Below the pieces are notes generated by a model. That model was not told the origin of the DNA. It was given only the letters and a program-made list of their open reading frames with translations, and made no database searches. Below are positions 1 through 53,732 of a stretch of 53,732 bases of DNA, in pieces (the stretch's first letter is position 1; every line of letters begins with the position of its first letter). The position numbers and the translations under genes were made by a program. The stretch lies in assembly GCA_028874175.1 (NCBI GenBank), contig JAPPLN010000063.1:1-53732 (forward strand), given 5' to 3'. This DNA is from Chloroflexota bacterium. Lineage in GTDB: Bacteria > Chloroflexota > UBA11872.

Positions 1-154
1 TTCGCCCAGGCCGCCTATGGTAGAGGGAAGCAGTTGCCCGACGCCGTGGGAACCATGACCATAGTGGAGGACCAGCTTGGGGCTGCGCCGGGGCAGCAGT
101 CCGGCGGAGGGGGCCGCCCCGGCCCCTTGCTCTGCACCATGACACCGACGCCGC
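1..154. other. No gene recognised
   Basis: Only short unconvincing open frames on either strand. It is the region downstream of the large minus-strand membrane protein gene. I see no clear terminator hairpin with a T-run. Confidence 0.4.
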
Positions 155-2722
155 TTAGAGATGCGGTGATCCAGCGCCCCCTATACCGCTGCCGAGGGAA
201 CGGCAATGTCCTTCCTTGACGGCGTGACCGGCAAAAGGCCGCCCCGACGGATTGCCGGAGCGGCCTCGCCCGGTTGTGATGCCCTGATTGGAGCTACGGA
301 CCCTTTGCGACTGCCACGACGACCTTTCCATCGTCAAGCCAATCGCGGCCTCACTATGGATACTGCCAAGGGCGCCTATAAGCCCAGGGTGAACCTGATG
401 TGAAAGGTTCTTGATTTTGTCCAGCTTGGTGGACGTTGAATAAACCGCAATTTCATCGTTCCACCAAATCGGATGTCGCAGTTCCGGCGGGAACCCCGAA
501 GGCGTCAGCCGAGACGCCATGAGCACGAAGTCGGCTATGCGCCCCTCCAGTGGATCAATTGCGATTTCTGTGAGCAAGTGCCAGGGTTCGGGGTCCGCAA
601 TTCCCAATAACCTCGCGTGCGAGAGCGTTGCCGCCGCCCGGAGTGACGCCAGCGGTTCAAGTGCCGGCGAAAGGTACACCGTCGCACCTGCCGGGACCGC
701 TTGGCGCAGGGCCTCGAATGATTCTGGATCTGGCACTGCATTGAGATCCAGAAACGCAGGACGAACGCGATAGAGCGAGTCGGCACCGTCGCGGATAAGG
801 AGTTCGAACAGCTGGGGATCAGCTAGCCAGCGTCGGGCGCGGGCCGGCAGACCGTCGGTCCAGGCTTCGCTGGCGTGGATGTAGTCAACCCCCAGCCTTG
901 TGACCGCCGCGGGATCCAGATAGCGAATGGCATCGTGGTACTCGGAGCCGGTCTTGGGTCGCAGATGCAGAAGCTCCGAAAAGCCTGCCGCGTTTGGACG
1001 GCCAGTGACGATCGAAAACTCTTGAGGGCTAGGCGAGAGCACTCGTGCATCAACCGGGGTGTGTTCGCGGACGTAGGCCACGACAGACCTGGGGACCACC
1101 TGTGGAAGCCCATAGCGGCCCATGAGCCATCCGTCGAACTCGCGCTGCTCGGGCCAAGCGTTCGCCACCTGGACCCCACGGTTCAGTGCCACCGCTACGG
1201 TTCGTGCCGGTGCACCAACGGTGGGCCAGGCGGCGAGCATGACAAAGCCCGCCAAGGCCGTATATCGCCAGCGCCCGCTCAGCCCCTGCAATCTGCTGCT
1301 GAGCGCAACCAGAAGTGCCAGAAGCGCAAGAGTGCGCGCGTGGCCGTCAAATCGGTAAACATCGTGTGGGACGATGGCGTACTGGACCACGAATGCGGCG
1401 AGCAGGAATACTCCGCTTCCTACCGCCAACGTCGACACAAGACGATTGCGCCAAGCTAGAAGCCCGGCCGCCAGGGCCACGATCACTGGGCCGAGTCCTA
1501 ACAGCCCGACGCCACCAGCACCCGCACTAAACGAACCGAATGGCCGTCGGCTGGCAGCGTCCTCGATCCAGCCCAGCGAGAGACCCGAAGCCGAAGATCC
1601 GACGAGGACGTCCGATACGATCCCGCCCCTCGCGACCAGCAAGAATCCAGCGGCTGTCGGCCACACAGCCGCGCGCGCAACCAAGCGCCAGCCGCTTCGG
1701 CGCTCATGCCATGCAGACAGCAAGTGAACAGCATTCAGCAGGACCCACAACATGAGTGTCATCGCGGCAATTGCTTCGTCCACAAGACCAAGAAAGCCGA
1801 CAAGAGCCGCGAGAGTCAGCCCTGCCCCTGGCGAACGACGGCAGCCGGCAGCTAGCCGCTCGAGGATCACGACGGTTAACGCATAAGCGAGCACGAAAGC
1901 AGGCTTCCAGATATTCGGGGGCGCTACGACTATCTCAGTAGGCCATGGCCATTCCACGACGGGCCAATAGATTTCCGCCAGCGAGGCTCGAATTCCAGCC
2001 CCCGGCAATCCAGTCGGCGCCAGGATTTTCAAGATGACAGGTGCCGCTGGCTCCCTGAAGGCCAGTGTCCAGCCGCCAGCCGTAAGCAAGAGCGGGCAAA
2101 GAACTAGGACGATCGGCCACGAAGCGTGCCGTTTCAGAGTTGAGGCAACGATCAGGGCAAAGCCCGTCCACACGTAGGCACAGACCAATTCGGTTACGAA
2201 GGCCAGATCGGGACCGATCGGAGGCGTTAGCAATCCGATCAGCATGTCCACGCCATAGTGATACGGGGCGGGTTGTCCCGGATTCCACGGAAGGACCGGG
2301 GGAAATCCGCCGGCCCGAATGGAGGCAGCGAGGCCAAGATGCGTTTGGAAGTCGGGAATCAGCAGCGTCTGGCGGACAGCCAAGGCTCCCCAGAAGATGA
2401 TCAAGGCCGCCAATGCGAAGCTGACGAATGTTCGCGGCGACGGGATTAGCCTTGACGGCGCTCGATACGCCAGCGTTACCCCGAGCGCAGACACCGCCAT
2501 CCAGGCTACGAGCGCACCGGCCCGACCTGGTACGAAATACATGACAAAGTTGACCGCCAGCCCCCACAGCGCGGGTCCAATCACCAGCCCCTGCGCCAGC
2601 GCAGCCAGGTCGTCCGACTGTTGCAGCGCCACCCGTGCGACCACATAACCAATCGCCGCCAGCGCGACGAATTCCAGAGCGAGTAAAAGCAGACCCGGAA
2701 CGACGGTCGGATCAACCGTCAC
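155..2722 (-). CDS. Large polytopic membrane protein, DUF2298/Chlor_Arch_YYY-like
   Basis: An 855-residue protein with a GTG start. About the first 520 residues are a series of hydrophobic helices (very Leu/Ala/Val/Trp-rich) with an early extracytoplasmic-type loop containing PYHYGVDML. A soluble C-terminal half follows, including segments such as VVPRSVVAYVREHTP and WWNDEIAVYST. The layout resembles the DUF2298 / Chlor_Arch_YYY group of GT-C-like membrane proteins in Chloroflexota and Archaea; their substrate is unknown, and lipid-linked sugar transfer is only a guess. The last ~65 residues are Ser/Gly/Arg-rich and do not look like the rest, so the true reading frame may end earlier or a frameshift may lie near base 400. 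It lies 49 bases downstream of the NUDIX gene on the same strand. The family call is moderate; the membrane topology is clear. Confidence 0.65.
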   Translation of the reverse strand: MTVDPTVVPGLLLLALEFVALAAIGYVVARVALQQSDDLAALAQGLVIGPALWGLAVNFVMYFVPGRAGALVAWMAVSALGVTLAYRAPSRLIPSPRTFVSFALAALIIFWGALAVRQTLLIPDFQTHLGLAASIRAGGFPPVLPWNPGQPAPYHYGVDMLIGLLTPPIGPDLAFVTELVCAYVWTGFALIVASTLKRHASWPIVLVLCPLLLTAGGWTLAFREPAAPVILKILAPTGLPGAGIRASLAEIYWPVVEWPWPTEIVVAPPNIWKPAFVLAYALTVVILERLAAGCRRSPGAGLTLAALVGFLGLVDEAIAAMTLMLWVLLNAVHLLSAWHERRSGWRLVARAAVWPTAAGFLLVARGGIVSDVLVGSSASGLSLGWIEDAASRRPFGSFSAGAGGVGLLGLGPVIVALAAGLLAWRNRLVSTLAVGSGVFLLAAFVVQYAIVPHDVYRFDGHARTLALLALLVALSSRLQGLSGRWRYTALAGFVMLAAWPTVGAPARTVAVALNRGVQVANAWPEQREFDGWLMGRYGLPQVVPRSVVAYVREHTPVDARVLSPSPQEFSIVTGRPNAAGFSELLHLRPKTGSEYHDAIRYLDPAAVTRLGVDYIHASEAWTDGLPARARRWLADPQLFELLIRDGADSLYRVRPAFLDLNAVPDPESFEALRQAVPAGATVYLSPALEPLASLRAAATLSHARLLGIADPEPWHLLTEIAIDPLEGRIADFVLMASRLTPSGFPPELRHPIWWNDEIAVYSTSTKLDKIKNLSHQVHPGLIGALGSIHSEAAIGLTMERSSWQSQRVRSSNQGITTGRGRSGNPSGRPFAGHAVKEGHCRSLGSGIGGAGSPHL

Positions 2723-2771
2723 TCAGGCACCATCCGTCTCTGCGGCTGGCTACCGCCTGCGGACCCGGCCC

Positions 2772-3248
2772 TCAGCCCAAAAACAATCCGTACTCCCCGC
2801 CTCGCGGGTTCTCAACCTCAGCTGGGTACAACACGTTTCGCGACACGCCGAGCGCCCGCGCGGCGATCGCGCGATTGATCTCCGGCACCGGCTTCAGCGC
2901 ATCCAGTTCAGCCAGCGTCAAGTACTTGGCCCGGTCAACCTCGTCGCCGGGTGTCGGTTCGCCAGATTCCGGCCGCATCAGAAACACCACGTACGTACTG
3001 TTGGTGTCGTCCCAGCGAGTGCGAACCGCTAAGACGCCTTGGACGGACGCTTCAACTCCGGTTTCCTCGCGCACCTCGCGCACCACCGCCGCATCCAACG
3101 TCTCCTCGCGGTCAACGAACCCGCCCGGAATCTGCCAATTGCCGCGGCCGTAACGGGAGGCGCGACGGACAAAGAGCACTGAACGTCCCTTGACCACAGC
3201 GCCGCCCACGCCGACGTTATAGCCCTGGTTGTACTTCGCAAGGCTCAT
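2772..3248 (-). CDS. NUDIX hydrolase
   Basis: A 158-residue protein. The Nudix box is complete: GGFVDREETLDAAV followed by REVREETGVE matches Gx5Ex7REUxEExGU, so Mg-dependent hydrolysis of a nucleoside diphosphate-linked compound is expected. The N-terminal part (SLAKYNQGYNVGVGGAVVK) and the GNWQIPGG strand are typical of ADP-ribose/NADH-type NUDIX enzymes, but the substrate cannot be read from sequence. The ATG at 3248 was chosen because a purine-rich AGGGGA lies about 12 bases upstream and the homology begins there. The frame stays open a further 22 codons upstream without a family match. Probably co-transcribed with the downstream membrane protein; divergent from the PHP gene. Confidence 0.85.
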   Translation of the reverse strand: MSLAKYNQGYNVGVGGAVVKGRSVLFVRRASRYGRGNWQIPGGFVDREETLDAAVVREVREETGVEASVQGVLAVRTRWDDTNSTYVVFLMRPESGEPTPGDEVDRAKYLTLAELDALKPVPEINRAIAARALGVSRNVLYPAEVENPRGGEYGLFLG

Positions 3249-3404
3249 GGGCGCATGATCCCCTGATCGGTGATTGCCCAACAGGTAGGACGCCCGATTA
3301 TGGACCATGGCCAACGGGCTGTTCTGGGGTCGCTGGGCTCACGCCTGCTGCGCAGACGCACCGACTAAGCGTCGCCAGCCGCTGACGGTCGGAATCTCGC
3401 CACG

Positions 3405-3434
3405 TTGGAGCCACCCGCCCGCGCTCCCTAGAAT
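3405..3434 (+). promoter_or_regulatory. Candidate sigma70-type promoter for the PHP-lon unit
   Basis: TTGGAG at 3405-3410 and TAGAAT at 3429-3434 are separated by 18 bases in the divergent intergenic region. The -10 matches 5 of 6 consensus bases. Predicted transcription would start about 40 bases before the PHP gene. Inference from motif and position only. Confidence 0.4.
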
Positions 3435-3478
3435 CGAACAGGCGCACGACGCCGCCCCAACCACTGGTCACCGAAACC

Positions 3479-4156
3479 ATGCTCTTTGACTTTCAGACCC
3501 ATACGTTCTTCAGCGACGGCGTTCTGTCGCCAATGGAACTGTTGCGCCGATGCCACGTCTCCGGTTACACGGCCATGGCCATTACCGACCATGCCAGCCC
3601 GGCGAACATACAGAGTGTCGTCGAGGCCCTAGCCCGCGACTGTCGAGAGGCGGAGACGGCTTGGGGCATGGTGGCGTTGGCCGGCGTGGAGATTACCCAC
3701 GTGCCACCCGCTGCGATCGATCGAGTGGCACGCATGGCTTCGGAAGCCGGCGCGGAATTCATTGCCGTTCACGGCGAGACCATTGTGGAGCCGGTAGCCG
3801 CGGGCACCAACCGCGCGGCCCTGGAGTCGGAATACGTGCATGCGCTGGTGCATCCAGGCCTGCTCAGCCCCGAACTGGGCCATGTCGCTCGGCAAAATGG
3901 CAAGTTCGTTGAACTCTCGGCCCGTCGTGGCCACTCACTCACCAATGGCCATGTGGCGAACGTGTGTCGGGAGGCGGGAGCCAAGCTCATCGTGAACAGC
4001 GACGCGCACGAACCCGGTGACTTGCTCACCGAGGCGTTGACCCGCCGGGTTGCGCGCGGTGCCGGCCTGGACGCCGACGAAACGGAGACGGTGCTGGTGG
4101 ACAACCCGCTCGAACTCCTGGCTCGGCTGGGTCGATCCATCGCGGAAGGCGCATGA
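3479..4156 (+). CDS. PHP-domain phosphoesterase (histidinol phosphatase family)
   Basis: A 225-residue metal-dependent phosphoesterase of the PHP superfamily. Metal-binding motifs are in order: DFQTHTFFSDG near the N-terminus, ITDHA (~residue 36), GVEITH (~residue 75), a His/Glu pair in AVHGE, HPG (~residue 122) and NSDAH (~residue 171). This is the compact PHP form related to archaeal Pol-X PHP domains and YcdX-type phosphatases; the substrate is not determinable. The final codons overlap the lon start by four bases (ATGA), so translational coupling is likely. Its pairing with Lon has no obvious functional explanation. Confidence 0.8.
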   Translation: MLFDFQTHTFFSDGVLSPMELLRRCHVSGYTAMAITDHASPANIQSVVEALARDCREAETAWGMVALAGVEITHVPPAAIDRVARMASEAGAEFIAVHGETIVEPVAAGTNRAALESEYVHALVHPGLLSPELGHVARQNGKFVELSARRGHSLTNGHVANVCREAGAKLIVNSDAHEPGDLLTEALTRRVARGAGLDADETETVLVDNPLELLARLGRSIAEGA

Positions 4157-6576
4157 GCCCAATGGCGGACACTACGCTTCTGCGAGACGACCAGCGGACA
4201 GCGGCTGAACGCGACGAGACAGGTGCGAGCCGGCAATCCGACGGTCTCGACGACGGACCCATCGAGGTTGACCTGCCCGTTCTCCCGCTGCGCGGCGAAA
4301 CCCTGTTCCCAATCCCGGACACGGTGAACTCATTCGTGGTGGGTCGCGAGCAGTCCCTGGCCGCTATCGAAGAGGCGTTGAGCCTCGACCGCCGCGTACT
4401 GGCAATCAGTCAGCACGATCCCGACGCCGAGACCGTGACCTTTAGCGACCTGCACGAGGTTGGAACAGAGGCCAAAATCGCGCGCGTGCTCAAGCTGCCG
4501 GATGGAAGCACCAGCGTGCTGGCCGAAGGCATCCGACGAGTGCGGGTCATCACCCCAGTTTCCGAACACCCATTTATTCGGGCGATGGGATGGGTCGTCG
4601 AGGAACTGGACGAAGCGCCGACTGAAGCTCAGGAGTTGATGCCACGCACGCTGGAACTGTTCCATCACGTCGTGGAACTCAACGACGCGACGCCTGACGA
4701 GGCCTACATCCGTGCGATGAACGCCGAGGTGCCCGGCTTGCTGGCGGACATCGTGGCGGCCTCCCTGAACCTGGTGCCCGGCACCCAGCAGGAAGTGTTG
4801 GAGATTCGGGAAGTCTCCGAGCGGTTGCGGCTGGTACACGCGGTTCTCGAAGAAGAAATCCGGGTACTTGAGCTCGAACGGCAACTCCGCGACGACGTGC
4901 GCGAGGAAGTCGACAAGGACCAGCGCGAATTCATCCTGCGCGAACAGCTCCGAACCATCACCAAGGAACTCGGCGAAACTAGCGCCCAGAACACTGAGAT
5001 TGGCGAGTTCCGCGACAAACTCGAAGCCGGCGCCTATCCACCACCCGTCATAGAGCGTGGGCTCAAGGAAATCGACCGGCTCAACGCCATGCCGCCGGGG
5101 TCCCCCGAGGCGAGCATGGTTCGGAACTACCTGGAGTGGCTGACGGAACTCCCCTGGAAGCAGCGCACCCGCGACAACACCGACATCAAACGAGCGGCGC
5201 GAATTCTAGACACCCACCACCATGGCCTAGATCGAGTGAAGGAGCGGCTGCTCGAATACATCGCTGTCCGCCGACTGGCGCGGCAATCGCGCAGTCCCAT
5301 TTTGTGTTTCGTCGGTCCGCCCGGGGTGGGAAAGACCAGCCTGGGCCTGTCCATCGCCCAAGCACTGTCGCGCAAGTTCGTGCGGGTATCGCTTGGTGGA
5401 GTTCGAGACGAAGCCGAAATCCGCGGACATCGCATGACCTACATCGGATCCATGCCGGGCCGCATCCTGCAAATGATGCGCCAGGCAGGAACCGTGAATC
5501 CCGTGTTCATGATCGACGAACTCGACAAGCTGGGCGTGGACTTCCGCGGAGATCCTTCCGCCGCCCTCCTCGAAGTACTTGATCCCGAGCAGAACGCGGC
5601 CTTCAGCGACCACTATCTCGAGATCCCCTACGACCTCAGCCGCGTCATCTTCATCGCGACAGCCAATACGCTGGATGGCCTGCCGCCGGCCCTGATCGAT
5701 CGAATGGAAGTCGTCGAACTCCCCGGCTACGTGGAGGACGAGAAACTCGCCATAGCCGAGCGGTTCCTGGTCCCACGTGAACTGGAAGAACACGGGCTGG
5801 AAACGGATGCTGTACGTTTCACGCGCGGCGCGCTGACGCGCATTATCCGCGAATACACTCGCGAGGCTGGGGTGCGCGGACTCACGCGGTCCATCGCCGC
5901 CATGGCGCGCAAACGAGCCCTGGCACGGGCTGAAGGCCGGGACGCCGACTGGAATATCGGCGCTCGCGACGTGCCGAAAGTCCTGGGACCTCCCCGCTTT
6001 CGCTTTGGTGCAACGGAAACCGAGGCAAGCGTCGGCGCCGCAATGGCCGTTTTCAGCACGACGGCCGGGGGTGACCTGTCACCGGTGGAAGTCTCGTTGG
6101 CGCAGGGAACCGGCAAGATCATCCTCACGGGGCTGCTCGGCAGCGTAATGCGGGAGTCCGCCCACGCGGCTCTTACCTACGCACGGGCACGGGCCGACCG
6201 GCTTGAGAACGACCGGCATGACTTCGCCGAACTGGACGTACATGTGCACGTCCCCTCGGGTGCATTGCCGAAAGAAGGGCCGTCGGCGGGCTTGGCCGTC
6301 GTGGTCGCCCTCATCTCTGCCCTAACCGGCAGGAAAGTCCGCCACGACCTCACGTTGACCGGCGAAATCACGCTGCAGGGCCGCGTACTGCCAGTCGGCT
6401 CCATCAAGCCGAAGGTGCTGGGCGCACACCGGGCCGGCGTGCGCCTGTTCGTGCTGCCGCAAGGCAACCGCCAGGACCTGGCGGAACTTCCAGCGCATGT
6501 CCAGGCCGACATTCAGTTCATCGAAGTCGCGACCGTCGAGGAAGCGCTGCAGCGCGCGCTCGTCGACAGCACATAG
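4153..6576 (+). CDS. lon: ATP-dependent Lon protease
   Basis: An 807-residue LonA-type AAA+ serine protease that degrades damaged and regulatory proteins in the cytoplasm. Domain order is standard: a LAN substrate-binding domain (about residues 37-240, beginning VDLPVLPLRGETLFP), a coiled-coil hinge (~245-330), an AAA+ module with Walker A GPPGVGKTS (~388) and Walker B VFMIDELDK (~451), and a C-terminal protease domain with the Ser of KEGPSAG (~711) and the partner Lys in GSIKPKVLGAHRAG. Length is normal. The first ATG overlaps the PHP stop codon; an ATG three codons later is equally possible. The ~35-residue N-terminal lead is acidic and poorly conserved. Confidence 0.97.
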   Translation: MSPMADTTLLRDDQRTAAERDETGASRQSDGLDDGPIEVDLPVLPLRGETLFPIPDTVNSFVVGREQSLAAIEEALSLDRRVLAISQHDPDAETVTFSDLHEVGTEAKIARVLKLPDGSTSVLAEGIRRVRVITPVSEHPFIRAMGWVVEELDEAPTEAQELMPRTLELFHHVVELNDATPDEAYIRAMNAEVPGLLADIVAASLNLVPGTQQEVLEIREVSERLRLVHAVLEEEIRVLELERQLRDDVREEVDKDQREFILREQLRTITKELGETSAQNTEIGEFRDKLEAGAYPPPVIERGLKEIDRLNAMPPGSPEASMVRNYLEWLTELPWKQRTRDNTDIKRAARILDTHHHGLDRVKERLLEYIAVRRLARQSRSPILCFVGPPGVGKTSLGLSIAQALSRKFVRVSLGGVRDEAEIRGHRMTYIGSMPGRILQMMRQAGTVNPVFMIDELDKLGVDFRGDPSAALLEVLDPEQNAAFSDHYLEIPYDLSRVIFIATANTLDGLPPALIDRMEVVELPGYVEDEKLAIAERFLVPRELEEHGLETDAVRFTRGALTRIIREYTREAGVRGLTRSIAAMARKRALARAEGRDADWNIGARDVPKVLGPPRFRFGATETEASVGAAMAVFSTTAGGDLSPVEVSLAQGTGKIILTGLLGSVMRESAHAALTYARARADRLENDRHDFAELDVHVHVPSGALPKEGPSAGLAVVVALISALTGRKVRHDLTLTGEITLQGRVLPVGSIKPKVLGAHRAGVRLFVLPQGNRQDLAELPAHVQADIQFIEVATVEEALQRALVDST

Positions 6577-6676
6577 CCTGGAGACCAGCCGTCGCGAGAC
6601 CGTTTGTGCCGTTGTCCTCCCGCTATGCTGACGCGCAGGCGACTCTCGCCGTACCCCGCCTTTCCTGGATTCGTTG

Positions 6677-7732
6677 ATGTTCGGACCGTTCAATGCGCTC
6701 CTGGGTCTCTTTTCGCGCGACCTGGGGATTGACCTAGGCACCGCGAATACGCTGGTCTACGTCAAGGACCGCGGCATCATGCTGGCGGAGCCCTCGGTCG
6801 TTGCCACCGACACGCACACGTCCCGCGTTCTCGCCGTAGGCGCCGAGGCAAAGAAAATGGTTGGGCGCACGCCTACCAATATCGTGGCCAGCCGCCCGCT
6901 GCGCGACGGGGTGATCGCCGATTTCGACACGGTACACGCCATGCTGTCGTACTTCATCGGACAGGTGCATGGGGAACTACCAATCGCCGCCCGACCGCGC
7001 GTGATTATTGGCGTGCCCTCTGGCGTCACCGAAGTCGAAAAACGCGCCGTGCACGAGGCCAGCCTGCAGGCCGGCGCGCGCGAGGTCTACTTGATCGAGG
7101 AACCGATGGCGGCCGCCATTGGTGCCGGGCAACCGATCCAGGAAGCCAGCGGGAGTATGATCGTGGACATCGGGGGCGGCACGACTGAAGTCGCCGTGAT
7201 CTCACTTGGTGGCGTGGTCGTGAGCCATAGTATTCGGATCGCCGGCGACGAGATCGACGAACAGATCGTGGACTACTGCCGCAACGCGCACAACCTGCTA
7301 GTCGGGGAACGCACGGCCGAGGCCTGCAAAATCGCCATCGGGTCGGCCGCCCCGGGACTTCAGGAAGAAACCACTCTGGTACGCGGACGCGATCTCCAGA
7401 CTGGTCTGCCGCGGCAGGTCGAATTGACTGAAGGCCAGATTCGCGAAGCCATCAGCGGCCCGGTCACCGAGATCGTTGAGAACATTAAGCTCGCGCTCGA
7501 AGCCACGCCCCCTGAATTGCTGGCCGACGTGATGGAACACGGCGTCGCCGTTGCGGGTGGCGGCGCGCTGCTGCGCGGGCTGGACAAGCGCATCGAGCAG
7601 GAAACCGACATTCCCGTCCACATCGCCAACAACCCGCTGGAGGCGGTGGTGCGAGGAACCGGCGCGTGTCTGCACAACCTCGAAGCGTTTCGCGAGGTGT
7701 TCGTCGCGGAGAACGCTGCACCCTACGTGTAG
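6677..7732 (+). CDS. mreB: Rod shape-determining actin homologue MreB
   Basis: A 351-residue cytoskeletal ATPase that polymerises on the inner face of the membrane and organises the cell-wall elongation machinery. Actin-fold phosphate motifs are present: DLGIDLGTANTLVY (phosphate 1), IVDIGGGTTEVAVIS (phosphate 2) and the adenosine motif VAVAGGGALLRGLD. The N-terminal MFGPFNALLGLF is an amphipathic membrane anchor preceding the actin fold, as in many MreBs. The ATG at 6677 was chosen; a TTG sits immediately before it. A 100-base gap separates it from lon, so a promoter may lie there (TATGCT at about 6629 is a weak -10). It is the first gene of mreB-mreC-mreD-mrdA-rodA. Confidence 0.97.
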   Translation: MFGPFNALLGLFSRDLGIDLGTANTLVYVKDRGIMLAEPSVVATDTHTSRVLAVGAEAKKMVGRTPTNIVASRPLRDGVIADFDTVHAMLSYFIGQVHGELPIAARPRVIIGVPSGVTEVEKRAVHEASLQAGAREVYLIEEPMAAAIGAGQPIQEASGSMIVDIGGGTTEVAVISLGGVVVSHSIRIAGDEIDEQIVDYCRNAHNLLVGERTAEACKIAIGSAAPGLQEETTLVRGRDLQTGLPRQVELTEGQIREAISGPVTEIVENIKLALEATPPELLADVMEHGVAVAGGGALLRGLDKRIEQETDIPVHIANNPLEAVVRGTGACLHNLEAFREVFVAENAAPYV

Positions 7733-7743
7733 TCGTCACCGGG

Positions 7744-8568
7744 ATGCGCGGCGGCCAGCGGTCGGTCCTCCTGCTCCTGATTCTGGTTGTCGCCGCTGTT
7801 GTGCTGGCGGTGCTGCGAAACACCGAAGCCGGATCTGCGGTCCAGGGTGGGGCGTTGGGCGCAATCGCCCCGGTTCGCTCGGCCCTCAGCGGTGCGGCAT
7901 CGGGAGCTGCCGCCACCCTCGCTGACGCTCAGCGATTCAACGACCTGCGGGCCGAAAACGAGGCCCTGCGCGCCGAAGTAGTCCAATTGCGTTCGGCTGC
8001 GGCCGGCGTTCAGGCCACGCGCCGCGAGAACGAAGCCCTGCGCGCCGCGCTCGACTATCAGCGTGCGAATTCCGAGTGGACGCTGTTGACGGGACGGGTG
8101 GCCGGGCGAGACAGCATTGACGCGCTGGACACCCTGGTCATCGATCGCGGCGCCGCGGACGGAGTGCGCGTAGGCATGGCGGTGGTCGCCAACGGCAGGC
8201 TGGCTGGCCGCGTGCTCGCTGTTACAACAACGTCGGCCGACGTTCTGCCAATCCAGAGCAGCCAAAGCGCGGTGAACGCTGTGGCTCAGGGTAAGGACGG
8301 CACAGCCGACGGCATTGTGGAGGGCGACGACAACGGCGGCCTGGTGTTGACTCGAATTGAGCCTGACGCCCCACTCGCCATTGGTGACCTCGTCGTCACA
8401 TCCGGTCTTGGCGGCGGGTTTCCCCGTGGCCTGCCCGTCGGCCGCGTCATTGCCGTATTCACCACGCCAGAAAATGTCTTCCGCGAAGCCGCGGTTGAAC
8501 CGTTCGTTCGCTCTGAGCGCCTGGATGTCATCCAGGTCATAGTGGAGCGTGCGCCCGGGTCACCATGA
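7744..8568 (+). CDS. mreC: Rod shape-determining protein MreC
   Basis: A 274-residue elongasome scaffold that links MreB and PBP2 in the periplasmic space. One N-terminal transmembrane helix (SVLLLLILVVAAVVLAVL) is followed by a coiled coil (~residues 60-105, with RAENEALRAEVVQLRS and RRENEALRAALDYQ) and the beta-rich MreC domain (WTLLTGRVAGRD, VIDRGAADGVRVGMAVV, GDLVVTSGLGGGFPRGLPVG). The ATG 11 bases after mreB is preferred over an upstream in-frame GTG at 7666 that would overlap mreB by 67 bases. It ends with a four-base ATGA overlap with mreD. Confidence 0.93.
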   Translation: MRGGQRSVLLLLILVVAAVVLAVLRNTEAGSAVQGGALGAIAPVRSALSGAASGAAATLADAQRFNDLRAENEALRAEVVQLRSAAAGVQATRRENEALRAALDYQRANSEWTLLTGRVAGRDSIDALDTLVIDRGAADGVRVGMAVVANGRLAGRVLAVTTTSADVLPIQSSQSAVNAVAQGKDGTADGIVEGDDNGGLVLTRIEPDAPLAIGDLVVTSGLGGGFPRGLPVGRVIAVFTTPENVFREAAVEPFVRSERLDVIQVIVERAPGSP

Positions 8569-9146
8569 TTGTCGCCAAGATCCTCCAACCGCGCCGCGGC
8601 CGGCGCCTTTGGATCGGATACATCGGCTCCGTCCTGCTCGTCCTGATACTCGGCCTCTTGCAGACCTCGGTCTTTCCTTCCTTTGCGATCGTCGGCATCC
8701 GGCCCGCGCTCGTGCTGATGTCCGCGATCACGCTGGCTACCATCAGCGACGATGCGCGCGCTCTGTACTGGGGTTTCGCCGGCGGTCTGCTAATCGATCT
8801 GCTGTCGACCACACCGCTGGGGGTCAACGCGCTGCTGTTTACGCTGCTCGTCTACATCGTTGGCGGAAAAGGACGTCGCTTCGACCGAGTTAACCCCATG
8901 TTCCCGGTTCTCGCCGGGATTGCCGCAACGCTGCTCTACTACCCGGCCCTGATCTTAGCGCTGCAACTGCTGGAATTCGACATAGACTGGGGAAGGCAAG
9001 TGTGGAATCGCCTGCCGCGCGCTGTGGCGGTCAACGCCGGGGCAACCATGCTGCTCTACCCTGTGGTACGTCGGATAGAACAGTGGACCTATCCCCACAG
9101 CCGCGCACGTTTTTTGGGACGCCCGGTCGGTGGCTATCCCGGCTGA
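8565..9146 (+). CDS. mreD: Rod shape-determining protein MreD
   Basis: A 193-residue integral membrane protein with five or six predicted hydrophobic helices. The first is IGSVLLVLILGLLQTSVFP, followed by the typical PALVLMSAITLATISDD loop and the GFAGGLLIDLLSTTPLGVNALLFTL segment characteristic of MreD. It is an essential partner of MreC in the elongation complex. The start codon overlaps the mreC stop (ATGA), showing translational coupling. The basic C-terminal tail is likely cytoplasmic. Confidence 0.92.
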   Translation: MIVAKILQPRRGRRLWIGYIGSVLLVLILGLLQTSVFPSFAIVGIRPALVLMSAITLATISDDARALYWGFAGGLLIDLLSTTPLGVNALLFTLLVYIVGGKGRRFDRVNPMFPVLAGIAATLLYYPALILALQLLEFDIDWGRQVWNRLPRAVAVNAGATMLLYPVVRRIEQWTYPHSRARFLGRPVGGYPG

Positions 9147-9161
9147 TCACGGGAGGCTGGA

Positions 9162-11084
9162 TTGGAGACACATGCTCGTCCGGTGGCCAGAACTGGCGCT
9201 GGGCAGCCGCGTGTAAGCGGCACGCGACGCGCCCTGCTCCTGGGCGGCGCGGCATTGGCCGGCAACACCGCGTTGGCCGCTCGTCTGTGGCAACTGCAGG
9301 TTGTCGAATCGGATACCTACCGTGAGCAGGCGGCACACAACCGCGCTCGAACCAGGCCCATTCAACCTCTACGTGGGCTCGTCTACGACCGGAATCGCGA
9401 GCCGCTCGTCGCAAACGCTCCCGTTTTCGGCGTCTGGCTGGCACCTACGGACCTTCCCCCCGAGCGCGAAGGCCCCGTGCTGGCCAACCTGGCCGTTCTG
9501 ACCGGCGAGCGTCTGGAAGACTTGCGTTTCAAGCTCAGTCAGGCACGGCTGGCACCGGACACACCAGCGCGATTGGCTCGCGCCGTGCCTCGGGAATCGG
9601 CGCTCACGATCGAGGAGCGCCGACAAGACCTGCCCGGAATCTCCGTGCGCACCAGCACCCGGCGCGAATATTCCCACGGCGACATATTGGGGCACATTCT
9701 CGGCTTCACGGGTCCCATCCCCGCCGAGGAGGTCGAAGCCTATCGGCGCCAGGGCGTTCGTTTTGATGAAGACATCGGGCTCGCGGGCGTCGAGCGCAGC
9801 CTCCAGATCCGTTTACGCGGCCGGGACGGCGAACAACGGCTCGAAACGGATGCCTTCGGCCGCGCGCTCCATGAGCTGTCGTTCACGCCGCCGCAGGTCG
9901 GCCAGCACGCCGTCCTCACGCTCGCCGTTAACGAACAGCAGGCCATCCGCGAGATCCTAGCCCGCCATCTCGCCCTGCGTGAGCGCGGCGCCGGCGCGGC
10001 AGTTGTGCTCCGCCCCAACACCGGCGATATCGTCGCGTTGGTGAGTCTGCCCGACTACGACAGCAACATTTTCACCCGAGGCGCTTCGAGTGAGAGCTTT
10101 GCCCTTCTAGTCAGCGATCCCCGCCGGCCACTGATCAACCACGCAATATCCGGGCTATACCCTCCAGGGTCGACCTACAAGGTCATTGCGGCCAGTGGCG
10201 CGCTGGAAGCGGGTGTGGTCTTGCCGCAGAGCAAGATTCACTGCGACGGCCGTTTGATCTTGCCCGACGGCTGGGCCTTCGACGACTGGCTGCCCCAGGG
10301 GCATGGACTCGTAGACCTGGAACGTGCCATCGCCGAGTCCTGCAACATCTATTTCTACAACGTGTCGGGTGGTAATCCGTACACGCGGCTCCAGGGCCTG
10401 GGAAATCGGCGCCTCGCGGAGTTCGAGCGGTCTTTCGGCTTCGGCCAGCGGACCGGCATCGACCTTCCGGGCGAAGCCTCCGGTCTTGTCCCAACCTCAG
10501 AGTGGAAGAACAAAAACCTGCAACAGCCATGGGTTACGGGCGACACTTATCACGCCGCCATCGGCCAGGGCCTGGTTCAGGTCACGCCCCTGCAGATAGC
10601 CGGCATGTATGCGGCAATCGGCAATGGCGGTCGTGTGATGCGTCCGCGCCTTATTGATCGGATGCTCGACCAGCACGGCAATGTGGCCGAACGGATTCCG
10701 CCGCAGGTTCGCGGCGTCCTGCCAATCAGCGATACCAACCTGCGCCTCCTCCAGGCCGGCCTCTACCGCGCCGTCAATGAGCCGCAGGGCACCGGTCCTC
10801 GAGCCCGCTCGGCGCACACGGTCGTGGCCGGCAAGACGGGTACGGCCGAATACAGCGGAGCCCGCGATACGGAAGGCCGTCTGCCCAGCCACGCATGGTT
10901 TGCTGGCTACGCCCCGGCCGAGCAGCCCGAGTACGCATTTGCCGTGCTGGTTCGCGATGGCGGTGAAGGCGCCTTCGCCGCTGCGCCCATCGCACGCGAC
11001 ATCGTGGACTACCTTGTGACCGGCGACATGCCGCCGCTGCCACAAGATCGCCCGGACTTCATCTCACCGGATCGTCGGCTCTGA
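9162..11084 (+). CDS. mrdA: Penicillin-binding protein 2 (elongasome transpeptidase)
   Basis: A 640-residue class B PBP that cross-links new peptidoglycan during side-wall growth. Cytoplasmic basic N-terminus and one TM segment (ALLLGGAALAGNTALAARL), then the pedestal domain (RGLVYDRNREPLVAN). The transpeptidase domain has SxxK at Ser337-Lys340 (PPGSTYK), the SCN triad (IAESCNIYFYN) and KTG in VAGKTGTAEYSG. The TTG start at 9162 follows a GGGAGG ribosome-binding site five bases away, which decides the start over later codons. It overlaps rodA by one base (TGATG), so enzyme and glycosyltransferase partner are made together. Confidence 0.95.
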   Translation: METHARPVARTGAGQPRVSGTRRALLLGGAALAGNTALAARLWQLQVVESDTYREQAAHNRARTRPIQPLRGLVYDRNREPLVANAPVFGVWLAPTDLPPEREGPVLANLAVLTGERLEDLRFKLSQARLAPDTPARLARAVPRESALTIEERRQDLPGISVRTSTRREYSHGDILGHILGFTGPIPAEEVEAYRRQGVRFDEDIGLAGVERSLQIRLRGRDGEQRLETDAFGRALHELSFTPPQVGQHAVLTLAVNEQQAIREILARHLALRERGAGAAVVLRPNTGDIVALVSLPDYDSNIFTRGASSESFALLVSDPRRPLINHAISGLYPPGSTYKVIAASGALEAGVVLPQSKIHCDGRLILPDGWAFDDWLPQGHGLVDLERAIAESCNIYFYNVSGGNPYTRLQGLGNRRLAEFERSFGFGQRTGIDLPGEASGLVPTSEWKNKNLQQPWVTGDTYHAAIGQGLVQVTPLQIAGMYAAIGNGGRVMRPRLIDRMLDQHGNVAERIPPQVRGVLPISDTNLRLLQAGLYRAVNEPQGTGPRARSAHTVVAGKTGTAEYSGARDTEGRLPSHAWFAGYAPAEQPEYAFAVLVRDGGEGAFAAAPIARDIVDYLVTGDMPPLPQDRPDFISPDRRL

Positions 11085-12247
11085 TGCTTCTCCGACTGGC
11101 GCGCATCGAGTGGGCGACGGTGATCTCAACCATCGCTTTGGTGGCGTTTGGCGTGCTCATGCTCAGCACTACGGCCGATCCCGACACACGAGGGCTGGAG
11201 AACCAGGCAGTGCAAAAGGCCGTTCTGGGAACTCTCGGCCTTGCCTTGGCCTTTGCCATGGCTCAGATCGACTACCGAGGCTTGCACGGATTGGCCGCGC
11301 CCGTCTATTTGCTCGGCGTTGTTGCGTTGGTCCTGGTGCTGCTAGTGGGCGACTTCGACCTCGGCGCCCGCCGCTGGTTCGAACTCGGCCCCATCGTCAT
11401 TCAGCCATCCGAGTTCATGAAGCTGGCGGCCATCGTCGCATTCGCGAAATACCTGTCGGACCGAAGCGATTCGACCCGATCGCTACGTACCGTAATGGTC
11501 AGCCTGGGAATCATGCTGATTCCGGCGAGCTTGATCTTTTTACAACCGGATCTGGGCACCGCGCTCATCTTCGGCGCCATCTGGATGGCAACGATCTTCG
11601 TTGCTGGCGCCCGCTGGTGGCACTTGCTCACGCCCGTCGTCATCGCGTTGGCCGCCTTTCCGTTCGCATGGTTCTTCGCCCAGGACTACATGCGGCAGCG
11701 CTTCGTGACTTTTCTGGATCCGGGCAGCGACCCGCTCGGTGCTGGCTACAACGTGTTGCAGGCACGGATCTCCATCGGCTCCGGCGGCTGGCTCGGCCAT
11801 GGCCTGGGACAGGGCTCGCAGTCACAGCTGGAGTTTCTGCGCGTGCGGGACACCGATTTCATCTTCGCCATGCTCGGCGAACAGCTTGGGCTGGCGGGAA
11901 CGATCGGTCTGCTGGCCTTCTTCACCTTGCTAACTGTCCAGGCCCTGGTCATCGGGCTGCGAGCGCGCGACATGTTCGGTCGTCTGCTGGCGATCGGAAT
12001 CGCCGCCATGCTTTTCACCCAGTCGTTCGTCAACATCGGAATGAACGTCGGCCTCATGCCGGTTACCGGGATCACGCTGCCGCTCGTAAGCCTCGGCAAG
12101 AACTCATTGCTAGTCACGCTCCTGTCGGTGGGCATCCTGCTCAGCATTCATTCGCACCGAGGGGCGGCGCCCTTCAGGCAGCAGTCGATGCATGTAGTTC
12201 GAGGATCGCTTCCAGCGGCGGGGCCGCGCGGCGGCCTGGGCCGGTGA
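11084..12247 (+). CDS. rodA: SEDS-family peptidoglycan polymerase RodA
   Basis: A 387-residue SEDS glycosyltransferase with about ten membrane helices that polymerises lipid II with PBP2. Diagnostic segments are RRWFELGPIVIQPSEFMKLA, LIFLQPDLGTALIFGAIWM, DPLGAGYNVLQARISIGSGG, GHGLGQGSQSQLEFL (the fingerprint loop with the catalytic Asp region downstream), RDTDFIFAMLGEQLG and GMNVGLMPVTGITLPLVS. Length is normal. It starts at the last base of the mrdA stop and its own stop overlaps the thrB GTG by four bases. The basic Gly/Arg C-terminal tail (VRGSLPAAGPRGGLGR) is probably cytoplasmic. Confidence 0.96.
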   Translation: MLLRLARIEWATVISTIALVAFGVLMLSTTADPDTRGLENQAVQKAVLGTLGLALAFAMAQIDYRGLHGLAAPVYLLGVVALVLVLLVGDFDLGARRWFELGPIVIQPSEFMKLAAIVAFAKYLSDRSDSTRSLRTVMVSLGIMLIPASLIFLQPDLGTALIFGAIWMATIFVAGARWWHLLTPVVIALAAFPFAWFFAQDYMRQRFVTFLDPGSDPLGAGYNVLQARISIGSGGWLGHGLGQGSQSQLEFLRVRDTDFIFAMLGEQLGLAGTIGLLAFFTLLTVQALVIGLRARDMFGRLLAIGIAAMLFTQSFVNIGMNVGLMPVTGITLPLVSLGKNSLLVTLLSVGILLSIHSHRGAAPFRQQSMHVVRGSLPAAGPRGGLGR

Positions 12248-13158
12248 CCGGCCGCGCACGCATATCCGTCCCTGCGTCTTCGGGCAACCTGGGCGCGGGC
12301 TTCGACGTGTTCGGCCTTGCGATTGACGTACGTGACGAGTATCAATTCGAGCCGGCCGGCCGCGACTCCATCGAGCCGGCGGGCAAGTTCCTGAGACATG
12401 TCCCTCGCGACACTCGGCGTAATCTTGCCTTTCGCGCCTTCAGATCGCTCGCTCCCGCCGCGGCCGGCCCGTACCGGCTGCGCGCGGTTCGCGAGATTCC
12501 ACCGCAAGGGGGCCTCGGCGGCTCGGCCAGCGCCATCGTTGGAGGACTCGTCGCCGCAAATCACGCCTTCGGTCTTGGCCTGGACGACGACGAGTTGCTA
12601 CGCCGCGCGACCCACATCGAAGGCCATCCCGACAACGTGGCCGCGGCACTGCTGGGCGGCCTGGTGCTTACTGTCCAAAGCGACGCAGCCCTGCACGCGG
12701 TGCGAGTCCCGTTTCCGAGCGACATTGGAATCGTCGTTGTCGTGCCCGGCTACCACGTGCCGACCGCCCGCGCGCGCGCGGTTTTGCCCGCTGACGTTTC
12801 GCGATCGGATGCGGTGGCCAATCTCGGCCGCGCCGCCATGTTGGTCGCCGCGTTGCAGACGGGACGTTATGCGGAATTGCGCGTGGCGACGCAGGACTTT
12901 CTTCACCAGCCCTACCGGGCCGAACTCAATCCCGCACTCAAACCCGGTGTTCAGGCCGCCCTCGACGCCGGCGCGTACGGCGCCGCGCTCAGCGGATCCG
13001 GACCGACCCTCATCGCCTTTGCGCCCAAGGACCGCACTATGCGCGTGGCCGGCGCCATGGCGGACGTCGCAATCGATGCGTCGTCGGGCTGCGAGACCTA
13101 CGTGGCCAACGCCGCCGAGACCGGTGCCGCTGAAATGGAGCCGCTGGCCTCAGCATAA
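12244..13158 (+). CDS. thrB: Homoserine kinase
   Basis: A 304-residue GHMP-family kinase phosphorylating L-homoserine for threonine synthesis. The N-terminal RISVPASSGNLGAGFDVFG, the ATP-binding loop PPQGGLGGSASAIVGG, GHPDNVAAALLGG and the C-terminal GAYGAALSGSGPTLIAFA are ThrB signatures. The GTG at 12244 forms a GTGA overlap with the rodA stop; the frame is open far upstream (to 11,110) inside rodA, but that part has no homology and is an out-of-frame shadow. Being the last gene of an elongasome operon is unusual for an amino-acid enzyme and may only reflect read-through expression. Confidence 0.93.
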   Translation: MTGRARISVPASSGNLGAGFDVFGLAIDVRDEYQFEPAGRDSIEPAGKFLRHVPRDTRRNLAFRAFRSLAPAAAGPYRLRAVREIPPQGGLGGSASAIVGGLVAANHAFGLGLDDDELLRRATHIEGHPDNVAAALLGGLVLTVQSDAALHAVRVPFPSDIGIVVVVPGYHVPTARARAVLPADVSRSDAVANLGRAAMLVAALQTGRYAELRVATQDFLHQPYRAELNPALKPGVQAALDAGAYGAALSGSGPTLIAFAPKDRTMRVAGAMADVAIDASSGCETYVANAAETGAAEMEPLASA

Positions 13159-13172
13159 GTCGGCGCGATTCG

Positions 13173-13334
13173 TATACTCAGGCGCGGCAAGGATGAGCCG
13201 CGTCCGCAGAGGACGCGGGAGCTGGGAGGCACCATCCGCGTGGACGGCGCGCAGATCTGCGCAGGTACCGTCTCGTCCCCCTACCTCAGGTCAAACGCCC
13301 CTCTGACCGGCCGGCTCCCGGCGCGGCGCTGAAC
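13173..13334 (+). promoter_or_regulatory. Candidate promoter and structured leader of the guaA-purine operon
   Basis: A -10-like TATACT lies at 13173-13178 without a convincing -35. The following ~150 bases can fold strongly: an 8-bp stem CCGCGTCC/GGACGCGG with loop GCAGA (about 13198-13218), a closing GGATG/CATCC pairing around it, and a perfect 14-base palindrome GCGCAGATCTGCGC (13249-13262). It does not match the purine, ZTP, PRPP/ykkC or T-box consensus that I know. A regulatory RNA role is inferred only from structure and its position before a purine operon. Confidence 0.35.
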
Positions 13335-14890
<1,556 letters not shown>

Positions 14891-14894
<4 letters not shown>

Positions 14895-16186
14895 GAATCC
14901 TCGTCGTCGGCAGCGGCGGACGCGAGCACGCCCTCTGCTGGCGCGTCCGAGCCGACCGCCCGGATTCCGACCTCTACGGCGCTCCCGGCAGCTCCGCCAT
15001 AGCCGACATCGCCACGACAGTCCCCCTCGCCGCCGACGATATCGGCGGCCTCGTGGACTGGTCCGTGGCTAACCGCCCCGACCTTGTCATCGTTGGCCCC
15101 GAGGACCCCTGTGCCCTGGGTCTGGTTGACCGCTTGACCGAGGTCGGCATCCGCGCCTTCGGCCCCAGCGCCGCCGCTACCCGCCTCGAATCCAGCAAGG
15201 CCTGGACCACCGAGCTTCTCGACCGCGCCGGTGTCCCCATCCCGGACTCCGCCGTATTCGATTCGCCGGGTGACGCCCATGACTACGTCGACGACGCCGT
15301 CGACCCGCTCGTCGTCAAGGCCGACGGCCTCGCCCTCGGCAAGGGCGTGCTGGTCTGCGACACACCGGACGAAGCCCACGCCGCGATCGACGCCATCATG
15401 GTCGAACGCCAGTTCGGCGATGCCGGCTCCGCCGTCGTGATCCAGGAGCGCTGCTACGGACCGGAGCTGTCGGTCTTCGCCATCTGCGCCGGTACCAGCT
15501 TCCGCATCATCGGCTCCGCTCGCGACTACAAGCGCGCCTACGACGACGACCAGGGACTCAACACCGGCGGCGTCGGCGCTTACTCCCCGGTCGCCGACGC
15601 GGATGCGGATCTCCTCCGGGACGTTGCAGATCGCATCATCGGCCCCACCCTGCAGGCCGCCGCTGATGCCGATCGCCCGTTTACCGGCGTCCTCTACGCC
15701 GGCCTCATGCTCACGGCCGACGGCCCCGTCGTCATCGAATTCAACATCCGCTTCGGTGACCCGGAAGCCCAGGTCATCCTCCCCACCATGCGCGGCGACC
15801 TCGTTGCCGCAATGCTGGCCGCCATCGACGGGGACGTCTCCAGAGTCGACCTTGTCCCAGACGGCAGCGCCGCGGTTTGCGTGGTCCTCGCCTCCGGCGG
15901 CTATCCGGGTTCCTACGAAACGGGACAGAGAATCGATGGCTTGGAAGCTCTTCCCCCCGGCGCGCTGGCATTCCACGCGGGCACCGAAACCCGCGACGAT
16001 GGGATCTACACCGCCGGCGGACGAGTTCTTGGAATCGTTGGCACAGGGCCGGACGTTCCGGCAGCGAGGACAAATGCGTATGCGGCGGTTGACAAAGTGA
16101 CATTCCAGGAATGCCAGTGGCGAAGCGACATTGCCGCGGCAGAACAAGCACCGGCCCGAAAGTCGCCGTCGGTCGTGCCCGCATGA
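14891..16186 (+). CDS. purD: Phosphoribosylamine-glycine ligase
   Basis: A 431-residue ATP-grasp ligase making GAR, the second step of purine synthesis. Signatures are RILVVGSGGREHALCW at the N-terminus, the ATP-grasp core DPLVVKADGLALGKGVLVC and the metal-binding VVIEFNIRFGDPEAQVILP. The ATG at 14891, overlapping the guaA stop (ATGA), gives the usual N-terminus; an in-frame ATG two codons earlier also exists. The last ~20 residues (Ala/Pro/Lys-rich) exceed the family end and overlap purB by four bases. Confidence 0.96.
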
Positions 16187-17520
16187 TCCCCCGTTACTCC
16201 AGACCCGAGATGGCCGCCGTTTGGGACCGGCAGGTCTACTTCGAAAAGCAGCGCGACGTTGAACTCGCGGCCGTCAACGCCTGGGCCCGCGCCGGCCGCA
16301 TTCCGGCCGAAGACGCCCGGATGCTGATGAAGGCCTCGTTCACCCTCGAACGCATCGACGAATTGGAAAAGGTCAACGACCACGAAACCAACGCCTTCGT
16401 CGACGCCCTCGCCGAGTCCGTCGGCCCCGAGTCCCGCTGGCTGCACCTCGGCCTCACCTCCAGCGACGTGCTGGATACCGGCCTCGCCCTGCAACTCGTT
16501 GACGCCACCGACCTGCTCGACAAGCGTCTCGAAACTCTTGAGGAAATCCTCACCGGCCAGGCTCTCACCCACAAGCACACCCTCATGATCGGCCGCAGCC
16601 ACGGCGTCCACGCCGAGCCCATCACCTTCGGCCTCAAGCTCCTCATCTGGCTTGGCGAGGTCCGGCGCCACCGCGCGCGCCTGGCCGAAGCGCGCGAGCA
16701 CATCGCGGTGGGCAAGATCTCCGGCTCCGTCGGCACGCACGCCAACGTCCCGCCGGATGTCGAAGACTGGACCTGCGAAGAACTGGGACTCGCGGTAGCG
16801 CCTGTCTCCAACCAGATCGTCCAGCGCGACCGCCACGCCCACTTCGTCTGCACGCTGGCGCTGATCGCCAGCTCACTCGACAAGTTCGCCACCGAGTTGC
16901 GCTCGCTCCAGCGAACCGAGATTCGCGAAGCCGAGGAGCCGTTCGAAACCGGCCGCCACGGCTCCTCCTCCATGCCACACAAGCGCAACCCCTCGCGCCT
17001 CGAGCGCGTCTCCGGCCTCGCGCGCCTCCTGCGCTCCCACGCCCAGGTCGCGCTCGAAAACGTCACGCTCTGGCACGAGCGCGACATCAGCCACTCCTCG
17101 GCCGAACGCATCATCCTCCCCGACGCCTGCCTCGCCCTCGACTACATGCTCTATATCTTCATCCCGATCGCCCGCGACATGCGGGTCTACGTCGATCGCA
17201 TGGCGGCCAACGTGGACCTCACCGGCGGCCTCATCTACTCCCAGGGCGTGATGCTGGCCATGATCCACGCCGGTATGTCCCGTCAGGACGCCTACGACGT
17301 CATGCAGGAACACGCCACCGCGTCCTGGGATGGTGGCGCCAGCTTCCAGGATGCCGTGCGCGCCGACCCGCGCGTCACCGCCCTGCTCAGCACCGAACAA
17401 CTTGACGCCGCGTTCAGTCCCGCGCCCCATCTGCGCTGGCTCGACACGGCCTACGAACGCATGGGCTTGGAATCCACGCCGGAACCGACGCCGGCGGTAG
17501 CACAGGAGGTCACCTCGTAG
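16183..17520 (+). CDS. purB: Adenylosuccinate lyase
   Basis: A 445-residue fumarase/aspartase-superfamily lyase acting twice in purine synthesis, on SAICAR and on adenylosuccinate. Conserved segments are HETNAFVDALAE, LGLTSSDVLDTGLALQL, GRSHGVHAEPITFG (catalytic His), KISGSVGTHANV and the flexible signature loop GSSSMPHKRNPSRLERVSGL. Length is like the compact B. subtilis/Thermotoga type. The ATG at 16183 overlaps the purD stop; upstream in-frame codons back to 16111 are purD shadow. It abuts purC with a one-base overlap (TAGTG). Confidence 0.97.
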   Translation: MIPRYSRPEMAAVWDRQVYFEKQRDVELAAVNAWARAGRIPAEDARMLMKASFTLERIDELEKVNDHETNAFVDALAESVGPESRWLHLGLTSSDVLDTGLALQLVDATDLLDKRLETLEEILTGQALTHKHTLMIGRSHGVHAEPITFGLKLLIWLGEVRRHRARLAEAREHIAVGKISGSVGTHANVPPDVEDWTCEELGLAVAPVSNQIVQRDRHAHFVCTLALIASSLDKFATELRSLQRTEIREAEEPFETGRHGSSSMPHKRNPSRLERVSGLARLLRSHAQVALENVTLWHERDISHSSAERIILPDACLALDYMLYIFIPIARDMRVYVDRMAANVDLTGGLIYSQGVMLAMIHAGMSRQDAYDVMQEHATASWDGGASFQDAVRADPRVTALLSTEQLDAAFSPAPHLRWLDTAYERMGLESTPEPTPAVAQEVTS

Positions 17521-18395
17521 TGAGCGCAACCATCACCGAAACCGCGCTGTCAGGACTCACCCTGCTCAACCGCGGCAAAGTCCGCGACATTTACGACCTG
17601 GACGACCGGCTGCTGATCGTCACCACCGATCGCATCTCCGCCTTCGACCATGTCCTCCCGGACCCGATCCCGGGCAAGGGTGCCGTGCTCACCGGTATGT
17701 CCGAGCACTGGTTTGGGCTGACCTCCCACATCGTGCCCAACCACCTCATCACCACCGACGTCGACGAGATGGGACCCGAGGTCGCCCCGCACCGCGACGC
17801 CCTGCGCGGTCGCACCATGCTCGTGCACAAGGCCGACCGGATTGACGCCGAATGCGTGGCCCGCGGCTACATCACCGGCTCCGGCTGGGTCGACTACCAG
17901 CGCGACGGCGAGATCTGCGGCATCCCCATCCCCGCCGGCATGCAGGAGGCCGAACCCTTCGACGAAACCCTCTTCACCCCAGCCACCAAGGCCGAAAGCG
18001 GCCACGACGAGAACATCGGCTTCGAGGACTTCCGCGCAATCGTCGGCGGCGTCGCCGACCAACTGCGCGACCTCACCATCGCCGTCTACGAGTTCGGCCG
18101 CGACTACGCGAAGGAGCGCGGGATCATCCTCGCCGACACCAAGTTCGAGTTCGGCTACGTCAACGGCGAAATCACCCTGATCGACGAGATCTTGACCCCC
18201 GACTCCTCGCGCTTCTGGGACATCCGCGAATACCAGGTAGGCATGTCGCCGCCCAGCTTTGACAAGCAGATCGTGCGCAACCACCTGATCGCCACCGGCT
18301 GGGACCGCGAACCGCCGATCCCCAGCCTCCCGGCTGAGATCATCGAGCGCACCGCCGCCCGCTACCGCGAAGCCCAGGCGTTGCTCGCTGGATGA
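17520..18395 (+). CDS. purC: SAICAR synthetase
   Basis: A 291-residue phosphoribosylaminoimidazole-succinocarboxamide synthase joining CAIR with aspartate. Family motifs are LNRGKVRDIYDLDDRLLIV, TDRISAFDHVLPDPIPGKG, the ECVARGYITGSGW loop and LADTKFEFGY with IDEILTPDSSRFW. At ~290 residues it belongs to the longer PurC class rather than the ~240-residue enterobacterial form. The start is GTG overlapping the purB stop by one base; the end overlaps purS by four. Its substrate CAIR requires PurE or PurK/PurE, which are not in the window. Confidence 0.97.
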   Translation: MSATITETALSGLTLLNRGKVRDIYDLDDRLLIVTTDRISAFDHVLPDPIPGKGAVLTGMSEHWFGLTSHIVPNHLITTDVDEMGPEVAPHRDALRGRTMLVHKADRIDAECVARGYITGSGWVDYQRDGEICGIPIPAGMQEAEPFDETLFTPATKAESGHDENIGFEDFRAIVGGVADQLRDLTIAVYEFGRDYAKERGIILADTKFEFGYVNGEITLIDEILTPDSSRFWDIREYQVGMSPPSFDKQIVRNHLIATGWDREPPIPSLPAEIIERTAARYREAQALLAG

Positions 18396-18679
18396 CGGGC
18401 CAGCACTTCCGCGCGCGGGTGACGGTCCAGCTCAACGCCGGCGTCAATGACCCGCAGGGACTGACTGTCCGCGGCAGCCTCCACGACCTCGGGTTTGCCG
18501 AGGTGCGTGAAGTCCGCATCGGCAAGCTCATCAACATTGAGCTTGCGGCCGCCAGCGAGGCGGCTGCCGCCGAGCGCGCCGAGGCCATGTGCCGCCAGCT
18601 CCTGGTCAACCCGGTCATCGAGTCGTTCGCGATCGAGGCCCTCGAGCCCGTAGCTGACGAAGTCGCTCAACCCGCGTGA
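18392..18679 (+). CDS. purS: FGAM synthase subunit PurS
   Basis: A 95-residue small subunit that bridges PurL and PurQ in the three-part FGAM synthase. The pattern [39 protein letters not shown] and [16 protein letters not shown] is typical PurS. Four-base overlaps on both sides (ATGA with purC, GTGA with purQ) favour stoichiometric production of the complex. The C-terminal ~12 residues ([11 protein letters not shown]) are a variable tail. Confidence 0.95.
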
Positions 18680-19368
18680 ACGCCGCCGTTGTCGTCTTCC
18701 CCGGCAGCAATTGCGACGCTGACACGCTGCACGTCCTGAGCAACGTGGCTGGCATGCATGCCCGCTACGCCTGGCACGCCGACACGGCTCTGGACGACGT
18801 CGATCTGGTCGTGCTCCCCGGCGGATTCAGTCACGGCGACTACCTGCGCACCGGCGCCATGGCCGCCCGCGCGCCGGTCATGACCGCCGTGCGCGACCAC
18901 GCCGCCCGGGGCCGTCCCGTCCTCGGCATCTGCAACGGCTTCCAGATCCTGCTGGAAGCCGGGCTGCTCCCCGGCGCCATGCTGCTCAACGACAGCACCC
19001 AGTTCCGCTGCGAGTGGACCCACCTTCGGGTGGAATCCACCCAAACGCCCTGCACGTCCGCGGCCGGCAACGGCCAGGTGCTCCGCCTGCCCATCGCGCA
19101 CGCCGAGGGCAACTTCGTCATTGACCCTGACGGCCTCGCCCAATTGCATGACCAGGATCGCGTCGTCTTCCGCTACGTCTCCCCGGACGGCAAGCGTTCT
19201 GCCGTCGCCAACCCCAACGGAGCCATCGACGACATCGCCGGCATCTGCAACGCCGGACGCAACGTGGTCGGCATGATGCCCCACCCCGAGCGCGCCTCCG
19301 AGGCCGCCCTCGGCGGCGAGGACGGTCGCGCCATCTGGGACTCGCTCCTCGCAGCGGCGGGCGCATGA
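18676..19368 (+). CDS. purQ: FGAM synthase glutaminase subunit PurQ
   Basis: A 230-residue class I glutamine amidotransferase supplying ammonia to PurL. Motifs are [16 protein letters not shown] at the N-terminus, [19 protein letters not shown], the nucleophile Cys in [20 protein letters not shown], and the His/Glu dyad in [10 protein letters not shown]. The GTG start overlaps the purS stop (GTGA) and gives the usual short N-terminus. The separate small PurQ with PurS is the Gram-positive/archaeal type rather than the fused proteobacterial enzyme. Confidence 0.97.
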
Positions 19369-21590
19369 CGCTCACCCCAACCCACGAGCCGCCCAGCGAC
19401 GAAGTCCTCCGCGAGGTCGCCCTCACCCGCGACGAGTACCACTTCGCCGCCGACCTCCTGGACCGCCCGCCCAACCCTGTCGAGCTCGGAATCATCGGCG
19501 GCATGTGGAGCGAGCACTGCGGCTATAAACACTCCCGCCCGCTCCTGGGCCGTCTCCCCAGCGAGGGCCCCCACGTCCTCATCGGCCCCGGCGAGGAAAA
19601 CGCCGGCGCCGTCGACATCGGCCATGGCCTCGCCATCGTCATGAAGGTCGAAAGCCACAACCACCCCAGCGCCGTCGAACCCTTCCAGGGCGCCGCCACC
19701 GGCGTCGGCGGCATCCTGCGCGACATCTTCACCATGGGCGCCCGCCCCATCGCGCTCCTCGACAGCCTGCGCTTCGGTCCGCTGGACGACCGCCGCGGAC
19801 GCTACCTGGCCAACGGCATCGTCGGCGGCATCGGCTGGTACGGGAACTGCATGGGCGTCCCAACCGTCGGCGGCGAAGTCCAGGTGTCCGCGTCCTACCG
19901 CGGCAACCCGCTCGTCAACGCCATGTGCGTCGGCCTGATCCAGCACGAGCAGCTCACCAGCGCCGCCGCTAGCGGCGCCGGCAACGAGCTCATCCTGGTC
20001 GGCGCCGACACCGGCCGCGACGGCATCCACGGCGCAACCTTCGCCTCGGTTGACGACCCGGAGGCCTCCCACCGCGGCGTGGTCCAGGTCGGCAACCCCT
20101 TCATGGAGAAGCTGCTGCTCGAGGCCTGCCTCGAAGTCCTCCAGACCACCGACGCCATCCTGGGCCTCCAGGACCTGGGCGCAACCGGCCTCACCAGTTC
20201 GTCGGTCGAGTCCGCCGGTCGCGGCGGCACCGGCGTGGTCCTGAACCTTGAGCACGTCGCCCGTCGCGCCGCCGGCATGACCCCCTACGAAGTTATGTTA
20301 AGTGAGAGTCAGGAGCGCATGCTCGTCGTCGCCGCCCGCGGCCGCGCCCACGAAGTCCAGCGCGTCTTTGACAAGTGGGGCCTCCATAGCGACGTCATCG
20401 GCGAGGTCACCGAGACCGGTCTCCTGGATGTCAGGGACAACGGTCAATCCGCCGCCACCCTCCCCATCACCATGCTCACCGACGCGCCCACCTACACCTA
20501 TCCCGTCGAGCGCCCGGCCTACCTTGATGAGGTCGGCCCGCTCGACCTGGATGCCCTGCCCGAACCCGACGACCCGACCTCCGCCTTCCTCCAACTCCTC
20601 GCCTCCCCCAACATCGCCAGCCGCCGCCCCATCTACCGCCAGTACGACCACATGGTCGGCGCCAACACCGTCATCGCCCCCGGCGGCGACGCCGCCCTCC
20701 TGCGCATCAAGGGCACCCCGATGGCCGTGGCGCTCTCCACCGACGGCAACGGCCGTACCACCTACCTCGACCCCTTCGTCGGCGGCGCCGCCGCCATCGC
20801 CGAGTCCGCCCGCAACGTCTCCTGCACCGGCGCGCGGCCCCTCGCCTTCACCAACTGCCTCAACTTTGGCTCCCCCGAACAGTCGGCCGCCTACTACCAG
20901 CTGTCCCGGGCCATCGACGGCATGGCCGCCGCCGCCCGCACCCTGGAAACCCCGGTCATTAGCGGCAACGTCAGCCTCTACAACGAGTCCGGCGGCGAAG
21001 CCATCTGGCCGACCCCGGTCGTTGGAATGCTGGGCGTCCTCGACGAGGCCGAGTGGCGCTGCGGCATGGGCTTCGCCAATGACGGCGACGAAATCGCCGT
21101 CCTCGGCGCGGGCCGCCCCCGGCTCGACGGCAGTGAGTTCCTTTCCATTGCCCACGACCTCGTTGCCGGTCAACCGGAGATCGATCTGGTCGACGAAATC
21201 GCCGTCCAGCGCCTCGTCCGCGAGCTGATCGCCGGCCGCCTCCTCTCCTCCGCCCACGACTGCTCCGACGGCGGACTCGCGGTGGCCCTGGCCGAGTCCG
21301 CTTTCGCCGGAGGCCTCGGCGTCCAGGCATCCGACCTGCCGACGTCCGGACGCCTGGATGAATCCCTCTTCGGCGAGTCTCAATCCCGCATCGTCGTCAG
21401 CTATCCGCCCCTCGCGGCTGCCGCCGTTGCCGCGGCGGCTGCCACCCTGTCAGTACCCATCACCCCAATCGGCCTGGTCGGCGGCGCCCGCCTCCGCATC
21501 GGCCCCATTGACGTCCCGCTGGCCCGCGCCGAACAAGCCTGGTCCCAGGGCCTGGAGCTGGCACTGGCCGGACATGCCCCGCCCGGCTAA
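19365..21590 (+). CDS. purL: FGAM synthase large subunit PurL
   Basis: A 741-residue small-type PurL that converts FGAR to FGAM with ATP. Two AIRS-like halves are visible. The N-terminal part has [41 protein letters not shown] and [20 protein letters not shown]. The second half has [30 protein letters not shown] and [19 protein letters not shown]. Length is normal for the PurSQL system. It overlaps purQ by four bases and is followed within two bases by purF. Confidence 0.97.
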
Positions 21591-21591
21591 C

Positions 21592-23151
21592 ATGCGGCAC
21601 GGGGAGCACGTAGCGGAACAACCTGCTCTGGCACTGAGCCTGGGTCCGTCTTACGAACCAGCCGCCCCCGACGGCTCGCCGAATCTGCGCGAAGCCTGCG
21701 GGGTTATCGGCGTCCATGGCGCTACCGACGACGCCGCCGTCCAAACCTACTTCGCCCTCTTCGCCGTGCAGCATCGCGGACAGGAAAGCGCCGGGATCGC
21801 CGTCGGCGACGGCCAGCGCCTCCACGCCGAACGCCGCATGGGCCTGGTCTCGCGCGTTTTCTCCGACCACCGCCTGGCCCGGCTCAAGGGACACCTCGCC
21901 ATCGGCCACTGCCGCTACTCCACCGCCGGCTCCAGCAACGCCTCCAACATCCAGCCCATCCTGCGCAATACGGACATCGGGCCGATGGCCCTCGGCCACA
22001 ACGGCAACATCGTCAACGCGCTCGACCTCCGCAGCAATGCCGCCGTCGATGCCTTCCCGGACACCTCCACCACCGACTCCGCCGTCATCGCCGACCTCAT
22101 CGCCACCGCTCCCGGCGCCACCATCGTCGATCGCGTGCGACAGGTCGCACCACGCCTTCAAGGGTCGTTTTGCCTCCTCATCGCAACCCCCAACCAGTTG
22201 ATCGCCGTCCGCGACGGCATGGGCAATCGCCCGCTCTGCATCGGCCGCGCCAACGGAACACGGGTCATCGCCTCCGAGACTTGCGCGCTCGACACCATCG
22301 GCGCCACCTTCGAACGCGACATCGAGCCCGGCGAAATCGTGGCCATCGACGACGACGGCATGCAGTCCATCAAGCTCGAAATGCCCCAGCGCCACGCCAT
22401 GTGCGCCTTCGAGTACATCTACTTTTCGCGCCCCGACTCCATGCTCGATGGCGCCAGCGTCCACTCCGCCCGCCGCTCCATGGGCCGCCTGCTCGCCCGC
22501 CAGCATCCCGTCGACGCCGACATCGTCATCGGGGTGCCCGACTCCGCCACGGCAGCTGCCACCGGCTACGCCGAGGAGTCCGGCCTTCCCTACGGCGACG
22601 GCTTCGTCCGCAACCGCTACATCGGCCGCACCTTCATCGAGCCCACCCCGCGCCTCCGCAAGCTCGGGGTCCGCCTCAAGTACAGCGCCCTCCCGGATAT
22701 CACCGCGGGCAAGCGCGTGGTGATGGTCGACGACACCATCGTCCGCGGCACCACTCAGGCCTCGCTGGTCCGGCTGCTGCGCGAAGAGGGCGGCGCGACC
22801 GAGGTTCACGTGCGCATCACCGCCCCGCCCATCCGCTGGCCCTGTTTCCTCGGCATCGACATCCCCGACCCGGACGACCTCGTCGCCCACAAGCTGGACG
22901 TCGAGCAGATCTGCAAGGACATCGGCGCCGACAGCCTCGGCTATCAATCCACCGAGAACCTCGTGCAGGCCATCGGCCGCTCCAGCGATCGCCTCTGCCT
23001 GGGCTGCTTCACCCACACCTACCCGCTGGACGTGCAGTTGACCTTCGACAAGTTCCTGCTCGAACGTCCCGAGAACATCGCCACCGCCATGGTGTTCCCA
23101 CGCGAGGCCACCATCGACCGCGTCGAGTCCGGCACGCCCTCCTCGGGCTAA
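21592..23151 (+). CDS. purF: Amidophosphoribosyltransferase
   Basis: A 519-residue enzyme committing PRPP to purine synthesis. An N-terminal propeptide of ~35 residues precedes the Ntn glutaminase nucleophile Cys in REACGVIGVHG, so self-processing is expected. The PRPP loop is KRVVMVDDTIVRGTT. Four Cys positions expected of [4Fe-4S] PurF enzymes are present: one in HAMCAFEYIYFSRPDS, one in RWPCFLGID and a pair in LCLGCFTHTYP, so this is the oxygen-sensitive B. subtilis-like type. The ATG at 21592 is chosen just after the purL stop; the frame is open upstream inside purL without homology. Confidence 0.96.
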   Translation: MRHGEHVAEQPALALSLGPSYEPAAPDGSPNLREACGVIGVHGATDDAAVQTYFALFAVQHRGQESAGIAVGDGQRLHAERRMGLVSRVFSDHRLARLKGHLAIGHCRYSTAGSSNASNIQPILRNTDIGPMALGHNGNIVNALDLRSNAAVDAFPDTSTTDSAVIADLIATAPGATIVDRVRQVAPRLQGSFCLLIATPNQLIAVRDGMGNRPLCIGRANGTRVIASETCALDTIGATFERDIEPGEIVAIDDDGMQSIKLEMPQRHAMCAFEYIYFSRPDSMLDGASVHSARRSMGRLLARQHPVDADIVIGVPDSATAAATGYAEESGLPYGDGFVRNRYIGRTFIEPTPRLRKLGVRLKYSALPDITAGKRVVMVDDTIVRGTTQASLVRLLREEGGATEVHVRITAPPIRWPCFLGIDIPDPDDLVAHKLDVEQICKDIGADSLGYQSTENLVQAIGRSSDRLCLGCFTHTYPLDVQLTFDKFLLERPENIATAMVFPREATIDRVESGTPSSG

Positions 23152-23164
23152 TCCGGCCACCCGC

Positions 23165-24187
23165 GTGCAAGACACCCCAATCTCCAGCTACGCGGAAGCC
23201 GGCGTCGACCTGGACCTGGCCCAGCGCGCCAAGGCGGGCCTGAGCTCCGCCGTCGCCTCCACCGCGACACCCTTAACCCTTGACGCTTTCGGCGCTTTCG
23301 GCGGCGTCATCCGCCTGCCCGCCGACATCCCCGATCCCGCCATCGTTGCCAGCATCGACGGCGTCGGCACCAAGCTCCACCTGGCCATCGAAATGGACCG
23401 CGCCGCCGACGCCGGACGCGACCTCGTCAACCACTGCCTCAACGACGTAGCCGTCCAGAACGCCCGCCCCATCGCCTTTCTCGATTACGTCGCCGCCGAC
23501 CGCCTCGATCCGGAAGTCCTAACCTCCCTGGTTCAGGGCATGGCCTCCGCCTGCCGCGATGCCGGCGTCTCCATCGTCGGCGGCGAAACCGCCCTCATGC
23601 CCGACACCTACGCCCCCGGCCGCTACGACGCCGTGGGCGCGGTCATCGGCGTGGCTTCGGCCGCTCACCTGCCGGACCCCACCACCGTTTCCGTCGGCGA
23701 CGTCTGCATCGGCCTCCCCTCCAGCGGCCCCCACACCAACGGCTACAGCCTCGCCCGCGAACTGCTCACCGTCCATGACCGCGAAACGCCCATCGGCGAC
23801 CAAACCATCGAGGACGCCCTCCTGGCGCCCCACCGCTCCTACCTGGCCGAGTTCTCCGCCGCCTTCGCCGTCCCCGGCACGCGTGTCGCCGCCCACATCA
23901 CCGGCGGCGGCATCGCCGAAAACCTCGAGCGCGTCCTCCCCCACTCCGTCACCGCCCTGATCGACACGACATCCTGGCCCCAACCACCGATCTTCGAAGC
24001 CATCGCCGACGGCCTGGACGTCTCGCCCGCCGAGATGTTCCGCGTCTTCAACATGGGCGTCGGCGCCATCCTCGTCGCCTCGCCCGACGCGGCGGCCCGG
24101 CTTCTGGACGAACTCCCGCACGCCCTGCGCGTCGGAACCATGGCCGCCCGCCGCCAATCGCCCGTGGAGCTCACGCCCACCCCATGA
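23165..24187 (+). CDS. purM: AIR synthetase (phosphoribosylformylglycinamidine cyclo-ligase)
   Basis: A 340-residue enzyme closing the imidazole ring of AIR. Typical segments are SYAEAGVDLDLAQRAK at the N-terminus, ASIDGVGTKLHLAIEMDR, NHCLNDVAVQNARPIAFLDY, VGGETALMPDTYAPGRYDAVG, GLPSSGPHTNGYSLAREL and ITGGGIAENLERVLP. GTG start 13 bases after purF. It ends overlapping purN by four bases. Its product AIR is the substrate of the missing PurE/PurK step. Confidence 0.97.
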   Translation: MQDTPISSYAEAGVDLDLAQRAKAGLSSAVASTATPLTLDAFGAFGGVIRLPADIPDPAIVASIDGVGTKLHLAIEMDRAADAGRDLVNHCLNDVAVQNARPIAFLDYVAADRLDPEVLTSLVQGMASACRDAGVSIVGGETALMPDTYAPGRYDAVGAVIGVASAAHLPDPTTVSVGDVCIGLPSSGPHTNGYSLARELLTVHDRETPIGDQTIEDALLAPHRSYLAEFSAAFAVPGTRVAAHITGGGIAENLERVLPHSVTALIDTTSWPQPPIFEAIADGLDVSPAEMFRVFNMGVGAILVASPDAAARLLDELPHALRVGTMAARRQSPVELTPTP

Positions 24188-24831
24188 ACCTGGCCATCAT
24201 GGCCTCCGGCCGCGGCTCCAACGCGGCCGCCATCCTCGACGCCAGCGCCAGCGACGAACTGGACGCCCGTCCTGTCGCCCTCATCACCAACCGCGAGAAC
24301 GTCGGCGCACTTGACGTTGCCGAATCCCACAACGTCCCCGCCTACGCCGTGCCGCGCCTCGCCTTCCCCTCACGCAGCGCCCAGCAGCACCGCATGCTCG
24401 AGATTCTCCAGGACTCCGGCGCCGACTTTGTGGCCCTGGCCGGCTTCGACGCCATCCTCCGCCCCTTCATCGTCGCCGCCTACCCCAACCGCATCCTCAA
24501 CATCCACCCGTCCCTGCTGCCCGCCTTCGCCGGCGGCATGGCCCCCGTTCCTCAGACCGACGCCCTCCGCGCCGGCGTCAGGATCAGCGGCTGCACCGTC
24601 CACGTCGTAACCGAGGAACTGGACGCCGGCCCCATCGTCGCCCAGGCCGCCGTTCCCGTTCTGCCCAACGACACCGTCGAAACGCTGGCGGATCGAATTC
24701 TCGAACAGGAGCATCGGCTATATCCTTTGGCCCTGCGCTGGTTCGCCAGCGGCTCGGCGCGCGTGGAAAACGGACTCGTCTACGTCGATTCGGAGGAATG
24801 CCAGGCTCTATGGCCGCACACCGCGCCCTGA
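24184..24831 (+). CDS. purN: GAR transformylase (formyltetrahydrofolate-dependent)
   Basis: A 215-residue glycinamide ribonucleotide formyltransferase. MASGRGSNAAAILDA forms the phosphate loop, LAGFDAILRPFIVAAYPNRI leads to the catalytic HPSLLPAF motif (Asn-His of NIHPS), and GVRISGCTVHVVTEELDAGPIVAQA carries the catalytic Asp. The usual second segment GLYAHEAVL is replaced here by GMAPVPQTDALRAGVR, somewhat divergent. Start overlaps purM (ATGA). The C-terminus overlaps purH by about 22 bases. Confidence 0.94.
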   Translation: MNLAIMASGRGSNAAAILDASASDELDARPVALITNRENVGALDVAESHNVPAYAVPRLAFPSRSAQQHRMLEILQDSGADFVALAGFDAILRPFIVAAYPNRILNIHPSLLPAFAGGMAPVPQTDALRAGVRISGCTVHVVTEELDAGPIVAQAAVPVLPNDTVETLADRILEQEHRLYPLALRWFASGSARVENGLVYVDSEECQALWPHTAP

Positions 24832-26363
24832 TCAGCGTCTACGACAAGTCCGGTCTCGAAGACCTCGCCGCCGGCCTCGCCGCCCGCGGCTGGGACTTCG
24901 TCGCCTCCGGCGGCACCGCCGCCACCCTCGCCGCCGCCGGCCATCCCGTGCTTGAGGTCGAAGACCTAACCGGCGCCCCCGAAATGCTCGACGGCCGCGT
25001 CAAGACCCTCCACCCCGCCGTCCACGGCGGCATCCTCGCCCGCCGTTCCTCCAACCAGCACCTCACCGAACTCGCCGACCTCGGCATCGGCGCCATCGAT
25101 CTCGTCGCCGTCAACCTATACCCCTTCGCCGCCACCCTCGCCGCCACCGACGACCGCGCCGATCTCCTGGAGAACATCGACATCGGCGGCGTCGCCCTCA
25201 TCCGCGCCGCCGCCAAGAACGCCGACGACGTCTGGATCCTCGTCGACCCCGTCGACTACCCGCGCGTCCTCGAAGCGATTGACCACACCGAGAGTGCCGA
25301 TGCACTCCGCCGCGAACTCGCCGCCAGGGCCTTCGCCCTCACCGCCTTCTACGACGCCCACATCGCCGCCTACCTGCAGCAGGACCTGGGCCAGTCCTTC
25401 CCTGAGCACCTCACCATCCCCCTCCGCCGCCTCCAGAGCCTCCGCTACGGCGAGAACCCCCACCAACCCGGCGCCTTCTACGCCGCCGGCGCCGCCGAAC
25501 TCGGCGACACCGAGCTCGCCGGCGTCGAGCAACTCCACGGCCTCGAGCTCTCCTACATCAACATCCTCGACCTGCAGGCCGCCTGGGCCTCCGCCAACGA
25601 CTTCGACGACATCGCCGTCTCCATCATCAAGCACACCATGCCCTGCTGCCTGGCGACCCACCCCGAGTCGCAGGTCGAGGCCTACCGCCGCGCCCGCGAG
25701 ACCGACCCGATCTCCGCCTTCGGCGGCATCCTCGGCTTCAACCGCACCGTAACCATCGACACCGTCGCCGCCATGCGCGGCCACCTCTACCACGTCATCG
25801 TCGCCCCCGGCTACGAGCCCGCCGCCCTCCGTCGCCTCCGCCGCCGCAAGGACCTCCGCATCATGCGCTGGCCGTCGGCCGTCACCCGCCCGCCCCTCCA
25901 CTTCGAGGCCGCCCACGTCTGGGGCATCGACCGCGGCTACCTCGTCCAGGCCCCCGACCGCGCGCCCCGCCCGGATCTCGAAATGCGCGTGGTCAGCAAA
26001 GCCCAGCCAACCGCCGACGACCTCGACCAACTCCGCTTCGGCCTCACAGTCATCCGGCACGTCAAGTCCAACGCCATCGTCCTGGTCAGGGACGGACGCC
26101 TCATCGGCCTCGGCAGCGGCCAGGTCAATCGCGTCAACGCCGTCCGCCACGCCGCCGAACAGGCCGGCGACGCCGCCCGCGGCGCCTACCTTGCCTCCGA
26201 CGCCTTCTTCCCATTCGCCGACGGACCCGAAGCCGCCCTCGACGCCGGCGTCCGCGCCATCGTCTCCGTCGCCGGCTCCCTCCGCGACCAGGAAGTCATC
26301 GACGCTGTCGATGCCCGCAACGGCATCCTGGTCCTCGTCGACGAACGCCACTTCCGGCACTAG
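24810..26363 (+). CDS. purH: Bifunctional AICAR formyltransferase / IMP cyclohydrolase
   Basis: A 517-residue enzyme for the last two steps to IMP. The N-terminal cyclohydrolase (MGS-like) domain has RALISVYDKSGLEDLA and GRVKTLHPAVHGGILARRS. The transformylase domain has QSLRYGENPHQPGAFYAAG, a variant KHTMPCCLA motif, DPISAFGGILGFNRTV, VRHVKSNAIVLVRDGR and the C-terminal SDAFFPFADGPEAAL with ERHFRH. The catalytic Lys-His of the KHxNPCG motif is kept, but the Asn is Met and the Gly is Cys. ATG at 24810 gives the normal N-terminus; an ATG four codons earlier also exists. Both overlap the end of purN. Confidence 0.94.
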   Translation: MAAHRALISVYDKSGLEDLAAGLAARGWDFVASGGTAATLAAAGHPVLEVEDLTGAPEMLDGRVKTLHPAVHGGILARRSSNQHLTELADLGIGAIDLVAVNLYPFAATLAATDDRADLLENIDIGGVALIRAAAKNADDVWILVDPVDYPRVLEAIDHTESADALRRELAARAFALTAFYDAHIAAYLQQDLGQSFPEHLTIPLRRLQSLRYGENPHQPGAFYAAGAAELGDTELAGVEQLHGLELSYINILDLQAAWASANDFDDIAVSIIKHTMPCCLATHPESQVEAYRRARETDPISAFGGILGFNRTVTIDTVAAMRGHLYHVIVAPGYEPAALRRLRRRKDLRIMRWPSAVTRPPLHFEAAHVWGIDRGYLVQAPDRAPRPDLEMRVVSKAQPTADDLDQLRFGLTVIRHVKSNAIVLVRDGRLIGLGSGQVNRVNAVRHAAEQAGDAARGAYLASDAFFPFADGPEAALDAGVRAIVSVAGSLRDQEVIDAVDARNGILVLVDERHFRH

Positions 26364-26372
26364 CCCTCCGCC

Positions 26373-27878
26373 GTGTCCGTACCCGACCAACGTCCCCCGC
26401 TCCGCGTGCTCATGGTCGCCGCCGAATTCGACCCTTTCGCCAAGACCGGCGGCCTCGCAGACGTAATGGCCTCCCTCCCCAGGGCCCTGGCCCGCCGCGG
26501 CCTCGACGTCCGCGTCGCCATCCCCCGCTACGGCTCGGTCGACCTCACCGCCGTCACACGCCGCCCCGGCATCGCCCGCTTCGACCTCCCCTTCAACGGA
26601 CACCAGGAGCGCGTGCGCCTCGACGCCGTCGAGCTCGATGGCTTCGAAGTCCTGCTCATCGACAACGAGCACTACGTCAGCGCACGTCCCGGCATCTACG
26701 GCTACCCCGACGACGGCCACCGCTTCACCTTCTTCGCCCGCGCCGCCCTTGAAACCGCGCGCGTGCTGGACTGGCGCCCCGACGTCATCCACTGCCACGA
26801 CTGGCACACCGGCCTCATCCCCAACTGGTTGCGCACCACCGACCGCCACGCGCCCGAGTTCGCCGACACCGCCAGCGTCTTCACCATTCACAACCTCGAA
26901 TACCAGGGCCACTTCGACTCATCGGTCCTCGAAACGGCCGGCCTCGCGCCCGACGGCCTCATCCCCCACCCCACCCGCGCCGACCTCAGCGACGTCTTCG
27001 TCTTCATGGCGCGCGGCATCCTCTTCGCCGACAAGGTCAATACCGTCAGCCCCCGCTACGCCGGCGAGATTCTCACCCCCGCCTTCGGCCACGACCTCGA
27101 TCCCCTCCTCCGCGACCGCAAATCCGACCTCCACGGCATCCTCAACGGCATCGACACCGACACCTACAACCCCACTGCCGACCCCCACCTCGCCAGCCAC
27201 TACACCATCGAGACCCTCGACCGCCGCGCCCTCAACAGGGCCGCCCTCCAGCAAGCCGTCGGCCTCCCCGCGAAACCCGGCGCCCCCCTCCTCGGCATGG
27301 TCACCCGCCTCGCCGAGCACAAGGGCCTCGACCTGCTAATGGCCTCCCTGCCCCACATCCTCGACCGCGGCGCCCAGCTCGTCGTCCTCGGCCTCGGCGA
27401 GCCCCGCTACGAGGAAGCCCTCCGCGAACTGGCCCTCGCCCACCCCGACCAGGTCGCCGCCGCCATCCGCTTCGACAACCCGCTCGCCAGCCAGGTCTAC
27501 GCCGGCAGCGACATCTTCCTCATGCCCTCACGCCACGAACCCTGCGGCCTCGGCCAGCTCATCGCCATGCGCTACGGCAGCGTCCCCGTCGTCCGCGCCA
27601 CCGGCGGTCTCGCCGACACCGTCGAAGACGTCGATCCCGCCAGCGACACCGGCGTCGGCTTCGTCTTCAACCGCTACGACCCCATCGACTTCTTCGGCGC
27701 CGTCGCCCGCGCCCTGGAGCTATATCGCTTCCCAGACACCTGGCGCCAGATCGTCCGCCGCGGCATGACCCGCGACTCCTCGTGGGACGTCTCCGCCGCC
27801 GCCTACGAACGCCTCTACACCAACGCCCTCACCACCCGCCGCACCCAGCCGTCACCCGCCCTCGCCGCGTCTTCCTAA
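26373..27878 (+). CDS. glgA: Glycogen/starch synthase
   Basis: A 501-residue GT5 retaining glucosyltransferase extending alpha-1,4-glucan from ADP-glucose (or UDP-glucose). The ADP-binding loop FAKTGGLADV is near the N-terminus; HCHDWHTGLIPNWL, FTIHNLEYQGHF and NGIDTDTYNP are typical GlgA. The GT-B C-terminal half carries GMVTRLAEHKGLDLL and the acceptor/catalytic region SRHEPCGLGQLIAMRYGS with ATGGLADTV. GTG start, nine bases after purH, so it is probably transcribed with the purine operon although functionally unrelated. The last ~15 residues are a variable tail. Confidence 0.96.
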   Translation: MSVPDQRPPLRVLMVAAEFDPFAKTGGLADVMASLPRALARRGLDVRVAIPRYGSVDLTAVTRRPGIARFDLPFNGHQERVRLDAVELDGFEVLLIDNEHYVSARPGIYGYPDDGHRFTFFARAALETARVLDWRPDVIHCHDWHTGLIPNWLRTTDRHAPEFADTASVFTIHNLEYQGHFDSSVLETAGLAPDGLIPHPTRADLSDVFVFMARGILFADKVNTVSPRYAGEILTPAFGHDLDPLLRDRKSDLHGILNGIDTDTYNPTADPHLASHYTIETLDRRALNRAALQQAVGLPAKPGAPLLGMVTRLAEHKGLDLLMASLPHILDRGAQLVVLGLGEPRYEEALRELALAHPDQVAAAIRFDNPLASQVYAGSDIFLMPSRHEPCGLGQLIAMRYGSVPVVRATGGLADTVEDVDPASDTGVGFVFNRYDPIDFFGAVARALELYRFPDTWRQIVRRGMTRDSSWDVSAAAYERLYTNALTTRRTQPSPALAASS

Positions 27879-27945
27879 CGGAGGCCTCTGCCTAACGACT
27901 CTCGTCTGCTAATAAGCGGCCATTCTTTCTCCCTCTCCCCGTGGG

Positions 27946-28001
27946 TGTGCAGACCGGGGACATCATTTACAAGTGTTCGGGGACATGGTTTACACATCTA
28001 G
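27946..28001 (+). repeat. Left inverted repeat of IS481-type element
   Basis: A 56-base terminal repeat. Its inner 27 bases, from TTCGGGGACATGG to CATCTAG, are identical to the right end in inverted orientation. Confidence 0.92.
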
Positions 28002-29157
28002 CGATGAGGTGGAGGACCGGGATGTGCCGTTTGCGGAGCGACGGGTGAGCGATCTGCGGGCCGAGTTTGTAGCGTTGGCCACGCAGCCGGGGGCCAACCG
28101 GCGTGAGCTGTGCCAGCGCTTTCGGATCTCGGCGCCGACGGGCTACAAGTGGCTGCGGCGCTACGTGGCGGAGGGACCCGCCGGGCTGCGGGATCGCTCG
28201 CGGCGGCCACGACACAGTCCGGCGCGGACGGCCGCAGCCATTGAGCAGGCGGTGCTGGCCCTGCGCGCCGAGCACCCCACCTGGGGCGGCCGCAAGCTGC
28301 GCGTGCTGCTGGCCCGCCAGGGGGTCCAGCCCCTGCCGGCGGCCTCCACCATCACCGCCATCCTACGCCGCCACGATCAACTCGACCCCACCCAGGGGGC
28401 CGGGCAGCCGCGCGCCTGGCAGCGCTTCGAGCATCCCTACCCCAATGCCTTGTGGCAGATGGATTTCAAGGGCGACTGGCCCTGTGGCCCCGGCCGCTGC
28501 CATCCGCTGACGATCCTGGACGACCACTCGCGCTACGCCCTGGGCTTGGCGGCCTGCCCCAACCAACGCACCGCCACCGTGCGGGCTCACCTGGTGACGG
28601 CCTTCCAGCGCTATGGGTTGCCGGACCGCGTACTGGTCGACAACGGCAGTCCCTGGGGCAATCACCCGGCCCATCCCTATACCCCGCTGACGGTCTGGTT
28701 GCGGCGCCTGGGCATCGCCGTCAGCCACAGCCGGCCGTACCACCCCCAGACCCTGGGCAAGGACGAGCGCTTCCACGGCACCCTGGAGCGCGACTTCGGC
28801 CGGCAGCCGCCGCGCCCCGATCTGGCCGCCTGGCAAGCCAGCTTCGACGCCTGGCGCCACGAGTACAACCAGGTGCGGCCCCATGAGGCGCTGGCCTTGG
28901 CCGTCCCCGCCCGTCGCTACCAAGTCAGTCCGCGGCCCTATCCGGCCGAGCTGCCGCCGCTGCCCTACGGGCCCGACGACCAGCGCCGGCGGGTGGGCCT
29001 GGGCGGCCGGGTGTCGTTCCAGGGCCGGCGGCTGCGGGTTCCCAAGGGCCTGCGCGGCGAGCTGGTCGCCTTCCGCCCCACGCCCACCGACGGCTGCTGG
29101 ACCATGCACTTTACGACGGACCACTTGGCCGACGTCGATCTCCGACAACCCGCCTAG
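27985..29157 (+). CDS. IS481-family DDE transposase
   Basis: About 390 residues from the ATG inside the left repeat; an in-frame GTG at 27973 is an alternative. Helix-turn-helix region: LCQRFRISAPTGYKWLRRY, then a second HTH (RTAAAIEQAVLALRAEHP). The retroviral integrase core carries catalytic Asp in LWQMDFKGDW (~160), Asp in RVLVDNGSPWG (~219) and Glu in LGKDERFHGTLERDF (~261). The frame is uninterrupted, so the enzyme is probably active. The gene ends within the right inverted repeat. Unlike its neighbours on both sides, the plus strand here is not strongly C-biased, consistent with acquisition. Confidence 0.93.
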   Translation: MVYTSSDEVEDRDVPFAERRVSDLRAEFVALATQPGANRRELCQRFRISAPTGYKWLRRYVAEGPAGLRDRSRRPRHSPARTAAAIEQAVLALRAEHPTWGGRKLRVLLARQGVQPLPAASTITAILRRHDQLDPTQGAGQPRAWQRFEHPYPNALWQMDFKGDWPCGPGRCHPLTILDDHSRYALGLAACPNQRTATVRAHLVTAFQRYGLPDRVLVDNGSPWGNHPAHPYTPLTVWLRRLGIAVSHSRPYHPQTLGKDERFHGTLERDFGRQPPRPDLAAWQASFDAWRHEYNQVRPHEALALAVPARRYQVSPRPYPAELPPLPYGPDDQRRRVGLGGRVSFQGRRLRVPKGLRGELVAFRPTPTDGCWTMHFTTDHLADVDLRQPA

Positions 29158-29209
29158 ATGTGTAAACCATGTCCCCGAACGTCTGTAAACCATGTGTCCG
29201 GTCTGGACA
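29154..29209 (-). repeat. Right inverted repeat of IS481-type element
   Basis: A 56-base terminal repeat, inverted relative to the left end, overlapping the last bases of the transposase gene. It is followed directly by the GTGGG target duplication. Confidence 0.92.
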
Positions 29210-29245
29210 GTGGGAGAGGGTTGGGGTGAGGGTCTTCCGGGCACC
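29210..29245 (+). repeat. Dispersed REP-like repeat, copy split by the IS
   Basis: Right half of a repeat copy: GTGGGAGAGGG, then GGGGTGAGGGTCTTCCGGGC. The left half (CTCCCTCTCCCC, 27929-27940) lies on the other side of the IS. Rejoined, the halves give a CCCTCTCCC/GAGAGGG-type hairpin that could have ended both the glgA and tsaD transcripts. Confidence 0.7.
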
Positions 29246-29296
29246 GACTCTCGGTATGTGCAAAGGTCGTTGGCGGCAGCTTCAAATTCCCCGGCC

Positions 29297-30358
29297 TCAA
29301 ACCAGCCGCATCCCCGGCTGAATCTCTAGTCGCTTCCCGTTCGCGTCGCCGCGCGCCATCGCCCACGCGCCCGCCAGCCCGATCATCGCCGCGTTATCCG
29401 TGCATCGCGCCGGCGCCGGAATGAACAAGGGGATCGACGTCGCCGCCTGCATCTCCGCCCGCAGCCGCCCATTCGCCGCCACCCCGCCCGTCACGATGAC
29501 CGACCGCGCGCCGACCGCCTTCGCCGCACCCACCGTCTTCCGCACCAGCACCTCCACCACCGACTCCTCGAACGCCAGCGCCACCTGCCCCACCAGCGCG
29601 TCGCCGTCCGCCGCCTGATCCAGCCCATTGCCCCCCAGGATCCGCGCGGACTCATCCGGCCCCAGCCGGTTCTCCAGCAACCGTCGCACCGCCGTCTTCA
29701 ACCCGCTGAAACTGAAGTCGTTCGTCCCCCGCAGCCATGCTCGCGGCAACGTGTACGGCGTGCCATCCATCTGCTCCGCCGCCTTCTGGATCGCCGGCCC
29801 GCCCGGAAACCCCAGCCCCAGCATCCGCGCCACCTTGTCGAACGCCTCTCCCGCCGCGTCGTCGCGCGTCCGCCCCAGCATCTTGTAACGCCCGGGCCGT
29901 TCCACCAGCACCAGCTCCGTATGCCCGCCCGAAACGATCAACGCCGCCGCCGGCAACTCCGGTCCCTCGTCCACGTCCAGCCACGCCGCCGCGATGTGCC
30001 CTTCCAGGTGATTCACCGGAACCAGCGGCACCCCCAGCCCAAACGCCAGCCCCCGCGCAAACTCCAACCCCACCAGCAGCGACCCCGGCAGCCCCGGCCC
30101 CACCGTCGCCGCCACCGCCCCAATCTCGTCAAAACCGACACCCGCCTGCGCCAGCGCCGCCCCGCACACTGAGTCGATCGCCTCCGCATGAATCCGCGAT
30201 GCCACTTCCGGCACGATCCCGCCATACGCCGCGTGCGGCGCCACCTGCGCCTGGCTCACTGTCGCCGTCGCCTCGCGGCCATCCCGCAGCACCGACACCG
30301 ACGTGTCGTCGCACGACGTCTCAATCGCCAGCAGCCATCTCGGAATCCCGCTCGTCAC
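29297..30358 (-). CDS. tsaD: tRNA t6A37 threonylcarbamoyltransferase TsaD
   Basis: A 353-residue ASKHA-fold enzyme transferring the threonylcarbamoyl group to A37 of ANN-decoding tRNAs. Conserved: LLAIETSCDDTSVSVL, GGIVPEVASRIHAEAI (metal-binding His), VGPGLPGSLLVG, PVNHLEGHIAA (second metal His), LIVSGGHTELV, DDAAGEAFDKVARMLGLGFPG, and the C-terminal VTGGVAANGRLR with CTDNAAMIG. The start is GTG overlapping the rimI stop by four bases (GTGA); the longer open frame upstream is rimI shadow. It is last in the tsaE-tsaB-rimI-tsaD unit. Confidence 0.97.
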   Translation of the reverse strand: MTSGIPRWLLAIETSCDDTSVSVLRDGREATATVSQAQVAPHAAYGGIVPEVASRIHAEAIDSVCGAALAQAGVGFDEIGAVAATVGPGLPGSLLVGLEFARGLAFGLGVPLVPVNHLEGHIAAAWLDVDEGPELPAAALIVSGGHTELVLVERPGRYKMLGRTRDDAAGEAFDKVARMLGLGFPGGPAIQKAAEQMDGTPYTLPRAWLRGTNDFSFSGLKTAVRRLLENRLGPDESARILGGNGLDQAADGDALVGQVALAFEESVVEVLVRKTVGAAKAVGARSVIVTGGVAANGRLRAEMQAATSIPLFIPAPARCTDNAAMIGLAGAWAMARGDANGKRLEIQPGMRLV

Positions 30359-30960
30359 AGCCGCGAACTCCACGTCAACCGCCGCCGTAACTCCGCTTCC
30401 CCCACATCGATCCGCTCCGCGAAGCTGCAACTGCTCAAGTCCTCGCTCCGCATGATCAGCGCGTCCTCAAAGTCGTCGCTGTAATACCGCGGTCGCACCC
30501 CGCCGTCGCTGAACCCGTATTTGCGGTACAGCGCCTGCGCGTGCTCGTTGCTCATGCGCACCTCCAGCGTCATCCTCGTCGCCCGCGCCTGCAGCGCAAT
30601 CCGCGCCATCTGGATGATCAGCAGCTGCCCCAGCCCCAACCGCCGGTAGTCCGGATCCACCGCGATCGTCGTGATGTGCGCCTCGTCCAGCATCACCCAC
30701 ACCCCGCAATACGCCACCACGTCCCGCGCGTCCGTGCGTCCAAACAGCAGGTTCGAGAGCGGAAACTGCCGCCGCTTTGGCGCGGGTGTCGCCTCGCTCG
30801 TCGACCGCACCACCAGGTAGCGCGCCCTATCGTTCTTCTCAATCTCCCGCCGATACGCGCTCCGTGGCCACGGCGTCGGAAAGCACGCGCGTTCGATCCG
30901 CCGAACCTGGTCCAGCTGCTCCACCCGCATGGCTTCCACGACAAACGCTTCGTCAACCAT
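30355..30960 (-). CDS. rimI: GNAT N-acetyltransferase, RimI-type
   Basis: A 201-residue GNAT protein, probably the ribosomal-protein-S18-alanine N-acetyltransferase, given its place inside a TsaBDE cluster. Motif order: MRVEQLDQVRRIERACFPTPW at the N-terminus, AHITTIAVDPDYRRLGLGQLL (acetyl-CoA pyrophosphate loop R-x-x-G-x-G), MTLEVRMSNEHAQALYRKYGF and RPRYYSDDFEDALIM. A ~20-residue insert (SEATPAPKRRQFPLSNLLFG) follows the second strand. The C-terminus extends ~25 residues past the family end. ATG at 30960 is chosen because homology starts there; upstream frame contains a short repeat. Confidence 0.88.
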   Translation of the reverse strand: MVDEAFVVEAMRVEQLDQVRRIERACFPTPWPRSAYRREIEKNDRARYLVVRSTSEATPAPKRRQFPLSNLLFGRTDARDVVAYCGVWVMLDEAHITTIAVDPDYRRLGLGQLLIIQMARIALQARATRMTLEVRMSNEHAQALYRKYGFSDGGVRPRYYSDDFEDALIMRSEDLSSCSFAERIDVGEAELRRRLTWSSRL

Positions 30961-30986
30961 CGCCCGCCCGTTCGTCCAACCTCCGC

Positions 30987-31011
30987 GTAGGGGCGCCCCT
31001 TGTGGGTGCCC
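30987..31011. repeat. Short GC-rich inverted repeat between tsaB and rimI
   Basis: The 25-base block starts GTAGGGGCGCCCC and ends TTGTGGGTGCCC. It contains a GGGGCGCCCC palindrome in the only non-coding gap of the t6A gene cluster. GGCGCC-rich blocks of this kind are often dispersed repeats. A fragment GCCGCCCCTAC recurs near 41,680. Confidence 0.4.
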
Positions 31012-31040
31012 TCCTGCTCCAACGACTCGATCTCGCCCGC

Positions 31041-31691
31041 TCAACCGTGCGGCATACCACGAACCCACGGCCTCGCGCGAGTCGCCGGCGCCGCATACAC
31101 CGGCTGCGCCCCCAGCGAGGCCGGCCCACGCCCCTCCGTTAGCCTTCGTTCAGCCAACCGCACCAGCGCCCCCAACACCGCCTCGTCATCCACCCGTAAT
31201 ACCCGCAACCCGTCATCCTCCAGCGCCCTCGCCATGTCCATGTCCATCGGCCCGGCCACCGGCGCCTCCGCCGGCGCCGCCCCGGCCAGTTGATCGGCGT
31301 CCACCAGCCCAATCTCGCCGTCCCAATCCCGCGTCGTCACATACCACCGCCCCCGCCCCGCCGGCAGCACGATTGAGGCGTCTGTATCACCCGCCGCCTC
31401 CGCCACCGCCGCCGCCGTTGGCACACCCACCAGCGGCGCCCCCCGCGCCAGCGCCAGGCCCTTGGCAAAGGCAATGCCGCCCCGCACGGCCCCGAAGCGC
31501 CCCGGCCCCGTTGCCACGCCGATGCCGCCAATCTCGGCGTCCGCGCGATGTCCCGCCTCGCTCAACACCCCCACGACCAGCTCCGTCAGATCAGCCGGCC
31601 ACCTCGGCGCGCACGCCCAGGCCACCAGCCGACCGTCGTCCACTACCCCGAACGCCGGCTGCTCGAATGACGTATTCAGCGCGGCAGTCAA
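31041..31691 (-). CDS. tsaB: t6A synthesis scaffold protein TsaB
   Basis: A 216-residue ASKHA-fold partner that dimerises with TsaD. The N-terminal strand is TAALNTSFEQPAFGVV (canonical proteins have LAIDTS), followed by the dimer-interface helix segment IGVATGPGRFGAVRGGIAFAKGLALA, close to the canonical GPGSFTGLRIG. The TTG at 31691 forms a four-base overlap (TTGA) with the tsaE stop, matching other junctions here; the much longer open frame upstream is antisense to tsaE codons. As in other TsaB proteins, the metal-site residues of TsaD are missing. Confidence 0.88.
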   Translation of the reverse strand: MTAALNTSFEQPAFGVVDDGRLVAWACAPRWPADLTELVVGVLSEAGHRADAEIGGIGVATGPGRFGAVRGGIAFAKGLALARGAPLVGVPTAAAVAEAAGDTDASIVLPAGRGRWYVTTRDWDGEIGLVDADQLAGAAPAEAPVAGPMDMDMARALEDDGLRVLRVDDEAVLGALVRLAERRLTEGRGPASLGAQPVYAAPATRARPWVRGMPHG

Positions 31692-32236
31692 CCGGACTCC
31701 CCTCCGCTCGATCTCAGGCGTCCCAGCGCGGCGCGCGCCTCGTCGCCGTGAGCACGCACTTCCACCCGCCGATCGTCGCCCTTGTCCAGCACCAGCTCCA
31801 CGTCCAGCCGCGGCGTCGGCAGATCCCCGGCCGCGCGCTCCGCCCACTCCACCGCCAGCACGTCCGCCTCCAGCACCACGTCCGACCACCCGATCGACTC
31901 CAGGTCCTCGTCGCTCTCGATTCGGTACAGGTCCACATGCGTCAACCGCCGCCCGTCTCCGTCGTACTCGTTTACAAACGTAAACGTCGGCGACGTCACA
32001 GTGTCGGCCATGCCCAGCCCCTCGGCCACCCCCTTAACCAGCACCGTCTTCCCCGCCCCCAGCGGCCCGCGCAGCGCCACGCACATCGCCCCGCAACACG
32101 CCACCCCCAACGCCCGCCCCAGCTCACGGGTCGCCTGTTCGCTGCACGTCGCCACGGTCAGCTCGCGGGGAACGCTCACTTCAAACCCCGCAAACTCGCA
32201 CAGCCGAATCGAGACAGCGCCTCTAGTAGAATCCAC
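31688..32236 (-). CDS. tsaE: t6A synthesis ATPase TsaE
   Basis: Up to 182 residues. P-loop ATPase required for t6A turnover with TsaB-TsaD. Walker A is LRGPLGAGKTVLVKG; VTSPTFTFVNEYDGD and LTHVDLYRIESDEDLESIG are the family signatures, and VLAVEWAERA holds the catalytic Trp/Glu region. The GTG at 32236 gives a ~25-residue lead; a GTG at 32179 with GGGG seven bases upstream would give a 163-residue protein closer to family size. First gene of tsaE-tsaB-rimI-tsaD. TsaC, needed to make the threonylcarbamoyl-AMP donor, is not in the window. Confidence 0.92.
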   Translation of the reverse strand: MDSTRGAVSIRLCEFAGFEVSVPRELTVATCSEQATRELGRALGVACCGAMCVALRGPLGAGKTVLVKGVAEGLGMADTVTSPTFTFVNEYDGDGRRLTHVDLYRIESDEDLESIGWSDVVLEADVLAVEWAERAAGDLPTPRLDVELVLDKGDDRRVEVRAHGDEARAALGRLRSSGGESG

Positions 32237-32266
32237 CTCGCCTCCGTCGGCCCCGACCGGCGGAGG
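32227..32266 (+). promoter_or_regulatory. Candidate -10 and 5'-UTR hairpin before the glycosyltransferase
   Basis: TAGAAT at 32227-32232 resembles a -10 box but has no good -35. Just downstream, CCTCCGTCGG (32241-32250) pairs with CCGGCGGAGG (32257-32266) over a six-base loop, followed by TTTC. This could be a leader hairpin or a weak terminator between the divergent genes. Confidence 0.35.
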
Positions 32267-32292
32267 TTTCGCGTGTACGGGAGACCCGGCTC

Positions 32293-33660
32293 GTGCGTCG
32301 TCATGTCGTCAAGATCGCGCCTACCGGCTTCTTTGCGGACTACGGCTGTCACGTCCGCATTCTGGAGGAAGCCCGCGCCCTCCAGCAGCATGGATCCGAC
32401 GTTACCGTTGTAACGTACCCGGGCGGAAGTGACCCGCCCGGACTGCCCGTCGTCCGCATCCCCGCCTGGCTCCACCGCGGCGGCCCGCGCGTCGGCTCGC
32501 ACTGGCGCAAGCTCATGCTCGACCCCGCCCTGCTCGCCACCGCCCTCACCCGTCTGCCGTCGCGGCCCGTGGACATCGTGCACGCCCACCTGCACGAAGG
32601 CGTGCTCATCGGCTGGCTGCTGGCTCGCATGCATGGCGCGGGATTGGTGTTCGACTACCAGGGCAGTCTCACGCGCGAGATGCTGGACCATCAATTCATT
32701 CGCGCCGCCAACCCGCTCCTCCACGTCTTCTCCTGGCTTGAAAAACTGGGCAACCGCCTTGCCGACCGCATTCTCACCAGTTCCGAGAACGCCCGAAACA
32801 CCCTCATCGCCGAGTCTGGCCTGCCGGCCGACCGCGTCGTCGCCGTCACCGACGGTGTCGACCTCACCCGCTTCCGCCCCCGCCAACCCGATGACGCCGC
32901 CCCCCTCCGGGACCTCCGCCACCGCCTCGGCATCCCACCCAACCGCCTGCTCGTCGGCTACCTGGGCCTCCTGGCCCCCTACCAGGGAACCAACGACCTC
33001 ATCCGCACCGCCCAACTCGTGCTGCAACAAAATCCAGGCGTCCACTTCCTGGTCATGGGCTTCCCCAACGAAGCGGCCTACCGTGACGCGGCCACCGCCG
33101 CCGGCCTCGCCAACCACATGCACTTCACCGGCCGCGTCCCCTACGCCGACGCCCCCCGGATGCTCCGCGTCCTCGATATCGCCGTCGCCCCCAAGCGCTC
33201 CGAATCCGAGGGCAACGGCAAGGTCCTCAACTACATGGCCGCCGGACTCCCCGTCGTCGCCTACGACGGCCCCGTCGCCCGCGAACTCCTCGGCCCAGCC
33301 GGCCTCCGCGTCCCCGTCGGCTCCGCCGAAGGCCTCGCCCAGGGCCTCCTCCGCTACCTCGCCGACCCCTACCTCCGCACCCGCCACGGCCACACCCTCC
33401 GCCGCCGCGCCGAACGAATGTACGGCTGGGACCGCCAAATCCAACACATCACCCGCGTCTACGACGACCTGAGCGGCCCATCTTCCTTCCAAAAGCCTTT
33501 GCATCACGCCCGCGTCGTCGAAGCCGTGGCGGCTCTTCACCCTCTCCTAGGGGAGAGGCAGAGCCTGCCCCGGACCCGATCCGGGGTTCGGCCGTCCCCG
33601 GCCGAAACCGGTGAGGGGTCTTCCGGGCACCCGCCCTCAGGTAACCCAGGAACCTCTTAA
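32293..33660 (+). CDS. GT4-type glycosyltransferase
   Basis: A 455-residue GT-B glycosyltransferase. The N-terminal Rossmann half starts VVKIAPTGFFADYGCHVRILEEA and has HAHLHEGVLIGWLLAR; the nucleotide-sugar half has LLVGYLGLLAPYQGTNDLI, VPYADAPRMLRVLDIAVAPK and the GT4 signature SEGNGKVLNYMAAGLPVVAYD. Donor and acceptor are unknown; with MraY-like and MurF genes downstream, a cell-envelope role is likely. GTG start. The last ~60 codons after ITRVYDDLSG lie largely in a dispersed repeat (33528-33630) and encode unrelated residues, so the frame reads through a repeat inserted at the gene end. Confidence 0.88.
   Translation: MRRHVVKIAPTGFFADYGCHVRILEEARALQQHGSDVTVVTYPGGSDPPGLPVVRIPAWLHRGGPRVGSHWRKLMLDPALLATALTRLPSRPVDIVHAHLHEGVLIGWLLARMHGAGLVFDYQGSLTREMLDHQFIRAANPLLHVFSWLEKLGNRLADRILTSSENARNTLIAESGLPADRVVAVTDGVDLTRFRPRQPDDAAPLRDLRHRLGIPPNRLLVGYLGLLAPYQGTNDLIRTAQLVLQQNPGVHFLVMGFPNEAAYRDAATAAGLANHMHFTGRVPYADAPRMLRVLDIAVAPKRSESEGNGKVLNYMAAGLPVVAYDGPVARELLGPAGLRVPVGSAEGLAQGLLRYLADPYLRTRHGHTLRRRAERMYGWDRQIQHITRVYDDLSGPSSFQKPLHHARVVEAVAALHPLLGERQSLPRTRSGVRPSPAETGEGSSGHPPSGNPGTS
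33528..33630 (+). repeat. Dispersed REP-like repeat, long copy
   Basis: Runs from GGCGGCTCTTCACCCTCTCC through GGGGAGAGGCAGAGCC and GGTTCGGCCGTCCCCGGCC to AAACCGGTGAGGGGTCTTCC. It has inner hairpins (CCTCTCC/GGGAGAGG, CGGACCCGATCCG, CGGCCG..CGGCCG). It overlaps the 3' end of the glycosyltransferase frame. Related copies lie at about 27.9/29.2, 37.65, 37.74, 40.52, 43.45 and 46.66 kb. Confidence 0.75.
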
Positions 33661-33664
33661 GACG

Positions 33665-33791
33665 TAAGGGACCGGGGTGAGGGTCGATCGCCGCCCAAAT
33701 TCACAAGCCAGGGCCCGTGCTCGCACTCAACAGAACACGCATTCCATCTCCCGCGATCCTGGATTCCCCGCCCATATACTCACCCCGTTGA
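33665..33791 (+). other. Intergenic region with partial repeat and possible promoter
   Basis: A short repeat fragment ACCGGGGTGAGGGTC lies near 33,671. A -10-like TATACT is at 33775-33780 without a clear -35. No gene recognised. Confidence 0.35.
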
Positions 33792-33875
33792 GCCGCCCGG
33801 GCGACCAAGATCGAGTTCGACGCAACCCAGCCTGGACAACTGGTCATAGCCATCCTGCTCGCGCTGGCATTCGTA

Positions 33876-35168
33876 GTGGTCCCCCTCGTGCTGACGGCCG
33901 CCCTCACCCCCATCGCCGTCGCCCTGTTGCCCCGCTTTCGCTCCCGCGAGTCCAAGCCCGAATCCAGCCGGGTCGCCTTCGCCACCCGCACCAGCAGCCG
34001 GCTCCCCCTCGTCGGCGGCCCGATCCTCGCCCTCGCCATAGCCATCGGCGTCCTCTTCCATCCCGACGCACCCCTCTGGCCGCTGGCCGCCGTCGCCGGC
34101 TTCTTCGCGTTCGGCTTCATCGACGACCTGGCCAAGACCCTCCGCGGCCGCGGCATTGGCGAAGGCATGTACTTCGCCGTGATCGTCCTGCTCTCGATCG
34201 CCGCCGCGATTCTGATCCTCGGCCGCGACTTCCACGATCTCGGCACCCTCACGCCCTTCGCCCTCGCGACCCACCTCGGAACCGACGCCGTTGTACCGCT
34301 CGGTGCCTGGTACGTCGTCCTGATTCTCGGAACCGCCCTGGCTGCCGGCTTCAGCGACGGCATGGACGGCCTCACCGCCGGCACGTCCACGATCCTGATG
34401 ACCGGACTCTGGCTCGCCGCGGGCCCCGTCGCCGGCGTCTGGGCCGGCCTCACCGCCGCCGGCGCGGGCGGCGCCCTGGCCTGGAACCTTCCCTCCCGCT
34501 GGGCCCCCTCCGCCCGCGATCGCCCCCGTCGCGCCCGTGCCTACATCGGCGACAGCGGAGCGCTCATGCTCGGCGCAACCATGGCCATCGCCGCCATCGT
34601 CGCCGGCTACGACCTCCTCTGGCCCCTCATCGCCGCCCCGCTCCTGCTCGAAGGCTTTTCGTCACTCATCCAGTTCAAGATCCTCATTCCCCTCATTCGC
34701 CGCGTGGTCGACCCTCGCGACCCCGATGGCACCCCACTCCCCCACCAGTGCTTTTCGCTTCCGCTGCTGGCCGTACCCCTCCACTACCACTGGGAACTCC
34801 TGGGTCTGGACCGACGATCGATCGTCTTTCTGTTCTGGATCACGACGCTTCTGGCGACCGTGGCCGGTGTCGTCGCCGTCCATCTGTCCGCCGCCACCGC
34901 TCTGGCCCTCGCGCTCAGCGGAGCCGTCGGCTTGGCCTTCTGGCTCAGCGCCATGTGGCTCCGCCCCGCCTTCCTCCACGTCCAGGGCGACTCGGTCTCA
35001 GTCATGCACGGCCGCCCACTCCGGCTCGGCCCGATTCGCCTGTACCGGCGGCTCAAGACGATCCGTGACCGCCGTCTGGCCGAAGTCGCCCTGCGAACCG
35101 AAGTCGCCGGACGCCCCAAAAACGCCTACGTCCTATCCCAGTGGATCGACGAGGTCCGCCAACCCTAG
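33876..35168 (+). CDS. Divergent MraY-like phospho-sugar undecaprenyl transferase
   Basis: At least 430 residues, about ten membrane helices. PNPT-superfamily motifs: FIDDLAKTLRGRGIG (catalytic Asp-Asp), GFSDGMDGLTAGTS, AYIGDSGALMLG, and PLHYHWELLGL, which matches the MraY-specific PLHHHFE loop. The GTPTMGG region is replaced by TSSRLPLVGG. After the last helix comes a ~70-residue soluble tail (GRPLRLGPIRLYRRL onward) absent from classical MraY. The best guess is transfer of phospho-MurNAc-pentapeptide to undecaprenyl phosphate; WecA-like activity is possible. The first ORF-compatible start is GTG 33876, but hydrophobic codons continue upstream to ~33840 (LVIAILLALAFV), so the real start may be an earlier non-ATG codon. 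Confidence 0.75.
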   Translation: MVPLVLTAALTPIAVALLPRFRSRESKPESSRVAFATRTSSRLPLVGGPILALAIAIGVLFHPDAPLWPLAAVAGFFAFGFIDDLAKTLRGRGIGEGMYFAVIVLLSIAAAILILGRDFHDLGTLTPFALATHLGTDAVVPLGAWYVVLILGTALAAGFSDGMDGLTAGTSTILMTGLWLAAGPVAGVWAGLTAAGAGGALAWNLPSRWAPSARDRPRRARAYIGDSGALMLGATMAIAAIVAGYDLLWPLIAAPLLLEGFSSLIQFKILIPLIRRVVDPRDPDGTPLPHQCFSLPLLAVPLHYHWELLGLDRRSIVFLFWITTLLATVAGVVAVHLSAATALALALSGAVGLAFWLSAMWLRPAFLHVQGDSVSVMHGRPLRLGPIRLYRRLKTIRDRRLAEVALRTEVAGRPKNAYVLSQWIDEVRQP

Positions 35169-35172
35169 CGTC

Positions 35173-36225
35173 ATGCCAAACCCTGACGTCCCCGCCCATC
35201 TCCGCGCGGCCATCACAGCCGGACTCGGCGACGCATCCGCCCCGTGGCGCCACATGGCCACCGACGGACGCCACCGCATGTGGCTCGTCGAAACCCAACC
35301 ACACCCAATCGTCGTCAAGGGCTACCTTCCGGAGATCGACCTCTACTACGCCCACCGCTGGCGCCGCGAGGAACGCGCCCTCGACCTCCTCCATCGCTAC
35401 GCCCCCGGCTTGGCACCAGAACCCCTGGCCGCTGCCCACGCGCCCGGCCAATGGGCTGCCCTCGCCATGCAACACGTCGGCCACCGCTCTCTCGCCGACG
35501 GACTGCCAGCCCCGTCGAACTCGGAAGGAACCCAAGCCCTCGACGCCGCTCTCGATGCCTATCGCCGTTTTCAGTCGATCACAGAAAAGTTCGGCCCCAT
35601 GCTCCGCGCCCTCGCCTACCAGTCCGATCTCGACCGTATCACCCGCCGCACCCTCGAACGCCGCTACGCCTCCGCCTTCGTCCGTCTGCCCGACCCCACC
35701 GCCAGCCCATCCCCAACCGCCGCCCCCCGCCGCACCGCTCCCAATGCCCCGTGGGACCTGGTCGACACCCTCATCAAGCCCCTTCTCAGCAGCCCCCGTC
35801 GCATCGTCCACAACGGCTTCTCACCACTAAACCTCATCTGGAACGACGACCGCCTCGTCGTCATCGACTGGGAAACCCTCGCCGTCGCCCCGCCCGAAAT
35901 CGACTTCGCCGATCTCCTCACCTTCCCCGGCTGGGGTCCACCCGACCGCATGGCCGAGCGATCAACCGCAGTAATTGCCGACCACGGGCTGCGCCTCGAC
36001 ACCTTCTGGGCCGCCGCTGCCGAACGCTCCCTCACCTACGCCGCCACCGCGCACGTCCGCAGCCACCGCCTGCGCATCACCAACCCCACCCTCGCCGACG
36101 CCTACCAACAACGCTTGCCCCGATACCTTGACTGGTTTCAACTGGCCGCAACTGAACTCCTCCCCCACTTCACTGACCGCGACCGCCTGCACGCCACCGT
36201 CGCCGCCTTGCGTCCCAACGCCTGA
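35173..36225 (+). CDS. APH/choline-kinase-fold protein, probable pseudokinase
   Basis: A 350-residue protein. VVKGYLPEIDLYYAHRWRREERALDLL supplies the nucleotide Lys and helix-C region, and IVHNGFSPLNLIWNDD is the Brenner loop. The Mg-binding Asp of IDWETLAVAPPEIDFAD is kept (Asp232). The catalytic Asp expected at the third position of the HxD motif is Gly215 (His213-Asn-Gly), so ordinary phosphotransfer is doubtful. A Pro/Ser/Thr-rich linker (~176-195) splits the two lobes. It sits four bases after the MraY-like gene and five before murF, suggesting a role in envelope precursor metabolism. Upstream open frame to 34,537 is a shadow of the MraY-like gene. Confidence 0.75.
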   Translation: MPNPDVPAHLRAAITAGLGDASAPWRHMATDGRHRMWLVETQPHPIVVKGYLPEIDLYYAHRWRREERALDLLHRYAPGLAPEPLAAAHAPGQWAALAMQHVGHRSLADGLPAPSNSEGTQALDAALDAYRRFQSITEKFGPMLRALAYQSDLDRITRRTLERRYASAFVRLPDPTASPSPTAAPRRTAPNAPWDLVDTLIKPLLSSPRRIVHNGFSPLNLIWNDDRLVVIDWETLAVAPPEIDFADLLTFPGWGPPDRMAERSTAVIADHGLRLDTFWAAAAERSLTYAATAHVRSHRLRITNPTLADAYQQRLPRYLDWFQLAATELLPHFTDRDRLHATVAALRPNA

Positions 36226-36230
36226 TCTCG

Positions 36231-37625
36231 ATGTTCAAGCTCTCGGACGTGTATGCCGCGGCCGGCCAGCCGTTCCCACCCGAGACCCCCGACCCCGACA
36301 TCCCCGCCGCCCACTTCGATAGCCGCCGCATCCAGCCCGGCATGCTCTTCGTCGCCCTTCCCGGAGCCCGCGTCGATGGCAACGACTACATCGTCGACGC
36401 TCTCCGCCGCGGCGCCGCCGCCACCCTCGGCAGCCGCGTCGACCCCGAACACCCGAGCTGGCGCCAGGTCACCGCCCCCGACGCGCTCGCCGCCTTCCAG
36501 CAACTCGCCCGTGGTCTCCGCAGCCAGTCCGACGCCGCATTCATCGGCGTCACCGGCAGCAACGGCAAGACCTCCACCAAACAGGCCCTGGCCGCCGCCC
36601 TCGGCGGTCACGGACGCACCCTCGCCACCGATCGCAGCGAAAACACCGACGTCGGCGTCCCCACCACCCTCGCCCGCCTGCGCCCGGATCACCGCTACGC
36701 CGTCATCGAGATGGGCGCTCAGATCCGCGGCGAAATCGAGTCCTACTGCCGCGTCGCCGCCCCCGACGCCGCCGTCATCACCAGCATCTCCGGCGCCCAC
36801 ATCGGCCTCTTCGGCTCCATTGAGAACATCGTCCAGGCCAAGTCCGAACTCCTCACAGCCCTGCCCGCTGACGCCCCCGCCGTCCTCCCCGCCGACAGCC
36901 GCTGGCTCCCCCAACTCCGCGCCAGTGCCCCCGGCCCCGTCCTCACCTTCGGCCGCGACCTAACCGCCGATATCGTCGTGAACGGCCAGGTCACCCTTGA
37001 CGGAACAACCGTCTCGCTCGACACGTCCCACGGACCCAGCCAGATCCACGCCGCCGGCATCGCCGGCCCCATCGACCTCGTCTTCGGCGCTGCCGCCGCC
37101 ACTGTCCTGGCCCTTGGTCTCGACCTCCAACCGGCGCTCGACGCCCTGCACACCTTCCAGCCCGCCCCCCACCGCATGACCCTCCGCCGCACCCCCGCTG
37201 GCGCCACCCTCCTCGACGACACCTACAACGCCAACGCCGCCTCCATGCTCGCGGCCCTCGACACCCTCGCCCAACTCCCGGTTGAAGGCCGCCGCATCGC
37301 CGTCCTCGGCGACATGCTCGAACTCGGCGACGAGTCCACCCGCGACCACCATCGGGTCGGCCGGACAGCAGCGGAATCCGACATCCTCATCGCCATTGGC
37401 CAGGACGCCGCCGACCTGGCGCGAGGCGCGAGAGAATCCGGCATGCCTGAGGAACGCCTCGTCCTGCTCTCAGCCACTCTCGACGACACCGACTCCCTCA
37501 CCGCCGCCCGCGAATCCCTCGAAACCCACCTCCGCGACACCCTCCAACCCAACGACGCCGTCCTCCTCAAAGCCAGCAACGGCATCGGCCTCGGCCCGAT
37601 CGCCGACGCCCTATTCGAGTCCTAG
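36231..37625 (+). CDS. murF: UDP-MurNAc-tripeptide D-alanyl-D-alanine ligase MurF
   Basis: A 464-residue Mur ligase adding D-Ala-D-Ala to the peptidoglycan precursor in the cytoplasm. Domain order: UDP-binding N-domain (HFDSRRIQPGMLFVALPGARVDG, the MurF substrate motif), central ATPase with GVTGSNGKTSTKQALAA (~108), IEMGAQIRGEIESYC, and the C-terminal ligase domain with LLDDTYNANAASMLAALDTL and AVLGDMLELGDES. Length is normal. ATG start, directly after the APH-fold gene. With the MraY-like gene it forms a MraY-x-MurF set; murC/D/E/G are not in the window. Confidence 0.95.
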   Translation: MFKLSDVYAAAGQPFPPETPDPDIPAAHFDSRRIQPGMLFVALPGARVDGNDYIVDALRRGAAATLGSRVDPEHPSWRQVTAPDALAAFQQLARGLRSQSDAAFIGVTGSNGKTSTKQALAAALGGHGRTLATDRSENTDVGVPTTLARLRPDHRYAVIEMGAQIRGEIESYCRVAAPDAAVITSISGAHIGLFGSIENIVQAKSELLTALPADAPAVLPADSRWLPQLRASAPGPVLTFGRDLTADIVVNGQVTLDGTTVSLDTSHGPSQIHAAGIAGPIDLVFGAAAATVLALGLDLQPALDALHTFQPAPHRMTLRRTPAGATLLDDTYNANAASMLAALDTLAQLPVEGRRIAVLGDMLELGDESTRDHHRVGRTAAESDILIAIGQDAADLARGARESGMPEERLVLLSATLDDTDSLTAARESLETHLRDTLQPNDAVLLKASNGIGLGPIADALFES

Positions 37626-37648
37626 CCACCCCCAGCCGAACCCGCCGT

Positions 37649-37681
37649 CTCCCTTGACAGGAGAGGGCTGGGCCGAGGGTG
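37649..37681 (+). repeat. Partial dispersed repeat downstream of murF
   Basis: CTCCCTTGACAGGAGAGGG forms a short hairpin followed by CTGGGCCGAGGGTGGC, matching the hairpin and 3' portion of the repeat family in plus orientation. It could act as the murF terminator. Confidence 0.5.
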
Positions 37682-37735
37682 GCTGCCGAAGTGAAGCAGC
37701 CAGGCCGAAGTCGAGCACTCTCCCCCGGGCTCGCC

Positions 37736-37809
37736 CCTCTTCACCCTCTCCAAGGGGAGAGGCAGGTTCGGCCGTCTTCGGCCGAAACCGGTGAGGGGTC
37801 TGCCGGGCA
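37736..37809 (+). repeat. Dispersed REP-like repeat, medium copy
   Basis: CTCTTCACCCTCTCCAAGG, GGAGAGGCAGGTTCGGCCG and AAACCGGTGAGGGGTCTGCC appear in the same order and orientation as the long copy at 33.5 kb. It lies in the convergent gap between murF and the methyltransferase-like gene. Confidence 0.75.
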
Positions 37810-37881
37810 ACCAGCTTCGGATTGCAAAGAACGTTTCCCGAGAGCAAGGCCCAGTTATACAAGGCCATCTAGGAGTCTGAG

Positions 37882-38829
37882 CTACAACTCCATCGGCGCG
37901 GGCCCTGTCGGCGCTGGCGGCGGCGGCGCCTTCCCTGCCTTCGCCGCCCGCCGCTGTTCCAGTCGCTCTTTCCTGGCTTCCTCGTCGCGGTAATTCCGGA
38001 TCCAGGTCGACGAAAACTCGTCCATCCCATGCACCAGGTTCGCCGCCAGCACCGCGTGCCGCGTCTCCTTGTGCGTCATGTCCAGGATCGCGGCCGTCAG
38101 ACCCGCTTCGATGGCCATCAGCAGCGCCGCGGCATTCAGCGGCCGCCGGTTCGGCAGCCCGAACGACACGTTGCTCAGCCCGATGCTCATGTTCATCCCA
38201 TCCTCTTCGGCCAGGATGTGGATCGCCTGGATCAGTCCGGGGCCATACGTGTCGCTCGCCCCGATCGGCAGGCACACCGGGTCGATGATGATGTCCTCGG
38301 GCTTCACCCCGTGCTCGCCTGCCGCCGCGATCAGATCACGCGCGTTTTCCACGCGTTCGGCGGCGTTCTCGGGCATCGCCGCCCCGCCCTTCGTACACAT
38401 CCCGATCATGGCCGCCCCGTGCTCCGCGATCGCCGGCAGCAGCTCGTCCATGTACTCCGCCTCGAACGGCACCGAATTGACAATTGGCCGTCCTTCCGCC
38501 ACTTCCAGACCGGCCAGCAGCACGTCCACGGTGTAGCTGTCCACGCTCACCGGAACGTCCACCGCCTCCTGCACCGCCCGCACCGCGTCCCGCATCTTCC
38601 GCTCTTCGATGTCGTGATGCGGATCGCCCGTATTCACGTCGATCACCCGCGCTCCGGCCCGCACCTGCCGTTTGGCGTCGCGCTGCACGTAGGCCCAGTT
38701 CCCTGTGTCGTACGCCCGCTGCAGCCGCGGCTTATTCGTCGGGTTCAGGCGCTCGCCAATCGGCGTAAACGGCCCCTCACGGCTGACCACGACCTCCAGC
38801 CCGTCACGGCCTCTCAAAACTGTATTCAC
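37882..38829 (-). CDS. Pterin-binding methyltransferase-like protein (AcsE/MetH family)
   Basis: A 315-residue TIM-barrel of the pterin-binding family. FTPIGERLNPTNKPRLQRA is the GERINPT motif of methyltetrahydrofolate:corrinoid methyltransferases; GARVIDVNTGDPHHD, VPVSVDSYTVDVL, IIIDPVCLPIG and SNVSFGLPNRRPLN fit AcsE/MetH pterin domains better than dihydropteroate synthase. Likely moves a methyl group from methyl-H4folate to a corrinoid protein, but no corrinoid protein is next to it. The C-terminal ~30 residues are Lys/Arg then Ala/Pro-rich (KAPPPPAPTGPAP). GTG start. Lies downstream of folP on the same strand. Confidence 0.83.
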   Translation of the reverse strand: MNTVLRGRDGLEVVVSREGPFTPIGERLNPTNKPRLQRAYDTGNWAYVQRDAKRQVRAGARVIDVNTGDPHHDIEERKMRDAVRAVQEAVDVPVSVDSYTVDVLLAGLEVAEGRPIVNSVPFEAEYMDELLPAIAEHGAAMIGMCTKGGAAMPENAAERVENARDLIAAAGEHGVKPEDIIIDPVCLPIGASDTYGPGLIQAIHILAEEDGMNMSIGLSNVSFGLPNRRPLNAAALLMAIEAGLTAAILDMTHKETRHAVLAANLVHGMDEFSSTWIRNYRDEEARKERLEQRRAAKAGKAPPPPAPTGPAPMEL

Positions 38830-38926
38830 AGAACGTCAAACCTCACAGATGGCACGGGAATCCCAAGGCCAGGCTCGGGCGGCCAAAAAGCATACGCCCG
38901 CCATCCTCCCCCTTCAACGCCAGCCT

Positions 38927-38974
38927 TGTGGCCCACGCTGCGCGCCCTGTGGCCCAGGCTGCGCGCAGCCTGGG
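38927..38974. repeat. 21-base imperfect tandem repeat with a 22-base palindrome
   Basis: TGTGGCCCACGCTGCGCGC (38927 on) and TGTGGCCCAGGCTGCGCGC (38948 on) are near-identical adjacent units. The second runs into a perfect palindrome, CCCAGGCT-GCGCGC-AGCCTGGG (38953-38974), which can form a strong hairpin between folP and the downstream gene, so it may terminate or attenuate that transcript. Confidence 0.5.
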
Positions 38975-39012
38975 ACCCGCGCACCCTCGCGCCCATACCC
39001 CGCACCCGCCGC

Positions 39013-39888
39013 CTATCGATACAACGCATCCGCCACCGCCACCGCCCTCCGCGTCGCCGCCACGTCATGCACCCGCACCATGTCCGCGCCCTTGGCCACC
39101 GCCGCCACCGCCGCCGCCAGCGACCCTTCCAACCGTTCGGCTGGCGCCTGCCCGGTCAGTTCACCGATAAACGACTTCCGCGACACTCCCACCAGCAGCG
39201 GGAGTCCGATCTCGCGCAAGGTCTCCAGCTTCCGCAGCAACTCCACGTTCTGCGCCGGCGTCTTCCCGAACCCGATCCCCGGATCGAAAATCAGCGCCTG
39301 CTGCGCAATCCCCGCCTCCAGCGCCACGTCCACCAGCTTCAGCCCCTCCCGCATCACGTCCCCGACAACGTCGTCATACCGAACCCCTCGGTACTGCCCG
39401 CCGAGATCCGTATGCACCGCCCGCGCCCGCCGGCTGTGCATCACCACCACCGGCACCCCCGTCCCCGCCGCAAGCTCGGCCATTCCCGGATCGTCCCGCA
39501 GCCCGCTCACGTCGTTGATCGCGTCGGCCCCGGCCACGATCGCCCGCTCCGCCACCACCGCCTTCCGCGTATCGATCGAAATCGGCAGGTCCAGGTCATG
39601 CGAGCGCACCGCCTCGATCGCAGGCAGCACCCGCGCCAGCTCCGTTTCGGCGTCCACCGGCGCAGCCCCGGGACGCGTCGACTCTCCCCCGATATCGATC
39701 ACGTCCGGCGCCTCGTCCACCAGCTCCCGCACCCGCCGCTCCAGCGTCTCCGGATCCGCCGCCACCCCGTCTCCGCTGAACGAATCCGGCGTCGCGTTCA
39801 GCACCCCCATCACATACGTCCGCACGCCCCACGCCAACTCACGCGTCCCAATCCGCAGACTCGCGGCCTTTGCTACCTGCACAAGCAC
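39013..39888 (-). CDS. folP: Dihydropteroate synthase
   Basis: A 291-residue folate-synthesis enzyme condensing p-aminobenzoate with the pterin diphosphate. Signature 1 is YVMGVLNATPDSFSGDG, signature 2 is VIDIGGESTRPGAAPVDAETELARV; ISIDTRKAVVAERAI, INDVSGLRDDP, VVMHSR, IFDPGIGFGKTPAQN, VGVSRKSFIG and the terminal VRVHDVAATRRAVAVADAL complete the barrel. The GTG at 39888 (CAGCGG just upstream) or GTG at 39882 is the likely start; the longer open frame upstream overlaps the divergent lipoprotein gene and has no homology. Confidence 0.95.
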   Translation of the reverse strand: MLVQVAKAASLRIGTRELAWGVRTYVMGVLNATPDSFSGDGVAADPETLERRVRELVDEAPDVIDIGGESTRPGAAPVDAETELARVLPAIEAVRSHDLDLPISIDTRKAVVAERAIVAGADAINDVSGLRDDPGMAELAAGTGVPVVVMHSRRARAVHTDLGGQYRGVRYDDVVGDVMREGLKLVDVALEAGIAQQALIFDPGIGFGKTPAQNVELLRKLETLREIGLPLLVGVSRKSFIGELTGQAPAERLEGSLAAAVAAVAKGADMVRVHDVAATRRAVAVADALYR

Positions 39889-39950
39889 CCGCTGACAGGC
39901 GATACTGGGAACGACGCGACGGAGTATTGCACCAGACCCGGGATCATCCC

Positions 39951-40430
39951 TTGAACTCCACACACCACGCTCGACCCGTAGCGCGCCGCTCGCTCCTCCG
40001 CCTGGCTGGCCTGGCCGCGCCGCTCGTCCTCGCCTTAGCCGCCTGCGGCGAAGCAGTCTCCGAACCGGAGCCAACGCCGGAGCCGGAAGTCACCCAACAG
40101 CCCCTCGGTGAAAACCTTGCCGCTCAACTCCCGGCCATGCCCGAAATGCGCGCCGGCCGCACCGACCACCTGGAGCGCCGAACCGAAACCGGTCGTTTCG
40201 ACCGCGCCGTCTACTTCTCCGAGCTCACCGCCGGCCACGTCCTCAACTTCTACCTGGACGAAATGCCCGCCCTCGGCTGGAAGGAACTCTCGCGCTCCGA
40301 ACTCACCGCCCGCGGCGGCGAACTCGAATACGAGAGCCCCAACGGCACCCAGCACCTCCTCATCAAGGTCGAACGCCGCGCCCGCGACACCTCCTCAGCC
40401 GTCCTCGAACTCACCACCACCCGCAGCTAA
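39951..40430 (+). CDS. Predicted lipoprotein of unknown function
   Basis: A 159-residue protein from a TTG start. A basic N-terminus (ARPVARRSLLRLAG) and hydrophobic stretch end in the lipobox LALAAC, followed by an acidic/Pro-rich linker (EPEPTPEPEV). The ~110-residue mature part resembles small two-layer folds (FDRAVYFSELTAGHVLNFYLDEMPALGWKE), a pattern seen in many Chloroflexota secreted proteins, but I cannot name a family with confidence. Divergent from folP with 62 bases between. Confidence 0.7.
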   Translation: MNSTHHARPVARRSLLRLAGLAAPLVLALAACGEAVSEPEPTPEPEVTQQPLGENLAAQLPAMPEMRAGRTDHLERRTETGRFDRAVYFSELTAGHVLNFYLDEMPALGWKELSRSELTARGGELEYESPNGTQHLLIKVERRARDTSSAVLELTTTRS

Positions 40431-40678
40431 GCCCAACCCCCTACTCGGGCCGCGCTCTTTCGCCCACACTCTCGCGCGCGAGCAACGGCGGATGGCTTCC
40501 AACACTTTGGGCCCGCACCGCTCTTCACCCTCTCCCGATACCTTTGAACAATGGCTCTCAGCGGCGCCGCGGGATGATCGTTGGCCCGCGCCGGGGTGGC
40601 GAGGGAAGGGGAAGCACCCGACGACGCCCACTGAGGCCTGCCCGAGCGCGGTTTCGCCAGGGCGAGAACACCATACGC
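40431..40678. other. Intergenic region with repeat fragment
   Basis: About 250 bases with no convincing gene. CCGCTCTTCACCCTCTCCC at 40518-40536 matches the 5' part of the dispersed repeat family, plus orientation. The right half may belong to the 3' non-coding end of the decayed IS5-type element (GGTGTTCTCGCCCTGGCGAA on the minus strand near 40,660). Confidence 0.4.
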
Positions 40679-41508
40679 CTAGGGCGACGCGGGGGCGCCG
40701 GTCAGCACGCGGACCGCGCGCCGCAGGTTGTAGGCCAGCAGCTTGAACACATCTCGGTGGTATGGCGGGCTAGGCCGCGGGAGCGCACCCGCTGGTAGCC
40801 GTAGGAGCGTTTCAACGTGCCGAACAGGTGCTCCACCGGCCGCCGCACCCGTTTGATCCGGGCGTGGCGACGGCGCGCCGCCGGACTCAGTCGGGGGTGG
40901 TGTTTGCTGGGCCGGCGTCAGCAGCGCGCGCCGCATCAGTTCCGAGTCGGCGTCCACGCCCAGGTGCAGCTTGTAGCCAAAGCGGGCCTGCCGGCCCCGC
41001 CGGGCCCAGGCCGTGTCCGGGTCGCGGGGGCTGCCCGCCTCCGTGGCGCCCCCCTTCGGACGGCGCACCTGCGTGTCCACCAACGTCGCGTCCACCAGCG
41101 TGCCCTGCTTGACCAGCACCCCACGCGCCGCCAGTTGCGCCTCCACCGCCCCGAACAACGCCACGGCCAAGCCGGCCGCGCCAGCTGCGTGCGGAAGCGA
41201 CTGATCGTGGAGTGATCCGGCGCGGGGTCCTGCAGCCCCAACCCCGCAAAGCGCCGGAACGACAACCGCTCCCACAACGCCTCTTCCATCGCCGGATCCG
41301 AGGCCTAGTACCACTGCTGCTGCACCTTGCCCATCAGCAGGGGCGGATAACTCGGCCACCCCACCGGCGCGGCGTGTAGGTCGGCCACCAGCGCTGCCAG
41401 CGGCGCTCAGTCGATGAACTCGGTCCGCCGTTCCAGCCCCGCATTGCGGCCCACCTGCGGCGGCAACCAAGCGTCAATCAGTTCCGGCGGCTGGGTCGAA
41501 CCGTGCAT
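40679..41508 (-). pseudogene. Degraded IS5-type transposase
   Basis: Fragments of one DDE transposase are spread over two frames. From the ATG at 41508 the first part reads MHGSTQPPELIDAW and then hits TGA and TAG stops. EEALWERLSFRRFAGLGLQ and DHSTISRFRTQL (DUF772 region) follow in that frame. A frameshift leads to KQGTLVDATLVDTQVRRPKG and FGYKLHLGVDADSELMRRA in another frame. After an internal deletion of the catalytic middle, FKLLAYNLRRAVRVLTG is the usual C-terminus. Stops, frameshift and deletion make it inactive. The order of motifs fits the IS5/IS1031-like group. Confidence 0.85.
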
Positions 41509-41572
41509 CACCACGATCCTCGGTGGTCAACCTGCTGGTGGTCACCATGCGCCGCGCACCCGGGTTTTTCAA

Positions 41573-41597
41573 AGGTCTTCCAGGAGAGGGAAGACCT
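41573..41597 (-). terminator. Possible terminator hairpin downstream of the cytochrome gene
   Basis: AGGTCTTCC (41573-41581) and GGAAGACCT (41589-41597) pair perfectly over a seven-base loop. In the minus direction it is followed by TTTGAAAAA, a poor T-run, so rho-independent termination is only tentative. Confidence 0.35.
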
Positions 41598-41711
41598 GGC
41601 CATTCGCGGGGAGATTCCATCCGTACGTTCACGACGTGGGGCGTGGGGTGCAAGGAAGACGGGCGGGTCAGAGACGCCGCCCCTACGCAAGATAAGACGG
41701 AAACCGACGGT

Positions 41712-42140
41712 CTAGCAGGTGGGTTGGTATTCGGTGGGGGTGAAGATGCCGGCGGTGAGTTGGAGGTGGCGGACGTAGCAGATGATCTGGTTGACCTGGG
41801 TTTCGGAGACGCCGGGGACGGGGAGCATGTTGCCGAATTGCCAGTGGTGCTGGCGGACGCCGCGGAGCACGGCGAGGTGAAAGGCGGCGTCGCCGTGGTG
41901 GCCGGGGTGGTAGATGCGGTCGATGAGGGTGGGGCCGAGGTTGGTGCCGGTGGCTTCAGGGCCGTGGCATTGGGCGCAGTGGGCGTTGAAGACGGTTTCG
42001 CCCTCACTGGCGGCTGCGTTTAGCTCGGCTGGGGCGGCGGCGGGCTGGGGGGCTGTGTCGTGAGCCTGGTGGGGTGCCCGGGATTCGCCGCAGGCGATTA
42101 GGGCGACGAAAAGAACAAAGAAAAGTGGGAGGGACGCCAT
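41712..42140 (-). CDS. Lipoprotein cytochrome c
   Basis: A 142-residue class I c-type cytochrome. Signal LPLFFVLFVALIAC is a lipobox with Cys17 as lipidation site; a ~30-residue Ala/Pro-rich linker follows. The heme motif is CAQCH (residues 55-59) in GETVFNAHCAQCHGPEATG, and the sixth ligand is probably the Met of FGNMLPVPG. GPTLIDRIYHPGHHGDAAF is the usual loop between them. A membrane-tethered electron carrier on the outside of the cytoplasmic membrane is expected. ATG at 42140 with GGGAGGGA upstream; an open frame continues upstream without homology. It lies 93 bases downstream of a Gfo/Idh gene. Confidence 0.92.
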   Translation of the reverse strand: MASLPLFFVLFVALIACGESRAPHQAHDTAPQPAAAPAELNAAASEGETVFNAHCAQCHGPEATGTNLGPTLIDRIYHPGHHGDAAFHLAVLRGVRQHHWQFGNMLPVPGVSETQVNQIICYVRHLQLTAGIFTPTEYQPTC

Positions 42141-42233
42141 GGTGGTGGGATGGCGCCCCTCCCGAGATGCCCTGGCCGGGGGAGCGCAGGGCGCCTTCCG
42201 GGGCGTCGGAAGGCAACTGGATGTCATGTGAGG

Positions 42234-43298
42234 TTACATGTCGACGATGGGCATGGTAACGCGGACGTTGCCGCCAGCGGAGGATTGGAGGGCGCCGAGC
42301 AGGATTTCCATGACCTGGCGGGCTTCGATGGGTCCGCAGGTGGGGGTTCCGCCGTTGTTGATGAGGCTAATGAGCTCGACGACGGCGCCGGCGATGTGGC
42401 CCTGGGTGTACTGGGTATGCGGAATGTCGGAGGTGACGAGGGTGCGGGATTCGTTGACGGTGGTGAGGGTGGCCCGCTCCTGATTGACGCGCAGGATGCC
42501 GTCGCTGCCGAAGACGTCGACATCAAACACGCCGGGCATGGGCTTGCACATGTTCCAGAAGGCGCGGACATCGTTGTCGTACTCGATTAGGATGCTGACG
42601 GCGGGGTCGGTGTCGGGGTCGTGGCCGCCGTCGCTGGCGTAGCGTGGGCCGTAGTCCTCGAAGTTGATCTCGTTGACGGCGTAGACGGCGGTGGGGTTGC
42701 CCTGGGCGTACCAGTTGATGGTGTCGCACATGTGGGTGCCGTTGCGGAAGAGCATGGCGCGGGGGCCGCCCTGGTTGGCGACGACGCGCTTGACGTCGCC
42801 GATGGCGCCTTGCTCGATGAGCTGGGCGGCCTGGACCCAGGGGAACATCCAGCGGCGGGAGTGGTCGACGAGGAAGGGGATGCCGGCCTTGGTGACGGCA
42901 TCGATGATGCGGTCGGCGTCGGCGAGGGAGGAGGCGATGGGCTTCTCACAGAGGATGCCCTTGACGCCGGCTTCGGCGCCGTCGATGCAGATCTGGGCGT
43001 GGACGTTGTCGCCGGTGACGACGCTGAGGATGTCGAGGTTTTCCTTTTCGAGCATCTCGACGTGGCTGGTGTAGGTGTTGACCTCGGGGAGGGCTTCGTT
43101 CCAGTCGGCGTTGAAGTTGGCGATGGCACCTTCGTCAAGGTCGCAGACGGCGACGACTTCGGTGTCGGCGACATGGTGGTAGGCGGCCACATGGGAGTGG
43201 GGCATGGCCGTGCCCCAGCCGGGTTCCGCTCCGACGGCGGCCGGCCGCTGGCCGATTCCGGTAAGTCCCACAACGCCGGCGCGCATTTGATCGCTCAT
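42234..43298 (-). CDS. Gfo/Idh/MocA-family oxidoreductase
   Basis: A 354-residue NAD(P)-dependent sugar/inositol-type dehydrogenase. The Rossmann start is MRAGVVGLTGIGQ; the EKP motif is GILCEKPIASSLADAD, and VDHSRRWMFPWVQAAQLIEQG leads into the C-terminal alpha/beta domain (GTHMCDTINWYAQG, with the active-site His/Asp region). The substrate is not predictable. The ATG at 43298 has GGAGG six bases upstream, which decides the start. A second, clearly related Gfo/Idh gene lies at 44.8 kb on the other strand. Confidence 0.9.
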   Translation of the reverse strand: MSDQMRAGVVGLTGIGQRPAAVGAEPGWGTAMPHSHVAAYHHVADTEVVAVCDLDEGAIANFNADWNEALPEVNTYTSHVEMLEKENLDILSVVTGDNVHAQICIDGAEAGVKGILCEKPIASSLADADRIIDAVTKAGIPFLVDHSRRWMFPWVQAAQLIEQGAIGDVKRVVANQGGPRAMLFRNGTHMCDTINWYAQGNPTAVYAVNEINFEDYGPRYASDGGHDPDTDPAVSILIEYDNDVRAFWNMCKPMPGVFDVDVFGSDGILRVNQERATLTTVNESRTLVTSDIPHTQYTQGHIAGAVVELISLINNGGTPTCGPIEARQVMEILLGALQSSAGGNVRVTMPIVDM

Positions 43299-43350
43299 GA
43301 GTGCCTCCGTGGCAACCCGCACGCCGGGCCGAGCCGGCGGCTGGGAACTG

Positions 43351-43378
43351 ATTGTACGGCGCGGGGGACGGGGGCGAA
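43351..43378 (-). promoter_or_regulatory. Candidate promoter for the Gfo/Idh-cytochrome unit
   Basis: On the minus strand TTCGCC (43378-43373) and TACAAT (43356-43351) are separated by 16 bases, about 53 bases upstream of the ATG. The -10 matches 5 of 6 consensus bases; the -35 is weak. Confidence 0.35.
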
Positions 43379-43444
43379 GCCAAGAAGACTGCTCACCGGG
43401 GCGTTTCGCCTTGAGTGACATTTGCGCAACCCCAGGAATGGTTG

Positions 43445-43544
43445 CCCCGAAGACCCCTCACCGATTTCCGGCGAAGACGCCGGAATCCTTCGGCAAGCTC
43501 AGGACAGGTTCTGCCTCTCCCCCTGGAGAGGGTAAAGAGCCGCC
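43445..43544 (-). repeat. Dispersed REP-like repeat, inverted copy
   Basis: Read on the minus strand: GGCTCTTTACCCTCTCC, GGGGGAGAGGCAGAACC, TGTCCTGAGCTTGCCGAAGG, then GAAATCGGTGAGGGGTCTTC. It shares ends with the plus-oriented copies to the left, with a variant centre containing CCTGAGCTTGCCGAA also found in the 46.7-kb copy. Confidence 0.75.
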
Positions 43545-43629
43545 AGATCATCGAGGACAAAGGGCGTTGCGCAGGAGTATCCACGGGGACAGGGCGAAAG
43601 AGTCACCGCAACTTTGAGGGTGCGGGGGG

Positions 43630-44685
43630 CTAGAGGGCTTTGAGGGCCTGGACGATGGCGTTGGCGGTTACGAGGTCGTGGATGCCGGAGTAGATCTGCT
43701 TCCAGCGGACGATGCCGTTGGTGTCGATGACGAAGGCGGAGCCGGTGGCCAGGTTGTCACCGTAGAGATTCCAGACTTCGTAGGCCTTGGGAACTTCGGT
43801 GGAGAGGTCGTAGGCGACCTTGAAGGGGACGCCGAGGCTGTCGATGGCCCACTTGGCTCCTTCGAGGTTATCGGTGCTGACGGCGACGACTTCAGCGTTC
43901 TGCGCAGCGATCTGCTCGTAGTTGTTTTGCAACTCCACGAGTTGCGTGCGACAGGTCCCTCACCAGAAGGCGCGGTAGAAGACGAGGACGACGTTTTTTT
44001 GGCCCTGGAAGCCGGCGAGGCTGACTTCGCCGCCCGTGGCGCTGGGGAGAGTGAAGAGCGGAGCCACGGGGCCAGCGGCGACCTGGGGCGCGGGCGCCTG
44101 GGTGGCGGCAGGCGGGGCCTGGGTGGGCGCGGGAGTGGGGGCGGCCGTTGCCGGCGCAGCGGTGGCCTGGGGCGCCGCGGTTGTGGGGGCCGGCGTGGCC
44201 GTGGCAGGGGCCTGCGTGGCGGGAGGTTGGGTGGCTGGAGCCTGCGTGGCCGGCGGTTGGGTGGCCGGTGCCTGGGTTGCCGGGGCTTGCGTCACCGGCG
44301 GCTGCGTGGCCGGTGGCTGGATCGCGGCGGGGGCCTGGGTGGCGGCGGGAGCTTGCGTCGCCGGAGGTTGCGTAGCGGCAGGCGGCTGGGTTGCCGGCGC
44401 CTGGGGGGCGGCCGGTTGCCGGGTGGCAGCCGGTGGCTGGGTTGCGGGGGCGGTCGGCTGAGCGGGCGCCGCGGCCACGACGGTTGCAGCAGGAGCAGCA
44501 GCTTGCGGCGGAGGCGCGGCCGTTGCCGGCGCGGCCGGAGGGGCGGCGACGGCCGGCGGGGGCGGGGCCGGTTCGGGATCCTCGCCGCAAGCAGCCAAGC
44601 CGACCGCCATCAAACCCGCAACCGCGGCAGCGGCAAACCAGCGGAGCCGTCCGGGTCTCTGCCTGAGAGTTTTCGTTATCTGCAT
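43630..44685 (-). CDS. Candidate selenocysteine-containing peroxiredoxin-like lipoprotein (UGA read through)
   Basis: 351 residues if the in-frame TGA at 43962-43960 is read as Sec. Layout: signal with lipobox GLAAC (Cys33), a ~160-residue Pro/Ala/Thr/Gln linker, then an AhpC/TSA thioredoxin fold from APLFTLPSATGGEV. The active site reads NVVLVFYRAFW-U-GTCRTQL, where relatives have FYRGxWCxxC; Sec242 thus replaces the first Cys of a CxxC pair with Cys245. The fold continues in the same frame (VVAVSTDNLEGAK, ATGSAFVIDTNG) to 43630. No other stop interrupts it. A hairpin follows the UGA. Likely an envelope-anchored thiol/peroxide redox enzyme. The alternative, a nonsense mutation of a Cys codon, is less likely given position and hairpin. 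No selA/B/C genes are in the window. Confidence 0.82.
43929..43945 (-). promoter_or_regulatory. Candidate bacterial SECIS hairpin
   Basis: On the mRNA strand GCAACTC-GTG-GAGTTGC makes a perfect 7-bp stem with a GUG loop. The loop G lies 21 bases after the UGA, within the 16-37-base spacing used for bacterial SECIS, and the loop begins GU as in known elements. It is inside the coding sequence just 3' of the UGA, as required for SelB-dependent decoding. Confidence 0.65.
44080..44460 (-). repeat. Low-complexity Pro-Ala-Thr-Gln linker-coding repeats
   Basis: Degenerate tandem units of about 15-18 bases coding ATQAP, ATQPP and PPATQ. They give a long flexible, probably extended tether between the lipid anchor and the redoxin domain. 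Such linkers are common in Chloroflexota lipoproteins and prone to slippage length changes. Confidence 0.85.
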
Positions 44686-44807
44686 GGGGTGTACTAAGCC
44701 TGACAAAATGGGCGGGCGTTGGTTGGCACGCGTTTGGCGAGCCGTCGCGTCGTCCTATGGCCTAAGGTTAGCGTGCCGCGTCGGAGAGTGTGCGAGGACG
44801 GTACGAG

Positions 44808-45839
44808 ATGGCATGCAAGGATCGGTATCGGGCGGCGGTGGTTGGGCTGCGGGGGATTGGCGCGGGCGCGGTCAAGGAAACTTTGAGCGGGAACCGGCGG
44901 GCGGCGCCGCATACGCATGCGTCGGCTCACAGCGCGCATGAGCGGATTGACCTGGTGGCGGCGTGCGACCTGGATGGGTCGCTGCTGGACAAGTTTCGCG
45001 ACACGTGGGGCGAGGGACCGGCGTTGTATGACGACCTGGACGCGATGCTGGCTGCCGAGGACATCGACATCCTGAGCATCGCGACCTCCGACCACACGCA
45101 CGCGAACCTGGGCATTAAGGCCATTGTGGCGGGCGTTCCGATGATCTTATGTGAGAAACCTATGACGACGTCGCTGGCGGACGCGGACGCGCTGGTGAAG
45201 GCCGTTGAAGACGCGGGGACGGCGTTCAGCGTGGACCACACGCGGCGCTGGGACCCGTTTTTTCGGCAGGCGTATGACTTCATCCAGTCGGGTCGAATCG
45301 GACCTGTGGTGCGGGTCGTTGGGACGTGGGGCGGCACGAGGGCCCTGGAGTACCGGAACGGTTCGCACACGGTGGACGCGGTGAATATGTATGCGGGCGG
45401 ATCGCCGCAGTGGGTGGTGGGCGTGCATGAGCCGCCGGGCGAGTGGGCGGAGCCGGCGCCGAGCGCGCTGGTGCAGTACGACAACGGGGTGCTGGCGTTC
45501 ATCAACCAGACGAAGGCGATGCCGAAATTCACCGAGTGGCAGGTGTTCTGCGAGCAGGGGCGGGTGCGAATTGGCGGGGTGCATTCGACGGTGGAATACG
45601 CCGCGACCACGCCGAGCGGGCAGGAGGACTGGCTGGAGCGTCAGCTGCCGACGCAGAAGGTGTACCGGTCGGCAATGTTGTCGAGCATCGACGACCTGAT
45701 TCGGCGGCACGAGGGCGGGCCGGAGACGTTTGCGAACGTGCGAACAGGGCTGATGGCAGTGGAAGTGATCGAGGCTATGCGACGGTCGCATGACGCCGGG
45801 CAGGCGAAGGTGGAGTTTCCGCTGGCGCGGGGTGTGTGA
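44808..45839 (+). CDS. Gfo/Idh/MocA-family oxidoreductase
   Basis: A 343-residue relative of the enzyme at 42.2-43.3 kb. N-terminal Rossmann: RAAVVGLRGIGAGA; an insert AAPHTHASAHSAH; nucleotide/EKP motif MILCEKPMTTSLADADALV; VDHTRRWDPFFRQAYDFI then GTWGGTRALEYRNGSHTVD. The HxRRW and (G/S)H motifs parallel the paralogue, so both may act on similar sugar acids or inositols. ATG at 44808 with GAGGA ~11 bases upstream. Divergent from the selenoprotein candidate. Codons are strongly G-biased compared with the genes before 40 kb. Confidence 0.9.
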   Translation: MACKDRYRAAVVGLRGIGAGAVKETLSGNRRAAPHTHASAHSAHERIDLVAACDLDGSLLDKFRDTWGEGPALYDDLDAMLAAEDIDILSIATSDHTHANLGIKAIVAGVPMILCEKPMTTSLADADALVKAVEDAGTAFSVDHTRRWDPFFRQAYDFIQSGRIGPVVRVVGTWGGTRALEYRNGSHTVDAVNMYAGGSPQWVVGVHEPPGEWAEPAPSALVQYDNGVLAFINQTKAMPKFTEWQVFCEQGRVRIGGVHSTVEYAATTPSGQEDWLERQLPTQKVYRSAMLSSIDDLIRRHEGGPETFANVRTGLMAVEVIEAMRRSHDAGQAKVEFPLARGV

Positions 45840-45896
45840 GACTCGGATCGAAACGCGCCGCCGGTCGGGCGCCGGCGGGACTGGTGAGGACTGACA

Positions 45897-46376
45897 ATGG
45901 CTGAGAGCGACCCCGCTTCAGACGCACTGTGCGACGTGGTTTACGGCCTGGCCGTGGTGGGCACGGTTTCGGCCGACGGAGAGCCGAACGGGATGACGGC
46001 GAACTGGATGTCGCAGGTTTCGTTCGATCCGCGGATCTTCGCGGTGGCGATCCAGGACACGGCGCACACGCGCAAGAACATCGACGAGACAGGCGTGTTC
46101 AGCATCTCGGTGCTGCCGGAGGGCTCGAAGGACCTGTCGCTGAAGTTCACGGCGAAGTCGACGAGCGGCGAGGGTCGCCTGGAGGGCGAGCCGGTTTCAA
46201 CGCACGAGACCGGGACGCCGGTGCTGGACGCGGCGACGGCGTGGTTCGAGTGCAAGGTGGTGTCGTCATCGCAGCCGGGGGATCACGTGGTGTATTTCGG
46301 CGAGGTGATCGGCGGCGGCATGGGCGAAGGCACGTCGACGACGCTGCGCGACACGGGAATGAGCTACGCCGGATAG
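45897..46376 (+). CDS. Flavin reductase-like FMN-binding protein
   Basis: A 159-residue split-barrel flavin-binding protein of the DIM6/NTAB flavin reductase family. DVVYGLAVVGTVSADGEPNGMTANW and VSFDPRIFAVAIQDTAHTRKNI are the typical FMN-binding strands; FSISVLPEGSKDLSLKF and PVLDAATAWFECKVVSS follow. It probably supplies reduced FMN or is a small flavoenzyme. ATG with GAGGA seven bases upstream. It lies 57 bases after the Gfo/Idh gene and is likely co-transcribed. Confidence 0.88.
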   Translation: MAESDPASDALCDVVYGLAVVGTVSADGEPNGMTANWMSQVSFDPRIFAVAIQDTAHTRKNIDETGVFSISVLPEGSKDLSLKFTAKSTSGEGRLEGEPVSTHETGTPVLDAATAWFECKVVSSSQPGDHVVYFGEVIGGGMGEGTSTTLRDTGMSYAG

Positions 46377-46447
46377 GCCAGGAGTGGGGTCCGGAAACCA
46401 GTTGCGCTAGGGTTAGGCGTGCGTCAGGTTTCTGACAGGTTAGAGAC

Positions 46448-46630
46448 ATGAACCTGTGGATTCGATCGGCACGTCGGGGACTGCAGCAGTCGTCTCTGGT
46501 TGGTGTCGCGTTTCTAGTGGCGCTCAGCCTGGCGTTGGGCGCCTGCGGCGACGAAGAGTTGAAGCGACAGGACTACAGCACAGCGATCGCGCCGGAGCGC
46601 TGCGGCGGATCCGGGGGCGGTCCCTGCTAG
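46448..46630 (+). CDS. Small lipoprotein of unknown function
   Basis: A 60-residue peptide: basic start (NLWIRSARRG), hydrophobic SLVGVAFLVALSLALGAC lipobox and a ~28-residue mature part with two Cys (PERCGG and terminal GPC). A purine-rich GTTAGAGAC stands upstream. No family recognised. It resembles the 81-residue lipoprotein at 48.8 kb around the lipidation site (ACGDEELKR versus ACGDSEPKR). Confidence 0.6.
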   Translation: MNLWIRSARRGLQQSSLVGVAFLVALSLALGACGDEELKRQDYSTAIAPERCGGSGGGPC

Positions 46631-46660
46631 GCGGAGACCTCTCCGCATCCTGAACGCGGG

Positions 46661-46739
46661 TGCCCGGAAGACCCCTCACCGGATTCGGCAAGCTCAGGAC
46701 GGGCTCTGCCTCTCCCCTCGGAGAGGGTGAAGAGCCGCC
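46661..46739 (-). repeat. Dispersed REP-like repeat, inverted copy
   Basis: On the minus strand: GGCTCTTCACCCTCTCC, GAGGGGAGAGGCAGAGCCCG, TCCTGAGCTTGCCGAATCCG, GTGAGGGGTCTTCCGGGCA. It has the same orientation as the 43.4-kb copy and the opposite one to all copies left of 41 kb. Confidence 0.78.
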
Positions 46740-46766
46740 CCGCCTTCGAGGACGAGGCGCGTGCGG

Positions 46767-47249
46767 CTAGCCGGGCGTCCAGGCGGTGACGGCGGGCCAC
46801 CAGACGGGGCGGATGATCATCATGGCGAAGGCAAAGAGGACGAGGACTGCGAGAGCGATCCAGCCGGTAAGCCAGCGCCGCCAGCCGAGGGTCCATTGAC
46901 GGCCGCCACGGAAGTGGACTTCGGCCGGGAGCATGACGCCTAGCCAGATCGCGGTGGCGAGGCCCATGGCGACGGTGCTGGTGACGAGGAAGGTTGGGCT
47001 CATCCGGTACGAGTTGGTGAGCGCGAGGCCGAGGCCGCTGGCGAGCAGAAGGGTCATCGAGGGCGCAGTAACCCAGCGGTTGAGAGCGCGCAGGACCGGT
47101 TCGGTGGGAAGGCCGTCGGTCCAGTCGCCGGCCAAGGCCATGCGACGGCCCTGGACCACCACGACAAGTGCGCCGGTAAAGGCGCCCAGCGCCGCCGTGC
47201 CACTGAACTGGTGGATGACGAGGAGGAAGTTCCAGAGCTCGAGCGTCAC
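46767..47249 (-). CDS. Small integral membrane protein (DUF2269/CopD-like)
   Basis: A 160-residue protein with four hydrophobic helices: WNFLLVIHQFSGTAALGAFTGALVVV (with a helix His), SMTLLLASGLGLAL, FLVTSTVAMGLATAIWLGVML and WIALAVLVLFAFAMMIIRP. The His-containing first helix and overall layout recall DUF2269/CopD-type four-helix membrane proteins, which may bind heme or metal; the assignment is tentative. GTG start 26 bases downstream of a DUF4352-like lipoprotein gene on the same strand. Confidence 0.6.
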   Translation of the reverse strand: MTLELWNFLLVIHQFSGTAALGAFTGALVVVVQGRRMALAGDWTDGLPTEPVLRALNRWVTAPSMTLLLASGLGLALTNSYRMSPTFLVTSTVAMGLATAIWLGVMLPAEVHFRGGRQWTLGWRRWLTGWIALAVLVLFAFAMMIIRPVWWPAVTAWTPG

Positions 47250-47275
47250 GTCAGGGGGCTACGAGCGCCGGACGA

Positions 47276-47815
47276 TCAGACGCGCCAGCGCTCCCGGATT
47301 TCAGTCGGGACGATGACGCCGAAGCGGATTTCGGTGTCGGCGGTGGGCTTGTAGCTGATGGTGGCGGCGCGGGTGCCTTCGGGGACTTCCCAGCTGCGCC
47401 AACCGCGTTCCTCGGCGCCGGGAGCGGGGCCGGCGTTGGCCAGCCGAGCGGCGGGGGCGGCCTGGCGGGCGATGCCGGTGCCACCTCCAGCGAGCTCGAG
47501 GGTCATGACTTCAGGATCAAGGTTGATCGAGCCGGTGCCGCTGTTTTGTACCTTGAAGTAGGCGGAGATGAACATGAAGCCTGGCTCCGCGTTGTCGAAG
47601 CTGCCGAACGAGCGGGTGGCGCCGACCTCGGTGAGGGTGATGTTGGCACCGCCGCGGTCCACGGTTCCGCCGACCTGGGCGTCAACGGGTCCGGGCGGAT
47701 CAGCGGCGACCGGCGCGTCGGCTTCCGACTCGCCGCAAGCGGCTAGCGCGGCGGTGAGCACAAAGCCAAGCACCACGCCGACCAGGGCGCGGCGACGAAT
47801 GCGGAATCGGGTCAT
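47276..47815 (-). CDS. DUF4352-like lipoprotein A
   Basis: A 179-residue lipoprotein. Signal ALVGVVLGFVLTAALAAC, then an acidic linker and a telokin-like immunoglobulin fold typical of DUF4352 (NITLTEVGATRSFG, FISAYFKVQNSGTGSINLD, GWRSWEVPEGTRAATISY). Function unknown; such domains are extracellular binding or adhesion modules. It is a clear paralogue of the next upstream gene (48.5-47.9 kb), with the shared block WEVPEGTRAATISY. Confidence 0.8.
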   Translation of the reverse strand: MTRFRIRRRALVGVVLGFVLTAALAACGESEADAPVAADPPGPVDAQVGGTVDRGGANITLTEVGATRSFGSFDNAEPGFMFISAYFKVQNSGTGSINLDPEVMTLELAGGGTGIARQAAPAARLANAGPAPGAEERGWRSWEVPEGTRAATISYKPTADTEIRFGVIVPTEIRERWRV

Positions 47816-47936
47816 GGAAGCAACCTTGGGAGTGCGAAGGCCCGCCGTCCTGGATTCGTTCTCAGCTTATCGTATGCCGCAGTACAGCCGAGCAGGCTTC
47901 CCGAGACGGGAAAAGGCGGCAGGTCGTCGGCGGCCC

Positions 47937-48518
47937 TCAGACGTGGCGAAGGTCTGACAGGACGCGCCAGCGGTCGCGGACTTCGTCGGCGAGGGTAAAG
48001 CCGACGCGGATTTCCAGATCAGGCGAGGGCCGATAGCTGATGGTGGCAGCGCGGGTGCCTTCCGGCACTTCCCAGCTGCGCCAGGCGCCGAGTTCCTCGC
48101 CCGGCGGGGGACCGGTATCGCCGAGGCGGCTGCCTGGAGTGACGATCCAGTGTTTGCCGAGGGTTCCGTCAGGGAGCTCAAGCACGATCGCCTCAGGTCC
48201 CTGGGCGGGAATCTCGCTACCGGTGTTGCGAATCGAGAGCCTGGCCGCGATGAAGACCTTGCCATCGGCGGCGCGTTCACGGCGATCAAAGGAGTGGGTG
48301 GCACCGACCTCGATGACTGTAAAGGAGACGCCGTTGCGTTCGACCGCTTCGCCCGGGGCGGCGTCGATGGGACCCGGCGGCCGGACCTGTGCCGCATCGC
48401 CGGAGGCGTCCCCGGCGGACTCGCCACAGGCAGTCAGCGCCACGGCGAGCGCGACGCCAAGCAAAGCGCGCAACACACGTCGACGTGCACGAGTTGCTGG
48501 ACGTTTCGTAGCGAACAC
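47937..48518 (-). CDS. DUF4352-like lipoprotein B
   Basis: 193 residues from a GTG start. Basic N-terminus, lipobox ALTAC, linker, then FTVIEVGATHSF, FIAARLSIRNTG and AWRSWEVPEGTRAATISYRP. It is a tandem paralogue of lipoprotein A, differing mostly in the linker and in the middle loop. The open frame continues ~136 codons upstream without a signal-like start, so GTG 48518 is preferred. A weak -10 (TAATAT on the minus strand, 48559-48554) lies ~36 bases upstream. Confidence 0.75.
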   Translation of the reverse strand: MFATKRPATRARRRVLRALLGVALAVALTACGESAGDASGDAAQVRPPGPIDAAPGEAVERNGVSFTVIEVGATHSFDRRERAADGKVFIAARLSIRNTGSEIPAQGPEAIVLELPDGTLGKHWIVTPGSRLGDTGPPPGEELGAWRSWEVPEGTRAATISYRPSPDLEIRVGFTLADEVRDRWRVLSDLRHV

Positions 48519-48798
48519 GAGGCTGGGCGGCCCGGTGGAATCCGGCGCGGGGCATATTAGCCTGAGACTGGAGCGGCCCGTAGGCGGCCGGTGCGTGGGG
48601 AGCCGGCGAATCGTTCCCGAGGAGGACAGCCGGTGAGCGGACGACATGCGGGCCCCAGGGCGCCGGGGCAGCGGTTGCACGCGATTTGGCGGGCCAGTGG
48701 TTGACCATGGTGTCGGTTCACCGCATGATGAGACGAGATATGGCGGGCGCCGGGTATCAACGGCTGCCCTCGGACGTTTCCACTCAGGGAGGCGCCGG
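48519..48798. other. Intergenic region between divergent lipoprotein genes
   Basis: About 280 bases with open frames on both strands but no homology or start signals that I can support. It presumably holds the promoters for lipoprotein B (minus) and the small lipoprotein (plus). GGGAGGCGCCGG just before 48,799 is the ribosome-binding site of the latter. Confidence 0.4.
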
Positions 48799-49044
48799 AT
48801 GATTTCGAGGTCGATTCGCCGTGCGGGCCGCGCGGGGAAAGTCGCGGGTGTCGGGCTGCTGCTGACACTCGCATTTGCGCTGTCGGCGTGCGGCGATAGC
48901 GAGCCAAAGCGAAGCGGCGAGTTCAAGCTGAACCCCGGCGACTTCTACTGCACGGGCTACAAGGAAGGCAGCGTGGGCAACACGAACCTTTTGCCGGGCG
49001 ACCACTACTGGGAAGGCACGCTCGGACAGGACTGCGACTCGTAG
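48799..49044 (+). CDS. Small Cys-containing lipoprotein
   Basis: An 81-residue protein. Arg-rich start (ISRSIRRAGRAGK), hydrophobic VGLLLTLAFALSAC lipobox, and a ~50-residue polar mature part with two Cys (GDFYCTGYKEG, GQDCDS) that could form a disulphide. Ribosome-binding site AGGGAGG about ten bases upstream. The repeated PGD(F/H)Y units (LNPGDFYCTG, LLPGDHYWEG) suggest a small internal duplication. No family recognised. Confidence 0.65.
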   Translation: MISRSIRRAGRAGKVAGVGLLLTLAFALSACGDSEPKRSGEFKLNPGDFYCTGYKEGSVGNTNLLPGDHYWEGTLGQDCDS

Positions 49045-49132
49045 CGCTCCGGTAGACGCCGGTTTCGGCGCGATCTGCCGCTGGCTGTCGGTCGTGTCGC
49101 CGTGCTTCATGGACGGTTGAGCGTGGTCCATC

Positions 49133-49810
49133 GTGCTGCATAGGTATCCGCGCGAGGTTGCCGAGGGCGTGTTTGCCCTTGGTGGCTGGTGGGGCGCGCT
49201 GGCGTACCTGGCGGTTGGCACGGAAACGCTGCTAATCGATACCGGGGTGGCCCGGGTGGCGGGAGCGATCCAACGAGCGATCCAAACCACCGGCGTCAGC
49301 CCGGCGGCCATTGATCAGATCGTGCTGACGCACTACGACTACGATCACTCGGGAAGCGCCGCACAACTGGCGCGAGACCTGGACGCGCCAGTGGTCATAC
49401 ACGAGGCAGACGCGGCGCTGGTAGCGAATCCATCGGAAAGTCCGGGCTTGCGGCGGTTGCTGTATCACCAGCCGGTTCCCCAGGTGCTTCGCTGGGAATC
49501 CCCAGAAATCGCGATGACCCTCAGGGAAGGGGATACGGTGGGCGACTGGCAGGTGATGCACACGCCGGGTCACACGCCAGGAAGCATGAGCCTGGTGCGC
49601 GATGACGTGGGGATCGTGGGGGACGCGCTGGTGTACATGCTTGGCCAGTTGCGCCCCAATGTGCGGCACCTCTCGACAGACATGGCGGCGCAGGAGGCAT
49701 CAACGCGACGGTTAGCCGACACTGGGCTTCGGACGGTGCTTCCGGGACATTACGCGCCATGTACCAAGCCCGGCGCGGTGGAGGAGTTGAGGCAGCGGCT
49801 GGAGTCGTAG
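49133..49810 (+). CDS. MBL-fold metallo-hydrolase
   Basis: A 225-residue metallo-beta-lactamase-fold hydrolase. EGVFALGGWWGALAYLAVG and TLLIDTGVARVAG form the N-terminal strands. The metal motif is THYDYDHSGSA, where the second His of the canonical THxHxDH is Asp. MHTPGHTPGSMSLV, GIVGDALVYM and LPGHYAPC supply the later His/Asp ligands. Probably cytoplasmic (no signal). The substrate is unknown; the glyoxalase-II/persulphide dioxygenase and lactonase groups share this layout. GTG start at 49133. Confidence 0.85.
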   Translation: MLHRYPREVAEGVFALGGWWGALAYLAVGTETLLIDTGVARVAGAIQRAIQTTGVSPAAIDQIVLTHYDYDHSGSAAQLARDLDAPVVIHEADAALVANPSESPGLRRLLYHQPVPQVLRWESPEIAMTLREGDTVGDWQVMHTPGHTPGSMSLVRDDVGIVGDALVYMLGQLRPNVRHLSTDMAAQEASTRRLADTGLRTVLPGHYAPCTKPGAVEELRQRLES

Positions 49811-49903
49811 GTCGGGAAGGCCGAGTGGACCTCAGGTAAGCTGACGCTCGCTTTGCCGGGTTGTACCAGGGCGTGGGCAAAGCCGCCTGGAAGGGATTCG
49901 AGA

Positions 49904-51856
49904 ATGTTGCCAACTCGTAGGTCAGTCTCCGTGGTCGCCACGCAGGTGCGAACCCTGCCAGCCCTTCGATATGGGGCCATGGCCGCCCTGGCGGTCCTGG
50001 TTGCCCTGGCCTTCACGGTCTTTGGATCCGTAGGGCGGGCCTCGGCGGTCCAGGCGGACTGTGAGTTTGTGCTTGGCTTCGGGGCGCTTCAGGCCATGGC
50101 GCCAAGCACGGTTGGCGCGTGCGTGGCGAACGAGCAGCACGATGCGAGCGACGGCGTGACACGCCAGCAGACGTCGAGCGGCGTGCTTCTGTGGGATAAG
50201 GCGACCAACTGGACAGGATTCACCGACGGCTACCGCACGTGGGTGAACGGCCCTACGGGCCTGCAGGAGCGGCTGAGCATTGAGCGATTCGACTGGGAGC
50301 CGGCGTCAATTGCCCTGGGAGCGACCGCTGAGGCGGACGCCGCGACGCTTGCGTATGTGTCGGCAGCGATTGCGGCGTACGAGCAGGACGGTCTTGACGC
50401 GACCGTGGCGCACTACAACAGCGAGGCAAGTATCGAAGGCGGCCGTTCGCTGATGATGGTTGACCGATCGTCCTTGACGCTGCTAGCCGCGCCGATCTTC
50501 CGAAACCTGGTGGGAGCCACGCTGCCCAGGGGTCACTCGCTCTTGCGGGTCATTCAAGTCGTTAATGAAGACGGGGGTTGGGTGAACCACCTGCAGACGA
50601 ATCCCGTCAACGGCCAGCGAGAACCCCGACGCAGCTACTTCGTGCTCCACGACGGCATCGTCTTCAGCTCAGGGCACTTCTCGGTGCGGGCTGACCTGGC
50701 GGGCGTTATCCGCGAGTACGTGAGCAACGCGATCGGGCGGTACCGGACGCAGGGCCTGGACGCGACCGTCGACTTCTACAACAGCGACGCGAGCGTCGAC
50801 GGCTACCTGTACCTGTTCCTGATGGATCCCGATGACATTTACCTGGCTCACCCGATCTTCCCTCACCTGATCGGGACCGACATCAAGGATGTCGTTGGAT
50901 CGAACGGCTACGAGCTCGGGAAGGAAATCGCCAAGGCCACGCCGGAGGGGCACTGGGTCGAGTACCCGTGGCCGAATCCGGCCACGGGCCGCGAAGAGCC
51001 CAAGACGGCATGGGTTGTGCGACACGAGGGCCTGATCTTTGCGTCGGGGTACTACACGCCGGACCCGAGCGCGGAACCGCCGGCCTGGATTGGCGCGGAT
51101 CCACGCGAGTACACCGTGGAATACGTGCAGCAGGCCATTGCGCGGTATGACCGTGACGGCCTGGAGTCGATGACGAACTTCTACAACAGCACGGCGGCGT
51201 TTGAGGGGCAGTTCTACCTGTTTGCGATGGATGCGAACGACATCTATTTCGTCCATCCACTCTTCCCGCGGCTGATCGGCACGGACATCAAGAACGTGGT
51301 CGGGTCGGACGGGTTTGAGCTGGGCAAGGCGATCGCCGCAGCAACGGAGGAAGGCGTATGGGTCGAGTACCTGTGGCCGCATCCGGTCACGCTGCAGGAG
51401 GCGCCGAAGGTCACGTTTGCCATTCGGCACGACGGGCGGATCTTTGCCTCGGGCTATTACCCGGTGGCCGACGATCCGGCAGCCGCGACGATGGCGTACG
51501 TGCAGGCCGCTATCGATCGCTATGAGCGCGACGGCCTGGAAGCAACTGTTGCGTACTACAACAGCAGAGAGAGCTTTGACGGCGCGTCATTCCTGTTCCT
51601 GATTGATGGGAACGACCTCTACCTGGTTAATCCGTTGCTCCCGCAGCGGATAGGAACCGACGTGAAACAGTTGAGAGCTCGCGGGCTGGACGGCATGGTT
51701 TACAACTACGGCGAGCAAATCGCGAGTGTGACCGAAGAGGGCGGCTGGTTCAGCAACCTACGCCCGTCGGCCCAGGGCAGCGGCAGCGCCACGCACGTGT
51801 GGGCGATTCGGCACGACGGGCTGATCTTCGGGTCGGCGTACTTTGACGATGAGTAG
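49904..51856 (+). CDS. Secreted protein with four tandem cache-like sensor domains
   Basis: 650 residues, ATG with GGAAGGGA upstream. Signal/anchor helix AAMAVLVALAFTVFG-type (~25-42), then a ~80-residue domain (CEFVLGFGALQAM, TSSGVLLWDKATNWTGFTDG, TWVNGP). Four cache-like repeats start at about residues 149, 270, 406 and 531, each with AI..Y...GL.ATV..YNS, a (Y/F)LF.(M/I)D..D.YL.(H/N)P strand, LIGTDIK(D/N)VVGS, and a RHDGLIF(A/G)S closing strand. Repeats 2 and 3 are most alike; repeat 1 has lost the LIGTDIK helix and HP motif. No histidine kinase, HAMP, or methyl-accepting domain follows, so it is an extracellular ligand-binding protein without its own output. Ligand unknown (small acids or amines are usual for cache). 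Confidence 0.82.
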   Translation: MLPTRRSVSVVATQVRTLPALRYGAMAALAVLVALAFTVFGSVGRASAVQADCEFVLGFGALQAMAPSTVGACVANEQHDASDGVTRQQTSSGVLLWDKATNWTGFTDGYRTWVNGPTGLQERLSIERFDWEPASIALGATAEADAATLAYVSAAIAAYEQDGLDATVAHYNSEASIEGGRSLMMVDRSSLTLLAAPIFRNLVGATLPRGHSLLRVIQVVNEDGGWVNHLQTNPVNGQREPRRSYFVLHDGIVFSSGHFSVRADLAGVIREYVSNAIGRYRTQGLDATVDFYNSDASVDGYLYLFLMDPDDIYLAHPIFPHLIGTDIKDVVGSNGYELGKEIAKATPEGHWVEYPWPNPATGREEPKTAWVVRHEGLIFASGYYTPDPSAEPPAWIGADPREYTVEYVQQAIARYDRDGLESMTNFYNSTAAFEGQFYLFAMDANDIYFVHPLFPRLIGTDIKNVVGSDGFELGKAIAAATEEGVWVEYLWPHPVTLQEAPKVTFAIRHDGRIFASGYYPVADDPAAATMAYVQAAIDRYERDGLEATVAYYNSRESFDGASFLFLIDGNDLYLVNPLLPQRIGTDVKQLRARGLDGMVYNYGEQIASVTEEGGWFSNLRPSAQGSGSATHVWAIRHDGLIFGSAYFDDE

Positions 51857-51866
51857 CGGCTAGGTA

Positions 51867-51890
51867 GGCACGCTCCCACGGGGGCGTGCC
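51867..51890 (+). terminator. Hairpin downstream of the cache protein gene
   Basis: GGCACGC (51867 on) pairs with GCGTGCC (to 51890), starting ten bases after the stop region. No T-run follows, but a second, stronger hairpin lies four bases further on. Confidence 0.45.
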
Positions 51891-51893
51891 GCC

Positions 51894-51934
51894 AAGAGCC
51901 TGGCCGGCGGCGGATGCCGCGGGCCAGGCTCTTT
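51894..51934. terminator. Strong bidirectional terminator hairpin
   Basis: AAGAGCCTGGCC and GGCCAGGCTCTTT form a ~12-bp stem around a GC-rich inner loop. The 3' CTTT on the plus strand and CTT on the minus strand suit both converging transcripts (cache gene and transporter gene). Confidence 0.65.
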
Positions 51935-52163
51935 CATGCGCGGTACAGCAGGCAGCCGCCTGGCCGGGTTGACCCGGCGCGCCGCAAGCGCTTGCGTCGT
52001 TCGAGCACCACACACCGCCAAGAACGGCCGGCAGGGCCCGCCCAGACCGATCCACGGAGCCGACTCTCCGGCCGCAACGGCGAACGGCCTCTCAGCCCGG
52101 CTCGGCACAGGACTCCGAGTGCGACCCGATCCAGGCGCCAGCGCCCAGAATCAGTCCGCGACG
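51935..52163. other. Intergenic region, no gene recognised
   Basis: About 230 GC-rich bases between the converging cache and transporter genes. Short open frames have no start signals or recognisable similarity. Confidence 0.4.
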
Positions 52164-53732
52164 CTAGGTCACCTGACCTGAGGCATGTCTTTCAACGCGG
52201 CACGTCACAATATCGACGCCGTAGTACTTTCGATGATGGACCGACGAGGCGTAGTGCCGCAGCAGTGTTGTCGATAGCTGGTGTGCATCGTCCGGCGACA
52301 CCTGATCTCCGACGATTGCCAGCTGGTCCTCGATATTTCCTTCGATATCCTCATGCGAGTACACGATCAATTCAATCTCGGCCGCATCGCCGTCCGGATG
52401 AACCGAGGCACTCAGGCGTCGCGCTTGATCAGAATCATCCTCGCCGGTTTGATCCAAGAGGGTAAGCAGAACCTCTTCGACAGCCAGATTCAATCGCATC
52501 CTGGCCGAGTCACTCCAGCGGTGCCTGGAAGCAAACGCCTGCAGAAACTCGGAGACATCGGTCAATGACGAAAGTGTTAGGTCAACAACGAGCCTGCGAC
52601 GCCAGAAGCCTCTGAGGCCGGTGGCCACGGTCATACCGATGGCCGTAACCCCACCCACAATGATGGTATTCCCCAGCAAGTCGCCCCAGATTCCATCGCT
52701 CAACCGGCCAAAGCTGGCTGCCGAGATACCGAGCACCATGGAAACTCCGACAATGACGGCCTTTCGGTAATCCATTGGCGAATTAAAGACTGCCTTGGAT
52801 CCCTCGATAAAGAGAAGTCCAAATATGATGATGAAAACGGCGGCAACGACCGAGTCGGGAGTCGCGGCCAGAATGGCAACAACCTTGGCGAACGGCGCAA
52901 TCAAGAGCGTCAGAAGCCCGAGATAGATTCCAACACTTCGAGCGGCGATTCCGGTAAAGCCGATGTAGACGGCAGTCGACGACCAGGGGGCGGACACGGG
53001 TAGCGTGCCCAGGAGTCCCGTCAGGAGGGTCGTGGTTCCGTACAGGTTCAGACCGCTCTGGATTCTCCTGAAGTCGAGGGCCGCCGGGTTGCGGTATGAG
53101 GCGCGGCTGATTATGGAGAGATCGCCGACGACTTTCAGGAACGCGGTGAGCTTGACAACCAGAAATGCCGGAAGCAGCGACCAAAACTGTATTCCGAAGT
53201 CGAGTCCCTGCAGCGGCCACTGTAAGTCCGTGACGCTTAGCCAGGGTGCATCCACAATCTGTTCTGCGTCGTAGAGGCCCATCGGAACAGCCACGGCCAG
53301 ACCCGAAACGACAGCGATCGGCAGCGTCCAGAGGCGTCGCGCCTCCGACGACTGCACGGCGCCCCAGAGGCCGGCGGCGAGAGCCACGACTCCAGGCACC
53401 AGGACGAAGCCCGAGTCGCCCAATGAGTGGCTGATCGTCCGGTCCACAAAGAATGGGACGGCCGAGGCCGCCACGAGCATGATGACGATTCCGCTAACGG
53501 TTGGAGTGAATACACGCCGGAGCGAGGCAAGCCGCGAGACAAGCAGGAATTGGAGAAGGGTTGAAGTAATGACCAAGCTGGCCAAGAGGGCCGGACCGCC
53601 TCGAGCCAGGGCCAGAACCGACACGGCAAGGAGAGGGACATTTAAGTTGGTAACAACGAGCCCACCCGATCCCATATAGAGACCTTTGCGTAATGCGCCC
53701 TGGACAGCGCCGAGAGGCGGCTCCGTCGCGTG
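52164..53732 (-). CDS. NCS2/SulP-like permease fused to an RsbW-type HATPase domain (5' end outside window)
   Basis: At least 522 residues; the frame continues to the window edge, so the true N-terminus is missing. Around ten membrane helices include GLYMGSGGLVVTNLNVPLL, FTPTVSGIVIMLVAASAVP, GLLGTLPVSAPWSSTAVYI and FGLLFIEGSKAVFNSPMDYRKA, the solute-carrier-23 (xanthine/uracil permease) pattern. The last ~125 residues are a soluble GHKL ATPase-like domain (SLTDVSEFLQAFASRH, SARMRLNLAVEEVLLTLLDQ) like anti-sigma factor RsbW, although the Asn of the N-box is not obvious (LAVEEVLLTL). The fusion suggests transport-linked signalling; the substrate is unknown. Confidence 0.75.
   Translation of the reverse strand, partial: HATEPPLGAVQGALRKGLYMGSGGLVVTNLNVPLLAVSVLALARGGPALLASLVITSTLLQFLLVSRLASLRRVFTPTVSGIVIMLVAASAVPFFVDRTISHSLGDSGFVLVPGVVALAAGLWGAVQSSEARRLWTLPIAVVSGLAVAVPMGLYDAEQIVDAPWLSVTDLQWPLQGLDFGIQFWSLLPAFLVVKLTAFLKVVGDLSIISRASYRNPAALDFRRIQSGLNLYGTTTLLTGLLGTLPVSAPWSSTAVYIGFTGIAARSVGIYLGLLTLLIAPFAKVVAILAATPDSVVAAVFIIIFGLLFIEGSKAVFNSPMDYRKAVIVGVSMVLGISAASFGRLSDGIWGDLLGNTIIVGGVTAIGMTVATGLRGFWRRRLVVDLTLSSLTDVSEFLQAFASRHRWSDSARMRLNLAVEEVLLTLLDQTGEDDSDQARRLSASVHPDGDAAEIELIVYSHEDIEGNIEDQLAIVGDQVSPDDAHQLSTTLLRHYASSVHHRKYYGVDIVTCRVERHASGQVT

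Follow-up and report, generated by a model that had tools for sequence, protein, structure and literature searches.

A candidate selenocysteine-containing lipoprotein redoxin in uncultured Chloroflexota

Introduction

The active site of peroxiredoxins is defined by the motif PxxxT/SxxC, and that of thioredoxin, TlpA and ResA proteins by a CxxC-type motif with a cis-Pro opposite. Lipoproteins follow a pattern of their own, a hydrophobic stretch and then a lipobox ending in Cys. Selenocysteine (Sec, U) is described in redoxins of two kinds. Sec peroxiredoxins carry TxxU in the available parts of PMC1088965 and PMC13188914, and Prx-like thiol:disulfide oxidoreductase selenoproteins, with a PF00578 domain and a UxxC or UxxU motif, are reported in the accessible text of PMC13188914, PMC9312934 and PMC1088965. 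The bacterial SECIS (bSECIS) model, as given in the accessible part of PMC13188914, allows 4-16 bp for the stem and 3-9 nt for the loop, and requires a G in the first two loop positions, a spacing of 16-37 nt and a minimum free energy (MFE) <= -7.5 kcal/mol.

Here the analysis concerns a redoxin gene with one in-frame TGA in the window, i.e. the whole stretch of 53,732 nucleotides of Chloroflexota DNA that was analyzed. As judged from sequence, the best explanation overall is that it encodes a Sec-containing lipoprotein redoxin, to which we assign a probability of about 0.85.

Results

Gene structure and conservation of the in-frame TGA

The gene lies on the minus strand, which the first-pass annotation of this DNA had left unstated, and comprises the following features.

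43630..44685, minus strand: candidate selenoprotein gene, 351 residues, ATG at 44685 and TAG at 43630-43632
44587..44685, minus strand: lipoprotein-type signal, a hydrophobic stretch and the lipobox LAAC, with Cys33 as predicted lipidation site (lipobox pattern)
44065..44586, minus strand: linker of 174 residues, 93% Pro/Ala/Thr/Gln/Ser (composition count)
43633..44064, minus strand: AhpC-TSA/redoxin domain (PF00578, PF08534; confident predicted model with mean pLDDT 88.6 and pTM 0.86)
43960..43962, minus strand: in-frame TGA, putative Sec242 (counted from the ATG) at the first UxxC position, kept in 23/23 close copies and invariant as column 44 of alignment A1
43951..43953, minus strand: Cys245, second UxxC residue, invariant in 24/24 sequences

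The TGA has the context FYRAFW-U-GTC and is the sole in-frame stop ahead of the TAG. It had been claimed that both halves of a redoxin domain share one frame and are split by this codon alone; in agreement, a single Pfam AhpC-TSA domain spans the TGA with 97.1 bits (E 9.5e-28, cut-off 26). The motif around the TGA, as well as VVAVSTDNLEGAK and SAFVIDTNG within the redoxin domain, were all found as previously described, and the Pro/Ala/Thr-type linker was confirmed in composition but proved longer than the approximately 160 residues given for it. Under the standard code, the locus yields two open reading frames, one of 248 aa ending at the TGA and one of 102 aa behind it, so that routine annotation does split the gene, as anticipated, and an apparently surface-located redox enzyme that is conserved in uncultured Chloroflexota is therefore easily overlooked.

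The domain was searched for in the source genome and 60 relatives, giving 35 matches in total. Within the same genus, 11 of 13 genomes were positive; in ten of them the copy covers the site and has one TGA, and the remaining copy, in G008, sits on a contig starting behind the site. G009 and G012, of the same genus, have selB without a copy, perhaps through incomplete assembly. All six genomes of the sister genus have two or three close tandem copies (13 in total), with one TGA each. Because the identical single TGA is present in 23/23 site-spanning copies of these two genera, from 16 genomes, it is not a chance event. Each of these copies has 109 codons after the TGA and a TAG or TAA stop. No other stop or frameshift was seen in the domain of any of the 23, in line with the claim that the gene has no further lesion; such lesions in sister genomes had been named as evidence that would count against a selenoprotein. 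Alignment A1 (24 sequences) shows no variation at the Sec or at the second Cys. The rest of the 35 matches are six further copies at 34-35% identity (five from the sister genus and one from G021), with one TGA each, and five other redoxins at 31-36% identity that have no TGA and other motifs. Eight close named records, from Chloroflexi/Chloroflexota metagenome-assembled genomes, appear to coincide with contigs already counted among these loci, their lengths being equal, and are not extra evidence. Judging by record labels like COS2 and RHO1, which point to sponge hosts, these Chloroflexota may be sponge-associated; the available part of PMC8163846 mentions Coscinoderma and Rhopaloeides without the bins COS2 and RHO1.

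Enzyme class

Among solved structures, 157 distinct sequences matched the domain profile (E <= 0.001). Peroxiredoxins of the type of Rv2238c, which we take to be AhpE, occupy the first seven places of the list, and ResA occurs further down. In the alignment with Rv2238c, the second Cys of the window protein falls on the Cys of TxxC, the Sec on the Thr and an Arg on the Pro; the motif is therefore RxxxUxxC as against PxxxTxxC, and the defining peroxiredoxin signature is lacking. A two-spacer motif comparable to the CxxC of the thioredoxin-like proteins is present as UxxC, and by hand alignment Gly117 of the domain occupies the presumed cis-Pro place, where several cousins have Pro. None of the NCBIfam models reached its cut-off with the window protein. 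The best match was to the SelL-related redox protein model NF040769, with a score of 51.4 bits where the cut-off is 120 and thus outside that family as defined, and the same model matched 24/24 members of A1 at E <= 0.001. The protein does combine a PF00578 domain with UxxC, by which Prx-like UxxC selenoproteins can be recognized. Its place in this known class, as a subfamily below the NCBIfam cut-offs, is well supported at the sequence level, and it is most likely an extracytoplasmic selenol oxidoreductase.

Concerning the reaction, disulfide exchange and peroxide reduction have about equal odds. The AhpC-TSA domain, and the fact that the best structure matches are peroxiredoxins with the Rv2238c group at their head, would suit a protein that functions as a peroxiredoxin-like peroxidase rather than as a disulfide oxidoreductase, whereas the replacement of PxxxTxxC by RxxxUxxC, the TxxU of the Sec peroxiredoxins cited above and the occurrence of ResA among the matches argue in the opposite direction. 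We place the peroxidase just on the wrong side of an even chance.

Lipid anchor and linker

A lipobox following a hydrophobic stretch was found in 21/21 copies with a complete 5' end, the other 3 of the 24 copies being cut by contig ends. This upholds, at the level of the motif, the lipid anchor proposed in the first-pass annotation, and the window protein is very probably a surface-exposed lipoprotein by the same motif. The linker spans 42 to 246 residues in 20 copies from the same family, with 74-93% Pro/Ala/Thr/Gln/Ser except in L029, where the 42 residues contain 38%. In one sister-genus copy (L043), the linker holds a DxDGDG-type stretch that corresponds to the Pfam Excalibur (calcium-binding) domain, and a similar stretch is present in the linker of L044, also from the sister genus.

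Since the part ahead of the TGA is by itself a complete lipoprotein with a long linker, and since premature stops occur at Sec codons when selenium is low, the UGA could act mainly as a switch, leaving only a lipidated linker piece of 241 residues with a role of its own in the absence of selenium and making the redox form a minor product. However, it is the linker that is least conserved among the 20 copies and the domain on either side of the TGA that is conserved, and we consider such a switch improbable.

As a feature of a Sec-containing redoxin, a lipid anchor followed by a linker on a UxxC domain would be an unusual cell-surface architecture. At the level of titles and abstract openings, the open-access literature gave no lipid-anchored bacterial selenoprotein of such a type, and the word "lipoprotein" was absent from the available parts of the two reviews consulted for selenoproteins.

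Wider family and Cys homologues

The family profile found matches in 20 of 41 genomes of the class (E <= 1e-22) and in 33 of 400 genomes of the phylum (E <= 1e-26). Outside the order of the source genome, 15 genomes had a match, with 16 matches altogether, of which 12 contain one TGA and four contain none. The four TGA-free homologues (L089, L090, L091 and L095) read FYRxxxCGxC, i.e. Cys replaces Sec. A comparison of homologues for Cys or UGA at the site had been proposed, and it gave Cys in 4/4 stop-free sequences outside the order and TGA in 23/23 close copies. Eight of the 12 TGA-bearing sequences were inspected, seven of which have the TGA in the motif followed by xxC. In the eighth, L094, the TGA is at the same place and is followed by xxD, with Asp for the second Cys, and a Cys lies two residues before the TGA. 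A selB above the cut-off was present in 14 of the 15 genomes, including all 11 that bear a TGA; the only one without is G271, a Cys genome, and the other three Cys genomes have selB. The phylogenetic tree has long branches and several weak or open forks, and was used solely for three groupings: the 23 close copies cluster together, L030 lies inside the sister genus, and the Cys forms are placed among TGA-bearing forms, where several forks are weak.

Candidate SECIS hairpin

A hairpin was predicted downstream of the TGA.

43929..43945, minus strand: candidate bacterial SECIS hairpin, 7-bp stem with loop GUG (fold plus published criteria)

The stem begins fourteen nt behind the UGA, with a UGA-to-loop spacing of 21 nt, and the energy is -7.7 kcal/mol for the stem alone and about -10 kcal/mol for 42-48 nt. 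These values (loop of 3 nt, GUG, 7 bp, 21 nt) fall within the bSECIS limits given in the accessible part of PMC13188914. On its own the hairpin is weak evidence: 144 of 2261 ordinary codon positions in seven ORFs (6.4%) pass our own version of the SECIS test, the fold in the window gene does no better than its shuffles (z -0.05 to -0.69), and among 24 homologues, nine have a stem that by itself does not reach -7.5 kcal/mol and five have a different lowest-energy fold. The comparison across homologues is stronger. The search covered 36 loci and gave 35 sites (L094 being missed by the motif), from which the alignment A2 of 31 rows was made; L059, L088, L096 and L097 were left out because their peptide differs at the stem. 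In the 28 distinct rows of A2, 94% of cells pair, as compared to 17-50% when the partners are slid. The number of both-side-changed cells and the covariation score exceeded all 500 shuffles, while two others of the five measures, the count of pairs changed on both sides and that of pair types, did not rise above them. Where the third base of a Gln codon faces the first base of a Leu codon, 18 rows have G-C, seven have A-U, one has G-U and two are unpaired. Since the exchange of G-C for A-U leaves the peptide unchanged, this covariation is synonymous, and L030 has the A-U form within a G-C clade of the tree. In the Cys homologue L089, the identical peptide QLVELQ is specified by codons that do not fold into such a hairpin (a single case); the other three Cys forms have different peptides at the stem position. 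Paired synonymous changes in the stem, set against a stemless Cys homologue with the same peptide, thereby offer a natural test of selection on the SECIS, in one case. Leu is encoded by CTC at 1/49 positions in selA versus 117/221 in the redoxin domains, and the invariant CTC of the stem is no more than suggestive as a SECIS signal.

Decoding machinery and other selenium redoxins of the genome

The assembly of the source genome (121 contigs, 92% complete) contains selA (514 bits), selB (343 bits) and selD (376 bits) by profile search, and a tRNA-Sec (71 bits by model) with anticodon tca by ARAGORN. The tRNA-Sec model gave 13 matches in the genome, two of them above the cut-off; the second of these (L005) is made a tRNA-Ser by ARAGORN. 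The selD gene (L017) has one in-frame TGA itself, at about 1534, whose context reads G-A-G-U-A-C-K by eye, presumably the usual active-site position of SelD. Absence of selABCD had been put forward as the main ground for rejecting a selenoprotein; with selA, selB, selD and tRNA-Sec all in the assembly, the Sec machinery is complete and this ground therefore fails. A selB above the cut-off was also found in 19/19 genomes of the same family. Given that the codon persists in close relatives and that the means of decoding it are encoded in the genome, the UGA at 43960-43962 is almost certainly read as Sec. Support for the selenoprotein proposed in the first-pass annotation comes from the TGA in all 23 close copies, the Cys in all four stop-free homologues, the machinery and the covarying hairpin.

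An in-frame TGA occurs in 7 of the 14 AhpC-TSA matches of the genome, window gene included. The six others (L102, L103, L104, L108, L109 and L111) have one TGA each at redox motifs, as read from sequence only, in the contexts FLRHTWULSC, FLRHTWUPNC, FYRGHWUSHC, TPGUMAE (at two contig ends) and FCUINC. L108 and L109 appear to be opposite ends of a single Sec peroxiredoxin gene cut by contig boundaries. With an in-frame TGA in 6 of the 13 other AhpC-TSA matches, and in selD as well, selenium redoxins seem to be numerous in this genome. Elsewhere it encodes a DsbD/CcdA-type protein (39.5 bits), whose gene adjoins that of the thioredoxin-like L107 (C20, CINC). L107 has a Pro/Ala/Thr-rich stretch of its own after a hydrophobic N-terminus.

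So high a share of TGA-containing redoxins would also arise if UGA were read as an ordinary amino acid, e.g. Trp, but the TGAs are at redox positions and neither random nor at Trp sites, the frames L102 and L106 end in TGA at the expected length, the stop-free homologues carry Cys at the site and the genome has tRNA-Sec, selA, selB and selD, which leaves such a recoding next to no probability.

The domain behind the TGA had been described as fully conserved, and its 109 codons are indeed intact in 23/23 copies. Over this part, the NG86 dN/dS of 15 chosen, non-independent pairs was 0.03-0.30 in 12 and 0.57 in two, and the last pair was saturated. For eight of the pairs, pS exceeded pN in 2/8 and 0/8 in the two other frames. 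On these values, the codons after the TGA are mostly under purifying selection. That the gene is an ordinary Cys redoxin decayed to a pseudogene, or interrupted by a nonsense mutation or an assembly error, as its splitting under the standard code might suggest, is refuted by the conservation of a single TGA in the 23 close copies, with the intact codons and mostly purifying selection behind it, and its probability is likewise negligible.

Neighbourhood of the locus

Two genes follow the candidate selenoprotein gene on the same strand.

42234..43421, minus strand: Gfo/Idh/MocA oxidoreductase, downstream neighbour, whose true start may lie inside the frame
41712..42227, minus strand: c-type cytochrome with a lipoprotein-like start, following the Gfo/Idh/MocA gene

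Of 17 related loci compared, 8 have the Gfo/Idh/MocA gene downstream in the same orientation and 4 have the c-type cytochrome; some of the 17 are too short to show either neighbour. A 21-base sequence has intergenic copies at 43488-43508 and 46683-46703, with 0 and 2 mismatches where chance would give no copies, perhaps as part of an interspersed repeat. No Rfam family was detected in the window at the gathering threshold, nor any tRNA by ARAGORN. Redoxin matches in plasmid (34) and phage (6) records were all <60% identical, and none of 13 pattern-matching stretches in viral contigs codes for a relative.

Discussion

The following mechanism may be envisaged for the Sec-containing lipoprotein redoxin. 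SelB with Sec-tRNA would decode the UGA, aided by the hairpin, and the protein would be exported and lipidated at Cys33, with the flexible linker keeping the redox domain off the membrane at the outer face. Sec242 would then attack an oxidised substrate, either a disulfide or a peroxide, Cys245 would resolve it as a selenenylsulfide, and an extracytoplasmic thiol donor would re-reduce the enzyme, possibly the DsbD/CcdA-type protein encoded beside L107. More tentatively, and with the odds somewhat against us, we propose that the whole lineage deploys extracytoplasmic Sec redoxins on adjustable tethers, by way of a lipid anchor, linkers of 42-246 residues and the tandems of the sister genus, with an active site that is neither that of a peroxiredoxin, Sec standing in for the Thr, nor that of a thioredoxin, Gly taking the presumed cis-Pro place, and hence possibly with a distinct selenol chemistry at the cell surface. 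The genome is well suited to asking why selenium serves outside the cytoplasm and what role tethers of varied length play.

Compared to known systems, the window protein is closest to the Prx-like UxxC selenoproteins as described in the accessible text of the papers cited, with which it has in common the Pfam domain, the UxxC and a Sec/Cys exchange at the first position; it adds to these the lipoprotein signal and the long linker, has Gly instead of Pro before the motif-facing strand (hand alignment), and reaches the cut-off of no NCBIfam model. The SelL-related proteins of NF040769 are the nearest NCBIfam group, from which it differs in its score below the cut-off, its UxxC and its one TGA only. 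It shares with Rv2238c-type peroxiredoxins the fold family, by sequence, and the second Cys (that of TxxC), but these have Thr and Pro where the window protein has Sec and Arg. The ResA/TlpA-type reductases resemble it in a redox motif of two residues with two spacers and in a predicted extracytoplasmic location, and ResA is among its matches; the window protein departs from them in that Sec replaces the first Cys, its best family is PF00578 and, by hand alignment, it appears to lack a cis-Pro. Finally, the four Cys homologues from other Chloroflexota have the domain in common with it, with FYRxxxCGxC as their motif; unlike in the window protein, their domain is fused behind another TlpA-like domain, L089 carries a SurA-like N-terminal domain as well, and none of the four has a hairpin that passes the SECIS test, in contrast to the window gene.
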